Shown here: positions 1-64,000 of the stretch, one piece after another
Numbering within the stretch: the stretch's first letter is position 1
Layout of the letters: the number at the start of each line of letters is the position of its first letter
Program-made: the position numbers and the translations under genes
Source of the DNA: Betaproteobacteria bacterium
Lineage (GTDB): Bacteria > Pseudomonadota > Gammaproteobacteria > Burkholderiales > Burkholderiaceae_D
Reading direction: 5' to 3'
Assembly: GCA_025356395.1 (NCBI GenBank)
Contig: JANXTA010000005.1
Location: forward strand, 1 to 64,000
Length of the DNA stretch: 64,000 nt
The notes under the pieces: generated by a model
Told to the model about the DNA's origin: nothing
Databases searched by the model: none
What the model saw: the letters and a program-made list of their open reading frames with translations, nothing else

Positions 1-60
1 GTCGTCGGGTAGGTGGTGATGGTCAGCATGGTGATTTCCGCGAGCAAATGTTGGAGAGGA

Positions 61-85
61 CCGGGGCGGCGGCACGCCGCCCCGG
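61..85 (-). terminator. GC-rich hairpin, probable terminator
   Basis: A perfect 11-bp inverted repeat (arm CCGGGGCGGCG, 3-base loop) sits 10 bases past the stop of the small gene at 96-305 and is followed on the minus strand by a pyrimidine-rich but not pure-T stretch. It probably ends that transcript. Confidence 0.6.
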
Positions 86-95
86 ACGAGCAGAG

Positions 96-305
96 TTATT
101 TGCCGGAGTGTCCGGCGTCGTCCTTGGGCTCGCGGACGCGCATGACGATGTCGCTGCCGTCGATCGGCAGGAGGTTGAGCTTGATATTGTAGCCCTTGCC
201 GTCGCCGTGCGCCCAGGCGGCGCCGACCTCGGTCCAGAAGCCCTTGTCGGAGCTGTCGGACTTGCGAACGGAGGAGACGGTGTGGGTGGGGAGTTTTCCG
301 GCCAT
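96..305 (-). CDS. small hypothetical protein, 69 aa
   Basis: The product starts MAGKLPTHTV and carries the stretch FWTEVGAAWAHGDGKGYNI. It is acidic-basic mixed, with no signal peptide or membrane segment. The pattern (short threonine-rich start, then a WTEVGAAW...DGKGYN core and a LPIDG strand) resembles small proteins I associate with plasmids and integrative elements, but I cannot name a family. It lies 212 bases downstream of the chimeric aceE gene, where aceF would be expected, and a strong hairpin follows it. It may belong to the same foreign segment as the odd tail of that gene. The reading frame is certain enough to call a gene; function is unknown. Confidence 0.6.
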   Translation of the reverse strand: MAGKLPTHTVSSVRKSDSSDKGFWTEVGAAWAHGDGKGYNIKLNLLPIDGSDIVMRVREPKDDAGHSGK

Positions 306-341
306 GGTGGTGATGTCCTTGTCAGAGGTCGAGATGTGAGG

Positions 342-517
342 CCGCTGTTGCGGGCCTCGCGAGGTCGGGGGCAGGGCGGGACGAGCGCGGGGTCAACAGT
401 CAACAGCCCCGCAGGGCCTTGCCGTAATGGGGCGCCCATTTGTGAAATGAGGCCCCGTTCGGTGTTGACGACGCGCGCCGCCCTGCCAGACACGAGCAGA
501 GAGGCCCGCAACAGCGG
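342..517. repeat. 17-bp inverted repeat pair (342-358 and 501-517)
   Basis: The 17-mer GAGGCCCGCAACAGCGG at 501-517 recurs as its exact reverse complement at 342-358, leaving 142 bases between. The right copy ends directly at the stop codon of the chimeric aceE gene. The left copy also begins a short local hairpin. The intervening 142 bases hold no gene that I can support. Confidence 0.6.
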
Positions 518-2311
518 TTACTGGGCGAGAGCCTGTGTCTGCGGAGTTGCCGCGATGGTCTCGAGGAGCTGCTGGCGTTGGGTGTCGATCGCGAGATCGG
601 ATTTGGTGCAGGCGTCGATCAGGCCGGCGGCCTGCTCGGGCGACATTCCGAGATCCGTGAGCGGCGAGCCGTCGGCGAGGGCATCGGCGATGTGGGGATG
701 GCGAGCCAGGGCTGCTTTGATCTGCCGGCTGTAGGCGTAGATGGCATCGGGATCGGCCTGGAGGGGCGGCGGTGGGAGACCGGCCGCACCGAGAGCACCA
801 TCCGCGGCGAAGCCAGGGTTGATGAGATAGCCATCGAATCGTCGATCGATGTCGCGCAGCGCGCCGGAGGCGGCTGCGCGCAATTCGGGCGTCGTAGTCG
901 GAAAGACGTAGTCACCGGCCTTGATGCCGCTTGTGGCAGTCGGGTGGTAGCGAGCCCCGGCGGCGACGGCGATCCGGTCGGCGACACCATCTTTCTGGGG
1001 AAACCGGACAACGACGCTGTCGGCTTTGTCGGTGACGACGGCGTACTTGGAGCGCAGCGCCAGTTGGGCGAGCTCGAGGTCCTCGGCGAGGTCGGCCGCG
1101 GCATCGAACGCAATGTCGAGAGCGGCGATCGACTGCAGCAGCTTTTCGAAAGCCCGGTATTCGTCGGGATGGATCGGAAGATCGGCCGCCGCGGTCGACG
1201 TCGAAAGGGCGGCGTCAAACTTGTTGGCGAAGGCCGTGGCGTAGTGGCCGAGTTCGTCGACAACGAGGGGCGGCTGATCGCGGATGTAGGCGCCGGACTC
1301 GACGGAGTACTTCTGGAACTGCCCGTCGACGGTGTTGTTCATCTGGTTGAGCAGCGCGCCGTCTTTGTCCTTGGCGAGCAGGTCGTCCCACTTGGTGCCC
1401 CAGATGACCTTGATGACGTTCCAGCCGGCACCGCGGAACGTGGCCTCCAACTCCTGGATGACCTTGCCGTTACCGCGCACCGGACCGTCGAGGCGCTGCA
1501 GGTTGCAGTTGACGACGAAGATCAGGTTGTCGAGCTTCTCGCGCGCGGCCATATTGATGGCACCGAGCGACTCGGGCTCGTCCATCTCGCCGTCGCCGCA
1601 GAACACCCAGATCTTCCGATTCGCGGTCTTGGCGATGCCGCGGGCTTCGAGATACTTGAGGAAGCGCGCCTGATAGATCGCCTGGATCGGGCCGAGGCCC
1701 ATCGACACGGTCGGGAACTGCCAGAAGTCCGGCATCAGCTTCGGATGCGGATACGAGGTCACGCCCTTGCCGTCGACGTCCTGGCGGAAGTTGGTGATTT
1801 GCTCTTCGGTCAGTCGTCCCTCGAGGAACGCACGGGCATAGATGCCCGGCGCGGAGTGGCCCTGGATGTACAGCAGGTCGCCACCATGATCCTCGGTGGG
1901 CGCGTGCCAGAAGTGATTGAAGCCGGCGCCCAGCATATTGGCCAGCGACGCGAACGACGCAATGTGGCCACCGAGGTCGCCTTCGCCCTTGTTGGCCCGA
2001 ACCACGATCGCCATCGCGTTCCATCGCATCATCGACCGTAGGCGCTCCTCGATCTCGAGGTTGCCCGGGTTGCGGGTCTCCTGATCGGGCGGGATCGTGT
2101 TGATGTACGGCGTGTTGGCCGAGAACGGGACCTCCGCGCCGTACTGGCGCGCGGTGTCGATCAGTTGCGCGAGCAGCTGATGCGCGCGCTCGGGTCCTTC
2201 GCGCTCGATGACGGCGGTCAGCGCATCGAGCCACTCCCGCGTCTCCCCCGGATCGGAGTCTTGGACATCCGCAGGCTTCGCGGACTGCAGCGGATCGGGC
2301 AGGGCAGCCAT
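518..2311 (-). CDS. aceE: pyruvate dehydrogenase E1 N-terminal part fused to an unrelated tail (chimera)
   Basis: The first ~342 residues are clearly homodimeric pyruvate dehydrogenase E1 (AceE): the start MAALPDPLQSA, NTPYINTIP, HFWHAPTEDHGGD, and the thiamine-diphosphate site GDGEMDEPES near residue 238 with NLQRLDGPVRGN. AceE is normally ~890 residues. Here similarity stops after GAYIR near base 1286, where the enzyme should continue into its pyrimidine-binding and C-terminal domains. The remaining ~255 residues (DQPPLVVDELGHYATAF... to the end) match nothing I recognise. A transketolase-type E1 without those domains cannot be active. The ATG at 2311 has a good GGAG site. The expected partners aceF and lpdA are missing downstream. 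Either a real recombination or a misassembly at about 1280-1290; the upstream kinase/folD/prlC neighbourhood is normal for the aceE locus. Confidence 0.8.
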   Translation of the reverse strand: MAALPDPLQSAKPADVQDSDPGETREWLDALTAVIEREGPERAHQLLAQLIDTARQYGAEVPFSANTPYINTIPPDQETRNPGNLEIEERLRSMMRWNAMAIVVRANKGEGDLGGHIASFASLANMLGAGFNHFWHAPTEDHGGDLLYIQGHSAPGIYARAFLEGRLTEEQITNFRQDVDGKGVTSYPHPKLMPDFWQFPTVSMGLGPIQAIYQARFLKYLEARGIAKTANRKIWVFCGDGEMDEPESLGAINMAAREKLDNLIFVVNCNLQRLDGPVRGNGKVIQELEATFRGAGWNVIKVIWGTKWDDLLAKDKDGALLNQMNNTVDGQFQKYSVESGAYIRDQPPLVVDELGHYATAFANKFDAALSTSTAAADLPIHPDEYRAFEKLLQSIAALDIAFDAAADLAEDLELAQLALRSKYAVVTDKADSVVVRFPQKDGVADRIAVAAGARYHPTATSGIKAGDYVFPTTTPELRAAASGALRDIDRRFDGYLINPGFAADGALGAAGLPPPPLQADPDAIYAYSRQIKAALARHPHIADALADGSPLTDLGMSPEQAAGLIDACTKSDLAIDTQRQQLLETIAATPQTQALAQ

Positions 2312-2550
2312 GCAAACTCTCCTCGTTATTTCATCCGGGAACCGCTGGATGCTCGCATGCGACTTCGACGGGCCGGGCGGCCGACGCAGGCGATATCGTT
2401 TGTCCCGCCAGAGTGTAAAGGACCGGTTGCGGCCCATCAAGCCAGCGGGGTGCCCGACCAATGCAGCGCCTGTCGCGGAAGGCCGTCGCACCGAACACCC
2501 GGTGAAGCCTGCGATACTCATGCTTGTGCTTGCCGCATGCCGACCGACTC

Positions 2551-5481
2551 GTGACCCCCGCGCTTCCCGAACCTACACCTGCCCAGGACCACGACGTCGT
2601 CGTCGACGATCGCGGACGCGTCGAACGCGCGTCCGACGCGGTGCGCGATGCGATCTCGCAGCGCTTCGTGGCGCTCGCGCGCTGGTACTGGCTGGCACCG
2701 CTCTTCGCGATCGTGCTGTTCGTCGCCGTCATGCTCGCCGTGTTCTACACGCTGCGTCTCGACGAACTGGACCGCCAGCATCAGGTGCTGTTCCGCGATG
2801 TCCAGGAGACCCAGCAGACCATCGGCGCGCGACTTCTGACGATCCAGGACGACATGGTGCAGCTCGGCCACGAGTTCGATCGCCGCCAGGAGGACGAGGG
2901 CAACTTCATGAGCAGCGCGCGGACCGTCGTGCGCGAGCATCCGGAGCTAATCAGCATCGCGTGGATCGATACCACTCGCATGTGGCGCCGCATCGTCCTG
3001 TCGGACGTGCAGTTCGACGGCGGTCCGCGCGAAGAGGGCGATGCCATCGAGAACGCGGTCTCGCGGGTCGCGTTCGAGGCCTCGCGCGACCGGCAGCAGC
3101 CACGCTACTCGGCGCCCTACGCGGCCGCCGACGGCGACATGTACATCGAGTTGCACGTCCCGCTGATCGAGGCCGGGCGCTTCGACGGAACGCTCGTCGC
3201 GGTGACGTCGATGGCCGGGCTCGCGCGTCACGCGGTCTCGAAGGAAGCGGCCGCGCAGTTCAACGTGAGCCTGGTCGACAGTGCCGGGAACACGCTCGTC
3301 AGCAAGCTCGGCGCCGGTGGACTGAAGGACGCCGGCCTCACCGAGGGCGCATTCACCCTGCCGCTCGGCGCACCGCTGGCCGACCTCTACCTGCGCGGCA
3401 CCGCGTTTCGCACCCGCAGCCAGCTCGCCGACAAGTTCCTCGTCTGGGCGGTCCTCGCGCTGTCGCTGCTGATCGTGTGGACGCTGTTCTCGCAGATGCG
3501 CCATCTGCGCGGTCGCCAGGAGGCGGAGGCCGCACGCGACCGGATCTTCAACCTGTCGCTCGACATCCTCGCGGTGATTGATCATCACGGTCGCATCACG
3601 CGGCTGAACCCGGCATGCGCGCGCATCCTCGGTCGCGAACCAGCCAGCCTGCAGGGCGCCTCCCTGCTCGATCTCGTGCATCCGGAAGATCGCGCGTCGA
3701 CCAGCATGGAACTCACGCGCATCGCCGAGGGCGGCATCAGCAGCGCCTACGAGAACCGCTGCCGCCGCTTCAACGCCGACGGCACCATCGAGTACCGCTG
3801 GCTGATCTGGAACTTCAACCCCGACCTGCAGACGCGCGGGGACAAGCGACTGCTGTACGCGGTAGCGCACGACATCACGCAGCGGCGCGTGCGCCAGCAC
3901 GCGCTGCAGGCCGAGACCACGTTCCGGCGCGCGATGGAGGACTCGATGCTGACCGGCATGCGGGTGCTCGACATGCAGGGCCGCATCACCTATGTCAATC
4001 CCGCGTTCTGCCGGATGCTCGGCTTCGCCGAACACGAGCTGCTCGGCGCGACCTCGCCCTTCCCCTATTGGCCGCTCGAGCGCTACGAAGAGAACTACGA
4101 GACCTTGCGCGGCATGCTCAGCGGCGACACCCCGCCGTCGGGTCTCGAAGTAAGGGTGCGTCGCCGGGACGGCACCGATCTCGATACCCGCATGTACGTG
4201 TCGCCGCTGATCGATGCCGACGGCGTGCAGAACGGCTGGATGACGTCGATGACCGACATCACGCAGAGCAAGCGCGCGCGACAGGAACTGGCCGAGGCGC
4301 AGGAGCGCTTCCTCACGGTTCTCGACGAGCTCGATGCGGCGGTGTCGGTGTGCGAGATCGAACCGTACGCGGCAGGGACTGCGGAGGACGACGCGGAGAT
4401 CGGACCGCTGCTGTTCGCCAATCGTTACTACCGCAGCCTGCTCGGCGACGACACGCGCAGCCATCGCGAGCTGAGCACGGCACGAGGGCCACTGTCGGCG
4501 CTCGGCGAGGCACACGGGCGGGACGGGCTGGCCCAGGAGGTCTACAGCGCCAGCGCGGAGCGCTGGTTCGAGGTGCGGACCCGCACCATCCAGTGGGTCG
4601 ACGGTTCGCCGGTCCGCATGCAGGTCGCCACCGACATCACGGCGCGCAAGGCCACCCAGGAGCGCGAGCGTCAGCAGGAAGAGAAGGTTCAGCTCACCAG
4701 TCGCCTGATCACGATGGGCGAGATGGCCTCGTCGCTCGCTCACGAACTCAACCAGCCGCTGACGGCGATCAGCAACTACAGCATGGGCACGGTCGCGCGG
4801 GTCCGTCGCAACATCGCGACCGGCGTCGTGACCGATCCGCTCGAACTGCTGGGCATGCTGCAGAAGACGTCGGCGCAGGCCGAACGCGCGGGCCACATCA
4901 TTCGTCGCATCCGCGAGTTCGTGAAGCGCGCCGAGCCGCGTCGCCGTCGTTGTCGCATCCAGGGCATCGTCGACGACGCCGTGGGCTTCGCGGAGATCGA
5001 GGCGTCGAAGAAGCAGATCGCCATCCGCACGCAACTGCCGCACAACATCGCCGACATCGATGCCGACCCGATCCTGATCGAGCAGGTGCTGCTCAACCTG
5101 ATCCGCAACGGGTGCGAGGCGATGGACGACCGGACCGACCGCACCGGCGCCCGCGAGATCGTCGTGGCGGTCCGCAACGTGGCGATGGACAGCGGGGACG
5201 CCCGATCGACCGAGCACGTCGAGTTCGCGGTGATCGATCGCGGCCAGGGCGTCGATGCGGCGCTCTACGAGAAACTGTTCGAGCCCTTCTACAGCACCAA
5301 GTCCGAAGGAATGGGCATGGGGCTCAACATCTGCCGGTCCATCGTCGAATTCCACGGCGGCCGACTGTGGGCCGTGTCCAACCCGGTCGGCGGCACGATC
5401 TTCCGCTTCACGTTGCCGCGTTCCGTCCAGCGTCCGGCAGCGGCGGCGAGCGCGGCCGCGGAGACTTCTCCGAGACGTTGA
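2551..5481 (+). CDS. membrane-bound PAS-domain sensor histidine kinase
   Basis: Sensor kinase of the FixL/DctS type, ~976 residues. Layout from the GTG at 2551: membrane helix ~45-67, a ~225-residue periplasmic region, second helix ~293-315, three PAS domains (~329-450, 458-580, 585-700; the first two have LNPACARILG and VNPAFCRMLG), dimerisation/phosphoacceptor helix SSLAHELNQPL with His ~731, then a GHKL ATPase domain with N-box LLNLIRNGCEAM and G-boxes DRGQGVD and GMGMGLNICRSIVEFHGG. It is followed 35 bases later by a FixJ-type regulator, its likely partner. A TTG at 2524 is an alternative start; neither has a convincing ribosome site. I see no evidence for haem binding. The ligand is unknown. 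It is divergent from aceE. Confidence 0.9.
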   Translation: MTPALPEPTPAQDHDVVVDDRGRVERASDAVRDAISQRFVALARWYWLAPLFAIVLFVAVMLAVFYTLRLDELDRQHQVLFRDVQETQQTIGARLLTIQDDMVQLGHEFDRRQEDEGNFMSSARTVVREHPELISIAWIDTTRMWRRIVLSDVQFDGGPREEGDAIENAVSRVAFEASRDRQQPRYSAPYAAADGDMYIELHVPLIEAGRFDGTLVAVTSMAGLARHAVSKEAAAQFNVSLVDSAGNTLVSKLGAGGLKDAGLTEGAFTLPLGAPLADLYLRGTAFRTRSQLADKFLVWAVLALSLLIVWTLFSQMRHLRGRQEAEAARDRIFNLSLDILAVIDHHGRITRLNPACARILGREPASLQGASLLDLVHPEDRASTSMELTRIAEGGISSAYENRCRRFNADGTIEYRWLIWNFNPDLQTRGDKRLLYAVAHDITQRRVRQHALQAETTFRRAMEDSMLTGMRVLDMQGRITYVNPAFCRMLGFAEHELLGATSPFPYWPLERYEENYETLRGMLSGDTPPSGLEVRVRRRDGTDLDTRMYVSPLIDADGVQNGWMTSMTDITQSKRARQELAEAQERFLTVLDELDAAVSVCEIEPYAAGTAEDDAEIGPLLFANRYYRSLLGDDTRSHRELSTARGPLSALGEAHGRDGLAQEVYSASAERWFEVRTRTIQWVDGSPVRMQVATDITARKATQERERQQEEKVQLTSRLITMGEMASSLAHELNQPLTAISNYSMGTVARVRRNIATGVVTDPLELLGMLQKTSAQAERAGHIIRRIREFVKRAEPRRRRCRIQGIVDDAVGFAEIEASKKQIAIRTQLPHNIADIDADPILIEQVLLNLIRNGCEAMDDRTDRTGAREIVVAVRNVAMDSGDARSTEHVEFAVIDRGQGVDAALYEKLFEPFYSTKSEGMGMGLNICRSIVEFHGGRLWAVSNPVGGTIFRFTLPRSVQRPAAAASAAAETSPRR

Positions 5482-5503
5482 CCGATCGTGCAGGGGCGTC
5501 GCA

Positions 5504-5509
5504 TACAAT
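5504..5509 (+). promoter_or_regulatory. -10 element giving a near-leaderless regulator mRNA
   Basis: TACAAT lies seven bases before the ATG of the FixJ-type gene, so transcription would begin at or next to the start codon. A TTGACC 20 bases upstream is a weak -35 with long spacing. No Shine-Dalgarno sequence precedes the ATG. Confidence 0.45.
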
Positions 5510-5516
5510 CGGCGAC

Positions 5517-6161
5517 ATGTTCAGAGAACCCCCCACCGACGGTCGCCGCGAGCCTGCGCGACCCGCCAGCCTGGTCTACGTCGTCGACGACGACGAGGCC
5601 GTCCGCGACTCGCTCCGCTGGCTGCTCGAAGCGAACCGCTACCAGGTCTCCTGCTTCGCGCGGGCCGAGGATTTCCTCACGCATTACGAACCGTCCCGCA
5701 CCGCCTGCCTGATCCTGGACGTGCGGATGCCCGGCATGAGCGGGCTGGAGCTGCAGGAGCAGCTGGTCGCACGCGGCGTCAATCTCCCGATCCTCTTCAT
5801 TACCGGGCACGGCGACGTGCCGATGGCGGTGGCAACGATGAAGAAGGGCGCCGTCGACTTCATCGAGAAGCCGTTCAACGAGGCGGACCTGCGCGCCTCC
5901 GTCGAACGCATGCTCGCGGCGGCCGAAGACGAGGCCGAGACGCGCAAGCGGGAGCGCGAGCGCGAAGGCCTGTTGTCGCGCCTGACGGCACGCGAGCGTC
6001 AGGTGCTGGAATGCATCGTGGCCGGCCGCCTGAACAAGCAGATCGCCGACGACCTCGGGATCAGCATCAAGACGGTCGAGGCGCATCGCGCCAACATCAT
6101 GGACAAGCTGAACGCCGGCACGGTCGCTGACCTGCTGCGACTCGCGCTCACCCGCGGTTGA
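5517..6161 (+). CDS. FixJ/NarL-type response regulator
   Basis: 214 residues: a receiver domain (VVDDDEAVRDSL acidic pocket, phosphoacceptor Asp68 in LDVRMPG, conserved Lys118 in EKPF), a charged linker (~143-152) and a LuxR-type DNA-binding domain (LTARERQVLECIVAGRLNKQIADDLGISIKTVEAHRANIM). This is the FixJ/TodT layout and it pairs with the PAS kinase just upstream, probably as an operon with an internal promoter at the intergenic TACAAT. Targets are not evident. In related genomes such pairs sit between the pdh genes and folD, as here, which supports an ancestral chromosomal location. Confidence 0.92.
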   Translation: MFREPPTDGRREPARPASLVYVVDDDEAVRDSLRWLLEANRYQVSCFARAEDFLTHYEPSRTACLILDVRMPGMSGLELQEQLVARGVNLPILFITGHGDVPMAVATMKKGAVDFIEKPFNEADLRASVERMLAAAEDEAETRKREREREGLLSRLTARERQVLECIVAGRLNKQIADDLGISIKTVEAHRANIMDKLNAGTVADLLRLALTRG

Positions 6162-6176
6162 GGCGGCACGAGGGCG

Positions 6177-6199
6177 AAAAAAACCCCGCCGAAGCGGGG
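6177..6199 (-). terminator. rho-independent terminator of the PEP-CTERM gene
   Basis: On the minus strand the stem CCCCGC-TTCG-GCGGGG is followed at once by seven T residues. It ends the minus-strand gene stopping at 6228; from the plus side it begins 15 bases past the response-regulator stop, where it has no T-run. Confidence 0.85.
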
Positions 6200-6227
6200 G
6201 TAAATTTGCCACCCACCCTGAAAATCT

Positions 6228-7124
6228 TCAGCCCTTGCGCATCTTGCGACGACGGCCGGCCAGCAACGCGACGCCTGCGATACCGAGCAGAGCGATCGAG
6301 CTGGGCTCGGGTACGGTCGAAGCGCGCACCGTGGTCAGGCCGTTGACCTTGAAGTAATCGTTGCCGACGTCCACCGTGCCGCTGGCGACGGGTCCGACGA
6401 TCCCCATGTAGGCACCGACCAGCCAGTACTGCGACGAGATCGCCGTCGACAGTCCGGTCGCGTTGTTGCCGACCGCCATGTTGCCGATGTTCGTCGCGAT
6501 GCCCCACTGTCCGGAGCTGACCAGGTCGGACGTCGTCCGGGCTGAAAGGGTGCTGGACGGAATGCCCGTGCCCTTGTAATAGAGGATCGTCGAATCGGAA
6601 TCGAGGCCGCTGTTCGCAGACGGGAAGCCGATCGAGACCTGCGACAGCGTGACGGCGCTGGCGAACGAGAACACCAGGGCGTCGTAGGCACCGACGTTGT
6701 CGATGGCGTGCTGGTTGTTCGACTGGTTCGGCATGTTGTTGGCGGTCAGTTCCGTGTTGGCGGCAGTACCGCCCGGCTGGCTCGTGACCCCCAGATCACC
6801 GGCATAATTCCCGATGAACGCCGTCTGGAATTTGTTGGCCGTGCCGGTCGTCGACCAGGCCGAAACCGTCACGTTCGAGTTGGCTGTCGAGCCGCCCCAG
6901 GTGATCGTATTTCCGTAGTTGGTGCCGCCCTGTCCGTATTGCGACACGCTCGAGTTCTGGAAGGTCGTCACGCCAGCCGACGTGGTCGTCGCGTTCGTAC
7001 CAGCGCCAGGATTGGTCGCCGTGGTCGCCGATCCGGAGAAGTTGTAAGTGGTGGTGGTGACGGCGAATGCCGGTACGGCCATGCAAAGGGCCAGTGCCGA
7101 CAGCGCGAAGCGGATGGGCTTCAT
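6228..7124 (-). CDS. PEP-CTERM sorting-domain secreted protein
   Basis: 298 residues. The N-terminus (MKPIRFALSALALCMAVPAFA) is a signal peptide. The middle is Thr/Ser/Asn/Gly-rich, as in extracellular matrix proteins. The C-terminus VPEPSSIALLGIAGVALLAG followed by RRRKMRKG is the PEP-CTERM signal: Val-Pro-Glu-Pro, a membrane helix and an Arg/Lys tail, recognised by exosortase EpsH/XrtA. No exosortase gene is in this window. The ATG at 7124 is chosen because a signal peptide follows directly and GGGAG precedes it; this site lies in the small palindrome GGGAG-AA-CTCCC. The gene stands alone, with its own terminator. The exact role (exopolysaccharide-associated surface protein) is inference from the family. 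Confidence 0.9.
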   Translation of the reverse strand: MKPIRFALSALALCMAVPAFAVTTTTYNFSGSATTATNPGAGTNATTTSAGVTTFQNSSVSQYGQGGTNYGNTITWGGSTANSNVTVSAWSTTGTANKFQTAFIGNYAGDLGVTSQPGGTAANTELTANNMPNQSNNQHAIDNVGAYDALVFSFASAVTLSQVSIGFPSANSGLDSDSTILYYKGTGIPSSTLSARTTSDLVSSGQWGIATNIGNMAVGNNATGLSTAISSQYWLVGAYMGIVGPVASGTVDVGNDYFKVNGLTTVRASTVPEPSSIALLGIAGVALLAGRRRKMRKG

Positions 7125-7427
7125 CGGGAGTTCTCCCTCATTAATTATGTGAACTTCAACACGCGCCATTGCGCAAACTTGTGTTCACTCCTTGCAAGGG
7201 CTATGCCGGATCTCGTAAACCATTGAATCAAAACGTTCTGAGAAAAGATTAGTGCGTTCGATCCTTGCTGATTGGAAAGCAATCCGACACTTTTTAGAGT
7301 CGTCGGCCGACCCCCGAAGAGGGGTCTCGGCGGGCGAATGACACCATGCTAAGCTCCGCGCCCGCCATATTTTCCGGTTCCGCTCCGACTCTTTACGCAG
7401 CGGGTTTCCCCACATTCAGCATCGATC
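7125..7427. other. intergenic region between the PEP-CTERM gene and folD
   Basis: A 303-base divergent gap without a gene. It is less GC-rich than its surroundings. It holds two short hairpins in plus orientation: GATTG-N5-CAATC at 7270-7284, followed by a run of five T at 7291-7295, and GACCCC-N6-GGGGTC at 7309-7326. Promoters for both flanking genes must lie here, but I find no clear -35/-10 pair. A sigma-54 consensus was looked for and not found. Confidence 0.5.
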
Positions 7428-8297
7428 ATGACCGCCCGCTTGCTTGACGGAACCGCCCTGTCCGCGCGCCTTCGGCAGGAAATGTCGCCGCGGATCGACG
7501 TGCTGAGCCGTCGCGGTAAGCCGCCCGGCCTAGCCGTCGTGCTGGTCGGCGACGACCCCGCTTCTCAGATCTACGTCCGCAACAAGGTCAAGGCGTGCGC
7601 CGATGTCGGGATCCGCTCGGAGTTGCACCGGATGTCGTCCACCACTTCCGAAGCCGCATTGCTCGACGTCATCGCCCGGCTCAATTGCGACCGGACCGTC
7701 AACGGCATCCTGGTCCAGATGCCACTCCCGCCGCAGATCGATCCGGCGCGCGTGATCGAGGCGATCGCCATCGAAAAGGACGTCGACGGCTTCCACATGC
7801 TGTCGGCGGGCGCGCTGATGACCGGCCGCATCGATGGTGGCGTCGGCTTTCGTCCGTGCACGCCCTACGGCGTCATGCGGATGTTGGACGACGCGGCAGT
7901 GCCGATCGCCGGCGCGCACGCGGTCGTCATCGGCCGTAGCAACACGGTCGGCAAGCCCATGGCGCTCATGCTGCTGGCCCGCCACGCCACCGTGACCATC
8001 TGCCACAGCGCGACCCGCGGACTGGCGGATCTGGTGCGGCAGGCGGACATCGTCGTCGCGGCGGTCGGCCGTGCGTCGACCGTGACGGCCGACATGGTCA
8101 AGCCGCAGGCCGCGGTGGTCGACGTCGGCATGAACCGCGACGCGGCCGGCAAACTGGTCGGCGACGTGGATTTTTCGGCCGTGCGCGAGGTCGCAGGATG
8201 GATCTCGCCGGTGCCCGGCGGCGTCGGCCCCATGACCATCGCGATGCTGCTCGACAATACCGTGCTGTCCGCCGAAAGGGCGGCCGCCCCACCCTGA
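7428..8297 (+). CDS. folD: methylenetetrahydrofolate dehydrogenase/cyclohydrolase
   Basis: 289 residues, full family length. FolD interconverts 5,10-methylene-, methenyl- and 10-formyl-tetrahydrofolate with NADP in the cytoplasm. Seen here: [17 protein letters not shown] with the catalytic Tyr and Lys, the loop ILVQMPLP, the signature PCTPYGVM, the NADP-binding [14 protein letters not shown], and the C-terminal [12 protein letters not shown]. The ATG at 7428 begins MTARLLDG, typical of the family. prlC starts 10 bases downstream and is probably co-transcribed. Confidence 0.97.
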
Positions 8298-8307
8298 CCA
8301 CCCCGCC

Positions 8308-10392
8308 ATGACGACAGACCACGTGCCGAATCCCCTCCTAGCAATTGCCGACACGTTTCGCTATGACGCGATCGAAGCCACGCACGTGGTGCCCGCGGTG
8401 ACGACGGTCCTCGCCGAGGCGACCGCAGCGATCGAGCGACTGCAGACGGACCCGAGCGCCAATACCTGGTCGTCGTTCGTCGAGCCCTTCGAGGCCGCGA
8501 CGGAGCAGGTGAGTCACATCTGGTCGGCGGTCTCGCATCTGAGCGCCGTCTCGGACACGCCGCCGCTGCGCGCGGCCTACAACATCTGCCTGCCGAAGAT
8601 CACCGAGTTCTGGACCGCGCTGTCGCAGAACGAGGCCTTGTTCGATCGCTATCGGGCGATCGAGGCGTCGGCCGACTTCGCGTCGCTGACGCAGGTCCGA
8701 CAACGCGTGATCGTCAATGCCTTGCGCGACTTCCGACTCGGCGGCGCTGAGTTGCCGCCGGTCGAAAAGGCGCGCCTAGCTGCGATCGAAGACGAGTTGG
8801 CCATGCTGTCGCAGTCGTTCTCCGAACATGTCCTCGACGCGACCAACGCGTTCGTGCTCGACCTCGCGGACGCAGCCGCCCTCGACGGCCTGCCCGACGA
8901 TGCGCTCGCGGCCGCGAAGTCCCGCGCCGAGACGGCCGGTGTGTCTGGCTACCGCGTGACGCTGCACATGCCGTCGTACCTCGCGGTCATGCAGTTCGCG
9001 AAGGACCGCTCGCTGCGCGAGACCGTGTACGCGGCCTACTCCAAGCGCGCGTCCGAGTTCGGCAGCCCCGATCAGGACAACGGCCCGCTGATCACCCGCA
9101 TCCTCGCGTTGCGTGCAAAAGCCGCGACCCTGCTCGAGTACGACGACTACGCCAGCCTGTCGATGGTCCCCAAGATGGCCGACTCCCCCGCCGACGTGCT
9201 GCGTTTCCTCGAGGAGCTGCGCGTACGCGCCCGACCGTTCGGCATGCGGGATCGCGACGAACTGCAGGGCTTCGCGCAGCAGCACCTGGGACTCGATCAC
9301 CTGGAAGCCTGGGACATCACCTTCGCGTCCGAGCGCCTGCGTGAACACCGCTACGCCTTCTCGCAGCAGGAGGTGAAGGAATACTTTCCCGAGACCAAGG
9401 TGCTCCAGGGATTGTTCCGCGTCGTCAGCCGCCTGTTCGCCGTCGAGGCGCTCCAACGGGTCGGCGACGACGCACCGTCGCTGTGGCACCCGGACGTGAA
9501 GTTCTTCGACCTCGTCGATGCGTCGGGAAATCTCGTCGCGCAGTTCTATCTCGATCTCTACGCCCGCGTCGGCAAGCGCAGCGGCGCGTGGATGGCGTCG
9601 GCGCGCAGCCGGGCCCTGCGGGCCGACGGAAGCTGTCGTACCCCGATCGCCTACCTCACCTGCAATTTCTCCGAGCCGCTTCGCGACGCGTCGGGCCAGG
9701 TCGTGCGGGAGGCCCTGTTCACGCACTCCGAAGTCAACACGCTGTTCCACGAGTTCGGCCACGGGCTGCATCACATGCTGACGCGCGTCGACGAGTCGGC
9801 GGTGACCGGCATCCGCGGCGTGGAATGGGACGCCGTCGAACTGCCGTCGCAGTTCCTCGAGAACTTCTGCTGGGAGTGGGACGTCGTCGAACACATGACG
9901 GCGCAGATCGACACGGGCGCGCCCATCCCGCGGGCGCTGTTCGACCGCATGCTCGCGGCGAAGAACTTCCAGGCGGGACTGCAGACGCTGCGCCAGCTCG
10001 AGTTCGCGATCTTCGACATGCAACTGCACAGTCGCTTCGATCCGCGCGACGGCCGGTCGGTGCTGGACCTGCTGAACGAAGTCCGCAAGAGCGTGGCCGT
10101 GTTCGAGGTGCCGAGCTACAACCGTCAGCCCAACCAGTTCTCGCACATCTTCGCGGGCGGTTACGCGGCCGGCTACTACAGCTACAAGTGGGCCGAGGTC
10201 TTGTCGGCCGACGCGTACGCGCAGTTCGAGGAGGACGGCGTGCTGAACCCGACCACCGGTGCGCGCTTCCTCGAAGAGATCCTCGGCGTCGGCGGCAGCC
10301 GTCCGGCGATCGAGTCGTTCGTGTCGTTTCGCGGCCGCGAACCGGGCCTCGAAGCGCTGCTCCGGCACAATGGCATGGTCGATACGGCCTGA
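8308..10392 (+). CDS. prlC: oligopeptidase A (M3 zinc metallopeptidase)
   Basis: 694 residues, as expected for PrlC/OpdA. The zinc site HEFGH has His481, Glu482 and His485, in the context NTLFHEFGHGLHHML; the third ligand follows in NFCWEWDVVEHM. The enzyme degrades short peptides, including cleaved signal peptides, in the cytoplasm. No signal peptide is present. It lies between folD and a periplasmic thioredoxin-like gene, with 10- and 20-base gaps. Confidence 0.95.
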   Translation: MTTDHVPNPLLAIADTFRYDAIEATHVVPAVTTVLAEATAAIERLQTDPSANTWSSFVEPFEAATEQVSHIWSAVSHLSAVSDTPPLRAAYNICLPKITEFWTALSQNEALFDRYRAIEASADFASLTQVRQRVIVNALRDFRLGGAELPPVEKARLAAIEDELAMLSQSFSEHVLDATNAFVLDLADAAALDGLPDDALAAAKSRAETAGVSGYRVTLHMPSYLAVMQFAKDRSLRETVYAAYSKRASEFGSPDQDNGPLITRILALRAKAATLLEYDDYASLSMVPKMADSPADVLRFLEELRVRARPFGMRDRDELQGFAQQHLGLDHLEAWDITFASERLREHRYAFSQQEVKEYFPETKVLQGLFRVVSRLFAVEALQRVGDDAPSLWHPDVKFFDLVDASGNLVAQFYLDLYARVGKRSGAWMASARSRALRADGSCRTPIAYLTCNFSEPLRDASGQVVREALFTHSEVNTLFHEFGHGLHHMLTRVDESAVTGIRGVEWDAVELPSQFLENFCWEWDVVEHMTAQIDTGAPIPRALFDRMLAAKNFQAGLQTLRQLEFAIFDMQLHSRFDPRDGRSVLDLLNEVRKSVAVFEVPSYNRQPNQFSHIFAGGYAAGYYSYKWAEVLSADAYAQFEEDGVLNPTTGARFLEEILGVGGSRPAIESFVSFRGREPGLEALLRHNGMVDTA

Positions 10393-10412
10393 CCCCATCC
10401 GAAGAGGAAGCG

Positions 10413-11045
10413 ATGACGATGCAAGCGTGGAAGATCTTCATGGCCGGCGGGTTGCTCGTCGCGGCGGGTACGGCGTCGGCGCAATACAAGTCGATCGGCG
10501 CCGACGGTCGCGTGACCTACAGCGACACGCCGCCACCGCCGACGGCCAAGATCGTCGAGCAGAAGAAGCTCGGCGGTACCACTGCCGGTCCCGCGCTGCC
10601 GTTCGAACTGCAGCAGGCTACGACCCGCTTTCCGGTGACGCTCTACACCGGCGACAAGTGCGGGCCTTGCGACGACGCCCGCGCTTACCTGCGCGGCCGC
10701 GGCGTGCCGTTTAGCGAGAAGACGGTCACCAGCGACGAGGACATCGCCCTCTTCAAACAGCAGTCGCCCGACGGCACCGCGCCGGTGGTGACGGTCGGCA
10801 ACCGCAAGTCGATCGGCTTCTCACAGGTCGCGTTGAGCAGCCTGCTCGACAGCGCCGGCTACCCGGCGACCTCGACCTTGCCGCGCGACTACCAGAGCAC
10901 GGCGGCCACGCCGCTGTCGCCGAACACGAAGGGTGCCGGACAGAGCATCGCTCAGACACCGGCCGCCCCGACCACCCCGGCGCGGCGCGATGCAACGGCA
11001 ACGACGCCGCCCGCGACGACGAACCCATCGGGTTTCCGCTTCTAG
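10413..11045 (+). CDS. exported DUF4124-glutaredoxin domain protein
   Basis: 210 residues. A signal peptide (to ~residue 22, ...AAGTASAQ) is followed by a DUF4124 segment (YKSIGADGRVTYSDTPPP), then a glutaredoxin-like domain ~70-150 with FPVTLYTGDKCGPCDDARAYL, a CxxC redox pair, and the cis-Pro region TAPVVTVG. The tail is low-complexity Thr/Pro/Ala. It should be a periplasmic thiol-disulfide protein of unknown partner. The ATG at 10413 has GAAGAGGAAG upstream. A similar DUF4124 protein lies at 18450-18938. Confidence 0.85.
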   Translation: MTMQAWKIFMAGGLLVAAGTASAQYKSIGADGRVTYSDTPPPPTAKIVEQKKLGGTTAGPALPFELQQATTRFPVTLYTGDKCGPCDDARAYLRGRGVPFSEKTVTSDEDIALFKQQSPDGTAPVVTVGNRKSIGFSQVALSSLLDSAGYPATSTLPRDYQSTAATPLSPNTKGAGQSIAQTPAAPTTPARRDATATTPPATTNPSGFRF

Positions 11046-11190
11046 CAAGCAAGAGAAGGACGCGTGCCCTGCTTCATTCCATTTGCATGGAAGCGAATGC
11101 CGATTCGGTCGTTCGCAGGCGCGCGCTAGCCGACTAAACTGCGCCGCTTGCAACTTGAGATCGTTGCCGCGCGCAGCGGTCGTCCGCTTT

Positions 11191-12084
11191 ATGACCACCG
11201 TCCCGAGTCCAGCGCGCAAAACCTCCGCCGTACCCTCGATCCACATCCAGGCATTCGACGCGCCGCTCGGCGCCGAAGTCCGTGGTCTCGACTTGTCGCA
11301 ACCGCCGAGCGACGAGCAGTTCGCCCCGATCGTGCGGGCACATCTCGATCATCACGTGGTCGTCTTCCGCGACCAGCGCATCACGCCCGAGCAGCAGATC
11401 GCCTTCAGCCGTCGCTTCGGGCCGTTGCAGATCCACGTGCTGCGCCAGTTCCAGTTGGCTGGTCATCCCGAGATCCTGGTCGTCTCCAACATCAAGGAGA
11501 ACGGCCAGCCGATCGGGCTCGGCGATGCCGGTCACTACTGGCACTCCGACCTGTCGTACAAGGAAAAGCCCAGCCTCGGCTCGATGCTGCTCGCGCAGGA
11601 GTTGCCCGAAGAGGGCGGCGACACGCTGTTCGCGAACATGCATCTCGCCTACGAGACGCTGCCCGCCGACCTGCTGAAGGCAATCGAAGGACGCCGCGCC
11701 GAACACTCGTATCTCGCCAAGTACGAGGAGCTGCGGCAACGCAGCCCGTGGCGTCCGGCACTGACCGCCGAGCAGATCGCCGAGGTCCAGCCGGTCGACC
11801 ATCCGATCGTGCGCACCCATCCCGGCAACGGCCGCAAGGCACTGTTCGTCGGCGAGCACTTCACGACGCGCATCGTCGGCCTGCCCGACGACGAAAGCCG
11901 CGAGCTGCTGGATCGGCTGTTCGCGCACAGCGCGCGGCCCGAGCACATCTACCGGCATCACTGGCAGGCCCACGACATGGTGTTCTGGGACAACCGCTCC
12001 GTCATCCACCTGGCGGCCGGTTGCCCCGACCACATGCGTCGGCGTCTCAATCGCACGACCATCGAAGGCGACGCACCGGCCTGA
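11191..12084 (+). CDS. TauD/TfdA-family Fe(II)/2-oxoglutarate dioxygenase
   Basis: 297 residues. The iron-binding facial triad is visible: His118 and Asp120 in HYWHSDLSY and distal His273 in DNRSVIHLA, with the 2-oxoglutarate Arg in RRLNRTTIEG. Relatives hydroxylate taurine, 2,4-D, alkylsulfates or other small acids. An ABC importer of the nitrate/sulfonate/taurine type follows (12113-14855), so the substrate is probably imported by that system, perhaps an organosulfonate or sulfate ester. No desulfonating SsuD lies beside it, and I cannot assign the substrate. Start chosen at ATG 11191, just before MTTVPSPARK. Confidence 0.85.
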   Translation: MTTVPSPARKTSAVPSIHIQAFDAPLGAEVRGLDLSQPPSDEQFAPIVRAHLDHHVVVFRDQRITPEQQIAFSRRFGPLQIHVLRQFQLAGHPEILVVSNIKENGQPIGLGDAGHYWHSDLSYKEKPSLGSMLLAQELPEEGGDTLFANMHLAYETLPADLLKAIEGRRAEHSYLAKYEELRQRSPWRPALTAEQIAEVQPVDHPIVRTHPGNGRKALFVGEHFTTRIVGLPDDESRELLDRLFAHSARPEHIYRHHWQAHDMVFWDNRSVIHLAAGCPDHMRRRLNRTTIEGDAPA

Positions 12085-12112
12085 TCGCGCAGTCGCTCCA
12101 CACAAGGAATCC

Positions 12113-13120
12113 ATGCTTCGTCATCTGAAGAAGAGCGCGGTCGTCTTCGCGATCGCCGCATCGCTGGCCGTGCCCACGGCCCGCGCCGAAGGACAACTGC
12201 GCATCGCCGAGCAGTTCGGCATCATCTATTTGCTGCTCAACGTCGCGCAAGACCAGAAGCTGGTCGAGAAGCACGGCAAGGCGTTGGGGGTCGACGTCAA
12301 GGTCGAGTTCGTCAAGCTGTCGGGAGGCGCTTCGATCAACGAGGCGCTGCTGTCCGGTTCGATCGACGTCGCCGGTGCGGGCGTCGGTCCGATGCTGACG
12401 ATCTGGGACCGCACGCGTGGACGCCAGAACGTAAGGGCCGTCGCGTCTTTGGGGAACCTGCCCTACGAGCTCGTCACCAACAACCCCGCCGTGAGGTCGA
12501 TCGACGATCTGACGGACAAGGACCGCATCGCATTGCCGGCGTCGGGCGTCTCGATGCAATCGCGTCTCCTGCAGCTCGCGTCCGCGAAGAAGTGGGGCGA
12601 CGCGCAGTACAACAAGTTCGACAAGCTGCAGGTCGCGCTCGCGCATCCCGAGGCCACTGCAGCGATGCTCAAGGGCGGCAGCGAGATCTCGGCGCACTTC
12701 TCGAGTCCGCCGTTCCAGCAGCAGGAGCTCGCCGGCAATCCGGCGGTGCACGTGCTGTTGAACAGCTACGACGTGCTCGGCGGACCGTCCGCCGCCGCGG
12801 TGCTCTACGCCACCGAGAAGTTCCGCGCCGACAACCCGAAGACCTACCGCGCCTTGATCGAGGGCCTGACCGAAGCGGTGGCGCTGGTCAAGTCGGATCC
12901 GGAACTGGCAGCCGACATCTTCATTCGCACCAACCGCTCGGGCATGGATCGCGCGCTCCTGCTGAAGGTGATTCGCAGCCCCGACGTCGACTACAAGCTC
13001 CCATTGCAGAATACCTTCATGCTCGCCGACTTCATGTATCGCGTCGGCGTCATCAAGCAGAAGCCCGCGTCCGCGAAGGACTACGTCTTCGACGACGCGC
13101 ACGACGCGGCCGCGAGCTGA
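12113..13120 (+). CDS. ABC transporter substrate-binding protein (SsuA/TauA/NMT1 type)
   Basis: 335 residues with a signal peptide (MLRHLKKSAVVFAIAASLAVPTARA). The mature part has the SsuA-like architecture: LRIAEQFGIIYLLLNVAQDQKLVEKH, LSGGASINEALLSGSIDVAGAGVGPM and YELVTNN. It would capture the ligand in the periplasm for the ATPase and permease encoded next, with 2-base and -4-base spacing. Ligand unknown; the TauD-like oxygenase upstream suggests a sulfonate- or carboxylate-type molecule. Confidence 0.92.
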   Translation: MLRHLKKSAVVFAIAASLAVPTARAEGQLRIAEQFGIIYLLLNVAQDQKLVEKHGKALGVDVKVEFVKLSGGASINEALLSGSIDVAGAGVGPMLTIWDRTRGRQNVRAVASLGNLPYELVTNNPAVRSIDDLTDKDRIALPASGVSMQSRLLQLASAKKWGDAQYNKFDKLQVALAHPEATAAMLKGGSEISAHFSSPPFQQQELAGNPAVHVLLNSYDVLGGPSAAAVLYATEKFRADNPKTYRALIEGLTEAVALVKSDPELAADIFIRTNRSGMDRALLLKVIRSPDVDYKLPLQNTFMLADFMYRVGVIKQKPASAKDYVFDDAHDAAAS

Positions 13121-13122
13121 CG

Positions 13123-13989
13123 ATGGCGGCCTTCGCACCCTTTGCCCTGCGCCAGGATCAGGCACGGGTCGATGTCCTTCCACGGCATCGCACCCGGTCC
13201 GTCGTGGAGCAGCCATCGGCCGGTCCATTGCTGCAGGTCGATGGCGTGACGCTCGAATACGCGACCGGCGATCGTGTCGTCCGTGCCACGCATCGCGTGT
13301 CCTTAGACGTGCATCGCGGCGATCGGCTGGTGCTGCTCGGCGCCTCGGGCTGCGGCAAGTCGTCGCTGCTGAAGGCCATCGCCGGATTCGTCGAGCCGCG
13401 CGAAGGCGAGATCCGCCTCGACGGCAGGGCGATCCATGGGCCTGGCCCCGACCGCATCGTGGTGTTCCAGGAGTTCGATCAGCTGCCGCCGTGGAAGACG
13501 GTGCTCGCGAACGTCATGTTCCCACTGCTCGCCGCGAAGCGTTGCAGCAAGGTCGAAGCGCGTCAGCGTGCCCTCGACGCACTGGCCAAGGTGCGCCTCG
13601 CCGAGTTCGCCGACGCCTATCCGCACACGCTGTCCGGGGGCATGAAGCAACGCGTCGCCATCGCACGCGCGCTCGCAATGCAGCCGCGTGTCCTGCTGAT
13701 GGACGAACCCTTCGCGGCACTCGATGCACTGACCCGTCGGCAGATGCAGGAAGAGCTGCTCGCGCTGTGGGAAGACATCGGCTTCACGCTCCTGTTCGTC
13801 ACGCACTCGATCGAGGAAGCGCTGGTCGTGGGTAACCGCGTCGTCGTGCTGTCGCCGCGTCCGGCGCGCGTACGCGCCGAGCTCAACGCGCACGACTTCG
13901 ACCTGCACGGCATGGGCAGTCCTGCTTTCCAGGCCCAGGCGCAACGCATCCATCGCCTGCTGTTCGAAGGCGAGGCCATCGCGTCATGA
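13123..13989 (+). CDS. ABC transporter ATPase (SsuB/TauB type)
   Basis: 288 residues. Walker A GASGCGKSS, Q-loop VVFQEFDQLPPWKT, signature LSGGMKQRVAIARAL, Walker B VLLMDEPFAALD and the switch His in FVTHSIEEAL are all intact. The Q-loop followed by LPPWKTVLANV is typical of nitrate/sulfonate/taurine importers. The ATG at 13123 lies 2 bases past the binding-protein stop; the end overlaps the permease start by four bases. Confidence 0.94.
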   Translation: MAAFAPFALRQDQARVDVLPRHRTRSVVEQPSAGPLLQVDGVTLEYATGDRVVRATHRVSLDVHRGDRLVLLGASGCGKSSLLKAIAGFVEPREGEIRLDGRAIHGPGPDRIVVFQEFDQLPPWKTVLANVMFPLLAAKRCSKVEARQRALDALAKVRLAEFADAYPHTLSGGMKQRVAIARALAMQPRVLLMDEPFAALDALTRRQMQEELLALWEDIGFTLLFVTHSIEEALVVGNRVVVLSPRPARVRAELNAHDFDLHGMGSPAFQAQAQRIHRLLFEGEAIAS

Positions 13990-14855
13990 GCGCCATCTCC
14001 CCGCCGATTCGCGCGGAGTTCGAGCGCCCGCTCGAGCCGCTGACGGACGTCCTGCCCGAACGAACGTTGTCGTTCACGACGCGGCTGCTCGCCCATCCGA
14101 CGCTGCGCAAAAGCGTCATCGTCGTGGTCCTCGCGCTGCTCTGGGAAGTCGTGGCGCGAATGGCCGGCAACGACCTGCTGCTGCCGACCTTCTCGCAGGC
14201 CGCGCGGGCCTGGATCGCGGACGTCGTGAGCGGCGAGCTCCCGGCCAAGGCCTGGGTCTCGCTGACGCTGCTGATCGAAGGCTATGCGATCGGCATCGTC
14301 GTGGCTTTCTTCTTCACGGCGCTGGCGATCTCGACGCGCATCGGTCGCGACCTGCTGTCGACGCTGACCTCGATGTTCAATCCACTACCCGCGATCGCGT
14401 TGTTGCCGCTCGCGCTGCTGTGGTTCGGACTCGGCAAGGCGAGCCTGATCTGCGTGCTCGTGCATTCGGTGCTGTGGCCGCTCGCGCTCAACACGTTCGC
14501 AGGTTTCCAGGGCGTACCCGAGACACTGCGCATGGCTGGCCGCAACTACGGATTACGCGGCCTGCGCTACACGCTTTTCATCCTCGTGCCGTCGGCGCTG
14601 CCGGCGATCCTGTCGGGCCTGCGCATCGGATGGGCCTTCGCGTGGCGCACGTTGATCGCGGCCGAGCTGTTCTTCGGCGCGTCGTCGGGCAACGGCGGAC
14701 TCGGCTGGTACATCTTCCAGAACCGCAACGAGCTCTACACCGATCGCGTGTTCGCGGGCCTCGCGACCGTGATCATCATCGGTATGCTCTTCGAGAACCT
14801 GGTGTTCGACACGATCGAGCGCGTCACTGTGCGGCGCTGGGGCGTGCAGCGCTGA
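13986..14855 (+). CDS. ABC transporter permease (SsuC/TauC type)
   Basis: 289 residues, about six membrane helices, with the EAA-loop region EGYAIGIVVAFFF...LPAIALLPLALLWFGLGKAS and VPETLRMAGRNYGLRGLRYTLFILVPSALP. It overlaps the ATPase gene in an ATGA and completes the importer operon that begins with the binding protein, or with the dioxygenase gene upstream. Confidence 0.94.
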   Translation: MSAISPPIRAEFERPLEPLTDVLPERTLSFTTRLLAHPTLRKSVIVVVLALLWEVVARMAGNDLLLPTFSQAARAWIADVVSGELPAKAWVSLTLLIEGYAIGIVVAFFFTALAISTRIGRDLLSTLTSMFNPLPAIALLPLALLWFGLGKASLICVLVHSVLWPLALNTFAGFQGVPETLRMAGRNYGLRGLRYTLFILVPSALPAILSGLRIGWAFAWRTLIAAELFFGASSGNGGLGWYIFQNRNELYTDRVFAGLATVIIIGMLFENLVFDTIERVTVRRWGVQR

Positions 14856-14900
14856 TTGTTTCGGTTATGGTTCGCGATCCCGAACCGAAGACCCGCTCCG

Positions 14901-15677
14901 ATGCGCATCGCCACCTGGAACGTCAACTCGCTGAAGATCCGCCTGCCGCACGTCCTCGACTGGCTGCAGCGCCATCCGGTCGAGGTGCTGGCCGTGCAGG
15001 AAACCAAGCTGACCGACGACAAGTTCCCGTCGGCCGCGCTCGCGGAAGGCGGCTACGGCGCGGCCTTCATCGGACAGAAGACCTACAACGGCGTCGCGAT
15101 CCTCACGCCGCTGGCCATGCCGGCGAGCGACGTCACCATCGACATCCCCGGCTTCGCGGACGAGCAGAAACGCGTCATCGCCGCGACGGTCAATGGGGTC
15201 CGCGTGGTCTGCGTCTACGTGCCGAACGGCCAGTCGGTGGAGTCCGAGAAGTACGTCTACAAGCTCGCCTGGTTCCAGGCGCTGCGCGACTGGCTGGCCG
15301 AGGAGGCGAAGGCGCATCCACGGCTCGTCGTGCTGGGTGACTGGAACGTCGCGCCCGAGGATCGTGACGTTCACGACCCGAAGGCCTGGGAGGGCCAGGT
15401 GTTGTTCTCCGAACCCGAGAAGGCGGCGTTGAAGGCGATCGAGGCAATCGGCTTCCACGACGCGTTTCGCCTGTTCGAGCAGCCGCCCAAGTCATTCTCG
15501 TGGTGGGACTACCGGATGCTCGGCTTCCGTCGCAACGCGGGCCTGCGCATCGATCACATCCTGCTGTCGGATGCGCTCAAGCCGCTGTGCACAGCGTGCG
15601 TCATCGACCGCGACGAGCGGAAGAAGGAACAGCCTTCCGATCACGCACCGGTGATCGCGACGCTCACGCTGGACTGA
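14901..15677 (+). CDS. xthA: exodeoxyribonuclease III (AP endonuclease)
   Basis: 258 residues. Catalytic elements of the exonuclease III/APE1 fold: TWNVNSLK, Glu34 in [11 protein letters not shown], Tyr/Asp around [23 protein letters not shown] with the catalytic Asp and Asn, and the C-terminal SDHAPV. It incises abasic sites in base-excision repair. It runs convergently into ntrC, with 14 bases between stops. Confidence 0.96.
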
Positions 15678-15691
15678 GGTTCGGTGCCTCC

Positions 15692-17191
<1,500 letters not shown>

Positions 17192-17291
17192 CGCGGCGCA
17201 CCCGCGGCCAGGGCACGCGACCGCGCGGAGAGGAAGGAAGGAATCGAACGAGGAAGGGTCGTAGTCACTGAATCCAGGCAGGCGTTGTGCG

Positions 17292-18392
17292 TCATGGCAG
17301 GGGCAACAGGATGCGGAAGTCGGTCAGACCGGGTCGACTTTCGAAGTCGATGGTCCCGTGATGTTCCTCGACGAAGGTCTGTGCGAGCGTCAACCCGAGT
17401 CCGGTTCCTCCTTCGCGCCCCGACACCAGCGGCAAGAAGACCCGATCGCAAATTTCAGCGTCGATTCCCGGACCGTTGTCGACCACATGCAATTCCAGTG
17501 CCAAGCGGTGACGCGTTCTGGCAATCGTGACCTGTCGGACGATACGCGTGCGCAACACGATCTCCGCCTCGCCCCGGGAAATGTGCGCGCCGAGCGCCTG
17601 CGACGCGTTGTGCGCGATGTTGAGCAGCGCCTGGATCAGCTGTTCCTTGTCGCCACGAAATTCGGGGATGCTGGCGTCGTAGTCGCGCGCGATCACCAGC
17701 CCGCCGTGGTACTCGGCCATCATCACGCTGCGCACCCGCTCGCACACCTCGTGGATGTTGACGTCACCGACGATGCGCGCGCGACGGTGCGGCGCCAGCA
17801 GGCGGTCGACGAGGCTCTGCAGGCGGTCGGCCTCCTTGATGATCACCTCCGCGTACTCGTTCATCTCGGCTGCGAACGGCGGCGACGACATCTCCATCTG
17901 CAGCAGCTGCGCTGCGCCGCGGATGCCACCGAGCGGGTTCTTGATCTCGTGCGCCAGGTTGCGGATCAGCTCGCGGTTGATCTGGCTCTGGTCGTGCAGC
18001 CGCTCCTCGCGGTCGATGCGTCGCTGCTGATCGGTCTCCTGCATCTCCAACAGCACCGGCGTGCGTGGCTCGTCGTGCAGAACCGTGACGATGGCGTGGA
18101 CCTGCACCGCGTCGCGACCGGGACGGTGGAGCTGGAAATCGAGGCGCTTGTTGGCGTATTCGAGGCGTCGGGCGTCTGCGAACAGCTCGTCGATCAGCGT
18201 CCCGTTCACCAGCATCGACGACAGTCGCTGCCCGCGGACCGTGCGCAGCGAAAAGCCGAGCATCGTCTCCGCCGCGGTGTTGGCGAACGCCACGCAGCCT
18301 TTGTCATCGAGGATGATGACGGCCGAAGTCAGCAGGTCGAGGCCCGCGAAGCGGGCAGTGCCGCGCGGAGGCAGGCTGAACGGTGAAGGCAA
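17292..18392 (-). CDS. ntrB: nitrogen regulation sensor kinase NtrB (NR-II)
   Basis: 366 residues, cytoplasmic: an N-terminal PAS domain (AFAGLDLL-like start here ARFAGLDLLTSAVIILDD), phosphoacceptor His148 in IRNLAHEIKNPLGGIRGAAQLL, and a GHKL ATPase domain ending in DNGPGID, GGTGLGLTLAQTFVEEHHG. It phosphorylates or dephosphorylates NtrC according to the PII protein and 2-oxoglutarate. The first in-frame start is the TTG at 18392; no ATG lies between it and the conserved region, so the start is uncertain by a few codons. It lies 57 bases after a DUF4124 gene and upstream of ntrC, in the classic glnA-ntrBC neighbourhood. Confidence 0.95.
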   Translation of the reverse strand: MPSPFSLPPRGTARFAGLDLLTSAVIILDDKGCVAFANTAAETMLGFSLRTVRGQRLSSMLVNGTLIDELFADARRLEYANKRLDFQLHRPGRDAVQVHAIVTVLHDEPRTPVLLEMQETDQQRRIDREERLHDQSQINRELIRNLAHEIKNPLGGIRGAAQLLQMEMSSPPFAAEMNEYAEVIIKEADRLQSLVDRLLAPHRRARIVGDVNIHEVCERVRSVMMAEYHGGLVIARDYDASIPEFRGDKEQLIQALLNIAHNASQALGAHISRGEAEIVLRTRIVRQVTIARTRHRLALELHVVDNGPGIDAEICDRVFLPLVSGREGGTGLGLTLAQTFVEEHHGTIDFESRPGLTDFRILLPLP

Positions 18393-18449
18393 GGGCGGTT
18401 TCCAGCTGAAGGGTCGTGCAAACGCGCGGCGACCGGCGCCGGCGAAGGA

Positions 18450-18938
18450 CTATTGGACCTTGCCGAGCTCGCTGCGAATCGAGGCAACGTCGCTTTCGGC
18501 CCGTGAGACGTCTTCCTTCAGTCGTGCGGTGCGGTCCAGGTACTTTTGGTAGTTGCGTTCGCCGCCCTGCCGCTCGGGTTCACCGTTGTTGTAATCGCGC
18601 TTCAGGTCGGCGAGCCGCGCCTCCTTGTCGCGCAACTCGTCCTCGAGGATGCGCCGGCGGTCGCTGTCGCGCGACTTCTGCATCGCGCCGTCGACCTTCG
18701 GAAAGCCGGACGGCGTCTGGGCCGAAGACGACTTCGGGGTGTTGATGCCTTTGGGGATCACGACCGGATCGGCGGTCATCTTGGTGCAGCCCTTCGTGCT
18801 GCCCGTGTTCGTGAACGTGGTGTTGCCGCGTTCGTCGATGCACTTGTAATACGTGTCCTGCTGGGCATGCGCAGCGCCACTCGTCACGAGCAACGCCAGG
18901 GTCAGCGACACGAAAACGGCGAGAGTACGACCCGGCAT
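18450..18938 (-). CDS. exported DUF4124 protein with coiled-coil tail
   Basis: 162 residues. A signal peptide (MPGRTLAVFVSLTLALLVTSGAAHAQ) precedes a DUF4124 core (YYKCIDERGNTTFTNTGSTKGCTKM), with two Cys that could pair. The C-terminal third is highly charged (ILEDELRDKEARLADLKRD...LKEDVSRAESDVASIRSEL) and should form a coiled coil. The ATG at 18938 has an AGGAAAG site. It is set between glnA and ntrB in the same direction, an arrangement common in beta-proteobacteria. Function unknown. Confidence 0.85.
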   Translation of the reverse strand: MPGRTLAVFVSLTLALLVTSGAAHAQQDTYYKCIDERGNTTFTNTGSTKGCTKMTADPVVIPKGINTPKSSSAQTPSGFPKVDGAMQKSRDSDRRRILEDELRDKEARLADLKRDYNNGEPERQGGERNYQKYLDRTARLKEDVSRAESDVASIRSELGKVQ

Positions 18939-19073
18939 GGACTTTCCTGAGTAAGTACCGTTGCGCGAGACGCGCGGCGCAAAAGGCAAAAGGGATGATA
19001 GCGCCAATGATCCGCAGGTCCATGGCACCTGACCTCTTCAACGCGCATCACCGGTATCGCGTGCACAAACGAA

Positions 19074-19095
19074 ACGCGGCGCCGAAGCGCCGCGT
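19074..19095 (-). terminator. hairpin terminator after glnA
   Basis: The stem ACGCGGCGC-loop-GCGCCGCGT lies 18 bases past the glnA stop and on the minus strand is followed by TTCGTTTGTG, a weak T-rich tail. It probably ends most glnA transcripts before the downstream DUF4124-ntrBC genes. Confidence 0.7.
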
Positions 19096-19112
19096 GTTTC
19101 GGGCAGGTCCGA

Positions 19113-20528
19113 TCAGAGCGAGTAGTACATGTCGAACTCGACCGGGTGCGTCGTCATGCGGAAGCGCGTGACCTCTTCCTGCTTGAGATCGATATACGCG
19201 TCGATCATGCCGTCGGTGAACACGCCGCCCTTGGTCAGGAACGCACGATCCTTGTCCAGGTGCTCGAGCGCCTGGTCGAGGCTGGAGCAAACGGTCGGGA
19301 TCTTCGCGTCCTCTTCCGGCGGCAGGTCGTAGAGGTTCTTGTCGGACGACTCGCCCGGATGGATCTTGTTCTCGACGCCGTCGAGGCCGGCCATCAGCAG
19401 CGCAGCGAATGCGAGGTAGGGATTCGACGACGGATCCGGGAAGCGCACTTCGATGCGACGGGCCTTCGGGCTCTGCACGTAGGGAATGCGGATCGAGGCG
19501 GAGCGATTGCGGGCCGAGTAGGCCAGCTTGACCGGTGCCTCGAAGCCCGGCACCAGACGCTTGTACGAATTGGTGCCAGGGTTGGTGATCGCGTTGAGCG
19601 CGCGGGCGTGCTTGATGATGCCGCCGATGTAGTAAAGCGCGAACTCGGAGAGGCCTGCATAGCCATCGCCCGCGAACAGGTTGGTGCCGCCCTTCCAGAC
19701 CGACATGTGCACGTGCATGCCCGAGCCGTTGTCGCCGACGATGGGCTTCGGCATGAATGTGGCCGTCTTGCCGTACGAGTGTGCGACGTTGTGGATCACG
19801 TACTTCATCTTCTGGATCCAGTCGGCCCGCTCGACCAGGCTCGAGAACTTGGTGCCGATCTCGCACTGGCCCGCACCCGCGACTTCGTGGTGGTGGACCT
19901 CGACCGGCACGCCGATCGCCTCAAGGATCAGGCACATCTCCGAGCGCATGTCCTGCAGCGAGTCGACCGGCGGGACCGGGAAGTAGCCGCCCTTGACGGC
20001 CGGACGATGGCCCAGGTTGCCGCCCTCGATCTTGAGACCGGTGGACCAGGAAGCTTCTTCCGAGTCGATCTTGACGAAGCAGCCCGACATGTCCACGCCC
20101 CAGCGGACCTGGTCGAAGATGAAGAATTCGGGTTCCGGACCGAAGTACGCGACGTCGCCGATACCCGACGACTTCAGGTACGCCTCGGCCCGCTTGGCCA
20201 GCGAGCGCGGATCGCGCTCGTAGCCCTTGCCGTCCGACGGCTCGATCACATCGCAACTGATGCAGACGGTGGTCTCTTCACGGAACGGATCGATGAAGGC
20301 GCTGTTCGGATCCGGGTATAGCAGCATGTCCGACGCTTCGATGCCCTTCCAGCCGGCGACCGACGAGCCGTCGAAGGCGTGACCGTCGTCGAACTTCTCC
20401 TGCCCGAAATGCGAGATGGGCACGGTGACGTGTTGCTCCTTTCCCTTGGTGTCGGTGAAGCGGAAGTCGACGAACTTCGCCTCGTTGTCCTTGACCATCT
20501 TCAACACGTCTGCAGCGGTCATGCTCAT
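19113..20528 (-). CDS. glnA: glutamine synthetase, type I
   Basis: 471 residues. Makes glutamine from glutamate, ammonia and ATP as a dodecamer. Signatures: [17 protein letters not shown], metal-site [14 protein letters not shown], the ATP loop [36 protein letters not shown], and the adenylylation site Tyr400 in [10 protein letters not shown], so activity should be controlled by GlnE. The start MSMTAADVL at 20528 has an AGGAGAG site. Transcription is probably NtrC/sigma-54 dependent (promoter 20634-20650). Confidence 0.98.
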
Positions 20529-20633
20529 CGACAACTCTCCTGAAATCGGTTTTTTGGGAAACGGGGAGGAAACGGAGGACGGTCCGCGAGCGGGCTGGTA
20601 GATCCACAGGGGCATCGCGGCCGCCCGAAAATA

Positions 20634-20650
20634 TAGCACCTTCCATGCCA
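20634..20650 (-). promoter_or_regulatory. sigma-54 promoter of glnA
   Basis: On the minus strand TGGCATGGAAGGTGCTA matches the -24/-12 consensus TGGCAC-N5-TTGCW with both invariant GG and GC in register. Predicted start is near 20624, giving a ~95-base leader before the glnA ATG. Confidence 0.8.
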
Positions 20651-20722
20651 CGCCTCAGACGACGTCCGATCCCGCGCGAAGCCCGGCAAAGGCGCAAATC
20701 GATGCGTCACGGCGGACGACAA

Positions 20723-20739
20723 TTCACCATAGTAGTGCG
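20723..20739 (-). promoter_or_regulatory. NtrC-binding site upstream of glnA
   Basis: On the minus strand CGCACTACTATGGTGAA fits the dyad TGCACCA-N3-TGGTGCA at 11 of 14 arm positions. It is centred ~107 bases upstream of the predicted sigma-54 start, the spacing of a classical NtrC enhancer. Only one good site is visible. Confidence 0.7.
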
Positions 20740-20806
20740 CGTGCACACAGGCGCGCATCGTATCGATGCACTGCCGGCTGCGTGACCCCGATCCCGCGTT
20801 CTTGCG

Positions 20807-22042
20807 CTAGCGATTCGCCGAGGGCAAGAAAAGACCCTGCAGGTCGTTGAGGAACAGCAGTCCCCGGGCGGTCGGTCGTACCTGGAACGCATCGCGCTCG
20901 ATCAGTCCGCGCGATTCGGCGACGGCCAGCGGCGCTTCGATCGCCGCCAGCGACAGCCCGGTTCGCTCCTCGAAGCGCCGCAGGGGGACGCCTTCGACCA
21001 GCCGCATCGCGTTGAGCATGAACTCGAAGGGCAAGGCCTCGTCGTCGACCGGCTCCTCGTCGTAGGCCGCCATCGCGTTCGCGAAACGATCTAGGTAGAG
21101 GTCGGGATTGCGGATGCGCGTCTGCCGGACGATGCGGTCGGGGAACGACAGCTTGCCGTGCGCGCCGGCCCCGATGCCGAGGTAATCGCCGAAGTTCCAG
21201 TAGTTGAGGTTGTGCCGCGACTCGCGCCCGGGCATCGCGTAGGCCGAGACTTCGTAACGGCGCCAGCCACCGATCGTGACTTCATGCGCGATCGCCGCGT
21301 CGATCGCATCGGCCATGTCCTCGTCGGGCAGCCGCGGCGGGTACTTCGCGAACAGCGTGTTCGGCTCGAGCGTGAGTTGATAGAGCGACAGATGCGAAGG
21401 CGCGAACGCGCGCGCCTGGGCGACGTCGCGCGCGGCATCCGACGCGTCCTGTCCGGGCAGTCCATACATCAGGTCGAGATTGATGTTGTCGAAATGCGCG
21501 AGTGCGATCTCCACCGCGCGACGCGCCTCGGCGCCGTCGTGGATGCGACCGAGGGCCTTGAGGAAACGATCGTCGAAGCTCTGGATGCCGAGCGAAAGCC
21601 GGTTGATGCCGAGCGCGCGATAGTCCGCGAAGCGCCCGGCCTCGACGGTGCCCGGGTTGGCTTCCAGCGTGATCTCAGCGTCGGCCTCGAGCACGACGCG
21701 CGCGCGGACCTCGGAGAGCAGCCGGTCGATCGCTTTCGGCGCGATCAGGCTGGGGGTGCCGCCGCCGATGAAGATCGCATGCACACGCCTGCCCCAGACC
21801 TGCGGCACGACGCGATCGAGGTCCGCGACCAACGCGTCGACGTAGCGCTCTTCGGGGATCGCCGCGACGCCGCCGGGTTGCTCGTGCGAATTGAAGTCGC
21901 AGTAAGGACACTTCTTCACGCACCACGGAAAGTGGATGTAAAGCGCCAGCGGTGGCAACGCCGCGAGCCGGAAGCGTTGCGTCGGGCCGCGCGGCCGACT
22001 TGCGACGCGGATGGAAGCGCCAACCGGAATGATCGGGATCAT
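20807..22042 (-). CDS. hemW: radical SAM haem chaperone HemW
   Basis: 411 residues. Radical SAM cluster motif with Cys41, Cys45 and Cys48 in WCVKKCPYCDFNSHE, then GGGTPSLI, SLGIQSFDD and NLDLMYGLPGQ, and the HemW C-terminal winged domain. HemW-type proteins bind haem and deliver it to respiratory enzymes; older annotation calls them oxygen-independent coproporphyrinogen oxidase. The extra Cys of true HemN is absent. The ATG overlaps the rdgB stop (ATGA), so the two are translationally coupled. Confidence 0.94.
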   Translation of the reverse strand: MIPIIPVGASIRVASRPRGPTQRFRLAALPPLALYIHFPWCVKKCPYCDFNSHEQPGGVAAIPEERYVDALVADLDRVVPQVWGRRVHAIFIGGGTPSLIAPKAIDRLLSEVRARVVLEADAEITLEANPGTVEAGRFADYRALGINRLSLGIQSFDDRFLKALGRIHDGAEARRAVEIALAHFDNINLDLMYGLPGQDASDAARDVAQARAFAPSHLSLYQLTLEPNTLFAKYPPRLPDEDMADAIDAAIAHEVTIGGWRRYEVSAYAMPGRESRHNLNYWNFGDYLGIGAGAHGKLSFPDRIVRQTRIRNPDLYLDRFANAMAAYDEEPVDDEALPFEFMLNAMRLVEGVPLRRFEERTGLSLAAIEAPLAVAESRGLIERDAFQVRPTARGLLFLNDLQGLFLPSANR

Positions 22043-22659
22043 CGCGGGACGAAGCCGCGAAGCTTCAGCGCCTCGGCGAGTTGACGCATCGCGATCGCCC
22101 GGTGGCTGATGCGGTTCTTGCGCGCGGGATCGAGTTCGGCGGCGGTCAGGCCCAGGTCGGGCAACCAGAAGTGCGGGTCGTAGCCGAAGCCTTTCTCGCC
22201 GCGTGGCGTAGCGACGATCGCGCCTTTCCAGCGCCCGACGGTGACGATGGGCTCGGGGTCGTCGGGATGGCGCAGGAAGGCGAGGACGCTGACGAACCAC
22301 GCGTCGCTTCGCTCGATGCCGTCGAGGGCCTCGATCAACTTCGCGTTGTTGCGGTGGTCCTGCTCGGCGCGACCTCCGGTCGACGACCCTTCCGCAAAGC
22401 GCGCCGATCGCACACCGGGCAGTCCACCCAGCGCATCGACGCAGAGACCGGAGTCGTCGGCCAGCGCGGGGAGGCCCGATGCGGCACTCGCGTGACGTGC
22501 CTTCGCGAGCGCGTTCTCGATAAAGGTGACATGCGGCTCCTCGGCGTCGTCGATGCCGAGCGTGCCCTGCCCGACCGCGTCGAGGCCGAGCGGCGCGAGC
22601 AGCGCGGCGAACTCACGGAGCTTGCCGGGATTGCCGGAGGCGATGACGAGATGGGACAT
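22039..22659 (-). CDS. rdgB: RdgB/HAM1 inosine/xanthosine triphosphate pyrophosphatase
   Basis: 206 residues. The family start IASGNPGKLREF, the catalytic DDSGLCVDALGG, GVRSARFA, and the C-terminal KGFGYDPHFWLPD and SHRAIAM are present. The enzyme hydrolyses dITP, ITP and XTP to prevent misincorporation. First gene of the rdgB-hemW pair. Confidence 0.96.
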   Translation of the reverse strand: MSHLVIASGNPGKLREFAALLAPLGLDAVGQGTLGIDDAEEPHVTFIENALAKARHASAASGLPALADDSGLCVDALGGLPGVRSARFAEGSSTGGRAEQDHRNNAKLIEALDGIERSDAWFVSVLAFLRHPDDPEPIVTVGRWKGAIVATPRGEKGFGYDPHFWLPDLGLTAAELDPARKNRISHRAIAMRQLAEALKLRGFVPR

Positions 22660-22761
22660 ATAGGACTCTGCGAACAGGACCGCGATTATCGCCCGACCCC
22701 GACGATCTCCCTTATCCTTCGGCGCGTTGCCACTCAGCCCGAACTCTCACGAGAATCCTCG

Positions 22762-23436
22762 ATGATCATCGTCCATCACCTCAACAATTCTCGATCGCAG
22801 CGCGTGTTGTGGCTGCTCGAAGAGCTCGGCATCGCGTACGAGGTCAAGCGTTACCAGCGCGATGCGAAGACGATGCTCGCGCCGCCCGAATTGCGTAAGG
22901 TGCATCCGCTCGGCAAGTCGCCGGTCATCACCGACGGCGACATCACCGTGGCCGAGTCGGGCGCGATCGTCGAGTACCTGCTCGACGCCTACGACACGGC
23001 CGGACGCTTCCGTCCGCCGGCCGGGACCGAGGCCCGCCGACGCTTCACCTATTGGCTGCACTACGCGGAAGGCTCGGCAATGCCGCCACTGCTGCTCAGC
23101 CTGATCTTCGGCCGACTGTCAAAGAGCCCGATGCCCTTCTTCGTGAAGCCAATCGTGAAGGGCGTTGCACAGAAGGCGCGCGAGGGCTTCATCGAACCGC
23201 AGTTACGAAACCACCTCGCGTACATGGAAGGCGAGATGGCCGGACGTTCATGGTTCGCGGGCGACGCCTTCAGCGGCGCGGACATCCAGATGAGCTTTCC
23301 GCTCGAGGCCTTCGCGGCCCGTGGCGGGCTCGATGCGAGCAAGCCGCACCTGTGGGCCTGGCTGCAACGCATCCACGCGCGATCCGCGTATACGAAGGCC
23401 CTCGGGGTCGGCGGGCCGTACGAGCTGATGCGCTGA
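22762..23436 (+). CDS. glutathione S-transferase family protein
   Basis: 224 residues: a thioredoxin-fold N-terminal domain (HHLNNSRSQRVLWLLEELGI; LGKSPVITDGDITVAESGAIVEYLL with the glutathione-binding ES) and an all-helical C-terminal domain. The catalytic residue would be the Ser/Asn in NNSRSQR. Substrate unknown. It is divergent from rdgB and its stop abuts the plsY stop. Confidence 0.9.
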   Translation: MIIVHHLNNSRSQRVLWLLEELGIAYEVKRYQRDAKTMLAPPELRKVHPLGKSPVITDGDITVAESGAIVEYLLDAYDTAGRFRPPAGTEARRRFTYWLHYAEGSAMPPLLLSLIFGRLSKSPMPFFVKPIVKGVAQKAREGFIEPQLRNHLAYMEGEMAGRSWFAGDAFSGADIQMSFPLEAFAARGGLDASKPHLWAWLQRIHARSAYTKALGVGGPYELMR

Positions 23437-24069
23437 TCAGTTCGTCCGCAGGCCCTTCTTCTTCGCACCGACCCGCGGCTCCTTGCCGGCGATCAGGTTC
23501 GCGATGTTCTTGCGATGCCGGTAGAAGATCAGCGCGCTCATGACCACGATGGCGGCTGCGAACGCGTCGAAGCCGACCAACAGCGCGTAGTAGAACGGCG
23601 CGAACAGCGCGGCGACCAGCGCTGCAAGGGACGAGTAGCGCAGGAAGAAGACGATGACGCACCAGGTCATCACCGTCGCTACACCGAGCCACCACTCCAG
23701 CGCGAACAGGATGCCGATCGCGGTGGCGACCCCCTTGCCCCCCTTGAACCCGAAGAACAGCGGATAGAGGTGGCCGAGGAACACGGCCAGCGCGACCGCA
23801 GCCACGCCGGTGTCGTCGATGCCAAAGCGAAAACCGAGGTTCGCAGCGAGCCACACCGCGAGCCAGCCCTTGAGCGCGTCGAGCAACAGCGTGGCCGCCG
23901 CAGCGCCCCTGTTGCCGCTGCGCAGGACGTTGGTCGCTCCCGGGTTCTTCGAGCCGAAGCTGCGCGGGTCGGCCAGACCAGCTACGCGGCTGACCACGAT
24001 CGCGAACGAGATCGAGCCGAGCAGGTAGGCGAGCACCACCGCGACCACCGTCGCCATCGTTGCGTTCAT
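23437..24069 (-). CDS. plsY: glycerol-3-phosphate acyltransferase PlsY
   Basis: 210 residues, five membrane helices. Transfers an acyl group from acyl-phosphate to glycerol-3-phosphate in phospholipid synthesis. The three PlsY motifs are visible: [23 protein letters not shown] and [18 protein letters not shown]. The start MNATMATVV at 24069 is the family-typical one. The C-terminus is basic ([12 protein letters not shown]). It follows ybaK by 7 bases. Confidence 0.96.
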
Positions 24070-24076
24070 GTCTTCT

Positions 24077-24574
24077 TCATTCCGTTTCGGCCAGCGCGCA
24101 ATGCACCGGCACCGCTGCGAGTCGATCGACCAGCACCTGCGGCGCGATGCCGACCAGGTAGCCACGCCTGCCTCCGTTGATGAAGATCGTCGGCAACGCG
24201 AGGATGCCCTCCTCCACGTAGGTCCGCATCGCTTTCTTCACGCCGAACGGCGACGTGCCGCCGACCTGATAGCCGCTGTGCCGCTGCGCGACCTCGGGTT
24301 TGCAGGGCGCTATGCGCTTGACGCCGATCTCGCGCGCCAGCGCCTTCGTCGACACCTTGCAGTCGCCGTACATCAGCACGATCAACGGCTTCGCCGCATC
24401 GTCCTCCATCACCAGTGTCTTGATCACCGCATGCTCTTCGACGCCCAGTGCGCGCGCCGACACGCTCGTGCCGCCGTGCTCTTCGTAGTCGTAGGGATGT
24501 TCGGTGAACGGGACGTGGCGATCTCGCAACCAGCGCGTCGCCGGCGTTTCGGACACATGCACGCTCTTCGACAT
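24077..24574 (-). CDS. ybaK: YbaK/EbsC-type aminoacyl-tRNA deacylase
   Basis: 165 residues. Family motifs: [20 protein letters not shown], the catalytic-loop [24 protein letters not shown] and the GG(T)[15 protein letters not shown] signature. YbaK hydrolyses Cys-tRNA(Pro) made in error by prolyl-tRNA synthetase. The ATG at 24574 follows a perfect TATAAT by seven bases with no Shine-Dalgarno site, suggesting a leaderless message. Confidence 0.9.
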
Positions 24575-24581
24575 GCACGAC

Positions 24582-24587
24582 ATTATA
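24582..24587 (-). promoter_or_regulatory. consensus -10 giving a leaderless ybaK mRNA
   Basis: A perfect TATAAT on the minus strand ends seven bases before the ybaK ATG, placing the transcription start at the ATG. No good -35 is visible at the usual spacing. Confidence 0.55.
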
Positions 24588-24627
24588 TTGGCTCGCGCTG
24601 CACGACCTGCCACCGAAAGATCGACTC

Positions 24628-25201
24628 GTGACTCTTCGCATCGCTTCCCACCTCCTCCTGCTGGCCCTCGCGGGTCCGACCCTTGCCATGGAACGTGCCA
24701 TCGAAAAGGAAGTGCTGGTCGACGCGACCGTCGACCAGGTCTGGGAGGCGTGGACCACACGGGCCGGCATCTTGGGTTTTTTCGCACCCGACGCCGAGAT
24801 CGATGCCCGCGTCGACGGCGCGTTCCACATCTTCATGAATCCTTACGGCGAGCCGGGCATGAAGGGCGCGGACACGATGCGTTATCTCGCGATCCAGCCG
24901 AAGACCATGCTGAGCTTTGACTAGAACGCGCCACCATCGCTGCCGGCCACGCGCCAGCAACGCACCCTCGTCCCTGCGGTTCGAACCCCGCGGCATCAAA
25001 ACCCGCGTAACGCTGTTCCATGCCGGATGGGGGAGCCTGGACGGCGCGGACGGCAAGGAGTGGGAGGCGACGTTCCAGTATTTCGACAAGGCCTGGACCT
25101 CGGTCCTCGAGAACCTGCAGAAGCGCTACGCACCGGGCGGCAAACCGATGGACTGGACCGAATGGACCGACCGCATGAAGAAGGCGAGTACGACCAGGTG
25201 A
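24628..25201 (+). pseudogene. broken exported SRPBCC/AHSA1-domain protein
   Basis: A signal peptide (MTLRIASHLLLLALAGPTLAM) leads into a START-like ligand-binding domain (EKEVLVDATVDQVWEAWTT, ...GILGFFAPDAEIDARVDGAFHIFM). At residue 99 the expected Trp of SFDWNAPP is a TAG (24922-24924). About 50 bases later the frame also shifts, near 24970-24980. From there RFEPRG...TRVTLFHAGWG...EWEATFQYFDKAWTSVLENL continues the family C-terminus in another frame up to 25201. Two independent lesions make this a pseudogene unless the consensus is wrong. It is divergent from ybaK and 7 bases before an epimerase gene. Confidence 0.85.
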
Positions 25202-25208
25202 GCACACG

Positions 25209-26165
25209 ATGAAGATCCTGGTCACCGGCAGCGCCGGCCATCTCGGCGAGGCGTTGATGCGCACGCTGCGCGCCGGCGTGCACGACGTCGTGGGCATCGA
25301 CGTGTTGCCATCGCCCTACACCGATGTCGTCGGCTCGATCGTCGACCGGCGATTCGTTGCGAGCGCGATGCGCGGCGTCGATGCGGTGCTGCACGCGGCG
25401 ACGCTGCACAAGCCGCATGTCGAGACCCATCCGCGTCAGGCCTTTGTCGACGTCAACATCACCGGCACGCTCAACCTGCTCGAGGAAGCGGTCGCGGGAC
25501 AGGTCGGCGCGTTCGTGTTCACGAGCACGACCAGCGCGTTCGGCGACGCACTCGCGCCGACACCTGACGGGCCGGCGACCTGGATCACGGAAGACATCGT
25601 CCCGATCCCGAAGAACATCTACGGACTCACGAAGGTCGCGGCCGAGAACCTCTGCGAGCTGATGCATCGGCTACACGGGCTGCCGAGCATCGTGCTGCGC
25701 GCGTCGCGCTTCTTTCCCGAGGACGACGACCTGCCCGAACGCCGCGATGCGCATGCCGACGCCAACCTCAAGCTGAACGAACTGCTGTATTGCCGTGCGG
25801 ACGTCCAGGACGTCGTCGACGCCCACCTGCTCGCGATCGCGAAGGCGCCCACCATCGGCTTCGACCGCTACATCGTCAGCGCGACATCGCCGTTCACGAA
25901 GGACGATCTCCTGGCGCTGCGCACGGCACCTGCATCGGTCGTGAAACGACTGGTACTGGGCTACGTCACACAGTTCGAGCGGCGCGGCTGGTCGATGCTC
26001 GAAACCGTCGATCGGGTCTACGTCAACGAGAAGGCGCGCCGCGAACTCGGCTGGCAACCGCACCACGATTTCATGTCAGCGATAGACGGGCTGTCGCGCG
26101 ACGAGGACTTCCGCAGTCCCCTGACGCATGCGATCGGCGCCAAGGGCTATCACCGGACGGCTTGA
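25209..26165 (+). CDS. NAD-dependent epimerase/dehydratase family protein
   Basis: 318 residues, extended SDR fold: the nucleotide-binding motif VTGSAGHLGEALM, VDAVLHAATLHKPH, the catalytic IYGLTKVAAENL (YxxxK) and a preceding Thr/Ser pair in FTSTTSAFGD. The C-terminal part fits sugar-nucleotide epimerases, but no glycan genes are nearby and the substrate cannot be named. The upstream neighbour is a pseudogene. Confidence 0.88.
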   Translation: MKILVTGSAGHLGEALMRTLRAGVHDVVGIDVLPSPYTDVVGSIVDRRFVASAMRGVDAVLHAATLHKPHVETHPRQAFVDVNITGTLNLLEEAVAGQVGAFVFTSTTSAFGDALAPTPDGPATWITEDIVPIPKNIYGLTKVAAENLCELMHRLHGLPSIVLRASRFFPEDDDLPERRDAHADANLKLNELLYCRADVQDVVDAHLLAIAKAPTIGFDRYIVSATSPFTKDDLLALRTAPASVVKRLVLGYVTQFERRGWSMLETVDRVYVNEKARRELGWQPHHDFMSAIDGLSRDEDFRSPLTHAIGAKGYHRTA

Positions 26166-26166
26166 T

Positions 26167-26519
26167 TCAGGACTTCGATGTCGGTCCGCGCATCGACAGC
26201 AGCTTGGCCAGCGACACCTCTACAGCCGCCGAGTCGCGGGAGCCGAGCCGACCCGTCCTGCGCAGCACGAAGCGGTGGTCGAGCGTAAACAGTTTCATGC
26301 GCACGAAGGACGACGACGGCAGTCCCGCGGCGGCGAGATCGATCAGCGCGATATCGAAAGGCCACGCTGCGCCGCTCACGCTGGTGATCATCGCTATCAC
26401 GCTGTGGCTGACCGCACGATTGAACCCATCGGCACTCGACAGCACCAGGCCGGACGCCGCTTGGCCGCAGCGCGATCGGTGAACGGAAACGGAACGACGA
26501 CGACCTCGAAGCGCGCGAT
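26167..26519 (-). pseudogene. frameshifted MazF/PemK-type toxin
   Basis: The N-terminal part ARFEVVVVPFPFTDRAAAKRRPA is typical of MazF/PemK endoribonucleases and is read in the same frame as the upstream antitoxin. Close to 26446-26451 the frame is lost by one base. The rest, GLVLSSADGFNRAVSHSVIAMITS...FVRMKLFTLDHRFVLRRTGRL, continues in another frame to a stop at 26167. The codon where the toxin should start is ATC rather than ATG (26517-26519). So neither a clean start nor a continuous frame remains. Confidence 0.8.
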
Positions 26520-26753
26520 GCCGCCGCAGAGGTCGCGGTAGGCATCGTCGTCCGCGTTGGAAGCCCATTCGGTGAGCGTGGCCGCCACCGCGCCGTGATA
26601 GGCGAGATCGAGAGGCGTCGCACGAGCGAGCCGCACGGTCCCGTCGACGATGGCGTACTGCACGGTGTCTCCCTGTCGCACACCGCGGAACTCGCGAATC
26701 TCCGCCGGGATGGTGGCCTGGTATTTCGCCGTGACCTTGGACAGAGCCGTCAT
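26397..26753 (-). CDS. AbrB/MazE-type antitoxin, read through into toxin remnant
   Basis: The first ~75 residues form a SpoVT-AbrB DNA-binding antitoxin: MTALSKVTAKYQATIPAEIREFRGVRQGDTVQYAI, followed by an acidic toxin-binding tail (TEWASNADDDAYRDL). An intact homologue would stop here; instead a TGC occupies the likely stop position and the frame continues into the first residues of the MazF-like toxin before ending at 26397. The DNA-binding half looks functional. AAGGGG precedes the ATG, and a palindrome upstream (26760-26781) could be its operator. Confidence 0.75.
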   Translation of the reverse strand: MTALSKVTAKYQATIPAEIREFRGVRQGDTVQYAIVDGTVRLARATPLDLAYHGAVAATLTEWASNADDDAYRDLCGGIARFEVVVVPFPFTDRAAAKRRPAWCCRVPMGSIVRSATA

Positions 26754-26759
26754 GGATAC

Positions 26760-26781
26760 CCCTTACGTATTACCGCAAGGG
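26760..26781. promoter_or_regulatory. inverted repeat, candidate autoregulatory operator
   Basis: CCCTT...AAGGG arms flank a TACGTATTACCG core just upstream of the antitoxin ATG and overlapping its ribosome site. AbrB-type antitoxins usually bind such palindromes. Assignment is by position. Confidence 0.45.
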
Positions 26782-26812
26782 ACATTTCTTGGGCAGTCTA
26801 GCGTCAAGCCCC

Positions 26813-28333
26813 TCAAACAGGATGCTCGACGCCAGCGGCCGCCGCAGCGATCACCCGCGACACCGCCGAAGTGAGCTTGCGGGCATACGGCACGTGCAGG
26901 AACTCGTTCGGGCCATGTGCGTTGGAATGCGGGCCGAGCACACCGCAGACCATGAACTGCGCCTCTGGAAAGCCGGTCTCGAGCATGCTCATCAACGGGA
27001 TCGTCCCGCCCTGCCCGAGGAAGCCGCAGGGTGATCCGAAGGTCGCGTTCGACGCGTCGTCGAGCGCCTGCGCGAGCCACGGTTCGAGGTTGGGTGCGTT
27101 CCATCCGGTCGCGACGCCGCGGTCGGGCCGGAACGCGACCTTCGCCTGGTAGGGCGAGTCGGCCTCGAGCACGCTCTTCAGTTCGGCCAGCGCGGTCGGC
27201 CCGTCGACCAGCGGCGGCAGCCGCAGCGACAGCTTGAACGCGGTGCGCGGCCGCAGCACGTTGCCGGCGTCGGCCAGCGGCGGCAAGCCTTCGGCACCGG
27301 TGACCGACAGGGTCGGTTCCCACGTCCGGTTGAGCAATGCCTGGATCGGATCCTTGGTGGTCGGCTGCACGCTCTCGCCGTGATCGCCGCACGACCACGG
27401 GAAACGTTTCCACACCATGTCGCCGAGGATCTGGGCCGTCTTGCGAGCCTGCTCGATGCGTTCGGCCGGCACGTCGCAATGGAAACTTTCGGGGAGCAGG
27501 CGCCCGTTGTTCGAGTCCTCGATACGGTCGAACAACTGACGCATGATCCGGAACGACGAGGGCACGACACCGCTGGCGTCGCCCGAGTGCACGCCCTCGT
27601 CGAGCACCTGTACTTCGAGCACGCCGGTGACGTTGCCGCGTAGCGATGTCGTCAGCCACAACTGCTCGTAGTTGCCGCAGCCCGAGTCCAGGCACACCAC
27701 CAGCGAGACATCGCCGAGCCGGTCCTTCAAGGCATCGACGTAGGGAAGCAGGTCGAAGCTGCCCGACTCCTCGCAGGTCTCGATCAGCCCGACGCAGCGC
27801 GGGTGCGCGATGCCCTGGCGCTTGAGCCCCTGGATCGCGGTGATCGCGGCGTATACCGCGTAGCCGTCATCGGCACCGCCGCGACCATAGAGCTTGCCGT
27901 CCTCGTACTTCGGTATCCACGGCCCGAGGTCCGCACGCCAGCCGCTGAACTCCGGCTGCTTGTCGAGATGGCCATAGAGCAGCACGGTGCGCGCGGTCTT
28001 CTCCCGTTCGCGATCCGGCTCGTGCCGTGACCCGTCGGTCGCCGGGATCTCGAAGAACATCACGGGTGTGCGGCCGGCGAGGCGGACGATCTCGAGCTTG
28101 AGTCCCTCGACCTTCTGGGCTTCGACCCAGCGTGCGGCATCGGTGATGACGCGCTCGATGTGACCGTGCGCGGCCCAGTCCTCGTCGTAGGCCGGGCTCT
28201 TGGCCGGGATGGAGATGTATTCGGTGAGTCGGTCGACGATGACGTCGTCCCACTGCTGATCGACGAAGGACTGCAGCGCAGCCGCGTCGATGGACTTCGA
28301 GGGGATGGCGGTGCCGGGGATGCGGGCATTCAT
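26813..28333 (-). CDS. M20-family zinc peptidase
   Basis: 506 residues. Metal ligands and catalytic residues are all visible: YGHLDKQPE (His, catalytic Asp), GRGGADDGYA (bridging Asp), ETCEESGSFD (general base Glu plus ligand Glu), CLDSG and SNAHGPNEFLHV. The lid domain contains EGVHSGDASG. The sequence belongs with the carnosinase/CNDP-dipeptidase-like M20 peptidases, so it probably cleaves dipeptides or N-acyl amino acids. The ATG at 28333 has a GAAGGAG site. It is transcribed toward the toxin-antitoxin locus. Confidence 0.92.
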   Translation of the reverse strand: MNARIPGTAIPSKSIDAAALQSFVDQQWDDVIVDRLTEYISIPAKSPAYDEDWAAHGHIERVITDAARWVEAQKVEGLKLEIVRLAGRTPVMFFEIPATDGSRHEPDREREKTARTVLLYGHLDKQPEFSGWRADLGPWIPKYEDGKLYGRGGADDGYAVYAAITAIQGLKRQGIAHPRCVGLIETCEESGSFDLLPYVDALKDRLGDVSLVVCLDSGCGNYEQLWLTTSLRGNVTGVLEVQVLDEGVHSGDASGVVPSSFRIMRQLFDRIEDSNNGRLLPESFHCDVPAERIEQARKTAQILGDMVWKRFPWSCGDHGESVQPTTKDPIQALLNRTWEPTLSVTGAEGLPPLADAGNVLRPRTAFKLSLRLPPLVDGPTALAELKSVLEADSPYQAKVAFRPDRGVATGWNAPNLEPWLAQALDDASNATFGSPCGFLGQGGTIPLMSMLETGFPEAQFMVCGVLGPHSNAHGPNEFLHVPYARKLTSAVSRVIAAAAAGVEHPV

Positions 28334-28431
28334 GCGAGGCTCCTTCGAAAACGAGGAACGAACGTAGCGCATGCGCCGATCACGTGCAACCGCGCTGCGA
28401 TACTTCGCAACCAACATCTGGAAAAGATCGC

Positions 28432-29094
28432 ATGACCCGAACATCCGGCAACCCACTGTTCGGCGCGCAGTGGCGGAAACCCGTCGACCTGGCTCACGCG
28501 AGCCGCCTCGTCAGCCATGGGCCGACGGTGATGGTCGGCGCGCTGCACGAGGGGCGCCGCAACATCATGGCGGCCGCATGGTCGATGCCGGTCGAGTTCA
28601 CACCGCCGCGCATCGCGATCGTGCTCGACAAGAGCACCTGGACGCGCGAGCTGATCGTCGCGAGCGGCGTGTTGTCGATCATGGTGCCATGTCGCGCATC
28701 GGCGGACCTGGCGTACACGGTGGGCAGCGTAGGCGGCAAGGAGCTCGAAGAGGCTGGCGACGACAAGTTCAGGCGTTACGGCGTCGAGACCTTCGCGGGG
28801 CCTGAACTCGGCCTGCCGTTCGCGACCGACTGCATCGCCTGGCTCGAGTGCCGACTGCTGCGCGAGCCCGGCGTCGACCAGCGCTACGACACATTCTTCT
28901 GCGAGGCCGTGTCGGCGTCGGCCGACACGCGCGTCTTCAGCGACGGCCACTGGACGCTGGCCAGCGCCGCGCCCGACCTGCACACGCTGCACTACATTGC
29001 AGCAGGCACCTTCGCGGTCGCATCGACCACGATCCACGCCACGATGCTGGTCGCCCTCAACCCCGTGGATGATGCTTCGCGTGGATCGCCTTGA
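28432..29094 (+). CDS. flavin reductase-like (FMN-binding split barrel) protein
   Basis: 220 residues. The start GAQWRKPVDLAHASRLVSHGPTVMVGALHEGRRNIMAAAWSMPVEFTPPRIAIVLDKSTWT has the flavin-reductase signature of a split-barrel FMN protein, with ECRLLREP later. Such proteins supply reduced FMN to monooxygenases or bind FMN themselves; partner unknown. Its last 38 bases overlap the end of the convergent xerD gene. Confidence 0.85.
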   Translation: MTRTSGNPLFGAQWRKPVDLAHASRLVSHGPTVMVGALHEGRRNIMAAAWSMPVEFTPPRIAIVLDKSTWTRELIVASGVLSIMVPCRASADLAYTVGSVGGKELEEAGDDKFRRYGVETFAGPELGLPFATDCIAWLECRLLREPGVDQRYDTFFCEAVSASADTRVFSDGHWTLASAAPDLHTLHYIAAGTFAVASTTIHATMLVALNPVDDASRGSP

Positions 29095-30013
29095 GCCGCT
29101 CACGGGCGACGTGCGTGTAGATCTGCGTCGTCGAGATATCGGCGTGGCCGAGCAGTAGTTGCACGACGCGCAGATCGGCGCCGTGGTTCAGCAGGTGGGT
29201 CGCGAAGGCATGGCGCAGCGTGTGCGGCGACAGTGGCGCCGTCACCCCGGCGACGATCGCGTAGCGCTTGATCAGCTTCCAGAACATCTGACGCGACATG
29301 CCGCCTTCGCTCCTTCCCATCCCTTCGCGTCGGCCGGTGATGAACAAGGCATCGAGCGATCGACCGTTCGCGAGCACGGGGCGCGCATCGCGCAGATAGA
29401 CGGCGATCGCCTCGCGGGCCGCGTCGCCCATCGGCACCATCCGTTCCTTGTCGCCCTTGCCGACCACGTGCACGACACCCTGGTCAAGACCGACCATCAC
29501 GGTCCGCAGGCCGACCAGTTCCGAAACCCGGAGGCCGCTGGCGTACATCGTCTCCAGCATGGCGCGATCGCGCAGGCCGAGCGGCGTGGCGGGATCGGGC
29601 GCCGCGATCAGCGCGTCGACCTGCGCCTCCGCCAACACCTTTGGGAAGCGCGGCGGGCGCTTCGCGGTCCGCATGCGGCGCGTGGGATCGATGCGCGCCG
29701 GATCGTTGCGCAGCAGATGCCGGTAGTAGCGACGCAGCACGGCGAGCCGACGATTGGCCGTGCTCGCCTGCGTCGTCGGATGTCGCTCACTGACATAGGT
29801 CGTGAGGTCGTTCTCGTCGGCCGTATCGAGCGCGACGGTCCGCGTCGCGAGCCAGCGCGCGAACAACGTGAGGTCGCGGCGATAGGCGTCGAGCGTGTTC
29901 TTCGCGAGCCCGTCCTCGAGCCAGATCGCATCGCAGAACGCATCGATCGCCGTGAGGCTGCGGCGCAGTTCGGGCGACGTCGAAGGTTCGGGCGAGAAGG
30001 GATCCGCGGTCAT
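29057..30013 (-). CDS. xerD: site-specific tyrosine recombinase XerD
   Basis: 318 residues. Catalytic set Arg162 ([11 protein letters not shown]), Lys186 (GKGDKE), His264 and Arg267 ([12 protein letters not shown]), His290 (LLGHADIS) and nucleophile Tyr299 (TQIYTHV) is complete, with a SAM-like N-terminal domain. With XerC it resolves chromosome dimers at dif. It is divergent from lspA and not linked to any mobile element. Confidence 0.95.
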
Positions 30014-30101
30014 CGCCGCATTCTGCCGGAGTGCTGCGCCACGGTTATCATGCGGCCCGTCTCGCCTTCCCGCCGCGCTCCAAGAATCAGCCCCGACGTC
30101 G

Positions 30102-30602
30102 ATGCCCAAAGCCTTCCGTTCCAACCGCCGCGGCCTGCTACCCTGGCTCCTCCTGATCGCCGTGGTGATCGTCCTCGACCAGCTCACCAAGGTCGCGATC
30201 ACGCGTCTCTTCGTGTACGGCGAACGCAAGGAGATCCTGCATGGCTTCTTCGACCTGACACTGCTGTTCAACAAAGGTGCGGCCTTCAGCTTCCTGTCGA
30301 GCGCGAGCGGCTGGCAGCGCTGGTTCTTCACTGGCATCGGCATCGTCGCGGCGCTGTTCATCGTCGTGATGCTGACCCGTCATTCATCGCAGAAGCTGTT
30401 CAGCGCCGCACTCGCGCTGATCGCGGGCGGCGCACTCGGCAACGTGATCGATCGACTGATCCACGGCCACGTCATCGACTTCCTTCTTTTCTATCACCGC
30501 GAGTGGGCGTTCCCAGCTTTCAACGTCGCCGACAGCGCGATCACGGTCGGTGCGACGCTGCTGATCGTCGACGAACTGCGACGCGTATTCCGCGCGCGTT
30601 GA
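30102..30602 (+). CDS. lspA: lipoprotein signal peptidase
   Basis: 166 residues with four membrane helices. Cleaves signal peptides of diacylglyceryl-prolipoproteins. The catalytic aspartates are Asp117 (GNVIDRL) and Asp144 (FNVADS), with DQLTK and FNKGAAF also conserved. 28 bases before coaBC in the same direction. Confidence 0.96.
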
Positions 30603-30630
30603 GCGGTTGCTTCGCGTAGCATCGAAGGCC

Positions 30631-31833
30631 ATGAACGACCTCGCAGGCAGGCATCTCGTCCTCGGCATGACCGGCGGCATCGCCGCGTACAAGACGGCCG
30701 AACTCGCGCGCCGCCTGCAGGATCACGGCGCGACGGTGCAGGTCGTGATGACCGAAGGCGCGACGCACTTCATCACGCCGGTGACGATGCAGGCCCTCAC
30801 CGGCCGACCGGTCTTCACGGACCAGTGGGACGCGCGCCAGCCCAACAACATGGCGCACATCGACCTGTCGCGAGCAGCCGACGCGATCGTCGTGGTGCCA
30901 GCCTCGGCCGACTTCATCGCCAAGATCGCCCATGGGCTCTGCGACGATCTGCTCACCACGATGTGCGTTGCACGGGCCTGTCCGTTGCTGGTCGTCCCCG
31001 CGATGAACCTGCAGATGTGGGCGCATCCCGCGACCCAGCGCAACGCCCGGCAGATCGCGGACGACGGCGTCGTCGTGCTCGGCCCCGCATCGGGCGACCA
31101 GGCGTGCGGTGAGATCGGTAGCGGACGCATGCTCGAGCCCGACGAGATCCTCGACGACCTGATCGCATTCTTCCAGCCGAAGCCGATGCGCGGGCGTCGC
31201 GTGCTGATCACGGCCGGCCCGACCCGCGAACCGATCGATCCGGTGCGCGCGATCACCAATCACTCGTCCGGCAAGATGGGCTACGCGATCGCGCGGGCCG
31301 CGCACGAGGCCGGTGCCGAGGTCACGCTGGTGTCTGGACCGACGGCCCTCGCCACACCGCGCGGCGTCGTCCGCATCGACGTCGAGACCGCCCGCCAGAT
31401 GTATGACGTGGTAATGCGCGAAGTAGCCGGAGCCGACTGCTTCATCGCGGTCGCGGCGGTGGCCGACTGGCATGTGATCGATGCCTCGGAACACAAGCTG
31501 AAGAAGGCGGGCGTCGGCAGCGACGGACCCATCCTCAAGTTCGCGCAGAACCCCGACATCCTGGCCGCGGTCGCCGCCCGTCCCACCGCTCCCTACTGCG
31601 TCGGCTTCGCGGCCGAGACCGAGGATCTGCATGCCAACGCCGAGTCCAAGCTCGCGCGGAAGAAGGTGCAACTGATCGTCGGCAATCATGCGCACGAAGC
31701 CTTTGGGCGCGACGACAATGCATTGACGTTGTACGACGCGCGCGGGCGCACAACGCTCGAACGCGCCGACAAGCTGGTGCTCGCCAGGCAACTGGTCGCA
31801 GCGATCGCCGAACGCATGGCGACCGCTTCGTGA
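30631..31833 (+). CDS. coaBC: bifunctional phosphopantothenoylcysteine decarboxylase/synthetase
   Basis: 400 residues. N-terminal flavoprotein half (CoaC): GMTGGIAAYKTAEL, the catalytic His in NMAHIDLSR, and PAMNLQMW; C-terminal half (CoaB): ITAGPTREPIDPVRAITNHSSGKMGYAIA and the nucleotide-binding VSGPT. Two consecutive steps of coenzyme A synthesis. TAGCAT lies eight bases before the ATG at 30631, so an additional near-leaderless start inside the lspA-coaBC unit is possible. Confidence 0.96.
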   Translation: MNDLAGRHLVLGMTGGIAAYKTAELARRLQDHGATVQVVMTEGATHFITPVTMQALTGRPVFTDQWDARQPNNMAHIDLSRAADAIVVVPASADFIAKIAHGLCDDLLTTMCVARACPLLVVPAMNLQMWAHPATQRNARQIADDGVVVLGPASGDQACGEIGSGRMLEPDEILDDLIAFFQPKPMRGRRVLITAGPTREPIDPVRAITNHSSGKMGYAIARAAHEAGAEVTLVSGPTALATPRGVVRIDVETARQMYDVVMREVAGADCFIAVAAVADWHVIDASEHKLKKAGVGSDGPILKFAQNPDILAAVAARPTAPYCVGFAAETEDLHANAESKLARKKVQLIVGNHAHEAFGRDDNALTLYDARGRTTLERADKLVLARQLVAAIAERMATAS

Positions 31834-31855
31834 CCCTACCGACTGAGGGATCGCG

Positions 31856-32365
31856 ATGATCGCGTTCGACAACGGCCCGGCCAACGGCGACTACGTCCGC
31901 TACATCGACGACCTGATGAAGAGCGCCGCCATCGCGGCCTCGGCCGGCGTGCTCACCAGCAACGACACCGGCAGCGGCACGCTCGGCCGCACGCGCGATC
32001 GACTCGCCGCGCGAAGGGGAACATCCGGCGAATGGATGCCCGCTGCGGGCACGGTCGAGCATCAGGCTCGTCAGGACGCGGTGCAGACCGGCTTCGTGCC
32101 GCAGGTCGCGCCGACCGCGAGGGCCACCGCCGCAGCGGCCATCGCCTCCGCGCTGATGAGCGGCCAGATGGGTGGGCGAGGCGCCCTGGCGACGCACACG
32201 AAGGTCGGGTTGGTCGCCATCGCGTTCGGCATCGTGCTGGTGCTGGTCGGCTTCTTCTGGGCGCCGCTCAACATCATCCTGATGGCCGGCGGCGCCGCGT
32301 TGATCGCATGGGCGGTCCGCATGATGCGCGACGCCTCGGCACGGCTTACGTCGACGCGCGTCTAG
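31856..32365 (+). CDS. hypothetical membrane protein, 169 aa
   Basis: The first ~110 residues are soluble and rich in Ala, Gly and Arg, with no recognisable domain. Near the C-terminus two hydrophobic segments (KVGLVAIAFGIVLVLVGFFW and NIILMAGGAALIAWAVRMM) form a likely hairpin in the inner membrane. It lies between coaBC and a luciferase-like gene (3-base gap to the latter). Function unknown. Confidence 0.7.
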   Translation: MIAFDNGPANGDYVRYIDDLMKSAAIAASAGVLTSNDTGSGTLGRTRDRLAARRGTSGEWMPAAGTVEHQARQDAVQTGFVPQVAPTARATAAAAIASALMSGQMGGRGALATHTKVGLVAIAFGIVLVLVGFFWAPLNIILMAGGAALIAWAVRMMRDASARLTSTRV

Positions 32366-32368
32366 CTC

Positions 32369-33424
32369 ATGACGCGCCGCGCCGCGCTTTCCATCCTCGA
32401 CCAGACCCCGGTCGTTTCAGGCCACAGCGTGGCCGATGCCATCGCCGCGACGATCGAACTCGCGAGCCTCGGCGACGACCTGGGCTATACGCGCTTCTGG
32501 TGTGCCGAGCATCACGGCCTGCGTGCGGTGGCGAACCCGGCGCCCGAGGTGATGCTCGCCCGCATCGGCGCGTCGACCCATCGCATCCGCATCGGATCCG
32601 GCGGCGTGATGCTGCCCTACTACAGCCCGTTCAAGCTAGCCGAGCAGTTCCTGATGCTCGAGGCGCTGTACCCCAACCGCGTCGATCTCGGCGTCGGACG
32701 CGCACCCGGCGGAGATCAGCGCACGGCCCAGGCCGTCGCAGCGGGCAGCTACAACCGCGGCGAACTGTTCCCGCAACAGGCCGAGGATTTGATGGCGATG
32801 CTGTGCGCGCCCGGCACGGCGCAGCTGCCCGAGGACCATCCGGCCTACGGGGTCGTGCTGCAGCCGGTCGTGGCGACGCGGCCCGAGTTGTGGATGCTGG
32901 GGTCTTCGGACTTCGGCGGCGCACTGGCCGCGCAGCTCGGGTATCGCTTCGCGTTCGCGCACTTCATCAACGCGCATGGCGGGGCCGGCGTCGCGCGCGC
33001 CTACCGCAAAGACTACGTGCCGCGCACCGGCGCGGCATCGCAACGGCCTTACTGCGCGGTCGCGGTGTTCGCGATCTGCGCAGACACGGTCGACGAAGCC
33101 AACGCACTCGCACGGTCCGTGGACCTGCGTCGATTGCAGATGGCCTTCGGCGTCAACGCGCCGATCCCGAGCCTCGACGAGGCGCGCGACCTGTTCGCCA
33201 GCGACCGGCTGGGTCCGCATGAGTACGCGATCATCGAACGCGAACGGCCGCACAGCATCATCGGACCGCCCGAAGTCGTGGCCGAGCGGCTGCTGCAGAT
33301 CCAGCAGGACTTCGCGGCCGACGAGATCGTCGTGTTGACCGTGGCCGGCAGCTATGCGGCCCGCCTGCGTTCCTACGAGTTGCTGGCCGAAGCCTTCGAG
33401 CTCTCGTCGACCGCGACCGCCTGA
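32369..33424 (+). CDS. luciferase-like (LLM class) flavin monooxygenase
   Basis: 351 residues, TIM-barrel of the bacterial luciferase family: [52 protein letters not shown] and the [13 protein letters not shown] flavin region. It is closest in style to the YhbW-like alkanal-monooxygenase-like group, which has no settled substrate. It needs reduced FMN; the flavin reductase-like gene at 28432 is a possible but unlinked partner. Dut follows 17 bases later. Confidence 0.9.
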
Positions 33425-33441
33425 GCGTCGTTCAAATAGCC

Positions 33442-33888
33442 ATGAAGCTCGCAGTCCGCATCCTCGACCCGCGCATCGCGGACCGCATGCCGCAGTACGC
33501 GACGCCGGGCAGCGCCGGCCTCGACCTGCGTGCGTTGATCGACGACGCGATGACGCTTGCGCCCGGCGACACGGTGCTGGTGCCGACCGGCCTCGCCATC
33601 CACATCGAGGACGCGGGCTATGCGGCGATGATCCTGCCGCGCTCCGGACTGGGTCACAAGCACGGCATCGTGCTCGGCAACTTGGTGGGCCTGATCGACT
33701 CGGACTACCAGGGCCAGTTGATGGTGAGCCTGTGGAATCGGGGTCGCGAGTCCTTCACGCTCGAGCCCTTCGAGCGCATCGCGCAACTGGTGATCGTGCC
33801 AGTCGTGCAGGCCACGCTGCAGATCGTCGAGGCGTTCGGGACATCGGATCGGGGCGCCGGGGGGTTCGGAAGTTCCGGTCGCACATGA
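33442..33888 (+). CDS. dut: deoxyuridine 5'-triphosphate nucleotidohydrolase
   Basis: 148 residues, trimeric dUTPase. The five motifs are visible, including [11 protein letters not shown] (1), [11 protein letters not shown] (2), [11 protein letters not shown] with catalytic Asp (3), ERIAQLV (4) and the C-terminal [10 protein letters not shown] (5). Hydrolyses dUTP, keeping uracil out of DNA and supplying dUMP. The coaBC-dut proximity is shared with E. coli. Confidence 0.97.
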
Positions 33889-33934
33889 GACGTTCGCCTA
33901 TGAACCTTGATCGCGTATCGGCGATCCTACGGCC

Positions 33935-35962
33935 ATGGCCTCGACCCCCAGCAACTCTCGACCCCATCGACGACTCTCCTGGTGGTGGGCACTGCCTGTC
34001 GTCCTGCTCCTGATCCTCGTCTCCTTCCTGTTCCCCTGGAAACTCAACTTCCTGCGCGACACGATCGCGCAGAAGGTCCAGGACGGCACGGGACGCAGCT
34101 TCGCGGTCAAGGGCGATATCTGGCTCTATTGGCTGCAGGGCCCGCGCGTCACGATCGACGGACTGCAACTCGGCAACCCCTCTTGGGCATCGACACCGCA
34201 GATGGCGGTGATCGATCACGTCGATGCGAAGGTTTCCTTCGCCAACCTGCTGCACAAGCGGGTCGTACTCACCAGCCTCGACGTCGTGGAGCCGGTCGTC
34301 AATCTCGAAGAAGGGCCGGAAGGCAAACGCAGCTGGTACTTCGACAAGGAGCAGAGCGACTCGAGCAGCACCGTCGTGATCGAGCAGATGGCCGTCGAGC
34401 AGGGCCACATCGGCTACGTCGTGAAGAGCAAGGACACCGACGTGCAGGCCGATTTGGCGACGCTCACGGGTGCCAACGTAGGCACGCAGGCCAACGGCTC
34501 GACCAACGGCATCGGCGTGAAGGCGACGGGCAAGTGGAACGGACTCAAGCTCGACGTGGAAGCGAAGGGCGGCGACCTGCTGAAGCTCAAGGACCTCGAC
34601 ACCACCTATCCCATCAACGTGATGGCATCGATCGGGTCCAGCCGCGTGTCGGCCGACGGCACCGTAACGGGCATCGCGCGGTTGAAGGCGGCCGACCTGC
34701 AGGTGTCGCTGGCCGGTACCAACCTCGCGGAGTGGTATCGCATCGTCGGCGTCGGCCTGCCCGAAACCCCGCCGTACCAGACCAAGGGACACGTCGTGAT
34801 CGCGGATGGTGTCTATCGCTACGACGACTTCACCGGCAAGGTGGGCACGAGCGACATCGGCGGGTCGGTGGCTTTCGAGAAACGCGAGCCACGGCCTTTC
34901 GTGTCGGGCACGCTGGTGTCGAACAACCTCGACCTCAACGACCTCGCGCCGATGACCGGCAAGAAGCTCGAGCCGGTCGTGGCACCGAAGATCACCGACG
35001 CGACCAAGCCGCAGAAGCTGATGCCGCAGCAGACCTTCAGCACCGAGAAGTGGAACACGCTCGACGCCGACGTGCGCTTCAACGCGAAGAGCATCAAGAA
35101 CGCCGGCGCGATCCCGTTCGACAACCTCGAGATCCACGCGACGATGAACGATCGCGTGCTGGCCTTCACGCCGCTCACCTTCGGCTTCGCCAACGGCAAG
35201 ATGGGCGGCGACTTCCGCTTCGACGGCAGCGCGACGCCGATGCATGCGACGGTCGATGCGAGGTTTTCGGACCTGTCGCTCGCGCGCCTCACGCCGAAGG
35301 TGATCAAGACGTCCAAGGCGTCGCTCGGACGTCTCAACGGGGCGTTCAAGGTCGACGGTCGCGGCAACTCGATCGCGACGATGATGGCCACGTCGAACGG
35401 CACCGCGCAGATCGCGATGGGACGCGGCGAGTCGAGTTCCCTGCTGCTGGAACTGGTCGGGCTGCAGGGCCCGCAGGTCGTGCGCTACCTGCTCGGCGAC
35501 CAGAATTCGAAGATCAACTGCGCTCTCGCCGACTTCCAGATCGCCAACGGCGACATGGCGACGCAGACCTCGCTGATCGACACCGACATCAACGTGATCA
35601 CGATCGTCGGCAATGCGGACTTCAAGACCGAGAAGATGGAATTCCGCATCACACCGCTGCCGAAGAAGAAGAGCATCGTCGTGCTGCGCACGCCGTACAA
35701 CGTGGACGGCACGTTCGCGAACCCGAGCGTGCTGCCCGCATTCGGACCACTCGCGGCACGGGTGGGCGGCGCGGTCGCTCTCGGCCTGATCAATCCGCTG
35801 GCCGCCTTGGTCCCGCTGATCGAAACCGGGCCGGGTCAGGACAACGACTGCAGCGCGCTGCTCGCGAAGGTGAAAGGCGCGCCAGTGAAGGACACCGACA
35901 CCACCGGGCAGCTCAGGCCGGCGCCCAGGAGCAAGCCGGTGGCACGGGCCAGCGCCGGCTAA
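33935..35962 (+). CDS. AsmA-family protein
   Basis: 675 residues. One N-terminal membrane helix (WWWALPVVLLLILVSFLFPW) anchors a long periplasmic region. The start RDTIAQKVQDGTGRSFAVKGDIWLYWLQGPRVTIDGLQLGNPSW is the AsmA N-terminal domain; an AsmA-like C-terminal repeat follows (LADFQIANGDMATQTSLIDTDINVITIVGNADFKTEKM). Such proteins are thought to bridge phospholipids between the membranes. The last four bases overlap the convergent tusA-like gene. Confidence 0.88.
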   Translation: MASTPSNSRPHRRLSWWWALPVVLLLILVSFLFPWKLNFLRDTIAQKVQDGTGRSFAVKGDIWLYWLQGPRVTIDGLQLGNPSWASTPQMAVIDHVDAKVSFANLLHKRVVLTSLDVVEPVVNLEEGPEGKRSWYFDKEQSDSSSTVVIEQMAVEQGHIGYVVKSKDTDVQADLATLTGANVGTQANGSTNGIGVKATGKWNGLKLDVEAKGGDLLKLKDLDTTYPINVMASIGSSRVSADGTVTGIARLKAADLQVSLAGTNLAEWYRIVGVGLPETPPYQTKGHVVIADGVYRYDDFTGKVGTSDIGGSVAFEKREPRPFVSGTLVSNNLDLNDLAPMTGKKLEPVVAPKITDATKPQKLMPQQTFSTEKWNTLDADVRFNAKSIKNAGAIPFDNLEIHATMNDRVLAFTPLTFGFANGKMGGDFRFDGSATPMHATVDARFSDLSLARLTPKVIKTSKASLGRLNGAFKVDGRGNSIATMMATSNGTAQIAMGRGESSSLLLELVGLQGPQVVRYLLGDQNSKINCALADFQIANGDMATQTSLIDTDINVITIVGNADFKTEKMEFRITPLPKKKSIVVLRTPYNVDGTFANPSVLPAFGPLAARVGGAVALGLINPLAALVPLIETGPGQDNDCSALLAKVKGAPVKDTDTTGQLRPAPRSKPVARASAG

Positions 35963-36195
35963 CGACGCCGCATCACGTGGGACCAGACGGTCCCGATCTG
36001 GGTCTGGGCAACGAGTTCATTGCCGGTCTGGCGCGAGAAGGCCTGGAAGTCGCGGACTGATCCCGGATCGGTCGCCAGCACGCGCAACAACTTGCCACTG
36101 CCCAGAGCCGACAAGGCCTTCTTGGCACGCAGGATCGGCAGCGGGCAGGCGAGGCCACGGGCATCCACTTCGGCATCGATGGTCAGTTCGGTCAT
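35959..36195 (-). CDS. TusA/SirA-like sulfur-carrier family protein
   Basis: 78 residues. The CPxP box in ARGLACPLPILRAKKALSALG provides the sulfur-accepting Cys. The two-layer fold continues through LLRVLATDPGSVRDFQAFSRQTGNEL. TusA itself relays sulfur for tRNA thiolation; several paralogues exist, so the specific role is open. It is the last gene of the minus-strand run that begins with alaS, 30 bases after the NUDIX gene. Confidence 0.9.
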   Translation of the reverse strand: MTELTIDAEVDARGLACPLPILRAKKALSALGSGKLLRVLATDPGSVRDFQAFSRQTGNELVAQTQIGTVWSHVMRRR

Positions 36196-36225
36196 GATCG
36201 GATCAGGTGTCGGTGAACATTGGGT

Positions 36226-36771
36226 TCACGATTGAGGGGAGGTTTCCTGCACGGGTCGGGCGGGCAGATCGATAAACTCGACCTCCAGTCCGCGAACCCG
36301 CATCCAGTCGGCCATCGCGTAGCCCGTACCCGCGCGCCACGGTCTCAATCGCTCCGGCGCGACGAGGCGGAATTCGGCTAGTTCCTCGTTCAATGCGATC
36401 GTGCCGCTGGCCTCGACATGATAGGCGATGATCAATTCGTTCTTTCGCATGAACTCGTAGACGCCGATCAACGTCATGCGGTCGACGTCGAGGTTGGTCT
36501 CCTCCTTCAGTTCGCGCGCCATGCCCTGCTCGGGCGTCTCGTCGGCTTCGAGGAAGCCTGTGATCAACGCGAACATCCCATTGGTCCACGCGGCGTCGCG
36601 GGCCAGCAGGATGCGCCCCTCGACCTCGACCAGCGCCGCCAGCACCGGCAACGGATTGTTCCAGTGCGTGAAGTGGCCCTTCGGGCACGCGACCCGCAGG
36701 CGACCGCCGGTGTCGCGCGGCTCGAGCGGCGTGGCGCACTCGGGACAGAACTTCCAGGTCGACGCGGTCAT
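36226..36771 (-). CDS. NUDIX hydrolase with N-terminal zinc ribbon
   Basis: 181 residues. An N-terminal Cys pair (FCPECATPLEP) plus a later Cys (VACPKGH) gives a NudC-like zinc ribbon. The Nudix box reads GFLEADETPEQGMARELKEET, matching GX5EX7REUXEE in spacing. It should hydrolyse an NADH-like dinucleotide or other nucleoside diphosphate linkage. It is shorter than NudC (~257 aa). The start overlaps the lipoprotein stop by four bases. Confidence 0.9.
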   Translation of the reverse strand: MTASTWKFCPECATPLEPRDTGGRLRVACPKGHFTHWNNPLPVLAALVEVEGRILLARDAAWTNGMFALITGFLEADETPEQGMARELKEETNLDVDRMTLIGVYEFMRKNELIIAYHVEASGTIALNEELAEFRLVAPERLRPWRAGTGYAMADWMRVRGLEVEFIDLPARPVQETSPQS

Positions 36772-36977
36772 GGTGCGGGCTTGGGGTCCTTGTCGCTGCC
36801 GAGCATGGCATCGGCGGCCTTGCCGACACCTTTGCCGACGATCTTCACGGTGCCGATGGCCGCGTCCGCGGCCACGCCGACGGTCTTGACCGCGACCGTG
36901 GCCACCGTGTCGACGACGGCGACCACGGCGCAGCCAGCGAGGCACACGAGCGTGGCGAGAACGACGATGGCTCGCAT
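36768..36977 (-). CDS. small lipoprotein, 69 aa
   Basis: MRAIVVLATLVCLAGCAVVAV contains a lipobox (LAGC). The mature part is a small Ala/Val/Gly-rich hydrophobic peptide ending in DKDPKPAP. The ATG at 36977 has AAGGAG five bases upstream; a GTG at 36983 is an alternative. The gene overlaps the NUDIX start (ATGA) and follows a GNAT gene by two bases, so it belongs to the alaS operon. Function unknown. Confidence 0.75.
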   Translation of the reverse strand: MRAIVVLATLVCLAGCAVVAVVDTVATVAVKTVGVAADAAIGTVKIVGKGVGKAADAMLGSDKDPKPAP

Positions 36978-36979
36978 GA

Positions 36980-37552
36980 TCACTCCTTGATTGCGGTCGG
37001 CAGCATCGGCGGCCGGGGATGGAGCCGCGCCATCGCGAACGCATCGACGTACGCGCCGTCACGCAGCGCGTACGCGCGATGCGTGCCTTCGACCACGAAG
37101 CCGAAGCGACGGTAGAGCGCCAGCGCGACGACGTTGTCGACGAACACCGTCAGCTCGATACGAAGCACGTTCATCCAGTTGTCTGCGCGATCGATCGCCG
37201 CGTGCATCAACGCTGTCCCGATGCCACGACCTTGCCAGTCGTCGCGGATGTTCATGCCGATACCCATCGCGTGACGGCGTCGCGGCGACGTGCCCGACGG
37301 CTGCAGGCCGATGTCGCCGATCACCTCGAAGCGGTCGGGGGTTGCGGGCTCGCAGACTTCGGCGACCAGCAATACGCCGTCGCTCGACACCTTGGCGAGC
37401 CGCTCACGCCAGCCTTCGACCGACGGCATCGGCAATTGCAGCGTGTTGCTGTAAGCCCCGACGGTGCCGATCGCGCGTGCCAGCGCCGCGTGGTCCGACG
37501 GTTCCGCGCGACGGATGCGCAAGTGCGCGGGATCGATGCGCGGCGCCCCCAT
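36980..37552 (-). CDS. GNAT-family N-acetyltransferase
   Basis: 190 residues. The acetyl-CoA-binding motif A is MGIGMNIRDDWQGRGIGTALM, with the RGIGTAL pyrophosphate loop. A NVVALALYRRFGFVVEGTHRAY motif B follows. Style is close to the PhnO/YhhY-like small-molecule acetyltransferases. It begins two bases after the previous stop in a tightly packed operon with alaS. Substrate unknown. Confidence 0.88.
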   Translation of the reverse strand: MGAPRIDPAHLRIRRAEPSDHAALARAIGTVGAYSNTLQLPMPSVEGWRERLAKVSSDGVLLVAEVCEPATPDRFEVIGDIGLQPSGTSPRRRHAMGIGMNIRDDWQGRGIGTALMHAAIDRADNWMNVLRIELTVFVDNVVALALYRRFGFVVEGTHRAYALRDGAYVDAFAMARLHPRPPMLPTAIKE

Positions 37553-37554
37553 CG

Positions 37555-37839
37555 TCAGCGCGACTTGCCGCCCAGCGAGCCGCGGTTGTAGTCGGGGTCG
37601 CCGGGCTTGATCTTGCGACCGAAGCCGAGGATGCCGCCCTGCTCCAGCGACTTCTCCTTGTTGTAGGCCTCCACCGCGGGTCGCGCCGCCTCGGCCTTCT
37701 TCGCGTCGACGAATTCCCAGCGCCCGGTGGGGAACAGCCGGATGCGATCGCCCTTGGCCGTGGTGCCTTCGAGCGGCGGCTCGTCGGCCGCGAAAGCCGC
37801 GCACGATACGAGTGCCATGAGGAGCGCGATCAGCCGCAT
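37555..37839 (-). CDS. small exported hypothetical protein, 94 aa
   Basis: A signal peptide ([19 protein letters not shown]) is followed by a short mature protein with TTAKGDRIRLFPTGRWEFVDAKKAEAARP and a Gly/Lys-rich end. The first half resembles a small beta-rich domain found in several beta-proteobacterial exported proteins, but I cannot name it. Its ATG overlaps the alaS stop by one base (TGATG), so translation is coupled to alaS. Confidence 0.75.
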   Translation of the reverse strand: MRLIALLMALVSCAAFAADEPPLEGTTAKGDRIRLFPTGRWEFVDAKKAEAARPAVEAYNKEKSLEQGGILGFGRKIKPGDPDYNRGSLGGKSR

Positions 37840-40463
37840 CAGACGCGCTCCTCGACGAAGCCGCGCACGGATGCCAGCGCAGCGCCGAGTTTGGCGGGTT
37901 CAGTGCCGCCCGCCTGCGCCGTGTCGGCCTTGCCGCCGCCCTTGCCGCCAACCTGCTGCGCGACGAAGTTGACCAGCTCGCCGGCCTTGACCTGCCCGAT
38001 CAGGTCTGGCGTGACGCCGGCGATCAGGCTGACCTTGCCCGCATCGACCGTCGACAGCACGATCACCGCGCTCTTCAGCTTGGTCCTCAACTGGTCCATG
38101 GTCTCGCGCAGCGACTTCACGTCGGCGCCGTCGAGCTGCGTCGCGAGGACGCGCATCGTCTTGCCTTCGATCGTCACGGCCTGCGAGGCGAGGTCGGCGC
38201 CCGTCGATGACGCGAGCTTCGACTTCAGGCGTCCGAGTTCGCGCTCCAGCGCCTTGACGTTGTCGAGGATCTGCCCGATGCGCTGCGTGACTTCCCCGGG
38301 CTGCGATTTCAGTACAGCCGCGGCCTCGTGGACCTGCGCGTCCAGCGACTGCACGACGGCCAGCGCGTTCTCGCCGGTGACGGCCTCGATGCGACGCACG
38401 CCCGCCGCGACGCCACCTTCGGAGACGATCTTGAACAGGCCGATGTCGCCGGTGCGCGCGACGTGCGTGCCGCCGCACAGTTCGTGCGAAGTGCCGATCT
38501 CGAGCGTGCGGACGACGTCGCCGTACTTCTCGCCGAACAACGCCATCGCGCCCTTCTTCACCGCTTCGTCGTAGGGCAGCACGTTGATACGCGTCGCGAT
38601 GTTGGCCAGCACTTCCTGATTGACGATGGTCTCGACGCGACGGATCTGGTCGGCCGTGATCGGCGCGTTGTGCGAGAAGTCGAAGCGCGTCTTGTCGGCA
38701 TCGACCAGCGACCCGCGCTGTGCGACATGCGTGCCGAGCACCGCGCGCAGGGCCTTGTGCATCAGGTGCGTGGCCGAGTGGTTGCGGATGGTCGCCATGC
38801 GCTGCGCGGCGTCCACCGTCGCATCGAGCGTATCGCCGACCTGCAGCGTTCCGTGCTTGAGGCGGCCGTGGTGGCCGAAGACCTCGGGCTGCACCTTCTG
38901 CGTGTCGCCGACCTCGAACTGCATGGCCGCGTTCGACAGCTCGCCCGTGTCACCGACCTGCCCGCCCGACTCCGCGTAGAACGGGGTGCGATCGAGGACG
39001 ACGACCGCATCGTCTTCACCATCGATGCTCTGCACCGCGGTACCCGCGACGTAGAGCGCGATGACCCGTGCCTTCTCGTGCAGCGTGTCGTAACCGAGGA
39101 ACTTGGTCTTCGCCCCGCTGTACTCGACGTGGCCCGCGGCCTTGAACTTGCCGGCGGCACGCGCCTGCGTGCGCTGCACGTCCATCGCCGCATCGAAGCC
39201 GGCCATGTCGACGGTCAGATCGCGCTCGCGTGCGATGTCGGCCGTGAGGTCGACCGGGAAGCCGTACGTGTCGTACAGCGTGAACGCGACCTTGCCGTCG
39301 AGGGCGCCACCCTTCTTCACCGACGCGAGTTCGGCATCGAGGATCTTCATGCCGTTCTCGAGCGTCTCGCCGAAACGTTCCTCTTCCTGCCGGAGCGCGC
39401 TCGCGATGCGTTCGCCCTGCTCGATCAGTTCGGGATAGGCGACGCCCATCTCCTTCGCGAGGTCAGGCACCAGCTTGTGGAAAAAAGGCCTGGTCTGGCC
39501 CAGCTTGTAGCCATGCCGCAGCGCGCGCCGGATGATCCGGCGCAGCACGTAGCCACGACCCTCGTTGCTCGGGATCACGCCGTCGGCGATCAGGAACGAG
39601 CACGCGCGGATGTGATCGGCGATGACCTTCAGCGAGTTGTCCGCGAGGTCCTTCGTGCCGGTCTCGCGGGCGGCTGCCTTGATCAGCGCCTGGAACAGGT
39701 CGATGTCGTAGTTGCTGTGCACGTGCTGCAGCACCGCCGACAGTCGTTCGAGACCCATGCCGGTGTCGACCGACGGCTTGGGCAGCTTGTGCATCGTGCC
39801 CGACTCATCGCGGTTGAACTGCATGAACACGAGGTTCCAGATCTCGATGTAGCGGTCGCCATCGGCATCCGGCGATCCCGGGGGTCCGCCCCACACGTCG
39901 GGACCGTGGTCGTAGAAGATCTCGCTACACGGACCGCACGGACCCGTGTCGCCCATGGTCCAGAAGTTGTCGCTGTCGAAAGGCTTGCCACCCGGCTTAT
40001 CGCCGATGCGGATGCAGCGCTCGGCCGGCACGCCAATCTCCTTCGTCCAGATGTCGAAGGCCTCGTCGTCGTCGATGTAGACCGTGGTCCACAGCTTGTC
40101 CTTCTCGAGCCCGTAAACCTCGGTGATCAGCTTCCACGCGAAGCGGATCGCGTCGCGCTTGAAGTAGTCGCCGAAGCTGAAGTTGCCCAGCATCTCGAAG
40201 AACGTGTGATGCCGCGCCGTGTAGCCCACGTTCTCGAGATCGTTGTGCTTGCCGCCCGCGCGGACGCACTTCTGCGACGTGGTCGCGCGGTTGTAGGCGC
40301 GCTGATCGGTCCCGGTGAACACGTCCTTGAACTGATTCATCCCGGCGTTGGTGAACAGAAGAGTCGCATCGTTGCCCGGCACCAGCGATGACGAGCGCAC
40401 GATCGTGTGCCCTTCGGCAGCGAAGTACTGGAGGAACTTGTCGCGGATTTCGGCGGACTTCAT
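37839..40463 (-). CDS. alaS: alanine-tRNA ligase
   Basis: 874 residues, full length. Class II catalytic core at the N-terminus ([35 protein letters not shown]), anticodon-independent tRNA-recognition region, editing domain with [15 protein letters not shown] and the [11 protein letters not shown] zinc motif, and the C-Ala domain. The ATG at 40463 is nine bases after TATGAT, another nearly leaderless arrangement. Head of a minus-strand operon that runs to the tusA-like gene. Confidence 0.98.
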
Positions 40464-40473
40464 GGCAGGGTCA

Positions 40474-40875
40474 TCATAAAAGTTTGACGCCGCGCGCTTT
40501 TGCTGCTTTCGCGAGCGCCAGGTCGTTGGTCGCCAGCGGCAGTTGCTTTCGCACGGCCAGTTCGAGATAGGTTGCGTCGTAGGCGGTCAACTTGTGCACG
40601 TCCGCCACGTTGCGAATCGCGAGCATATCCGGCTCTCCCGCGTCGAGACGGATGTCCAGCAAACCGAAATAGGCCATCCCGCGATCGACCGCCGCGACGC
40701 CGATTCGTTTGCGGCGTTGCGCCTGCATCAGGCCGTTCAGCACCTCGGCGTACCAAATGGCGGGAACGCTCAGCGCATCCTGTGCCAGCGTAGCCAGCAG
40801 GCGCCCGCCGCGATCGTCGTCTTCGTCGGGGAAAACGAAACCCAACGCCGCCGACGCGTCGATCACGTAGTGCAT
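40474..40875 (-). CDS. vapC: VapC-type PIN-domain toxin
   Basis: 133 residues. The PIN acidic cluster is complete: Asp6 (YVIDASA), Glu44 (WYAEVLNGL), Asp100 ([12 protein letters not shown]) and Asp118 ([12 protein letters not shown]). VapC toxins are Mg-dependent endoribonucleases, often cutting initiator tRNA or rRNA. The gene starts 3 bases after the vapB stop and ends 10 bases before the alaS start; the alaS -10 lies inside its last codons. Confidence 0.92.
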
Positions 40876-40878
40876 GCG

Positions 40879-41127
40879 TTACTTGCGCCCCTCGTTGATC
40901 AGGTCCCGCGTTTTCAAACCACCCAGCGTGTACTGCTTTCTCAACGCGCGAAAGCCATCGACCGCTTGCGCGTGACGGGCAGCGGCCGCCTCTCGGTCAT
41001 CGGTGACCGGAACCAGCTTCGCGATGGGCTTGCCGTGACGCGTGATCGTGATCTCCTCGCCGCGCTCCGCGCGTTGCAGGAGTTCCGACAGATGCGTCTT
41101 CGCTTCGAATGCGCCGACACTGTTCAC
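40879..41127 (-). CDS. vapB: Phd/YefM-type antitoxin of the VapBC module
   Basis: 82 residues. NSVGAFEAKTHLSELLQRAERGEEITITRHGKPIAKLVPV is the Phd/YefM N-terminal DNA-binding domain; the charged C-terminus (VDGFRALRKQYTLGGLKTRDLINEGRK) should bind the toxin. I chose the GTG at 41127 because AAGGGG lies just upstream and similarity begins there. The leader contains three 9-base tandem repeats. Confidence 0.88.
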   Translation of the reverse strand: MNSVGAFEAKTHLSELLQRAERGEEITITRHGKPIAKLVPVTDDREAAAARHAQAVDGFRALRKQYTLGGLKTRDLINEGRK

Positions 41128-41136
41128 GATTTCCCC

Positions 41137-41169
41137 TTGAACTGGTTGAACTGGTTGAACTGGTTGAAT
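41137..41169 (-). repeat. three 9-bp tandem repeats in the vapB leader
   Basis: On the minus strand CCAGTTCAA occurs three times without a break, plus a partial fourth that runs into the -10 element. The array lies between the promoter and the ribosome site and should be transcribed. Confidence 0.85.
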
Positions 41170-41173
41170 TATA
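41168..41173 (-). promoter_or_regulatory. -10 element of vapBC
   Basis: A perfect TATAAT on the minus strand, 41 bases before the GTG start of vapB and 10 bases past the ugpQ stop. No clear -35 is seen. Confidence 0.5.
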
Positions 41174-41182
41174 ACGTCGCGA

Positions 41183-41929
41183 TCAGGGTCGCAGACGATC
41201 GATGCGATCCGTGCAGATCGCATCGACGCCCCAATCGGCCAGTTGCTCGGCGCGGCGCTGCTCGTTGACGGTGTAAGTCATGACGGCCAGCCCTGCATCG
41301 TGCAGACGCGCGATATCTTCCTCGCGGAGCTTGCGATGGTTCGCGTGGACGCTGATGCAATCGAGCGCGCGTGCCGCTTCGACACCGGTCTCGGGAATCA
41401 CATCGAACAGCAATCCGCGCGGCACATGCGGCGCGGCCGCTCGCGCACTCGCCAGCGCCTCGATGCTGAATGACGAGAACAACGGCCAGCCCGCGCGGCC
41501 GCTCTGGTCGGCAAACAGCCGACCCGTCATCTCGCCCACGATGCGGCCGGTGACCACCTCGAAGCCCGGTGCCGGCTTGATCTCGACGTTCATCCACACG
41601 CCATTGGCCTGGCAGAAGCGGACCACGTCTTCGTAGCGCGGCACGCGTTCGCCGGCGTAACGCGACGAGAACCATACACCCGCGTCGCGCGTGGCCAGGT
41701 CTTCCCAGCGCGTGGCCGCCACGCTGCCGCGGCCGGCGATGGTCCGGCCGAAGTTCGGGTCGTGCATCAGCACCGGCACTTCGTCGGCGGTCAGCATCAC
41801 GTCGAACTCGACCGCGCGATAGCCGCGCGCGATGCCCTCGCGGATGCCGGCCAGCGTGTTCTCGGGGGCGAGCTTGCCGCCGCCTCGATGCGCGATGCGT
41901 CGTGGGCCCGGCCAGGACGGAGTACGCAT
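41183..41929 (-). CDS. ugpQ: glycerophosphodiester phosphodiesterase
   Basis: 248 residues, GDPD TIM-barrel. IAHRGGGKLAPENT holds the catalytic His14 and the Glu/Asn ligands; EFDVMLTADEVPVLMHDPNFGRT supplies the second catalytic His. No signal peptide, so it acts on imported glycerophosphodiesters in the cytoplasm, releasing glycerol-3-phosphate. It follows a ugpB-type gene by 14 bases. Confidence 0.93.
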   Translation of the reverse strand: MRTPSWPGPRRIAHRGGGKLAPENTLAGIREGIARGYRAVEFDVMLTADEVPVLMHDPNFGRTIAGRGSVAATRWEDLATRDAGVWFSSRYAGERVPRYEDVVRFCQANGVWMNVEIKPAPGFEVVTGRIVGEMTGRLFADQSGRAGWPLFSSFSIEALASARAAAPHVPRGLLFDVIPETGVEAARALDCISVHANHRKLREEDIARLHDAGLAVMTYTVNEQRRAEQLADWGVDAICTDRIDRLRP

Positions 41930-41943
41930 CGTCGCCGATCCGA

Positions 41944-43341
41944 TCAGGTCTTCTTGAAGATCTTCTTCACGGCATCCTTGACCTTCGACGCGCGGCTCTT
42001 CGGCGGCTCGGGCGCGAGGACCACGGGCTTCATCGCCACGTCGCCGAGGCGCACCGCATCGTCGAGGCCGAGCTTCGGCGGTTTCTCGCCGGACCAGACG
42101 GCATCGAGCTGCGTGTCGATGATCTCGCGGACCTTGTCGTAGTTCGGCAGGCGGATCCCGCGCGACGTCGCGGCCTGCGACGTGGCCGCGGTCTTCATCA
42201 CGCCGGCGAGGCCGGGCAGCTTGTCGTAGAAGCCCGTGCGCTCCGACACCAGATACGCGGCGCTGGTCCACGGCAGGCTACCGGTCCTCTGATGCCACTC
42301 GACCGAGACGACTGGCGTCGCGAGATACGCGAAGAAGGTCGCGATGCCGTTGTAGACGTCCTTCGTGCGGCCTTCGATCGCCCACAGCGCCGACCCGCCG
42401 ACTAAGGTGTTGACCGGCTGCTTGGTGCCTTCCTCGTAGTACGGCAACGGCGCGACGCCGATGTCGAATTTCGCGACCTTGAGGATGTCGCCGAGCGAAC
42501 CGCTCGCGGTCGTCAGCACCCCGCACTCGCCCGACGCGAAGCGCGCATCGCCTTCTTCGCCATGGCCCGCGGGCTTGTAGAGGTCGCTCTTGACCCAGCT
42601 CGTCATCAGCGCGATGTGACGGACGTGCAGCAGGTCGTTGAAGGTCAGCGTCGCGCCCGGCCCGTCGAGCCCGTTGTTCTTCGTCGCGATCGGCTCGCCG
42701 TGCAGCGCGCCGATGTTCTCGATGTGGATCCACGCCTGGTCGCTGCTGGTGTAACTGCACTTCATGCCCTTGCCCGCGTCCTGCAGCGCGATCAGCTGAC
42801 CCTGGAGCTGGCGCCACGTCGCCGGCGGCGTATCGGTGGGCAGGCCGACCTTCGCGTAGGCCGCCTTGTTGTAGAGCAGCACCGGTACCGACGCCTCGAG
42901 TGGGAAGGCGCGCAGGCGATTGCGGTCGTCCTTCATGAAGGTCACCGCGCCGGGGATGAAGAACTCGAAGTCCTTCGACTTGGCAAGCGGCAGGATCTCG
43001 TAGATGGGCTTGACGCCTTTCTTCACGGCGAGCACTTCGCCCGATCCGAACTCGCTGACCTGCAGCAGGTCCGGACCGTCCGGCAGGCTCATCGCCGCGA
43101 TACCCGAAGCAGTGGTCGACTTGTCGTCGCCCTTGAAGATCAGGTCGACGTGATAGTTTTTCTGGTCGCCGTTGAAGGTCGTGACCAGGGTCTGGAAAGT
43201 CTGGGCGGAGACACCGGTCATCGAGTGCCAGATGCGGATCTCGGTGACGGCGGACGCAGCCTCGGACACGAAGGCGGCAGCCGTGAACACGACTGCTGCG
43301 GCGAAACGGTGAAGCGTGGAACGGTGAGTAGCCGACTGCAT
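41944..43341 (-). CDS. ugpB: glycerol-3-phosphate ABC transporter binding protein
   Basis: 465 residues with a signal peptide (HRFAAAVVFTAAAFVSEAASA). The mature protein is a cluster-D solute-binding protein: EIRIWHSMTGVSAQTFQTLVTTFN, ...PLEASVPVLLYNKAAYAKVGLP and GSALWAIEG, as in UgpB. The C-terminal ~25 residues (PPKSRASKVKDAVKKIFKKT) are an unusual basic extension. The partner genes ugpA, ugpE and ugpC are not here; only ugpQ follows. The permease must be elsewhere if this is functional. Confidence 0.9.
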   Translation of the reverse strand: MQSATHRSTLHRFAAAVVFTAAAFVSEAASAVTEIRIWHSMTGVSAQTFQTLVTTFNGDQKNYHVDLIFKGDDKSTTASGIAAMSLPDGPDLLQVSEFGSGEVLAVKKGVKPIYEILPLAKSKDFEFFIPGAVTFMKDDRNRLRAFPLEASVPVLLYNKAAYAKVGLPTDTPPATWRQLQGQLIALQDAGKGMKCSYTSSDQAWIHIENIGALHGEPIATKNNGLDGPGATLTFNDLLHVRHIALMTSWVKSDLYKPAGHGEEGDARFASGECGVLTTASGSLGDILKVAKFDIGVAPLPYYEEGTKQPVNTLVGGSALWAIEGRTKDVYNGIATFFAYLATPVVSVEWHQRTGSLPWTSAAYLVSERTGFYDKLPGLAGVMKTAATSQAATSRGIRLPNYDKVREIIDTQLDAVWSGEKPPKLGLDDAVRLGDVAMKPVVLAPEPPKSRASKVKDAVKKIFKKT

Positions 43342-43372
43342 CGGGGCGACCTCGATCAAAAACGGGAGGCAG

Positions 43373-43378
43373 ATTATA
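43373..43378 (-). promoter_or_regulatory. -10 element of ugpB
   Basis: Perfect TATAAT on the minus strand 31 bases before the ugpB ATG, in the 76-base gap shared with the divergent CoA-transferase gene. Confidence 0.45.
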
Positions 43379-43417
43379 GTCAGCCGCCCTCCCCTCCCTT
43401 GCCCGCCTCCCGCCCCC

Positions 43418-44635
43418 ATGGAATCAGCCCTTCAATCCGGCTCGCTAGCCGGTGTCCGGGTCCTCGACCTGACCCGCGTGCTCGCCGGGCCCTACTGCGG
43501 CCAGATGCTCGCCGACCTCGGCGCCGAGGTGATCAAGGTGGAAAGGCCGGGATCCGGAGACGACACACGCGCCTGGGGCCCGCCTTATGTCAAGGACGCC
43601 GACGGCCACGACACCGAGGTCTCGACTTACTACATCGCCGCCAACCGCGGCAAGAAGTCGATAGCGATCGACCTCGCCAGCGTCGAAGGCCAGCGCCAGG
43701 TCAAGGCGCTCGCGATGATCAGCGACGTGGTGCTGGAGAACTACAAGGTCGGGCAGCTCGCGCGCTACGGCCTCGACTACGCGTCCCTCTCGCTCCTCAA
43801 GCCCTCCCTGATCTACTGCTCGATCACCGGGTTCGGCCAGACCGGACCGTGGGCGAAGCGGCCCGGCTACGACTTCATCGTGCAGGGCCTGTCGGGCTTC
43901 ATGTCGATCACCGGCGAGCGCGAGGATGCGTGTCCGACCTGCCACGGCGGCCCGCCGCAGAAGGCCGGGGTCGCGATCGCCGACCTGCTGACCGGCATCT
44001 ACGCCGCGACGTCGGTGCTCGCGGCGTTGCTGCATGTCCGCAAGACCAGCCAGGGCCAGCACATCGATATGGCGTTGCTCGACGTGATGATCGCGACGAT
44101 GGCGAATATGAACACGTCCTATCTCAACAGCGGCCAGGTGCCGGGGCGCGCCGGCAACGCGCACCAGAGCATCGTCCCGTATCAGGTGTTCGCGTGCGCC
44201 GACGGGTTCCTGATCCTGGCAGTGGGCAACGACCTCCAGTTCCGCCGCTTCTGCACGGCGGCCGGATGCACCGGCCTCGCCGAGGACGCACGCTTCGCGA
44301 CCAACCCGGCACGCGTCAAGAACCGCCAAGTGCTGGTGCCACTGCTCGAGGCGATCCTGACGGGCCACACCAAGCAGGAATGGATCGCCCGGCTCGAAGC
44401 CGCCGAAGTGCCCTGCGGTCCCATCGATGGCCTCGACGAGGTGTTCCGCAATCCACAGGTCGTGGCGCGGGGAATGCGCATCGAGCTGCCGCATGCGGTC
44501 GCGGGGCGGGTCTCCCTGGTCGCCAACCCGATGCGGATGTCCGCGACGCCACCGGGCTACGATCTGCCGCCGCCGGGGCTGGACGAGCATCGCGACGAGA
44601 TCGAGGCGTTGATCGCGCGGGCGGCCCGACTCTGA
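43418..44635 (+). CDS. CaiB/BaiF-family (type III) CoA-transferase
   Basis: 405 residues. Family signature GVRVLDLTRVLAGPYCGQMLADLGAEVIKVERPG, then YYIAANRGKKSIAIDL, GFGQTGPWAKRPGYDFIVQGLSG and the catalytic Asp189 in AIADLLTG. The close resemblance is to the succinyl-CoA:dicarboxylate/hydroxymethylglutarate transferase group; the acceptor acid cannot be told from sequence. An IclR regulator lies convergently next to it, then a broken ABC binding protein and a broken Rieske oxygenase, suggesting a former acid-catabolism cluster. Confidence 0.92.
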   Translation: MESALQSGSLAGVRVLDLTRVLAGPYCGQMLADLGAEVIKVERPGSGDDTRAWGPPYVKDADGHDTEVSTYYIAANRGKKSIAIDLASVEGQRQVKALAMISDVVLENYKVGQLARYGLDYASLSLLKPSLIYCSITGFGQTGPWAKRPGYDFIVQGLSGFMSITGEREDACPTCHGGPPQKAGVAIADLLTGIYAATSVLAALLHVRKTSQGQHIDMALLDVMIATMANMNTSYLNSGQVPGRAGNAHQSIVPYQVFACADGFLILAVGNDLQFRRFCTAAGCTGLAEDARFATNPARVKNRQVLVPLLEAILTGHTKQEWIARLEAAEVPCGPIDGLDEVFRNPQVVARGMRIELPHAVAGRVSLVANPMRMSATPPGYDLPPPGLDEHRDEIEALIARAARL

Positions 44636-44642
44636 GACCGAC

Positions 44643-45449
44643 TCAGCCCGCGCGGCGCCGCTCGAACCGGTTGATGCGCAACGACAGTTGCGCCGCGCTC
44701 TCGACGACGGCGCGCGTCAGCGTCGTGGCCTTGCGCGGTCCCGGCACGGCAGCCAGGACGATCACCAGACTGCCGAGTACGCTACCGTCGCCGGCCAGGA
44801 CCGGTGCCGCGACCCCGGTCAGTCCGGTGTCGATCTCCGCGTGCGCGATGTACCAGCCGTGCAGGCGAATGGCACGGAGCGCCGCGCTGAACGATGGCCA
44901 GTCCTTGCCGATGCGGCGGACGTCGGCGCGCAACGCCGGATCTTCCATCGACCGATCGTGGAGACGCCTGAGCTTCCGGTACTCGGTGAACGCAAGGATG
45001 ACGCGCGCCTGCGCGCCGCGAAAAAGCGGCATCGGCAACCCCTCCGTGTAGGTCGGCGCCACCGGCCTGCGGCCCGGCACGTGCAGGACGTTGACGACCG
45101 TATCGCCGTAGACGTTGCACAGCAGGACATCGGCGCCGGTCTGCGCGGCGAGCGCGCGCATCAACGGATCGCCTGCGGACAGGACCGGGTCGAAGGTGCG
45201 GATCAGGTATTCGAGCTCGATGAGCTTCGCGCCCAGGCGAAACCTCGTCCCGGTCTTGGCGAGCAGTCCCGCGTCGAGCAAGTCGTTGGCATAGCGGTAG
45301 GCCGATGCGCTGCTGATCGCGAGCGCGCCGGCGATGTCGGCCGCGCTGATCGCCAGTCGCCGTGCATCGAACAAACCGAGAATCGCGACCACACGCGAGA
45401 GCACGGAGACCGTGGACGAAGGTTCGACGCGCAAATCACGATTCGGCAT
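44643..45449 (-). CDS. IclR-family transcriptional regulator
   Basis: 268 residues: an N-terminal winged HTH (SRVVAILGLFDARRLAISAADIAGALAISSASAYRYANDLLDAGLL) and an IclR effector domain (LPMPLFRGAQARVILAF, GWYIAHAEIDTGLTGVAAPVL). The start MPNRDLRVE at 45449 is chosen over an upstream ATG because the operator palindrome lies between. It is divergent from the broken binding-protein gene and likely controlled it. Confidence 0.92.
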   Translation of the reverse strand: MPNRDLRVEPSSTVSVLSRVVAILGLFDARRLAISAADIAGALAISSASAYRYANDLLDAGLLAKTGTRFRLGAKLIELEYLIRTFDPVLSAGDPLMRALAAQTGADVLLCNVYGDTVVNVLHVPGRRPVAPTYTEGLPMPLFRGAQARVILAFTEYRKLRRLHDRSMEDPALRADVRRIGKDWPSFSAALRAIRLHGWYIAHAEIDTGLTGVAAPVLAGDGSVLGSLVIVLAAVPGPRKATTLTRAVVESAAQLSLRINRFERRRAG

Positions 45450-45451
45450 TT

Positions 45452-45468
45452 TTCTCAAGGAATGAGAA
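45452..45468. promoter_or_regulatory. perfect inverted repeat, candidate IclR-protein operator
   Basis: TTCTCA-AGGAA-TGAGAA lies three bases upstream of the regulator ATG and in the divergent gap to the binding-protein gene, a typical place and size for an IclR-family operator. Confidence 0.55.
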
Positions 45469-45551
45469 TACTGATACGGCACTTCCGGTGCTGCGTATTT
45501 TCGCCGCCGGAGTCAAAGGGAAAAACCGGCAGAGCCGGCAAGGAAGACAGC

Positions 45552-46628
45552 ATGCGGACCAGCCGACTCATCACGGCGCTGCGCGGTACGGCCATCCTCG
45601 CCCTTGGTGCCAGTGCGCGGGCCGACCTCAACATCGGCGTCATCCTGTCGCTCACCGGTCCCGGCGCATCGCTCGGGTAGCCAGCGAAGAACTCGGTCGA
45701 GTTATGGCCGAAGGAGATCGCGGGACAGAAGCTCGTCGTGACGATCCTCGACGACGCGTCCCACCCCACCGCCGCTACGATCGCGACGCGCAAGCTGACC
45801 AGCGGGTACCACGTCGATGTGCTGGTCGACCCGTCGATCACGCCGACATCGCTCGCGGCACTGCAGGTTGCGGGCGACACCGAGACGCCGATCATCACGC
45901 TCGCCGGCAGCAATGCCATCGTCCTCCCGGCCGACGGCCCGCGGCGCTGGGCCTTCAAGATGCCGCCGAGCGAGGAGGTCGCGCTGAAGGTCGTGTTCGA
46001 CCGGATGAAGAAGGCCGGTCGCAAGTCGCTCGCGATCGTCGCGGTCGCAAACGCGTACGGACAGACCTTCCTCGACGTCGCGCAGACGCTCAAGATCGTC
46101 GCCGGCAGGCCGGATGCCGTGCTGATCGCGGCGGCCGGGACCCCGGCGGCCATGCCGCAGATCGAACTGAAGAATCGCGGCTATGCGGGCACCATCTTCC
46201 AGACGCAGGCGGTGGCCAACAACGACGACCTGCGGATCGGCGGGACCGCGCTGAACGGCACGCTGCTACCGGTGTCGCCGCTGCTGGTGGCCGAGCAACT
46301 GCCCAGCGACAACCAGGTCAAGGCGGTCGCGAGCAGCTACGTCGCGCGCTACGAGGCAATCCACGGCGCCGCTTCGCGATCACTGTTCGGCGGCATGGCG
46401 TGGGACGCCTACCTGCTTTTCGATCGGGCCGTGCTTGCCGCATTGAAGACCGCGCAGCCCGGTACGCCGGCGTTTCGCAAGGCGCTGCGCGACGCGTTCG
46501 AAAAGACCACCGACCTCGTGCTGACCCAGGGCGTCTACACGATAAAAGCATCCGACCACAACGGTGCCGACGCCCGCAGCCAGGTGCTCGTGGTGATCGA
46601 CAACGGCACGTGGAAATTCGTCGAATGA
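45552..46628 (+). pseudogene. ABC substrate-binding protein (branched-chain type) with internal TAG
   Basis: One reading frame of 358 codons encodes a LivK-like periplasmic binding protein: signal peptide (ITALRGTAILALGASARA), NIGVILSLTGPGASLG, then a TAG at codon 43 (45678-45680), then PAKNSVELWPKEIAGQKLVVTILDDASHP and the rest without a shift. Family members continue through this point without interruption, usually with a hydrophobic residue where TAG stands (LG-x-PAKN). A single base change, for example from TTG, would explain it. GAAGACAGC precedes the ATG. No permease or ATPase genes accompany it. Confidence 0.85.
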
Positions 46629-46662
46629 CGGTCGGCTGCGGGGCGCGCCGGGGAGAGTGACG

Positions 46663-47611
46663 ATGTTCATTCGCCATTGCTGGTACGTCGCCGCCTGGTC
46701 GCACGAGGTCGCGCCCGAGGCGCTGTTCACCCGCACGATCTGTGGCAAGGCCCTCGTGTTCTGGCGCGACGCGTCGGGCGAGCTGCATGCCTTCGACGAT
46801 CGCTCCTTTCATCGCGGCGCGCCCCTGTCCTGCGGTCGACGCGAGGGCGACCATCTGCGCTGCCTGCACCACGGCTTCCTCAACGACACGCGCGGCGTCT
46901 GCGTCGAGATCCCGGGACAGGCGCGCATCCCGGTTCGCGCGCGTCAAGCGCTACGCGACCGTCGAATGCCATCGCTGGATCTGGCTGTGGCTGGGCGACG
47001 CGGCGGATGTGGACCCGACGCTGATCCCCGACACGCACTGGCTGGACGATCCCGACTGGACCTGCACGCCGCCCGGCTACCTGCACGACGACGTGGACTA
47101 TCAACTGATCAACGACAACCTGCTTGATTTCTCGCATCTGTCCTACGTCCGTCCCGAGCCGCTGGGTGGGTCCGAGGCATACGCGCAATTGCGGTCGCAG
47201 GGGGAACCGCTCGAGCGCGGCCTGCGCATCACGCGCTGGTTCATGGACCACCCGCCGGCACCGTTCGTCGAGTACCTGCTGCGCGATGGCGCGATCGAGT
47301 TCCGGCGCTGCCAGGCCGTCACGCCCGAGCGCGAGAACGCGTCGCACTATTTCTTCGCGCAGCCGCGCAACTTCGACCGGGACAAGCCCGAGGTCAGCGA
47401 GGCCTTGTTCAAGAGCGTGCTGCGGGCCTTCGAGGAAGACCGGCAGATCATCACTGCGCAGGCTCGCAGGGTCGCGGCCGACGGGAGCTTCGAGCCCCTG
47501 CCCTGCGCGCTGGACTCGGCGCTGGTGCAGTTCAGGCAGCTGATGGCGCGTCATCGCGCTGCCGAGAACGGTCCGGCGGTCGGCAGCATGACGACGACCA
47601 TCGCCGAGTGA
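46663..47611 (+). pseudogene. broken Rieske-type aromatic ring oxygenase (alpha subunit-like)
   Basis: MFIRHCWYVAAWSHEV and the Rieske region read as in vanillate O-demethylase-type oxygenases. The frame then changes near 46930-46945. From RVKRYATVECHRWIWLWLGD onward, with the mononuclear-iron motif DNLLDFSHLSYVRP, a second frame runs to the stop at 47611. In the Rieske motif the usual CxH is SFH (Ser48, His50), so one Cys ligand is missing; CLHH (Cys67, His70) is kept. Two independent defects indicate loss of function. GGGGAGAG precedes the ATG. Confidence 0.85.
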
Positions 47612-47664
47612 CACGCGCGGCCCGGCGGATTTGCGCCGGGCCGCCGCGGGATTTAAACTCGCGA

Positions 47665-47775
47665 ACCCTTTGGGGAGTAGCCGGCTTCCGCGTCGCGGAA
47701 GTGCCTGCGTCAACATGCTCGGTGGATTGTCACCGTGGCGCAGTCGGTCGATCGACTTGGCGAGACCTTAGGCGT
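47665..47775 (+). promoter_or_regulatory. yybP-ykoY manganese riboswitch before mntP
   Basis: The leader carries the conserved pieces of the yybP-ykoY aptamer in order: TTGGGGAGTAGCC, a variable hairpin (CTTCCGCG-TCGCGGAAG), GTCAACATGCTCGG, and, after a second hairpin region, GGCGAGACCTTAGGC. A manganese exporter gene starts 62 bases downstream. Mn2+ binding is expected to raise mntP expression; the expression platform is probably the GC-rich stretch 47776-47830. Confidence 0.88.
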
Positions 47776-47837
47776 GCCAGCGCGAAATCGGGCGTGCCGG
47801 CGCGCCTTCGCTCTCGCCCGACCGAACGGGCCTGCCC

Positions 47838-48413
47838 ATGAGCTTCATCGCCGTCGTCCTCCTCGCGCTCGCGATGTCCACCGATGCCTTTGCTGCGGCC
47901 GTCGGCAAGGGCACCGCCCTGCAAAACCCGCGCTGGAGCGAAGCCCTGCGCACCGGACTGATCTTCGGCTGTATCGAAGCGATGACGCCGATCGTGGGCT
48001 GGGCTCTCGGCTACGCCGCCGCCGACCACGTCAAAGACTGGGACCACTGGATCGCCTTCACCCTGCTGCTGCTGCTCGGCGGCCGGATGATCTTTTCCGC
48101 CTTGAAGGCATCGCCGGAAGTCGAAGTCGAGAAGCCCTCGAGCCATGGCTTCTGGGTGCTGGTCGTCACCGGCTTCGCGACCAGCATCGACGCGATGGCG
48201 GTCGGCGTGGGGCTCGCCTTCCTGGACGTAAAAATTTTCCCGATCGCGGCCGCGATCGGCTTCGCGACCTTCGTCATGGTCACGATCGGCGTCATGGTGG
48301 GACGCGTGCTGGGCAACATCGCGGGCCGTTGGGCCGAGGCACTCGGCGGGATTGTGCTGATCGGGATCGGCGCGGTGATCCTGTACGAGCACCTGAGCGC
48401 AGCCATTCCCTGA
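47838..48413 (+). CDS. mntP: manganese efflux pump MntP
   Basis: 191 residues, six membrane helices in two homologous halves. The conserved acidic motifs are [13 protein letters not shown] and [12 protein letters not shown], with [15 protein letters not shown]. It exports Mn2+ across the inner membrane. Control by a manganese riboswitch in the leader supports the assignment. Convergent with the ABC-2 permease gene (1-base gap). Confidence 0.95.
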
Positions 48414-48414
48414 A

Positions 48415-49176
48415 TCAGGCCTTCAGTCGCCACCCGCTGCGCATGATCCACGTCGCGACCGACAGCGCGATGAAGAAGAACACCAGCGTCATCGTGAAGC
48501 TGACGCCGATGTGCACTTCCGACTGGTCGAAGAAGCTCCAGCGAAAGCCGCTGATCAGGTACACCGAGGGGTTCAGCATCGACAGCTTCTGCCAGACCGG
48601 CGGCAGCATGCTGACCGAGTAGAACGGACCGCCGAGGAAGGTGAGCGGCATCACGATCAGCATCGGGATCAGCTGTAGCTTCTCGAAGCCGTCGGCCCAG
48701 ATGCCGATGATGAAGCCGAAGAGGCTGAAGGTCACCGCCGTGAGGATCAGGAACAGGAGCATCCACACCGGATGCGCGATGTGGAACGGCACGAAGACCG
48801 CTGCCGTGGCGAGGATGATCAATCCCACCAGCACCGACTTGGTGGCGGCCGCGCCGACGTAGCTGATGACGATCTCGAGATGGCTGATCGGCGCGGACAG
48901 CAGTTCGTAGATCGTGCCGGTGAACTTGGGGAAATAGATGCCGAACGACGCGTTCGAGATGCTCTGCGTGAGCACCGACAGCATGATCAGGCCGGGCACG
49001 ATGAAGGCGCCGTAGCTGACGCCGCCAATGTGTTCGATGCGCGAGCCGATCGCCGAGCCGAACACCACGAAGTACAACGCCGTCGACAGCACCGGCGAGA
49101 TGATGCTCTGCGTGACGGTGCGCCAGGTGCGCGCCATCTCGAACTGGTAGATCGCCCTTACCGCCTGGAGGTTCAT
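48415..49176 (-). CDS. ABC-2 type transporter permease
   Basis: 253 residues, six membrane helices, with the ABC-2 signature [34 protein letters not shown] near the C-terminus. Close in style to YadH/NodJ-like exporters. Its ATG overlaps the ATPase stop (ATGA). Substrate unknown. Confidence 0.93.
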
Positions 49177-50099
49177 GCGGGCTCCTTGACGAGGTCGACG
49201 AAGATGTCCTCGAGCGAACTCTGCGTGGTGTGCAGGTCCTTCAGCTTGATGCCGACCGTCCCGAGATCGTCGAGCAGCGTCGACACCGCGGCCCCGGTCT
49301 GGCGTGGGTCGTACACGTAGGTGAGTTCGCTGCCGTCTTCGCTGAGCGTCATCAGATGCGGCTCCAGGCTGGCCGGAATGGCGGACAGCGGCGTCTGCAG
49401 TTGCAGCGTCAACTGCTTCTTGCCGAGCTTGCGCATCAGCTTCACCTTGTCCTCGACGAGGATGATCTTGCCGTGGCTGATGACGCCCACCCGATCGGCC
49501 ATGTCCTCGGCCTCGTCGATGTAGTGGGTCGTCAGCACGATCGTGACGCCCGACTCGCGCAGCGTGCGCACCATCGCCCACATGTCCTTCCGCAACGCGA
49601 CGTCGACACCGGCCGTGGGCTCGTCGAGGAACAGCACGGTCGGCTCGTGCGCGAGCGCCTTGGCGATCATCACGCGGCGCTTCATGCCACCCGACAGCGT
49701 ACGGATGCGGTTGTCCTTCTTGTCCCACAGCGAGAGCGCCTTCAACGTCTTCTCGATGTAGGCCGGGTCGGGCTTCTTGCCGAACAGGCCGCGGCTGAAC
49801 GAGACCGTGACCCACACCGTCTCGAAGGCATCGGTGGTGAGTTCCTGCGGCACGAGTCCGATCATCGCGCGCACCGTGCGGTAGTCCGACACGATGTCGT
49901 GGCCCGCGACGGTGATGCTACCGCCGCCCGGCTTGACGATGCCGCAGACCATGCCGATCAGCGTGGTCTTGCCCGCGCCATTCGGGCCGAGCAACGCGAA
50001 GATCTCGCCGCGCTGGATCTCGAGATCCACGCCCTGGAGCGCTGTGAAGCCGGTGGCGTAGGTCTTCGAGACGTTGTTGATAGAGATGATCGGGGTCAT
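49173..50099 (-). CDS. ABC-2 type transporter ATPase
   Basis: 308 residues. Walker [10 protein letters not shown], signature [15 protein letters not shown], Walker [13 protein letters not shown] and switch His in [18 protein letters not shown]; the C-terminal ~70 residues form the extra domain usual in YadG-like exporters. The ATG at 50099 ([17 protein letters not shown]) fits the family start. It forms a two-gene export system with the permease. Confidence 0.94.
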
Positions 50100-50164
50100 G
50101 CAGTCGGTCCGCAAGGGCAGGTCCAACAGTATGAGGCGCGCCTTCGAAAAACTTTCTGTCTACG

Positions 50165-51514
50165 TCAGGCCGGGATGCGCCATGCAAGGCTGCCGACCCG
50201 CCGCCGCACGGCCCCGCCGATCAGGAAGAAGGCGAAGGCGGCCGCGAGCGCGGGCACCATCGACGCGTAGAAGGCGCTCGTGATCGACCAGTGCGCGGCG
50301 AGCAACGCGGTCACTATCAGCGGACCGGTGACCGAGCCGAAGCATCCCATGCCGAGCGCCCAGCCCACGCCCGTCGAGCGCAACGAGGTCGGATAGATGG
50401 TCCCCGCCAGCGCGTTCGCGCCGACCTGCCCGCCGACGATGCAGGAGCCCGCGCCGAAGGTGCCGATGCACACCAGCAACAGGTCGCCGTGCGCATTGGG
50501 GATCAACACGATGAAGACCACCAATAGCGCGAGGGTGATGCCGAGCACGTTGGACGCGCAGAAGCGATCGATCAGGTAGCCGACGCCGATGCCGCCCACG
50601 ATCCCGCGCACCTGATAAAGCGCGGTCGCCAGCACCGCGTTCTTCAGAGTCACGCCGTCGGCGCTGAGTACGGTGGGCAGGTAGTTGGCCAGGAAGTACA
50701 GGACGATCAGGTTCATGAAGAACCCGGTCCACAACAGCAGCGTCGTCGCGGCCCGTCGATCGGCGAACAGGAGCTTCGGCGAGGCGCTCGTCTCCATGTC
50801 GCTGGTGGTCCATGGGCCATCGGCGCCCGCGAGCGACGACGACGGGATGAATCGTCCGAGTGTCGGCCCGATCCGCGGATGACGGGCATCCCGCAGCGCG
50901 AGGAAGCGCAGCGACTCCGGCAGCGCCCGCCACAGCACCGGCAGCAGCAGGAGCGGCGCGACGCCGCCGGCGACGATCACGGCGCGCCATCCGAACGCGG
51001 GAATCGCCCAAGCGGCCAGGACGCCGCCTACCGCGGCCCCGGGCGAGAAGGCATAGATCAGGATCGTGAGCATGCGGCCGCGCACCCGGCTCGGCGAGTA
51101 CTCGGCGACCAGTGCGATCGCATTGGGCATGGCGCCGGCCAGTCCGAGCCCCGCGAGGAAGCGGAACAACATCAGTTGATGCACCGACCCGGCGGCGGTC
51201 GCGGCGATGGTCAGCACGCCGAAGATCGCCGCGCAGGCACAGATGGTGGACTTGCGGCCGTGGCGGTCGGCGATCGGACCGAAGACGAAGGCGCCGAGCA
51301 TCAAGCCGAACAGGCCCGCGCTGAAGATCGGTCCGAGCGCGGCCCGATCGATCTTCCAGTCGGCGACGATCGCCGGCGCGACGTAGCCGATGACCTGCGT
51401 ATCGAGCCCGTCGAGCATCAGCAACAGGCCGCACAGCAGCACGAGGCCCATGTGGAAGCGCCCGATGCGACTGTCGTCGATCAGCTCATTGAGATTGTTC
51501 GATCCATCGGTCAT
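50165..51514 (-). CDS. MFS transporter of the aromatic acid:H+ symporter family
   Basis: 449 residues, twelve membrane helices. The AAHS signature DGLDTQVIGYVAPAI in helix 1 and GPIADRHGRK in loop 2-3, with PESLRFLA after helix 6, match 4-hydroxybenzoate/benzoate/3-hydroxybenzoate importers such as PcaK and BenK. It starts inside the end of the flavin hydroxylase gene, which would use the imported acid. Which aromatic acid is carried is not determined. Confidence 0.9.
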   Translation of the reverse strand: MTDGSNNLNELIDDSRIGRFHMGLVLLCGLLLMLDGLDTQVIGYVAPAIVADWKIDRAALGPIFSAGLFGLMLGAFVFGPIADRHGRKSTICACAAIFGVLTIAATAAGSVHQLMLFRFLAGLGLAGAMPNAIALVAEYSPSRVRGRMLTILIYAFSPGAAVGGVLAAWAIPAFGWRAVIVAGGVAPLLLLPVLWRALPESLRFLALRDARHPRIGPTLGRFIPSSSLAGADGPWTTSDMETSASPKLLFADRRAATTLLLWTGFFMNLIVLYFLANYLPTVLSADGVTLKNAVLATALYQVRGIVGGIGVGYLIDRFCASNVLGITLALLVVFIVLIPNAHGDLLLVCIGTFGAGSCIVGGQVGANALAGTIYPTSLRSTGVGWALGMGCFGSVTGPLIVTALLAAHWSITSAFYASMVPALAAAFAFFLIGGAVRRRVGSLAWRIPA

Positions 51515-52751
51515 GGCGTGTCCCGCTCGTGGTTTCGTGGGCCATCGCCGCGTCGCCGGCCTCGATCGGGCAGGTCACCGCGTCGTGGGAGAACAGCCAG
51601 TCGTAGCGCTCCTCGACGCGGGATTCGCTCCACTGGTCCCGGACGTAGGCGGCGGCCTCGTCCGCTTCGACGAGACCACCGTCGTGGAAGATCTAGCGGT
51701 TGCGAGTCGCCGCTCGCACGCATCGATTGGCGCGTGGAACGCGCACCGCCTCGTAGCGCCGGAAGGCCTGCTGCACGTCGGTCGATGCGATCAGGCAGCG
51801 CGCCAGGACCACGCCGTCCTCGATCGCCATCACGGCCCCCTGAGCCATGAACGGCAGCATCGGGTGGCAGGCGTCGCCGAGCAGCACGACCCGGTGCTTC
51901 GACCACGCGTCGATCGGCTCGCGGTCGACCAGCGCCCAGCGGTAGTGCTCCTCGATGCCGTCGATCAGCGTGTGCACGTCTTCGTGCCAACCCGCGAAAT
52001 CGCGGGAACACGCCTCGCGCGTGCCACGTGCCGTCCACGACTCGGTCTCCCAATCGGACCGTTCGACGACGCCGACGAAGTTGATCAGCTCGCCACCGCG
52101 CACCGGATAGGTGACGACGTGCCGGCCCGGACCGACCCAGTTGACGCCGACCTTGCGGCGCGGGTGTCCGGGCAGGCGATGCGCCGCGACCAGTCCGCGC
52201 CAGGCCATGCAGCCGGTGAATCTCGCGGCCAGCGGCGGCACGATCTGCGCGCGGACCTGCGAGTGGACACCGTCGGCACCGACCAGCACCCGGCTCGCCA
52301 GTCGACGACCGTCGTGCAGGACCGCGACGACCCGATCGTCGTGCTGCTCGACCGCGGTCATGCGCGCGTCGAGCAGCAACGTCCCCGGACGCGCTCGCTC
52401 CACGGCCCGGGCCAGCAACATCTGCAGATCGCCGCGGTGGACCATCAGGTAAGGAAAGCCGTAGACGGCGGTCGACCGCGGACCGAGATCGAACAGCGGC
52501 CAGGTCTGGCCGGAACTCCACAGGCGGATCTCCTTGCCTTCCGGCGCCACCGCGCAGGCGCGCAACTCGTCGAGCAGGCCGAGCGACGCCAGGACACGGC
52601 AACCGTTCGGACTGAGCTGCACGCCAGCGCCGACCTCTCGCAGCACCGCCGCCTGCTCGCAGACCGTGACGTCGACGCCGCGCTGCAGCAGCGCCAGCGC
52701 CGCGGTCAGCCCGCCGATTCCCGCTCCGACGATGGTGATGTTTTCCGGCAT
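51486..52751 (-). pseudogene. FAD-dependent aromatic hydroxylase interrupted by TAG
   Basis: A 422-codon frame encodes a flavin hydroxylase of the 3-hydroxybenzoate 6-hydroxylase/salicylate hydroxylase group: ITIVGAGIGGLTAALALLQ (FAD), VGADGVHSQVR and LLGDACHPMLPFMAQGAVMAIEDG. At codon 353 (51693-51695) stands a TAG. Reading on in the same frame gives IFHDGGLVEADEAAAYVRDQW...EERYDWLFSHDAV, the usual C-terminal region, to a TGA at 51486. A protein ending at 352 residues loses this tail. Start chosen at ATG 52751 (MPENITIV) with AGGA upstream; 52775 is an alternative. Confidence 0.85.
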
Positions 52752-52806
52752 GCCGACGATCCTGTGGATGCTCATGGGGTGGGAGAACGCGAAGCATCGG
52801 CAATCG

Positions 52807-52822
52807 TTTGCCATCAAGCAAA
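52807..52822. promoter_or_regulatory. perfect inverted repeat, candidate LysR-type operator
   Basis: TTTGC-CATCAA-GCAAA lies between the divergent LysR and hydroxylase starts. It contains the T-N11-A form recognised by LysR-type regulators. TATATT near 52834 could be the -10 of the LysR gene. Confidence 0.6.
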
Positions 52823-52856
52823 TGAAAAAAAGATATATTGGATATCAGCTTCATTC

Positions 52857-53780
52857 ATGTCAGGTGTCATGGACCTTTCCGCCACCGACGTCCGCCTTCT
52901 CTTCGTCCTCGAGGCCGTGCATCGGCTGGGCAGCCTGACGGCGGCGGCGACATCCCTCCACCTCACGCAACCGGCGCTGAGCCACGCGCTCGGCCGGATG
53001 CGCTCGGTCTTCGGCGATCCGCTGTTCGTCCGCACGCCGCGCGGCATGCGTCCGACGCCGCGCTGCGACGCGCTCGCGGCCAGCGCGCGACGCGTCATGA
53101 CGACCATCTGCAACGAGCTGGGCGCGGTATCCCCGTTCTCGCCGGCGACTCTTGAACGTCTCGTCACGTTCTCGATGTCGGATGTGGGCGAGATGGTGTT
53201 GCTGCCCGCCTTGCTGGATCGCATCCGCAAGGACAGTCCGCACGTCAATCTCACGACCGTGACGATGACTCCGGGACGGCTCGCGGAGAGCCTCGACGAC
53301 GGCGCGGTCGACCTCGCGATCGGCTACTTCCCCGACCTGAAGGCGACCGGCCTCGAGCGCCGCCCGCTTTTCGAGCGAAGCTATCAGTGCATCTGCGCCG
53401 CGGATCATCCGCGCATCCGCGGCAAGCGACTGTCGCTGGCGCGCTTCCTGGCGGAGCCGCATCTGGTCGTCAGGTCGGAAGGGCGCGTCGACAAGATGTT
53501 CGAGACCTTCCTCAGGCGACTCGGCCACGCGCGACGCATCCTGCTGTCGGTGCCGCACATGTTCTGCGTGCCGGCCGTGATCCGACGCTCCGACCTGATC
53601 GTGACCGTGCCTTATTCGGTCGCGCAGGGACTGGCCCACTATCCGGGCCTGCGCGTGCTCTCGCCGCCGCTCGAGACGCCACGCATCCCGGTGACCCAGG
53701 TCTGGAGCCGACGCTACACCGACGATCCGGTCAACCGCTGGCTGCGCGATCTCGTGAGCGAACTGTTCGCCGGCAAGTGA
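52857..53780 (+). CDS. LysR-family transcriptional regulator
   Basis: 307 residues (303 from the second ATG at 52869). N-terminal winged HTH (VRLLFVLEAVHRLGSLTAAATSLHLTQPALSHALGRMRSVFGDPLFVRTPRGM) and a periplasmic-binding-protein-like effector domain. The HTH style is that of NahR/NodD-like regulators of aromatic degradation. It is divergent from the hydroxylase-transporter pair, which it probably activates with an aromatic effector. Confidence 0.93.
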   Translation: MSGVMDLSATDVRLLFVLEAVHRLGSLTAAATSLHLTQPALSHALGRMRSVFGDPLFVRTPRGMRPTPRCDALAASARRVMTTICNELGAVSPFSPATLERLVTFSMSDVGEMVLLPALLDRIRKDSPHVNLTTVTMTPGRLAESLDDGAVDLAIGYFPDLKATGLERRPLFERSYQCICAADHPRIRGKRLSLARFLAEPHLVVRSEGRVDKMFETFLRRLGHARRILLSVPHMFCVPAVIRRSDLIVTVPYSVAQGLAHYPGLRVLSPPLETPRIPVTQVWSRRYTDDPVNRWLRDLVSELFAGK

Positions 53781-53801
53781 TCCGGGCGGACAGCCAGCGC
53801 C

Positions 53802-54395
53802 TCAACTGCGCACCAGCGCCGACACATCGAAGCGTGGATTGGTCAGGGCGTTGAGCACGTGGTCGCGCCACGCGTTAGCGATGAACAGGTAGTCCTTCGC
53901 CAGCCCCTCGCGCACGAAGCCCAGGCGCGCCAGCAACGCGGCGCTGCGACGGTTCTCGGGCAGGTGATTGGCCTGGATACGGTGGAGCGCCTTGACCTCG
54001 AACATGTAGTGGATCGCCGCGATCAGCGCTTCGTGCATCAGGCCCTTGCCTTCGTGTTCGGCATCGATCTGGTAGCCGAGGATGCAGGACTGGAATGGCC
54101 CGCGGAAGATCTGCGAAAAGCCCATGCGACCGATGATGACCCGGCTCTCGGAGTCGCCGGCCTCGAAGAGGTCCAGGCGCACCGCGCGGTCGGCCGCGAA
54201 GTCGTCGACGGAGCGCGCGATGCTGCGCTCCCAGAAGGGGAGGCTGTAGAAGTCGGCTGGCGCCGGCGGATCCCAGCGCGCGAAGTGACTGCGATTGCGT
54301 ACGAAGAAGTCGACCGTCTCCGCCTCGTAGCCGGGCCGCACGTGCGCCACACGCAAGCGCGGCGTGGCGAGGACCGGCAGATCGATCACCGTCAT
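53802..54395 (-). CDS. RimJ/RimL-like GNAT N-acetyltransferase
   Basis: 197 residues. LRVAHVRPGYEAETVDFFVRNR, GYQIDAEHEGKGLMHEALIAAIHYMF and LHRIQANHLPENRRSAALLARLGFVREGLAKDYLFI are the RimJ pattern, so the likely target is the N-terminal Ala of ribosomal protein S5 or another protein N-terminus. The ATG at 54395 is 6 bases after the neighbouring stop; a TTG at 54401 is an alternative start. Confidence 0.88.
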   Translation of the reverse strand: MTVIDLPVLATPRLRVAHVRPGYEAETVDFFVRNRSHFARWDPPAPADFYSLPFWERSIARSVDDFAADRAVRLDLFEAGDSESRVIIGRMGFSQIFRGPFQSCILGYQIDAEHEGKGLMHEALIAAIHYMFEVKALHRIQANHLPENRRSAALLARLGFVREGLAKDYLFIANAWRDHVLNALTNPRFDVSALVRS

Positions 54396-54401
54396 CGACA
54401 A

Positions 54402-55016
54402 CTATTCGATGCGGCAGGCTTCATCGAAGGACAGCCGCGGACTGCGACCGAACAGCTTCGCCGGATCGCCGTAGCCGAGACTGCAGATGAAGTTGGTCCT
54501 GACGTCGGTGCCGGCGAAGAAGGCCTCGTCGACCTTGGCCTTGTCGATGCCGGACATCGGACCGGTGTCGATGCCGAGCGCCCGCGCGGCCAGGATCAGA
54601 TAGGCGCCCTGCAGGCTCGAATTGCGGAAGGCCGCATCCTCGATCATCGCCGGCTTGCCGACGAACCAGCTGCGCGCATCGGCGTGCGGAAAGAGCTGCG
54701 GCAGCTTCTCGTAGAACAGCATGTCCATGCCGATGATGGCGATCACCGGCGCCGCCATCGTCTTGGCACGGTTGCCCTCGGACAGCGCGGGCTCGAGCTT
54801 CCTCTTCGCTTCGGGCGTGCGCGCGAACACCACGCGAGCCGGGCTGCAGTTGGCCGACGTGGGCCCCATTTTCCACAGGTCGTAGAGCGCCTGGAGCCGC
54901 TCGTCGGAGACCGCCCGGTCCTGCCAGCCGTTATGGCTGCGCGCGTCGCGGAACAACTGGTCCAGAACGCCTTCCGAAGCCGGCGTGTTGTGCGGGTGAT
55001 AGTTCGAGTCGGGCAT
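54402..55016 (-). CDS. RutE/HadB-like nitroreductase family protein
   Basis: 204 residues. [27 protein letters not shown] and [33 protein letters not shown] are characteristic of the malonic semialdehyde reductase (RutE/HadB) branch, FMN enzymes that reduce 3-oxopropanoate to 3-hydroxypropanoate. The rest of a rut pyrimidine operon is absent here; neighbours are an isomerase and an SDR, so the in vivo substrate may differ. Confidence 0.85.
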
Positions 55017-55052
55017 GGTCGTCCTGGAAGGGAGGGAGTCGGTTGGAGCGGG

Positions 55053-55649
55053 TTAGCCGGCGGCGAGCGCTTCGCGCACGAACTCGAGGCGGTCCTGGCC
55101 GAAGAACATCCGCGAACCGACGAAGCAGGTCGGCGCACCGAACACGCCACGCGCCACGGCCTGCTCGGTCACGGACTTGAGCGTGGCCTTCACCTCGGGA
55201 TCGGTGACCGCAGCCATCACGGCCGCCGGGTCCAGTCCGATCCGCTGCAGGACGCCAGCCACGACCGACGCGTCGTTCATGTCCTTCGCATCGATCCAGA
55301 TCGCGCCGAAGACGGCATTCAGGTAGTCGAGGAAACGATCGGGCTTGCGCAACTGGCACGCGGTCGCACCGCGCATCAGCAGCAGCGTGTTGATCGGGAA
55401 AAACGGGTTGGTCCTGAGCGGCACGCCGTAGCGTTTCGCGTAGCGCGCGAGATCGTCGAACACGTAGCGGCCCTTGGCCGGGATCGCGTTGGGCGACGCG
55501 TTGCCGGTCGCCTGGAACACGCCGCCCAGCAGCATCGGCCTGTAAATCAGCGTCGCGCCGGTCTCCTGGCAGATCTTCGGCAACTGCGTGGCGGCAAGAT
55601 ACGAGGCCGGACTGCCGACATCGAAAAAAAATTCAACTTCCTTCGTCAT
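55053..55649 (-). CDS. 2-hydroxychromene-2-carboxylate isomerase family protein
   Basis: 198 residues, thioredoxin-like kappa-GST fold: VEFFFDVGSPASYLAATQLP with the catalytic Ser, YRPMLLGGVFQATGN, PFFPINTLLLMRG, and ARGVFGAPTCFVGSRMFFGQDRLEFV. The type enzyme (NahD) acts in naphthalene degradation with glutathione. Related members act on other substrates. It lies in a run of catabolic-looking genes with no naphthalene dioxygenase. Confidence 0.9.
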   Translation of the reverse strand: MTKEVEFFFDVGSPASYLAATQLPKICQETGATLIYRPMLLGGVFQATGNASPNAIPAKGRYVFDDLARYAKRYGVPLRTNPFFPINTLLLMRGATACQLRKPDRFLDYLNAVFGAIWIDAKDMNDASVVAGVLQRIGLDPAAVMAAVTDPEVKATLKSVTEQAVARGVFGAPTCFVGSRMFFGQDRLEFVREALAAG

Positions 55650-55698
55650 CTTGGGGTGCTTGCTCGTCTCGATGGGGGTCGGGCTGCGGGGCGAAGGT

Positions 55699-56430
55699 TT
55701 ACCAGCGCTCGATCCACGGCCGCAGGTCCAGCTCGAAGGTCCATGCGTCGCGCGGTTGGGAGTGCAGGTACCAGTAGCTGTCAGCGATGTGGTCGGGGTT
55801 GAGGATGCCGTCGCTGTCCTTCAATGCATAGCGTTCGGGAAACTGGGTGCGGATGAATGCCGTGTCGATCGCGCCATCGACGATGACGTGGCCGACGTGG
55901 ATGCCGCGCGGACCCAGCTCGCGCGCCATGCTTTGGGCCAGCGCGCGCAGCGCGTGCTTGGCGCCTGCGAAGGCCGCGAAGTTGACGCTGCCGCGCAGCG
56001 AGGCGGTGGCACCGGTGAACAGCATCGTCCCGCGCTCGCGGACCACCATGCGCTTCGCGACTTCGCGCGCGGTCAGGAAGCCCGCCATGCAGGCCATCTC
56101 CCAGACCTTGAAGTACTTGCGCGCGGTCTCGTCGAGGATGCTCGACGGCACGTTCGCGCCGATGTTGAACACGTAGGCGTCGATCGGGCCGACATCCTCC
56201 TCAATCTCGTCGACCAGGGTGACGACCGCCTCCTCGTCGCGGGCGTCGACGCCGAACGCACGGGCCTTGCCGCCGCTGGATTCGATCGCGGCGACCAGGG
56301 GCCCGAGCTTGTCGGCGCTGCGCCGGACCACGCACGCCGTCAACCCTTCGCGCGCGAAACGCCGTGCGATCGCGCCGCCGGTGGCATCGCCGGCACCGAT
56401 CACCAGGGCGGCGGACGGGGGAAAACTCAT
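55699..56430 (-). CDS. short-chain dehydrogenase/reductase
   Basis: 243 residues. The nucleotide-binding motif is GAGDATGGAIARRFAREG and NIGAN replaces the usual NNAG. The active-site stretch FTGATASLRG...NFAAFAGAKHALRAL has Phe where most SDRs have the catalytic Tyr (FxxxK instead of YxxxK). This substitution occurs in a known SDR subgroup and need not mean loss of function. The substrate is unknown. Confidence 0.87.
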   Translation of the reverse strand: MSFPPSAALVIGAGDATGGAIARRFAREGLTACVVRRSADKLGPLVAAIESSGGKARAFGVDARDEEAVVTLVDEIEEDVGPIDAYVFNIGANVPSSILDETARKYFKVWEMACMAGFLTAREVAKRMVVRERGTMLFTGATASLRGSVNFAAFAGAKHALRALAQSMARELGPRGIHVGHVIVDGAIDTAFIRTQFPERYALKDSDGILNPDHIADSYWYLHSQPRDAWTFELDLRPWIERW

Positions 56431-56577
56431 GGAAGGCGCGTGGAGGTCACGGAAGCGATGCGAGCCACTACCTTAGCGCAAGCGAGGTTCGCGTGCCCGC
56501 AGGCAGGTTGGGCGGCCACCTGCACAAACGCCAGGATGATTTCTTTGGCAAACAGAATGTACGTTTTACTTTACGTC

Positions 56578-56597
56578 ATGTATTTCCTGCCATACAT
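56578..56597. promoter_or_regulatory. inverted repeat upstream of the membrane protein/HTH pair
   Basis: ATGTAT-N8-ATACAT lies 36 bases before the ATG of the 56633 gene in an AT-rich stretch; nearby ACGTTTTACTTTACGT (56561-56576) is also repetitive. The HTH protein encoded downstream is a plausible ligand. Confidence 0.45.
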
Positions 56598-56632
56598 TTC
56601 GACGCATTCGAACCCGCCTTCTCTTATTCGCC

Positions 56633-57094
56633 ATGTCCTCCACCGAACGCAGCGCCTGGATCCGCCTGGGCTCGCTCCTGATCGTCTTCGTGCCCTACGC
56701 CTTCTACGTGCTGCGGCTGTTCCAGAAGGACGGGCCGGTCGGGCGGGCGGTTTGTGTCGCGTTCCTCGTGGCGGCGCTGATGCACGGCGTGCTGAACGCG
56801 TTGGGCCAGTTCGCGTTGCTCCTGATCTTCGGCAGGCAGATGCACGACGAACGCGATGCGGCGATCGAAGTGATCTCGCTGCGCATCTCGTATTTCACGC
56901 TGATCTCGCTGCTGCTCGGCGCGCTGTCGACGATCGCATTGCTCGGCGCCATCACGCCGCCGTCGTCCAAGGGTACGATCCTGCTGCCCGGATTCGCGGT
57001 GACCAGCCAGTTCGCGTTCCTGTGCATCGTCGCGGCCGAAGGGCTAAGGCACGTCACGCAAGTGTTCTGCTATCGCCGCGAAGCGCTCCCATGA
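56633..57094 (+). CDS. small four-helix membrane protein
   Basis: 153 residues: hydrophobic segments at about 10-27, 40-65, 83-106 and 115-135, all separated by short loops. No catalytic motif. It is paired in an ATGA overlap with a small XRE-type regulator; such membrane protein/HTH pairs recur widely with unknown function and are probably autoregulated. Confidence 0.8.
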   Translation: MSSTERSAWIRLGSLLIVFVPYAFYVLRLFQKDGPVGRAVCVAFLVAALMHGVLNALGQFALLLIFGRQMHDERDAAIEVISLRISYFTLISLLLGALSTIALLGAITPPSSKGTILLPGFAVTSQFAFLCIVAAEGLRHVTQVFCYRREALP

Positions 57095-57330
57095 GTGGCG
57101 CGACGATCTCGAACAACATCCGCAAGCTGCGTTTCGACGCGGGCGAGATGACGCAGCAGGTGCTGGCCGACGAGGTCGGCGTAACACGCCAGACTATTTT
57201 AGCGATCGAGGCATCCAAGTACGCGCCGTCGCTCGAACTCGCGTTCAAGATCGCGTATGCGTTCGGCCAGCCGCTGGAGGCGGTGTTCCAGTACGAAGCG
57301 CCGAAGGCGCGGCGCGGGGGAAGGCCGTGA
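57091..57330 (+). CDS. XRE-family small HTH regulator
   Basis: 79 residues. SNNIRKLRFDAGEMTQQVLADEVGVTRQTILAIEASKYAPSLELAFKIAYAFGQPLEAVFQYE is a Cro/CI-type helix-turn-helix of the YozG/YgzD-like group. It is translationally coupled to the preceding membrane protein gene and may repress the pair through the palindrome at 56578-56597. Confidence 0.9.
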   Translation: MSGATISNNIRKLRFDAGEMTQQVLADEVGVTRQTILAIEASKYAPSLELAFKIAYAFGQPLEAVFQYEAPKARRGGRP

Positions 57331-57372
57331 TACGGTCTCGAGTCGCGTCACGATCGCCCAGAGAGTAGCCAC

Positions 57373-57957
57373 TTGATCCGCAGCCTGACACTGCTCTGCG
57401 TCCTCGTGTTGCCCGCGGCCGTGCAGGCGCAGATGCTCGACGAGAGTCTGCTCTTCGCCCCGCCCGCGGGCTTCCATGTCGGCTACGAGAAAAGCAGTCC
57501 GCGAGGTACCTTCGTGGACGGAGTGCCTGCCGATCAGACCGTCGAGCGGAGGGAGGAAATGGTCACGGCGCAAATCTTCCGGGGCAACGCGACCGGCGCG
57601 GTGCCCGCCTTCCGCGCCCGCATGCAATTGCTCGCAAAGGAGGCATGCGACGAAGCCACCTCAGCATTAATCGCGGAAGGCGACGAGAACGGCTATGTCT
57701 TCGAGGTCTGGCTGCAGGATGGTCCGCTGAACCAGTCCAGCGGCACGCCGGATCGTACCTTCTTGAAAGCGATCGCGGGCCACGACAGTCTCTACGTGGT
57801 GCAGCACGCCTATCGATCTCAGCACACCGGAGAACAAGCGACGATCGCTGGACGCTTCCTGCAGGACGTCAAGGTCTGCGACGCGCGAACCGGAGAACAC
57901 CCGTGTCCTGCCGGCATGGTGAACGCGACGAAGGCGCCCGCCAAGACCGATCAGTAG
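57373..57957 (+). CDS. exported hypothetical protein, 194 aa
   Basis: A signal peptide ([16 protein letters not shown]) is followed by a mature domain with [29 protein letters not shown] and [12 protein letters not shown], and paired cysteines (Cys near [20 protein letters not shown]). No known domain recognised. The start is a TTG at 57373 with GAGAG upstream. The last seven bases overlap the convergent boxA end. Confidence 0.75.
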
Positions 57958-59219
57958 GTCTCGAAGTGCAGGCGACCCGCGCGCTTCATCTCGACGTGCA
58001 ATGCCGGCCAGTCAATGCCCTTCTCGGCCACAATGTCGCGCATCGCTTCGAGCACGCCGGCCTCCATGCCCTTCAGGCCGCACACGTAGACGTAGGTGTT
58101 GTCGTCCTTCAATAGCGCGGCGACGTCGTCGGCCCGCTCGCGCATCGCGTGCTGGACGTAGCGCTTCTGCCCATCCGCCGAGCCCTCTTCGCGCGAGAAC
58201 GCGAAGTTGATGTCGATGAACTCCTTCGGCAGGTTGTTCAGCGGACCGAAGTAAGGCAGTTCCTTCTGCGTGCGCGCGCCGAAGAACAGCATCAGCTTGC
58301 CGCCTTCGTTGAGCTCGACGCGACGGCGACGACGCTCGGTCATCGCGCGCATCGGGGCGCTGCCGGTGCCGGTGCAGATCATGATCAGGTTCGAGTTCGG
58401 ATGATTCGGCATCAGGAAACTGGTGCCGAACGGCCCGATGATGCGGACCTCGTCGCCCTTCTTCAAATTGCACACGTAGTTGGACGCGACGCCACGCACC
58501 GGATGGTGGTCGTAGTCAGTCGTGACGCGCTTCACCGTCAGCGAGATGTTGTTGTAGCCGGCGCGTTCGCCGTCGCGCGGACTCGCGATCGAGTACTGCC
58601 GCGCGTGATGCGCCTTGCCGCGCCCATCAAAGCCGGGCGGCAGGATGCCGATCGACTGGCCTTCGAGGACCGGGAACGGCGTGCTGCCGAAGTCGAGCAC
58701 GATGTGATGCGTGTCGCTCTCGGTGCCGAGGCCGGTCACGCGGAAGTTACCCGCCACGGTCGCCGTCACGGGCGCCTTGTGGCCGTAGAGGTTGACGTAA
58801 GGATGCGACGCCGACCAGGGCGGTACCTGCGATCCCGACAGCGGATCGGCAAGCTGCTTGGCATCGAGCTCGAGCGCCTTCTCGTCGTCGGCGGCCTCGG
58901 CCGCATCGATCGGCTGCAACGACTCCGCCGCGACCGGAACGACGTCGAGTTCCTGCTCCGCCGGCAGTTCATCCCAGGTGAACTGCTCGTCGATCGAGTA
59001 GGCCGCAGGCTTCATCACCGTGCGCCAGTTGTCGATGGAGCCGGTAGGGCACGGCGAGATACACGCCATGCAGAAGTTGCACTTCTCCGCGTCGACGACA
59101 TAGTTGTCGTCGTTGTGCGTGATGGCATCGACCGGACAGGTCTCTTCGCAGGTGTTGCAGCGAATACAGATCTCGGGGTCGATCAGGTGTTGCTTCAATA
59201 TCTCTGCGCTTGCGCTCAT
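57951..59219 (-). CDS. boxA: benzoyl-CoA epoxidase reductase component BoxA
   Basis: 422 residues. Two [4Fe-4S] motifs at the N-terminus ([16 protein letters not shown] and [16 protein letters not shown]), then a linker, then a ferredoxin-NADP reductase module with FAD-binding ARQYSIAS and the NADPH-binding [16 protein letters not shown] and [13 protein letters not shown]. BoxA passes electrons from NADPH to BoxB. It is the last gene of the boxC-boxB-boxA run. Confidence 0.97.
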
Positions 59220-59223
59220 TTCA

Positions 59224-59305
59224 TGTCATCCCGGCGAACGCCGGGACCTGATTTGCCAGATCACATCGAAACACAATTAGGTCCCGGCCTGCGCCGGGAT
59301 GACAT
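59224..59305. repeat. REP-like inverted pair between boxA and boxB
   Basis: Two GC-rich hairpins, TCCCGGCG-AA-CGCCGGGA (59229-59246) and TCCCGGC-N4-GCCGGGA (59282-59299), lie in opposite orientation, flanked by ATGTCA and TGACAT. The pair fills the whole boxB-boxA gap and resembles a BIME. A related pair is at 60755-60834. Confidence 0.75.
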
Positions 59306-59308
59306 CGT

Positions 59309-60736
59309 CTAGTTGAACCGCACGTACTCGAAGTCGACCGCCTGCTTGTTGATGCCCATGGGCGGCGGCGCGATCCAGCCGGCGAACTTGCCCGGCTCGG
59401 TCACACGGCCCATCAGCGACGCGACGAACGCGCGGTCTTCCGCCGTCGGCAGCCAGTCGCGCTCGCGCTGCGCGAACTCGGCCTCGCTGACAACCTGGCC
59501 GTCCGGACTGAACTTGGCGTTCGAGAGCGCACCGATCTTCCGGTTGAACGCTTTGTGCGGGACCTGCAGGCGATGCGGCAGGCCGGCCTTTTCGATCACC
59601 TTGTTCCAGCGGTTGACGCCGCCGATCGAGTCCTTGATGTAGTCGTCGCGCAGCACTTCATTGAGCGCGTTCAGCATCGGCACTTCGCGTTCGACCAGAC
59701 GTCCGTCCTGCACGCCGAGGACCTTGTAGGTCTGGCCCTGGAGGCGGTGATCGTCGTCGCGCTTGGTCTCTTCGTAGCGACCCTTGAGCCCGGAGTTGTA
59801 GAAGATCGCCGCGTTGCTCGACTCGTCGGCGCCGAACAGGTCGATCGTCACCGAGTAGTGGAAATTCAGGTAGCGCTGCAGCGTGCCCATGTCGACCACG
59901 CCGGCGGCGCGGATCTTCATCGGGTCGTCGGTCTTGAGCTCGTTCATCACCTGGCAGGTGCGGTTGATGACCCGCGAGATGCCCGACTCGCCGACGAACA
60001 TGTGATGCGCTTCCTCGGTCAGCATGAACTTGGTGGTGCGGGCCAGCGGATCGAACGCGCTCTCGGCCAGCGCCGACAACTGGAACTTTCCGTCGCGGTC
60101 GGTGAAGTACGTGAACATGTAGAAGGCCAGCCAGTCCGGCGTCTTCTCGTTGAACGCGCCGAGGATGCGGGGGTTGTCCTGATCGCCCGAGTTGCGATGG
60201 AGCAGCGCCTCGGCTTCCTCGCGGCCGTCACGACCGAAATAGCGATGCAGCAGGTACACCATCGCCCATAGGTGACGGCCTTCTTCGACGTTGATCTGAA
60301 ACAGGTTGCGCAGGTCGTATTGCGACGGCGCGGTCAGGCCGAGGTGACGCTGCTGCTCGACCGACGCAGGCTCCGTGTCGCCCTGCGTGACGATGATGCG
60401 GCGCAGGTTGGCGCGATGCTCGCCCGGCACTTCCTGCCACGCGTCCGAACCGATGTTCTCGCCGAAGCCGACCTTCTTGTCCGCAATGGCGGGGTTGAGA
60501 AAGATGCCCCAGCGGTACTCGGGCATCTTGACGTGGCCGAACTGCGCCCAGCCGGCCGAGTCGACCGAAGTCGCGGTGCGCAGGTACACGTCGTGGTCGT
60601 GCGAGCCGTCGGGGCCCATGTCCTGCCACCAGTTAAGGAACTCGGGCTGCCAGTGCTCGAGGGCGCGCTGCAGCGTCTTGTCCTCGTTGAGGTTGACGTT
60701 GTTGGGGATCTTGGTTGCGTAATCAATCGTGCTCAT
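59309..60736 (-). CDS. boxB: benzoyl-CoA 2,3-epoxidase BoxB
   Basis: 475 residues. BoxB is the class I diiron oxygenase that epoxidises benzoyl-CoA to the 2,3-epoxide. The diiron ligands lie in VEEGRHLWAMV and LTEEAHHMFVGESG, with Glu in DWLAFYMF and the C-terminal NHYS region. The N-terminal STIDYATKIPNNVNLNED is typical. Intact; its partner BoxC is interrupted. Confidence 0.97.
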   Translation of the reverse strand: MSTIDYATKIPNNVNLNEDKTLQRALEHWQPEFLNWWQDMGPDGSHDHDVYLRTATSVDSAGWAQFGHVKMPEYRWGIFLNPAIADKKVGFGENIGSDAWQEVPGEHRANLRRIIVTQGDTEPASVEQQRHLGLTAPSQYDLRNLFQINVEEGRHLWAMVYLLHRYFGRDGREEAEALLHRNSGDQDNPRILGAFNEKTPDWLAFYMFTYFTDRDGKFQLSALAESAFDPLARTTKFMLTEEAHHMFVGESGISRVINRTCQVMNELKTDDPMKIRAAGVVDMGTLQRYLNFHYSVTIDLFGADESSNAAIFYNSGLKGRYEETKRDDDHRLQGQTYKVLGVQDGRLVEREVPMLNALNEVLRDDYIKDSIGGVNRWNKVIEKAGLPHRLQVPHKAFNRKIGALSNAKFSPDGQVVSEAEFAQRERDWLPTAEDRAFVASLMGRVTEPGKFAGWIAPPPMGINKQAVDFEYVRFN

Positions 60737-60754
60737 GAAGTCCTCTACCTATGG

Positions 60755-60834
60755 CACCCCGGCGAAGACCGGGGCCTAATTTGAAAGCATGACGTGCGGC
60801 TGCAATTGGCTTCCGGCCTTCGCCGGGATGACAT
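60755..60834. repeat. REP-like inverted pair between boxB and boxC
   Basis: Hairpins CCCCGG-N6-CCGGGG (60757-60774) and CCGGC-N4-GCCGG (60813-60826) lie in opposite orientation, with TGACATGA at the right end. They share the layout and part of the sequence of the pair in the boxB-boxA gap. Confidence 0.65.
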
Positions 60835-60840
60835 GATCAC

Positions 60841-60855
60841 GCGTGCTTCGCACGC
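60841..60855 (-). terminator. short hairpin just past boxC
   Basis: GCGTGC-N3-GCACGC begins right after the boxC stop and is followed by the REP-like pair. It lacks a T-run, so it may modulate processing rather than end transcription. Confidence 0.35.
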
Positions 60856-62619
60856 TTAAACTCTATTCCAGTCGAACTGCGCCTTCTCGCCCTTGCCATA
60901 AAGCTTGAGCGCGCCCTTCTCGCCGACGGCGTTGGGGCGGATGAAGATCCAGTTCTGCCACGCGGTCAGGCGACCGAACACACGCGTCGCCATCGTCTCC
61001 ACACCGTTGAAGCGCAGGTTCGCCTCCATGCCCGTCAGTGCATCGGGCGACATCGACGAACGCTCCTCGCAGGCCATGCGCACCTCGTCGGCCCAGTCGA
61101 TGTCGTCGGGTGCCATCGTCACGAGGCCGACCTTCTCGGCGGCATCGCCGTCGAGCGGCTGGTCGATGACCGCGCGGACCGCGTCGAGCACCGGCACTTC
61201 GTCGTAGAAGCGACGACCCAGCCGCGACTGCTCGGTAGCCATCGGATAGAAGTCGAAGTTCAGCGCATTGACGATGATCTTCGGCGCGCGCTCGGGTGCA
61301 TCGGGCAACGCGAGCATGTAGATGCGATCGCAGGCCAGAGCGAGTTCGAGCAGCGTGCCGGCGAAGCACGAGCCTTCCTCGATCAGCGCGAACAGCGTGC
61401 GCGACGAGACGTCGAGGCGGGACAGCGTGCGACGCGTGAAGCCGATGGTCTCGCGCACGAACCAGTGATCCTTGTGCTGCATCAGGATCGCGTCGGACGC
61501 GAGCACCGCGGCCGCATCGCCCGACGTCTTCAGCAGCCAAGTGCCGGTATCGAGTTCGTTCGTGCGCATCGAGAGGATTGCGTCGTCGAGTTCGCGCGCC
61601 ATCGCGAGCGGCCACCAGGCCGCGCCGGCGGCGACGATCGCCTCGACGGTCGCGGGCTGCTCGTCTTCGGGCGCCTTGATCGTGAACGTCGCGAGCCGCT
61701 TGCTGCGATCGATGACGACGTCGACGTGTGCGTAATGGATGCCCATGTCGTCGACCGTGCGCTCGATGGGCGTCAGCGCGACGCCCTTCGCGTCGGCCGG
61801 CCGATCGCTCTTCGCGGCGAGGGCAGCCGCGCGCTCGGCGACCTTCTGCGCAAAGACCGCAGGCTTGGCTATGTCGTCGACCAGGCGCCATTCCTTGGCA
61901 CGCGCGCCGCGCACACCTTCGGTCGTCGTGCAGAACACGTCGGCGAGGTCGTGACGGACGTGACGCTTGTCGGTCACGCGGGTCAGGCCGCCAGTTCCCG
62001 GCAGCACGCCGAGTAGCGGCACTTCGGGAAGACTCACGGCCGACGAGCGATCGTCGACCAACAGGATCTCGTCGCAGGCCAGCGCGAGTTCGTAGCCGCC
62101 ACCGGCGCAGGCGCCGTTGACCGCAGCGAGAAACTTGAGGCCCGAATAAGTACTCGAATCCTCGAGTCAATTGCGCGTCTCGTTGGTGAACTTGCAGAAG
62201 TTGACCTTCCACGAGTGCGACGACACGCCGAGCATGAAGATGTTGGCGCCCGAGCAGAAGATGCGGTCCTTCAGGCTCGTCATCACGACCGTGCGGACTT
62301 CGGGGTGCTCGAAACGGATGCGATTGACCGCATCGTTGAGCTCGATGTCGACGCCGAGATCGTAGCTGTTGAGCTTGAGCTTGTAGCCCGGACGGATGCC
62401 CGCGTCCTCGTCGATGTTCAGGCTCAGCGTCGCGACGGGCCCGACAAACTTCATCGACCAGTGGCGGTAATTCGACGGCTCGATGCGGTAGTCGACCGCC
62501 TTGATCGGCGCGTTGGCCGCGGCGAGGCCCGCCTCGCGGACGGTACCGGTACCCGGTTGCCCATGCGATACATCGGCGTCGGGATGGGCAATGGCGGGAT
62601 CAATTGCGGCTGCTTCCAT
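60856..62619 (-). pseudogene. boxC: 2,3-epoxybenzoyl-CoA dihydrolase BoxC, interrupted by TGA
   Basis: A 588-codon frame encodes BoxC, the crotonase-family enzyme opening the benzoyl-CoA epoxide ring. At codon 151 (62167-62169) the sequence reads NETRN-TGA-LEDSSTYSGLKFLAAVNGACAGGGYELALACDE. Homologues have a sense codon there, normally Gly in NETRNGxED; GGA to TGA is a one-base change. All else, including the C-terminal GVLPGTGGLTRVTDKRHVRHDL and DWNRV, is intact in the same frame. Translation from internal starts such as the ATG-less VDDRSS region would give only part of the fold. Start ATG 62619 with CAGGAGAG. Confidence 0.88.
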
Positions 62620-62653
62620 CCGACTCTCCTGATGACCGTTTCATGAGCCCACA

Positions 62654-62667
62654 TGCAAAATGTTGCA
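62654..62667. promoter_or_regulatory. BoxR operator candidate, TGCA-N6-TGCA
   Basis: TGCA-AAATGT-TGCA lies ~15-28 bases downstream of the predicted boxC transcription start. It matches the spacing of BoxR/BzdR-type operators, which use TGCA half-sites. Confidence 0.6.
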
Positions 62668-62688
62668 GCAGGCGCGGTGTGAAGCAGC

Positions 62689-62717
62689 ATATTGCTGATT
62701 CTCTTAGTGCCCGTCAA
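62689..62717 (-). promoter_or_regulatory. boxC promoter
   Basis: On the minus strand TTGACG (62712-62717) and CAATAT (62689-62694) are 17 bases apart. Start near 62682, ~63 bases before the boxC ATG. Confidence 0.55.
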
Positions 62718-62725
62718 GAGTTCAT

Positions 62726-62739
62726 TGCACTTTATTGCA
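62726..62739. promoter_or_regulatory. second BoxR operator candidate, TGCA-N6-TGCA
   Basis: TGCA-CTTTAT-TGCA overlaps the boxR stop codon and lies ~50 bases upstream of the boxC promoter start. Same motif and spacing as 62654-62667. Confidence 0.6.
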
Positions 62740-63709
62740 TGTCGCCGGAACCGCGGCCGATCGGAAGCGCCAGTGCGAGCGAGAGATCGGCGCCGAGCTG
62801 CCGGAAGGAATCGTCCAGCGTCTTGCCCGACGTGTCGAAGGTCAGGTCGGCCTTGCGATAGAAGGCAGCGCGGCCGGCCAGGATGCGCCTCAGGTCCTCC
62901 ATCGCCTCGTTGTTGCCGGCCATCGGCCGGGTGTCGCCCTGGGCGACCACGCGTTGCATGTGGTCGGCCGGAGTGGCCTTCAGCCACACCGTGAAACAGT
63001 GCGACAGCAGCAGATTGAAGGTCGCCGGGTCGGACACGATGCCGCCAGGCGTCGCGATCACCGCCTCGGGATACAGGCGCACCGACTCTTCGAGAGCACG
63101 GCGCTCGTAGCGTCGATAGGCCGCTGGCCCGAGCAGGTTGTGGATCTCGGTCAGGCCGTAACCCGCCACCCGCTCGATCTCGCGGTTCAGTTCGACGAAG
63201 GGAACGCCGAGGTCGTCCGCGAGACGTCTGCCGAGCGTCGACTTGCCTGCGCCGCGCAGCCCGATCAGCGCGATGCGCTGCTTGCGCGCCTCGGGTTTCT
63301 CGGACGTGCCGAACAGTTCACCGAGCGCGGTCCGCGCCCGGCGCAGGTCCTGGTCGTCGCGCCCGCGCAGCAGGTCACGGATCAGAAGCCACTCGGGCGA
63401 GTCGATGTCCTCGCCGAGCAGGTCGGCCGGGAGACACTCGAGCGCGCCGGCAACCTGGCGAAGCACCATGATCGACGCATTGCCGAGGCCCAGTTCGAGA
63501 TTGGCGAGATGGCGCTCCGAGACCGATGAAGCCAGCGCCAGCGACCGCCGCGTCATGCCCTTGCGTGCCCGCAGCGACCGGACGCGCTCGCCCAGCGTGA
63601 CGAGGAAGGGCTCGCGCGGTGACGGATCGACTGGATCGACGCGGACCGGCTCGTGGGTGGCATCCACATCGCCGTCGTCCAGGCTGCCCGCGCTTTCCCT
63701 ACTGGTCAT
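62732..63709 (-). CDS. boxR: BoxR transcriptional repressor (HTH plus shikimate-kinase-like domain)
   Basis: 325 residues. N-terminal XRE-type HTH (LGERVRSLRARKGMTRRSLALASSVSERHLANLELGLGNASI, ~40-80), linker, and a C-terminal shikimate-kinase-like domain with P-loop GLRGAGKST (150-158) and VELNREIERVAGYGL. This is the BoxR/BzdR architecture, in which benzoyl-CoA binds the kinase-like domain and releases DNA. It lies between boxC and the divergent benzoate-CoA ligase gene and three candidate operators surround it. Confidence 0.95.
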   Translation of the reverse strand: MTSRESAGSLDDGDVDATHEPVRVDPVDPSPREPFLVTLGERVRSLRARKGMTRRSLALASSVSERHLANLELGLGNASIMVLRQVAGALECLPADLLGEDIDSPEWLLIRDLLRGRDDQDLRRARTALGELFGTSEKPEARKQRIALIGLRGAGKSTLGRRLADDLGVPFVELNREIERVAGYGLTEIHNLLGPAAYRRYERRALEESVRLYPEAVIATPGGIVSDPATFNLLLSHCFTVWLKATPADHMQRVVAQGDTRPMAGNNEAMEDLRRILAGRAAFYRKADLTFDTSGKTLDDSFRQLGADLSLALALPIGRGSGDMQ

Positions 63710-63777
63710 GAGTCTTCGATGCTTTCAGAATCATTGCCGACCCTTGTGCGGATCCGCGTCGGGATAAACCCGTAACG

Positions 63778-63791
63778 TGCAATATAGTGCT
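63778..63791. promoter_or_regulatory. third BoxR operator candidate in the divergent boxR-ligase gap
   Basis: TGCA-ATATAG-TGCT directly abuts the -35 of the ligase promoter and covers a TATATT that could serve boxR in the other direction. It differs from the other two copies in one base. Confidence 0.5.
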
Positions 63792-63819
63792 TGACGCCCA
63801 TCCAAGCGGCCCTTAAGTT
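63791..63819 (+). promoter_or_regulatory. promoter of the benzoate-CoA ligase gene
   Basis: TTGACG (63791-63796) and TAAGTT (63814-63819) are 17 bases apart. The leader is ~108 bases and contains further TGCAT half-sites around 63886-63903. Confidence 0.45.
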
Positions 63820-63933
63820 TCTCGCATTAACATGAATTATTCAACATGCATATCGTCGGAATGATCGAATGAACGGGCAGCGCGCTGCATCTCCCGCGAT
63901 GCATCTGGCCCGGGTCGGCGCGAAAGGAGATGC

Positions 63934-64000
63934 ATGACCGAGACCACGGTGCTGCCGCCGAGCGAACGCTTCAACTTCGCGCGGCACCTGTTCGAGCTCA
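63934..64000 (+). CDS. benzoate-CoA ligase, first 22 codons (cut by the window edge)
   Basis: The ATG at 63934 has an AAAGGAG site. The translation MTETTVLPPSERFNFARHLFEL matches the typical start of benzoate-CoA ligases (PxxRFNFAxHLxxL). This AMP-forming enzyme makes benzoyl-CoA, the substrate of BoxAB and the effector of BoxR. Position divergent from boxR supports the assignment; only the first residues are visible. Confidence 0.75.
   Translation, partial: MTETTVLPPSERFNFARHLFEL

Follow-up and report, generated by a model that had tools for sequence, protein, structure and literature searches.

The open reading frame that starts as the pyruvate dehydrogenase E1 gene aceE and runs toward the beginning of this contig is most probably a chimeric contig end, either a metagenomic or an amplification chimera, and not a gene fusion (we put the probability at roughly 0.86). 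The window, meaning the whole stretch of 64,000 bases that was analysed, ends in a three-part mosaic composed of the genus's own aceE, a short piece of actinobacterial-like aceE and plasmid-like DNA. We infer that these parts were joined by the assembler or by DNA amplification of a mixed sample instead of by a cell. The initial annotation had considered either a foreign element or an assembly join of two sequences, and the evidence favors the latter with the correction that the apparent sources are three, because the middle aceE piece had been overlooked. The features discussed below are as follows.

1-64,000: the window, which is bases 1-64000 of contig C135 (119,757 bases); window base 1 is the contig end
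2311 to 518, minus strand: fused ORF, 597 aa counted from the ATG at 2311
1462-2311, minus strand: 5' part of the genus's own aceE (about codons 1-283), assigned by DNA identity to the same-genus genomes G001 and G002
1430-1484: first junction zone, from native to foreign aceE, in a very conserved stretch, placed by exact runs and informative sites
1278-1461, minus strand: actinobacterial-like aceE patch (about codons 284-345), assigned by DNA and protein identity
1278-1286: second junction, where aceE homology stops after ...GAYIRD
518-1285, minus strand: tail ORF of 255 residues, unrelated to aceE
96-305, minus strand: 69-aa ORF of small-plasmid type, matched by 16 plasmid records

The reading frame and its first junction

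The start codon at 2311 was chosen from an alignment with G001, G002 and G011, while the program-made ORF list starts the frame at 2521. Residues 17-345 of the fused ORF correspond to AceE, matching positions 4-332 of the 885 in the TIGR00759 model (E 1e-170), and the ORF as a whole scores 569.7 bits, below the cut-off of 859.9, so that it does not qualify as an AceE over its full length. The initial description of aceE joined in frame to an unrelated tail was therefore accurate as to the frame itself, which is on the minus strand and remains open through both junctions, and TIGR00759 confirms the aceE part. Since the first junction lies within homologous sequence, only the second needs an in-frame join by chance.

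A single join had been claimed, and aceE homology does end at about 1286, but an earlier junction, at about 1484-1430, had been missed; the character of aceE switches approximately 150-200 bases before the reported join. DNA identity between the window and the two same-genus genomes is 92-94% over 1462-1711 and 87-89% over 1712-2311. From 1471 down, this identity falls through successive 60-base bins from 85-87% to 77, 57 and 37%, whereas G001 and G002 agree with each other at 93, 90, 85 and 92% in the same four bins. Informative sites, meaning positions at which G001 and G002 have the same base and three or more of the four actinobacterial references do not, describe the same change: from 2311 to 1472 there are 120 genus-like, 7 actinobacterial-like and 4 sites that are neither, and past 1472 there are 5 genus-like, 4 neither and 19 actinobacterial-like, the last count being biased toward Actinobacteria by the choice of references that match the segment. 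The loss of same-genus identity stands regardless of that bias, because it is independent of those four references. Site 1484 is the last genus-like one and site 1430 the first that is actinobacterial-like.

Parts belonging to different organisms switch at this junction within sequence that they share. The window and G001 are identical over 80 bases (1473-1552), and exact runs to two actinobacterial loci cover 36 bases (L055, 1485-1520) and 35 bases (L065, 1485-1519), which means that a k-mer bridge was available here. With L056, the nearest relative of the patch, exact runs on the native side close to this junction do not exceed 23 bases.

The actinobacterial-like patch and the foreign end

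At the DNA level the patch is 85% identical to an Actinomycetes metagenome-assembled genome (L056), 84% to Nocardioides luteus (L054) and 82% to Nonomuraea gerenzanensis (L052). It shares 133 and 134 of its 184 bases with G001 and G002 (72-73%), which share 163 of the 184 with each other, and it is absent from both of these genomes. The patch protein reaches 82.5% identity to L056 over 63 residues; the highest value among 32 rows for members of the order is 69% (65-68% within the genus), and a Chloroflexi and a planctomycete (Gemmataceae) metagenome-assembled genome reach 73-75%. These DNA and protein comparisons were made in the correct frame, but on aceE loci whose choice and ranking do not represent the phyla evenly. 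Judged by these identities, the putative donor is assignable no more closely than as actinobacterial-like. The patch keeps both the register and the reading frame of the native aceE, and GC content at the third codon position rises from 0.86 in the native part to 0.97 in the patch, then drops to 0.77 in the tail.

Actinobacterial AceE continues past GAYIRD with NFFG, EHFFG or a similar motif, but the window does not, and no aceE match was found in bases 1277-1. The end of the patch coincides exactly with the start of the foreign tail. When patch and tail were queried together in three genomes with an actinobacterial-like aceE, the aceE patch alone was matched in all three. The tail itself gave nothing above the curated cut-offs in Pfam and NCBIfam, nothing in PHROGs up to an E-value of 1, and no relative among plasmids or phages. 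Strict patterns found no relative in viral contigs or genome contigs (in the latter, 8-residue patterns suited to near relatives only), and an exact 38-base pattern from the tail start was absent from viral contigs. Among 398 genomes of the phylum the tail retrieved itself alone, and among 195 relatives it retrieved two weak matches (E 0.003 and 0.005) besides itself. A search of PDB sequences returned one match at E 0.087, and the tail modelled alone folds poorly (pLDDT 49.8, pTM 0.29). A perfect inverted repeat, with 17-base arms at 342-358 and 501-517, encloses 142 bases, and its arm at 501-517 lies immediately next to the tail ORF's stop codon.

The small gene next to the tail had been called plasmid-like, and the 16 plasmid records that match its 69-aa product, together with four plasmid contexts, bear this out. 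Identity to these records is 46-56% over 52-75% of the length of the protein, none reaching 80% query coverage, and going by the record names 15 of the 16 plasmids presumably belong to Pseudomonadota (14 of them to Hyphomicrobiales) and one to a cyanobacterium. Mobilization and toxin-antitoxin genes are found near the relatives in all four contexts, and a replication gene in three. No relative of the 69-aa protein was found among viral contigs. The suggested search of both foreign products against plasmids yielded relatives for the 69-aa protein and none for the tail. Relatives of the tail beside those of the 69-aa protein on the four plasmids were considered and rejected after comparison of eight ORFs and four stretches. 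Tetranucleotide use in bases 1-1277 is unusual, with 4 of 202 overlapping stretches of the window lying equally far from its mean, and no integrase or recombinase match was obtained for the two foreign ORFs in Pfam, NCBIfam or PHROGs, the visible foreign DNA being just 1.3 kb. Elsewhere in the window, the C-terminus VPEPSSIALLGIAGVALLAGRRRK of the minus-strand ORF at 6228-7169 looks like a PEP-CTERM sorting signal.

The arrangement was seen in no other genome among those compared. Matches were found in 38 of 40 genomes, the source assembly included, three of them just weak and transketolase-like, and among the matches listed none except the window's own locus extends past residue 346. An aceE is present in 116 of 120 loci, some of which are two cuts of one place and therefore represent fewer genomes than loci; the other 4 are E2 loci. 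All 116 extend past codon 345, 115 of them in one stretch and one (L083) split by one residue. No other aceE among the 40 genomes and 116 loci is interrupted at about codon 345, and the same insertion was not found elsewhere, the strict patterns for the tail having no match in genome contigs and the 398 genomes of the phylum yielding only the tail itself. A narrow literature search on aceE as an integration site, which says nothing of the literature at large, returned a single item, whose title concerns glucose transport.

The missing 3' part of aceE and aceF

The source assembly comprises 4.47 Mb in 175 contigs. A search with the C-terminal 561 residues of same-genus AceE found only a paralogue in it, at C135:111708-113357, and AceF of G011 gave just a 35% match on contig C3, which is the sole PF00198 match in the assembly and fits SucB. 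An intact aceE-aceF elsewhere, one of the proposed checks on the join, was not found in the assembly, neither the 3' part of this aceE nor aceF being present. The statement that aceF and lpdA are missing is right in that aceF is not in the assembly, but all that it reflects is a contig running out at base 1, before aceF would be reached.

It had also been proposed that, were the join real, the strain must rely on a further pyruvate dehydrogenase. A second E1 of the full-length homodimeric type does exist at C135:111708-114359, with similar ones in G001 and G002, but it scores higher on the model 'AKGDH_not_PDH' (1524.6 bits) than on that of aceE (1382), above both cut-offs, and the only E2 present is SucB. 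There is no POR_N match in the assembly. Bacteria of this type would be expected to possess an acetyltransferase E2, which makes an assembly gap likelier than gene loss. SucB as the sole E2, together with the lack of POR_N, points to such a gap more than to a strain without a pyruvate dehydrogenase complex. G002 likewise has one PF00198 match, and its aceE contig also ends within aceF; in G001 the aceE contig breaks off within a lipoyl domain of aceF, and aceF is located close to the end of a different contig, C210. Several lipoyl-like matches occur in and just after aceF (L139, on G001:C210, at 7888-9731, and L035 at 3-170). Repeated lipoyl-like stretches are a possible cause of the assembly breaks in this genus.

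Origin of the mosaic

If the mosaic is a chimera, an assembler, probably working on metagenomic short reads, would have started along the native aceE and crossed into the aceE of another organism via a stretch with at least 35 bases identical between phyla. The path would then have left the foreign aceE for plasmid-like DNA before the contig stopped, and the true 3' part of aceE, aceF and presumably lpdA would have been lost in the gap. The position of window base 1 at the contig start supports this, as does the fact that both same-genus assemblies break just downstream, in aceF. Counting against it are the lack of a shared k-mer shown at the second junction, the short exact runs to L056 (up to 23 bases) beside the first, the two switches within about 200 bases, where an ordinary misjoin would require fewer, and the open frame kept across both junctions.

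The order native aceE, foreign aceE, foreign DNA is also what a Campbell-type insertion would leave, if a plasmid-like element carrying an actinobacterial-type aceE fragment had recombined into the chromosomal aceE and its other end had stayed unassembled. We regard this as unlikely, even though the 69-aa protein resembles those of small plasmids and an insertion in part of the population could also break a contig. The far side that it predicts, with aceF and the remainder of aceE, is missing from the assembly, and the two boundaries and far-side aceE that would identify an integrative element were not found. Moreover, the patch is actinobacterial-like, yet 15 of the plasmids bearing a relative of the 69-aa protein presumably come from Pseudomonadota and the remaining one from a cyanobacterium, no other aceE among those compared is interrupted here, the tail has next to no relatives in the 398 and 195 genomes, and neither foreign ORF is integrase-like, within the limits of 1.3 kb. 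Even less credible is the more specific proposal that such an element took its aceE fragment from an actinobacterium-like host and integrates in the aceE of a distant host at about codon 345; if true, a gene of central metabolism would be split by an element of an unusual kind. A real patch acquired from a distant donor by recombination, with just the second junction misassembled, would explain why patch and native aceE share register and frame, but it is the least probable of these readings: the patch occurs in neither same-genus genome, it ends exactly where the foreign tail starts, and recombination between DNAs so far apart is rare.

If the contig end is chimeric, as we consider most probable, an in-frame fused ORF flanked by normal genes can still be an assembly product, and a stretch-by-stretch comparison with the nearest relatives exposes the switch of source. 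Left unflagged, the fused ORF would give the impression of a new fusion protein and of a species that has lost pyruvate dehydrogenase.

Integrative elements are known in conserved protein-coding genes, for example phages in icd. The present locus resembles those cases in having plasmid-like DNA that interrupts a conserved housekeeping gene, and differs from them in that no integrase, second boundary, restored gene or second case was seen. Chimeric contigs arising from k-mers common to different genomes have been described (PMC7299287). Unlike such inter-genome chimeras of metagenome assembly, the contig end analysed here contains two switches in about 200 bases, with a shared k-mer traced only for the first; like them, it would join sequences of different organisms via shared k-mers, here in a highly conserved gene and at a contig end.
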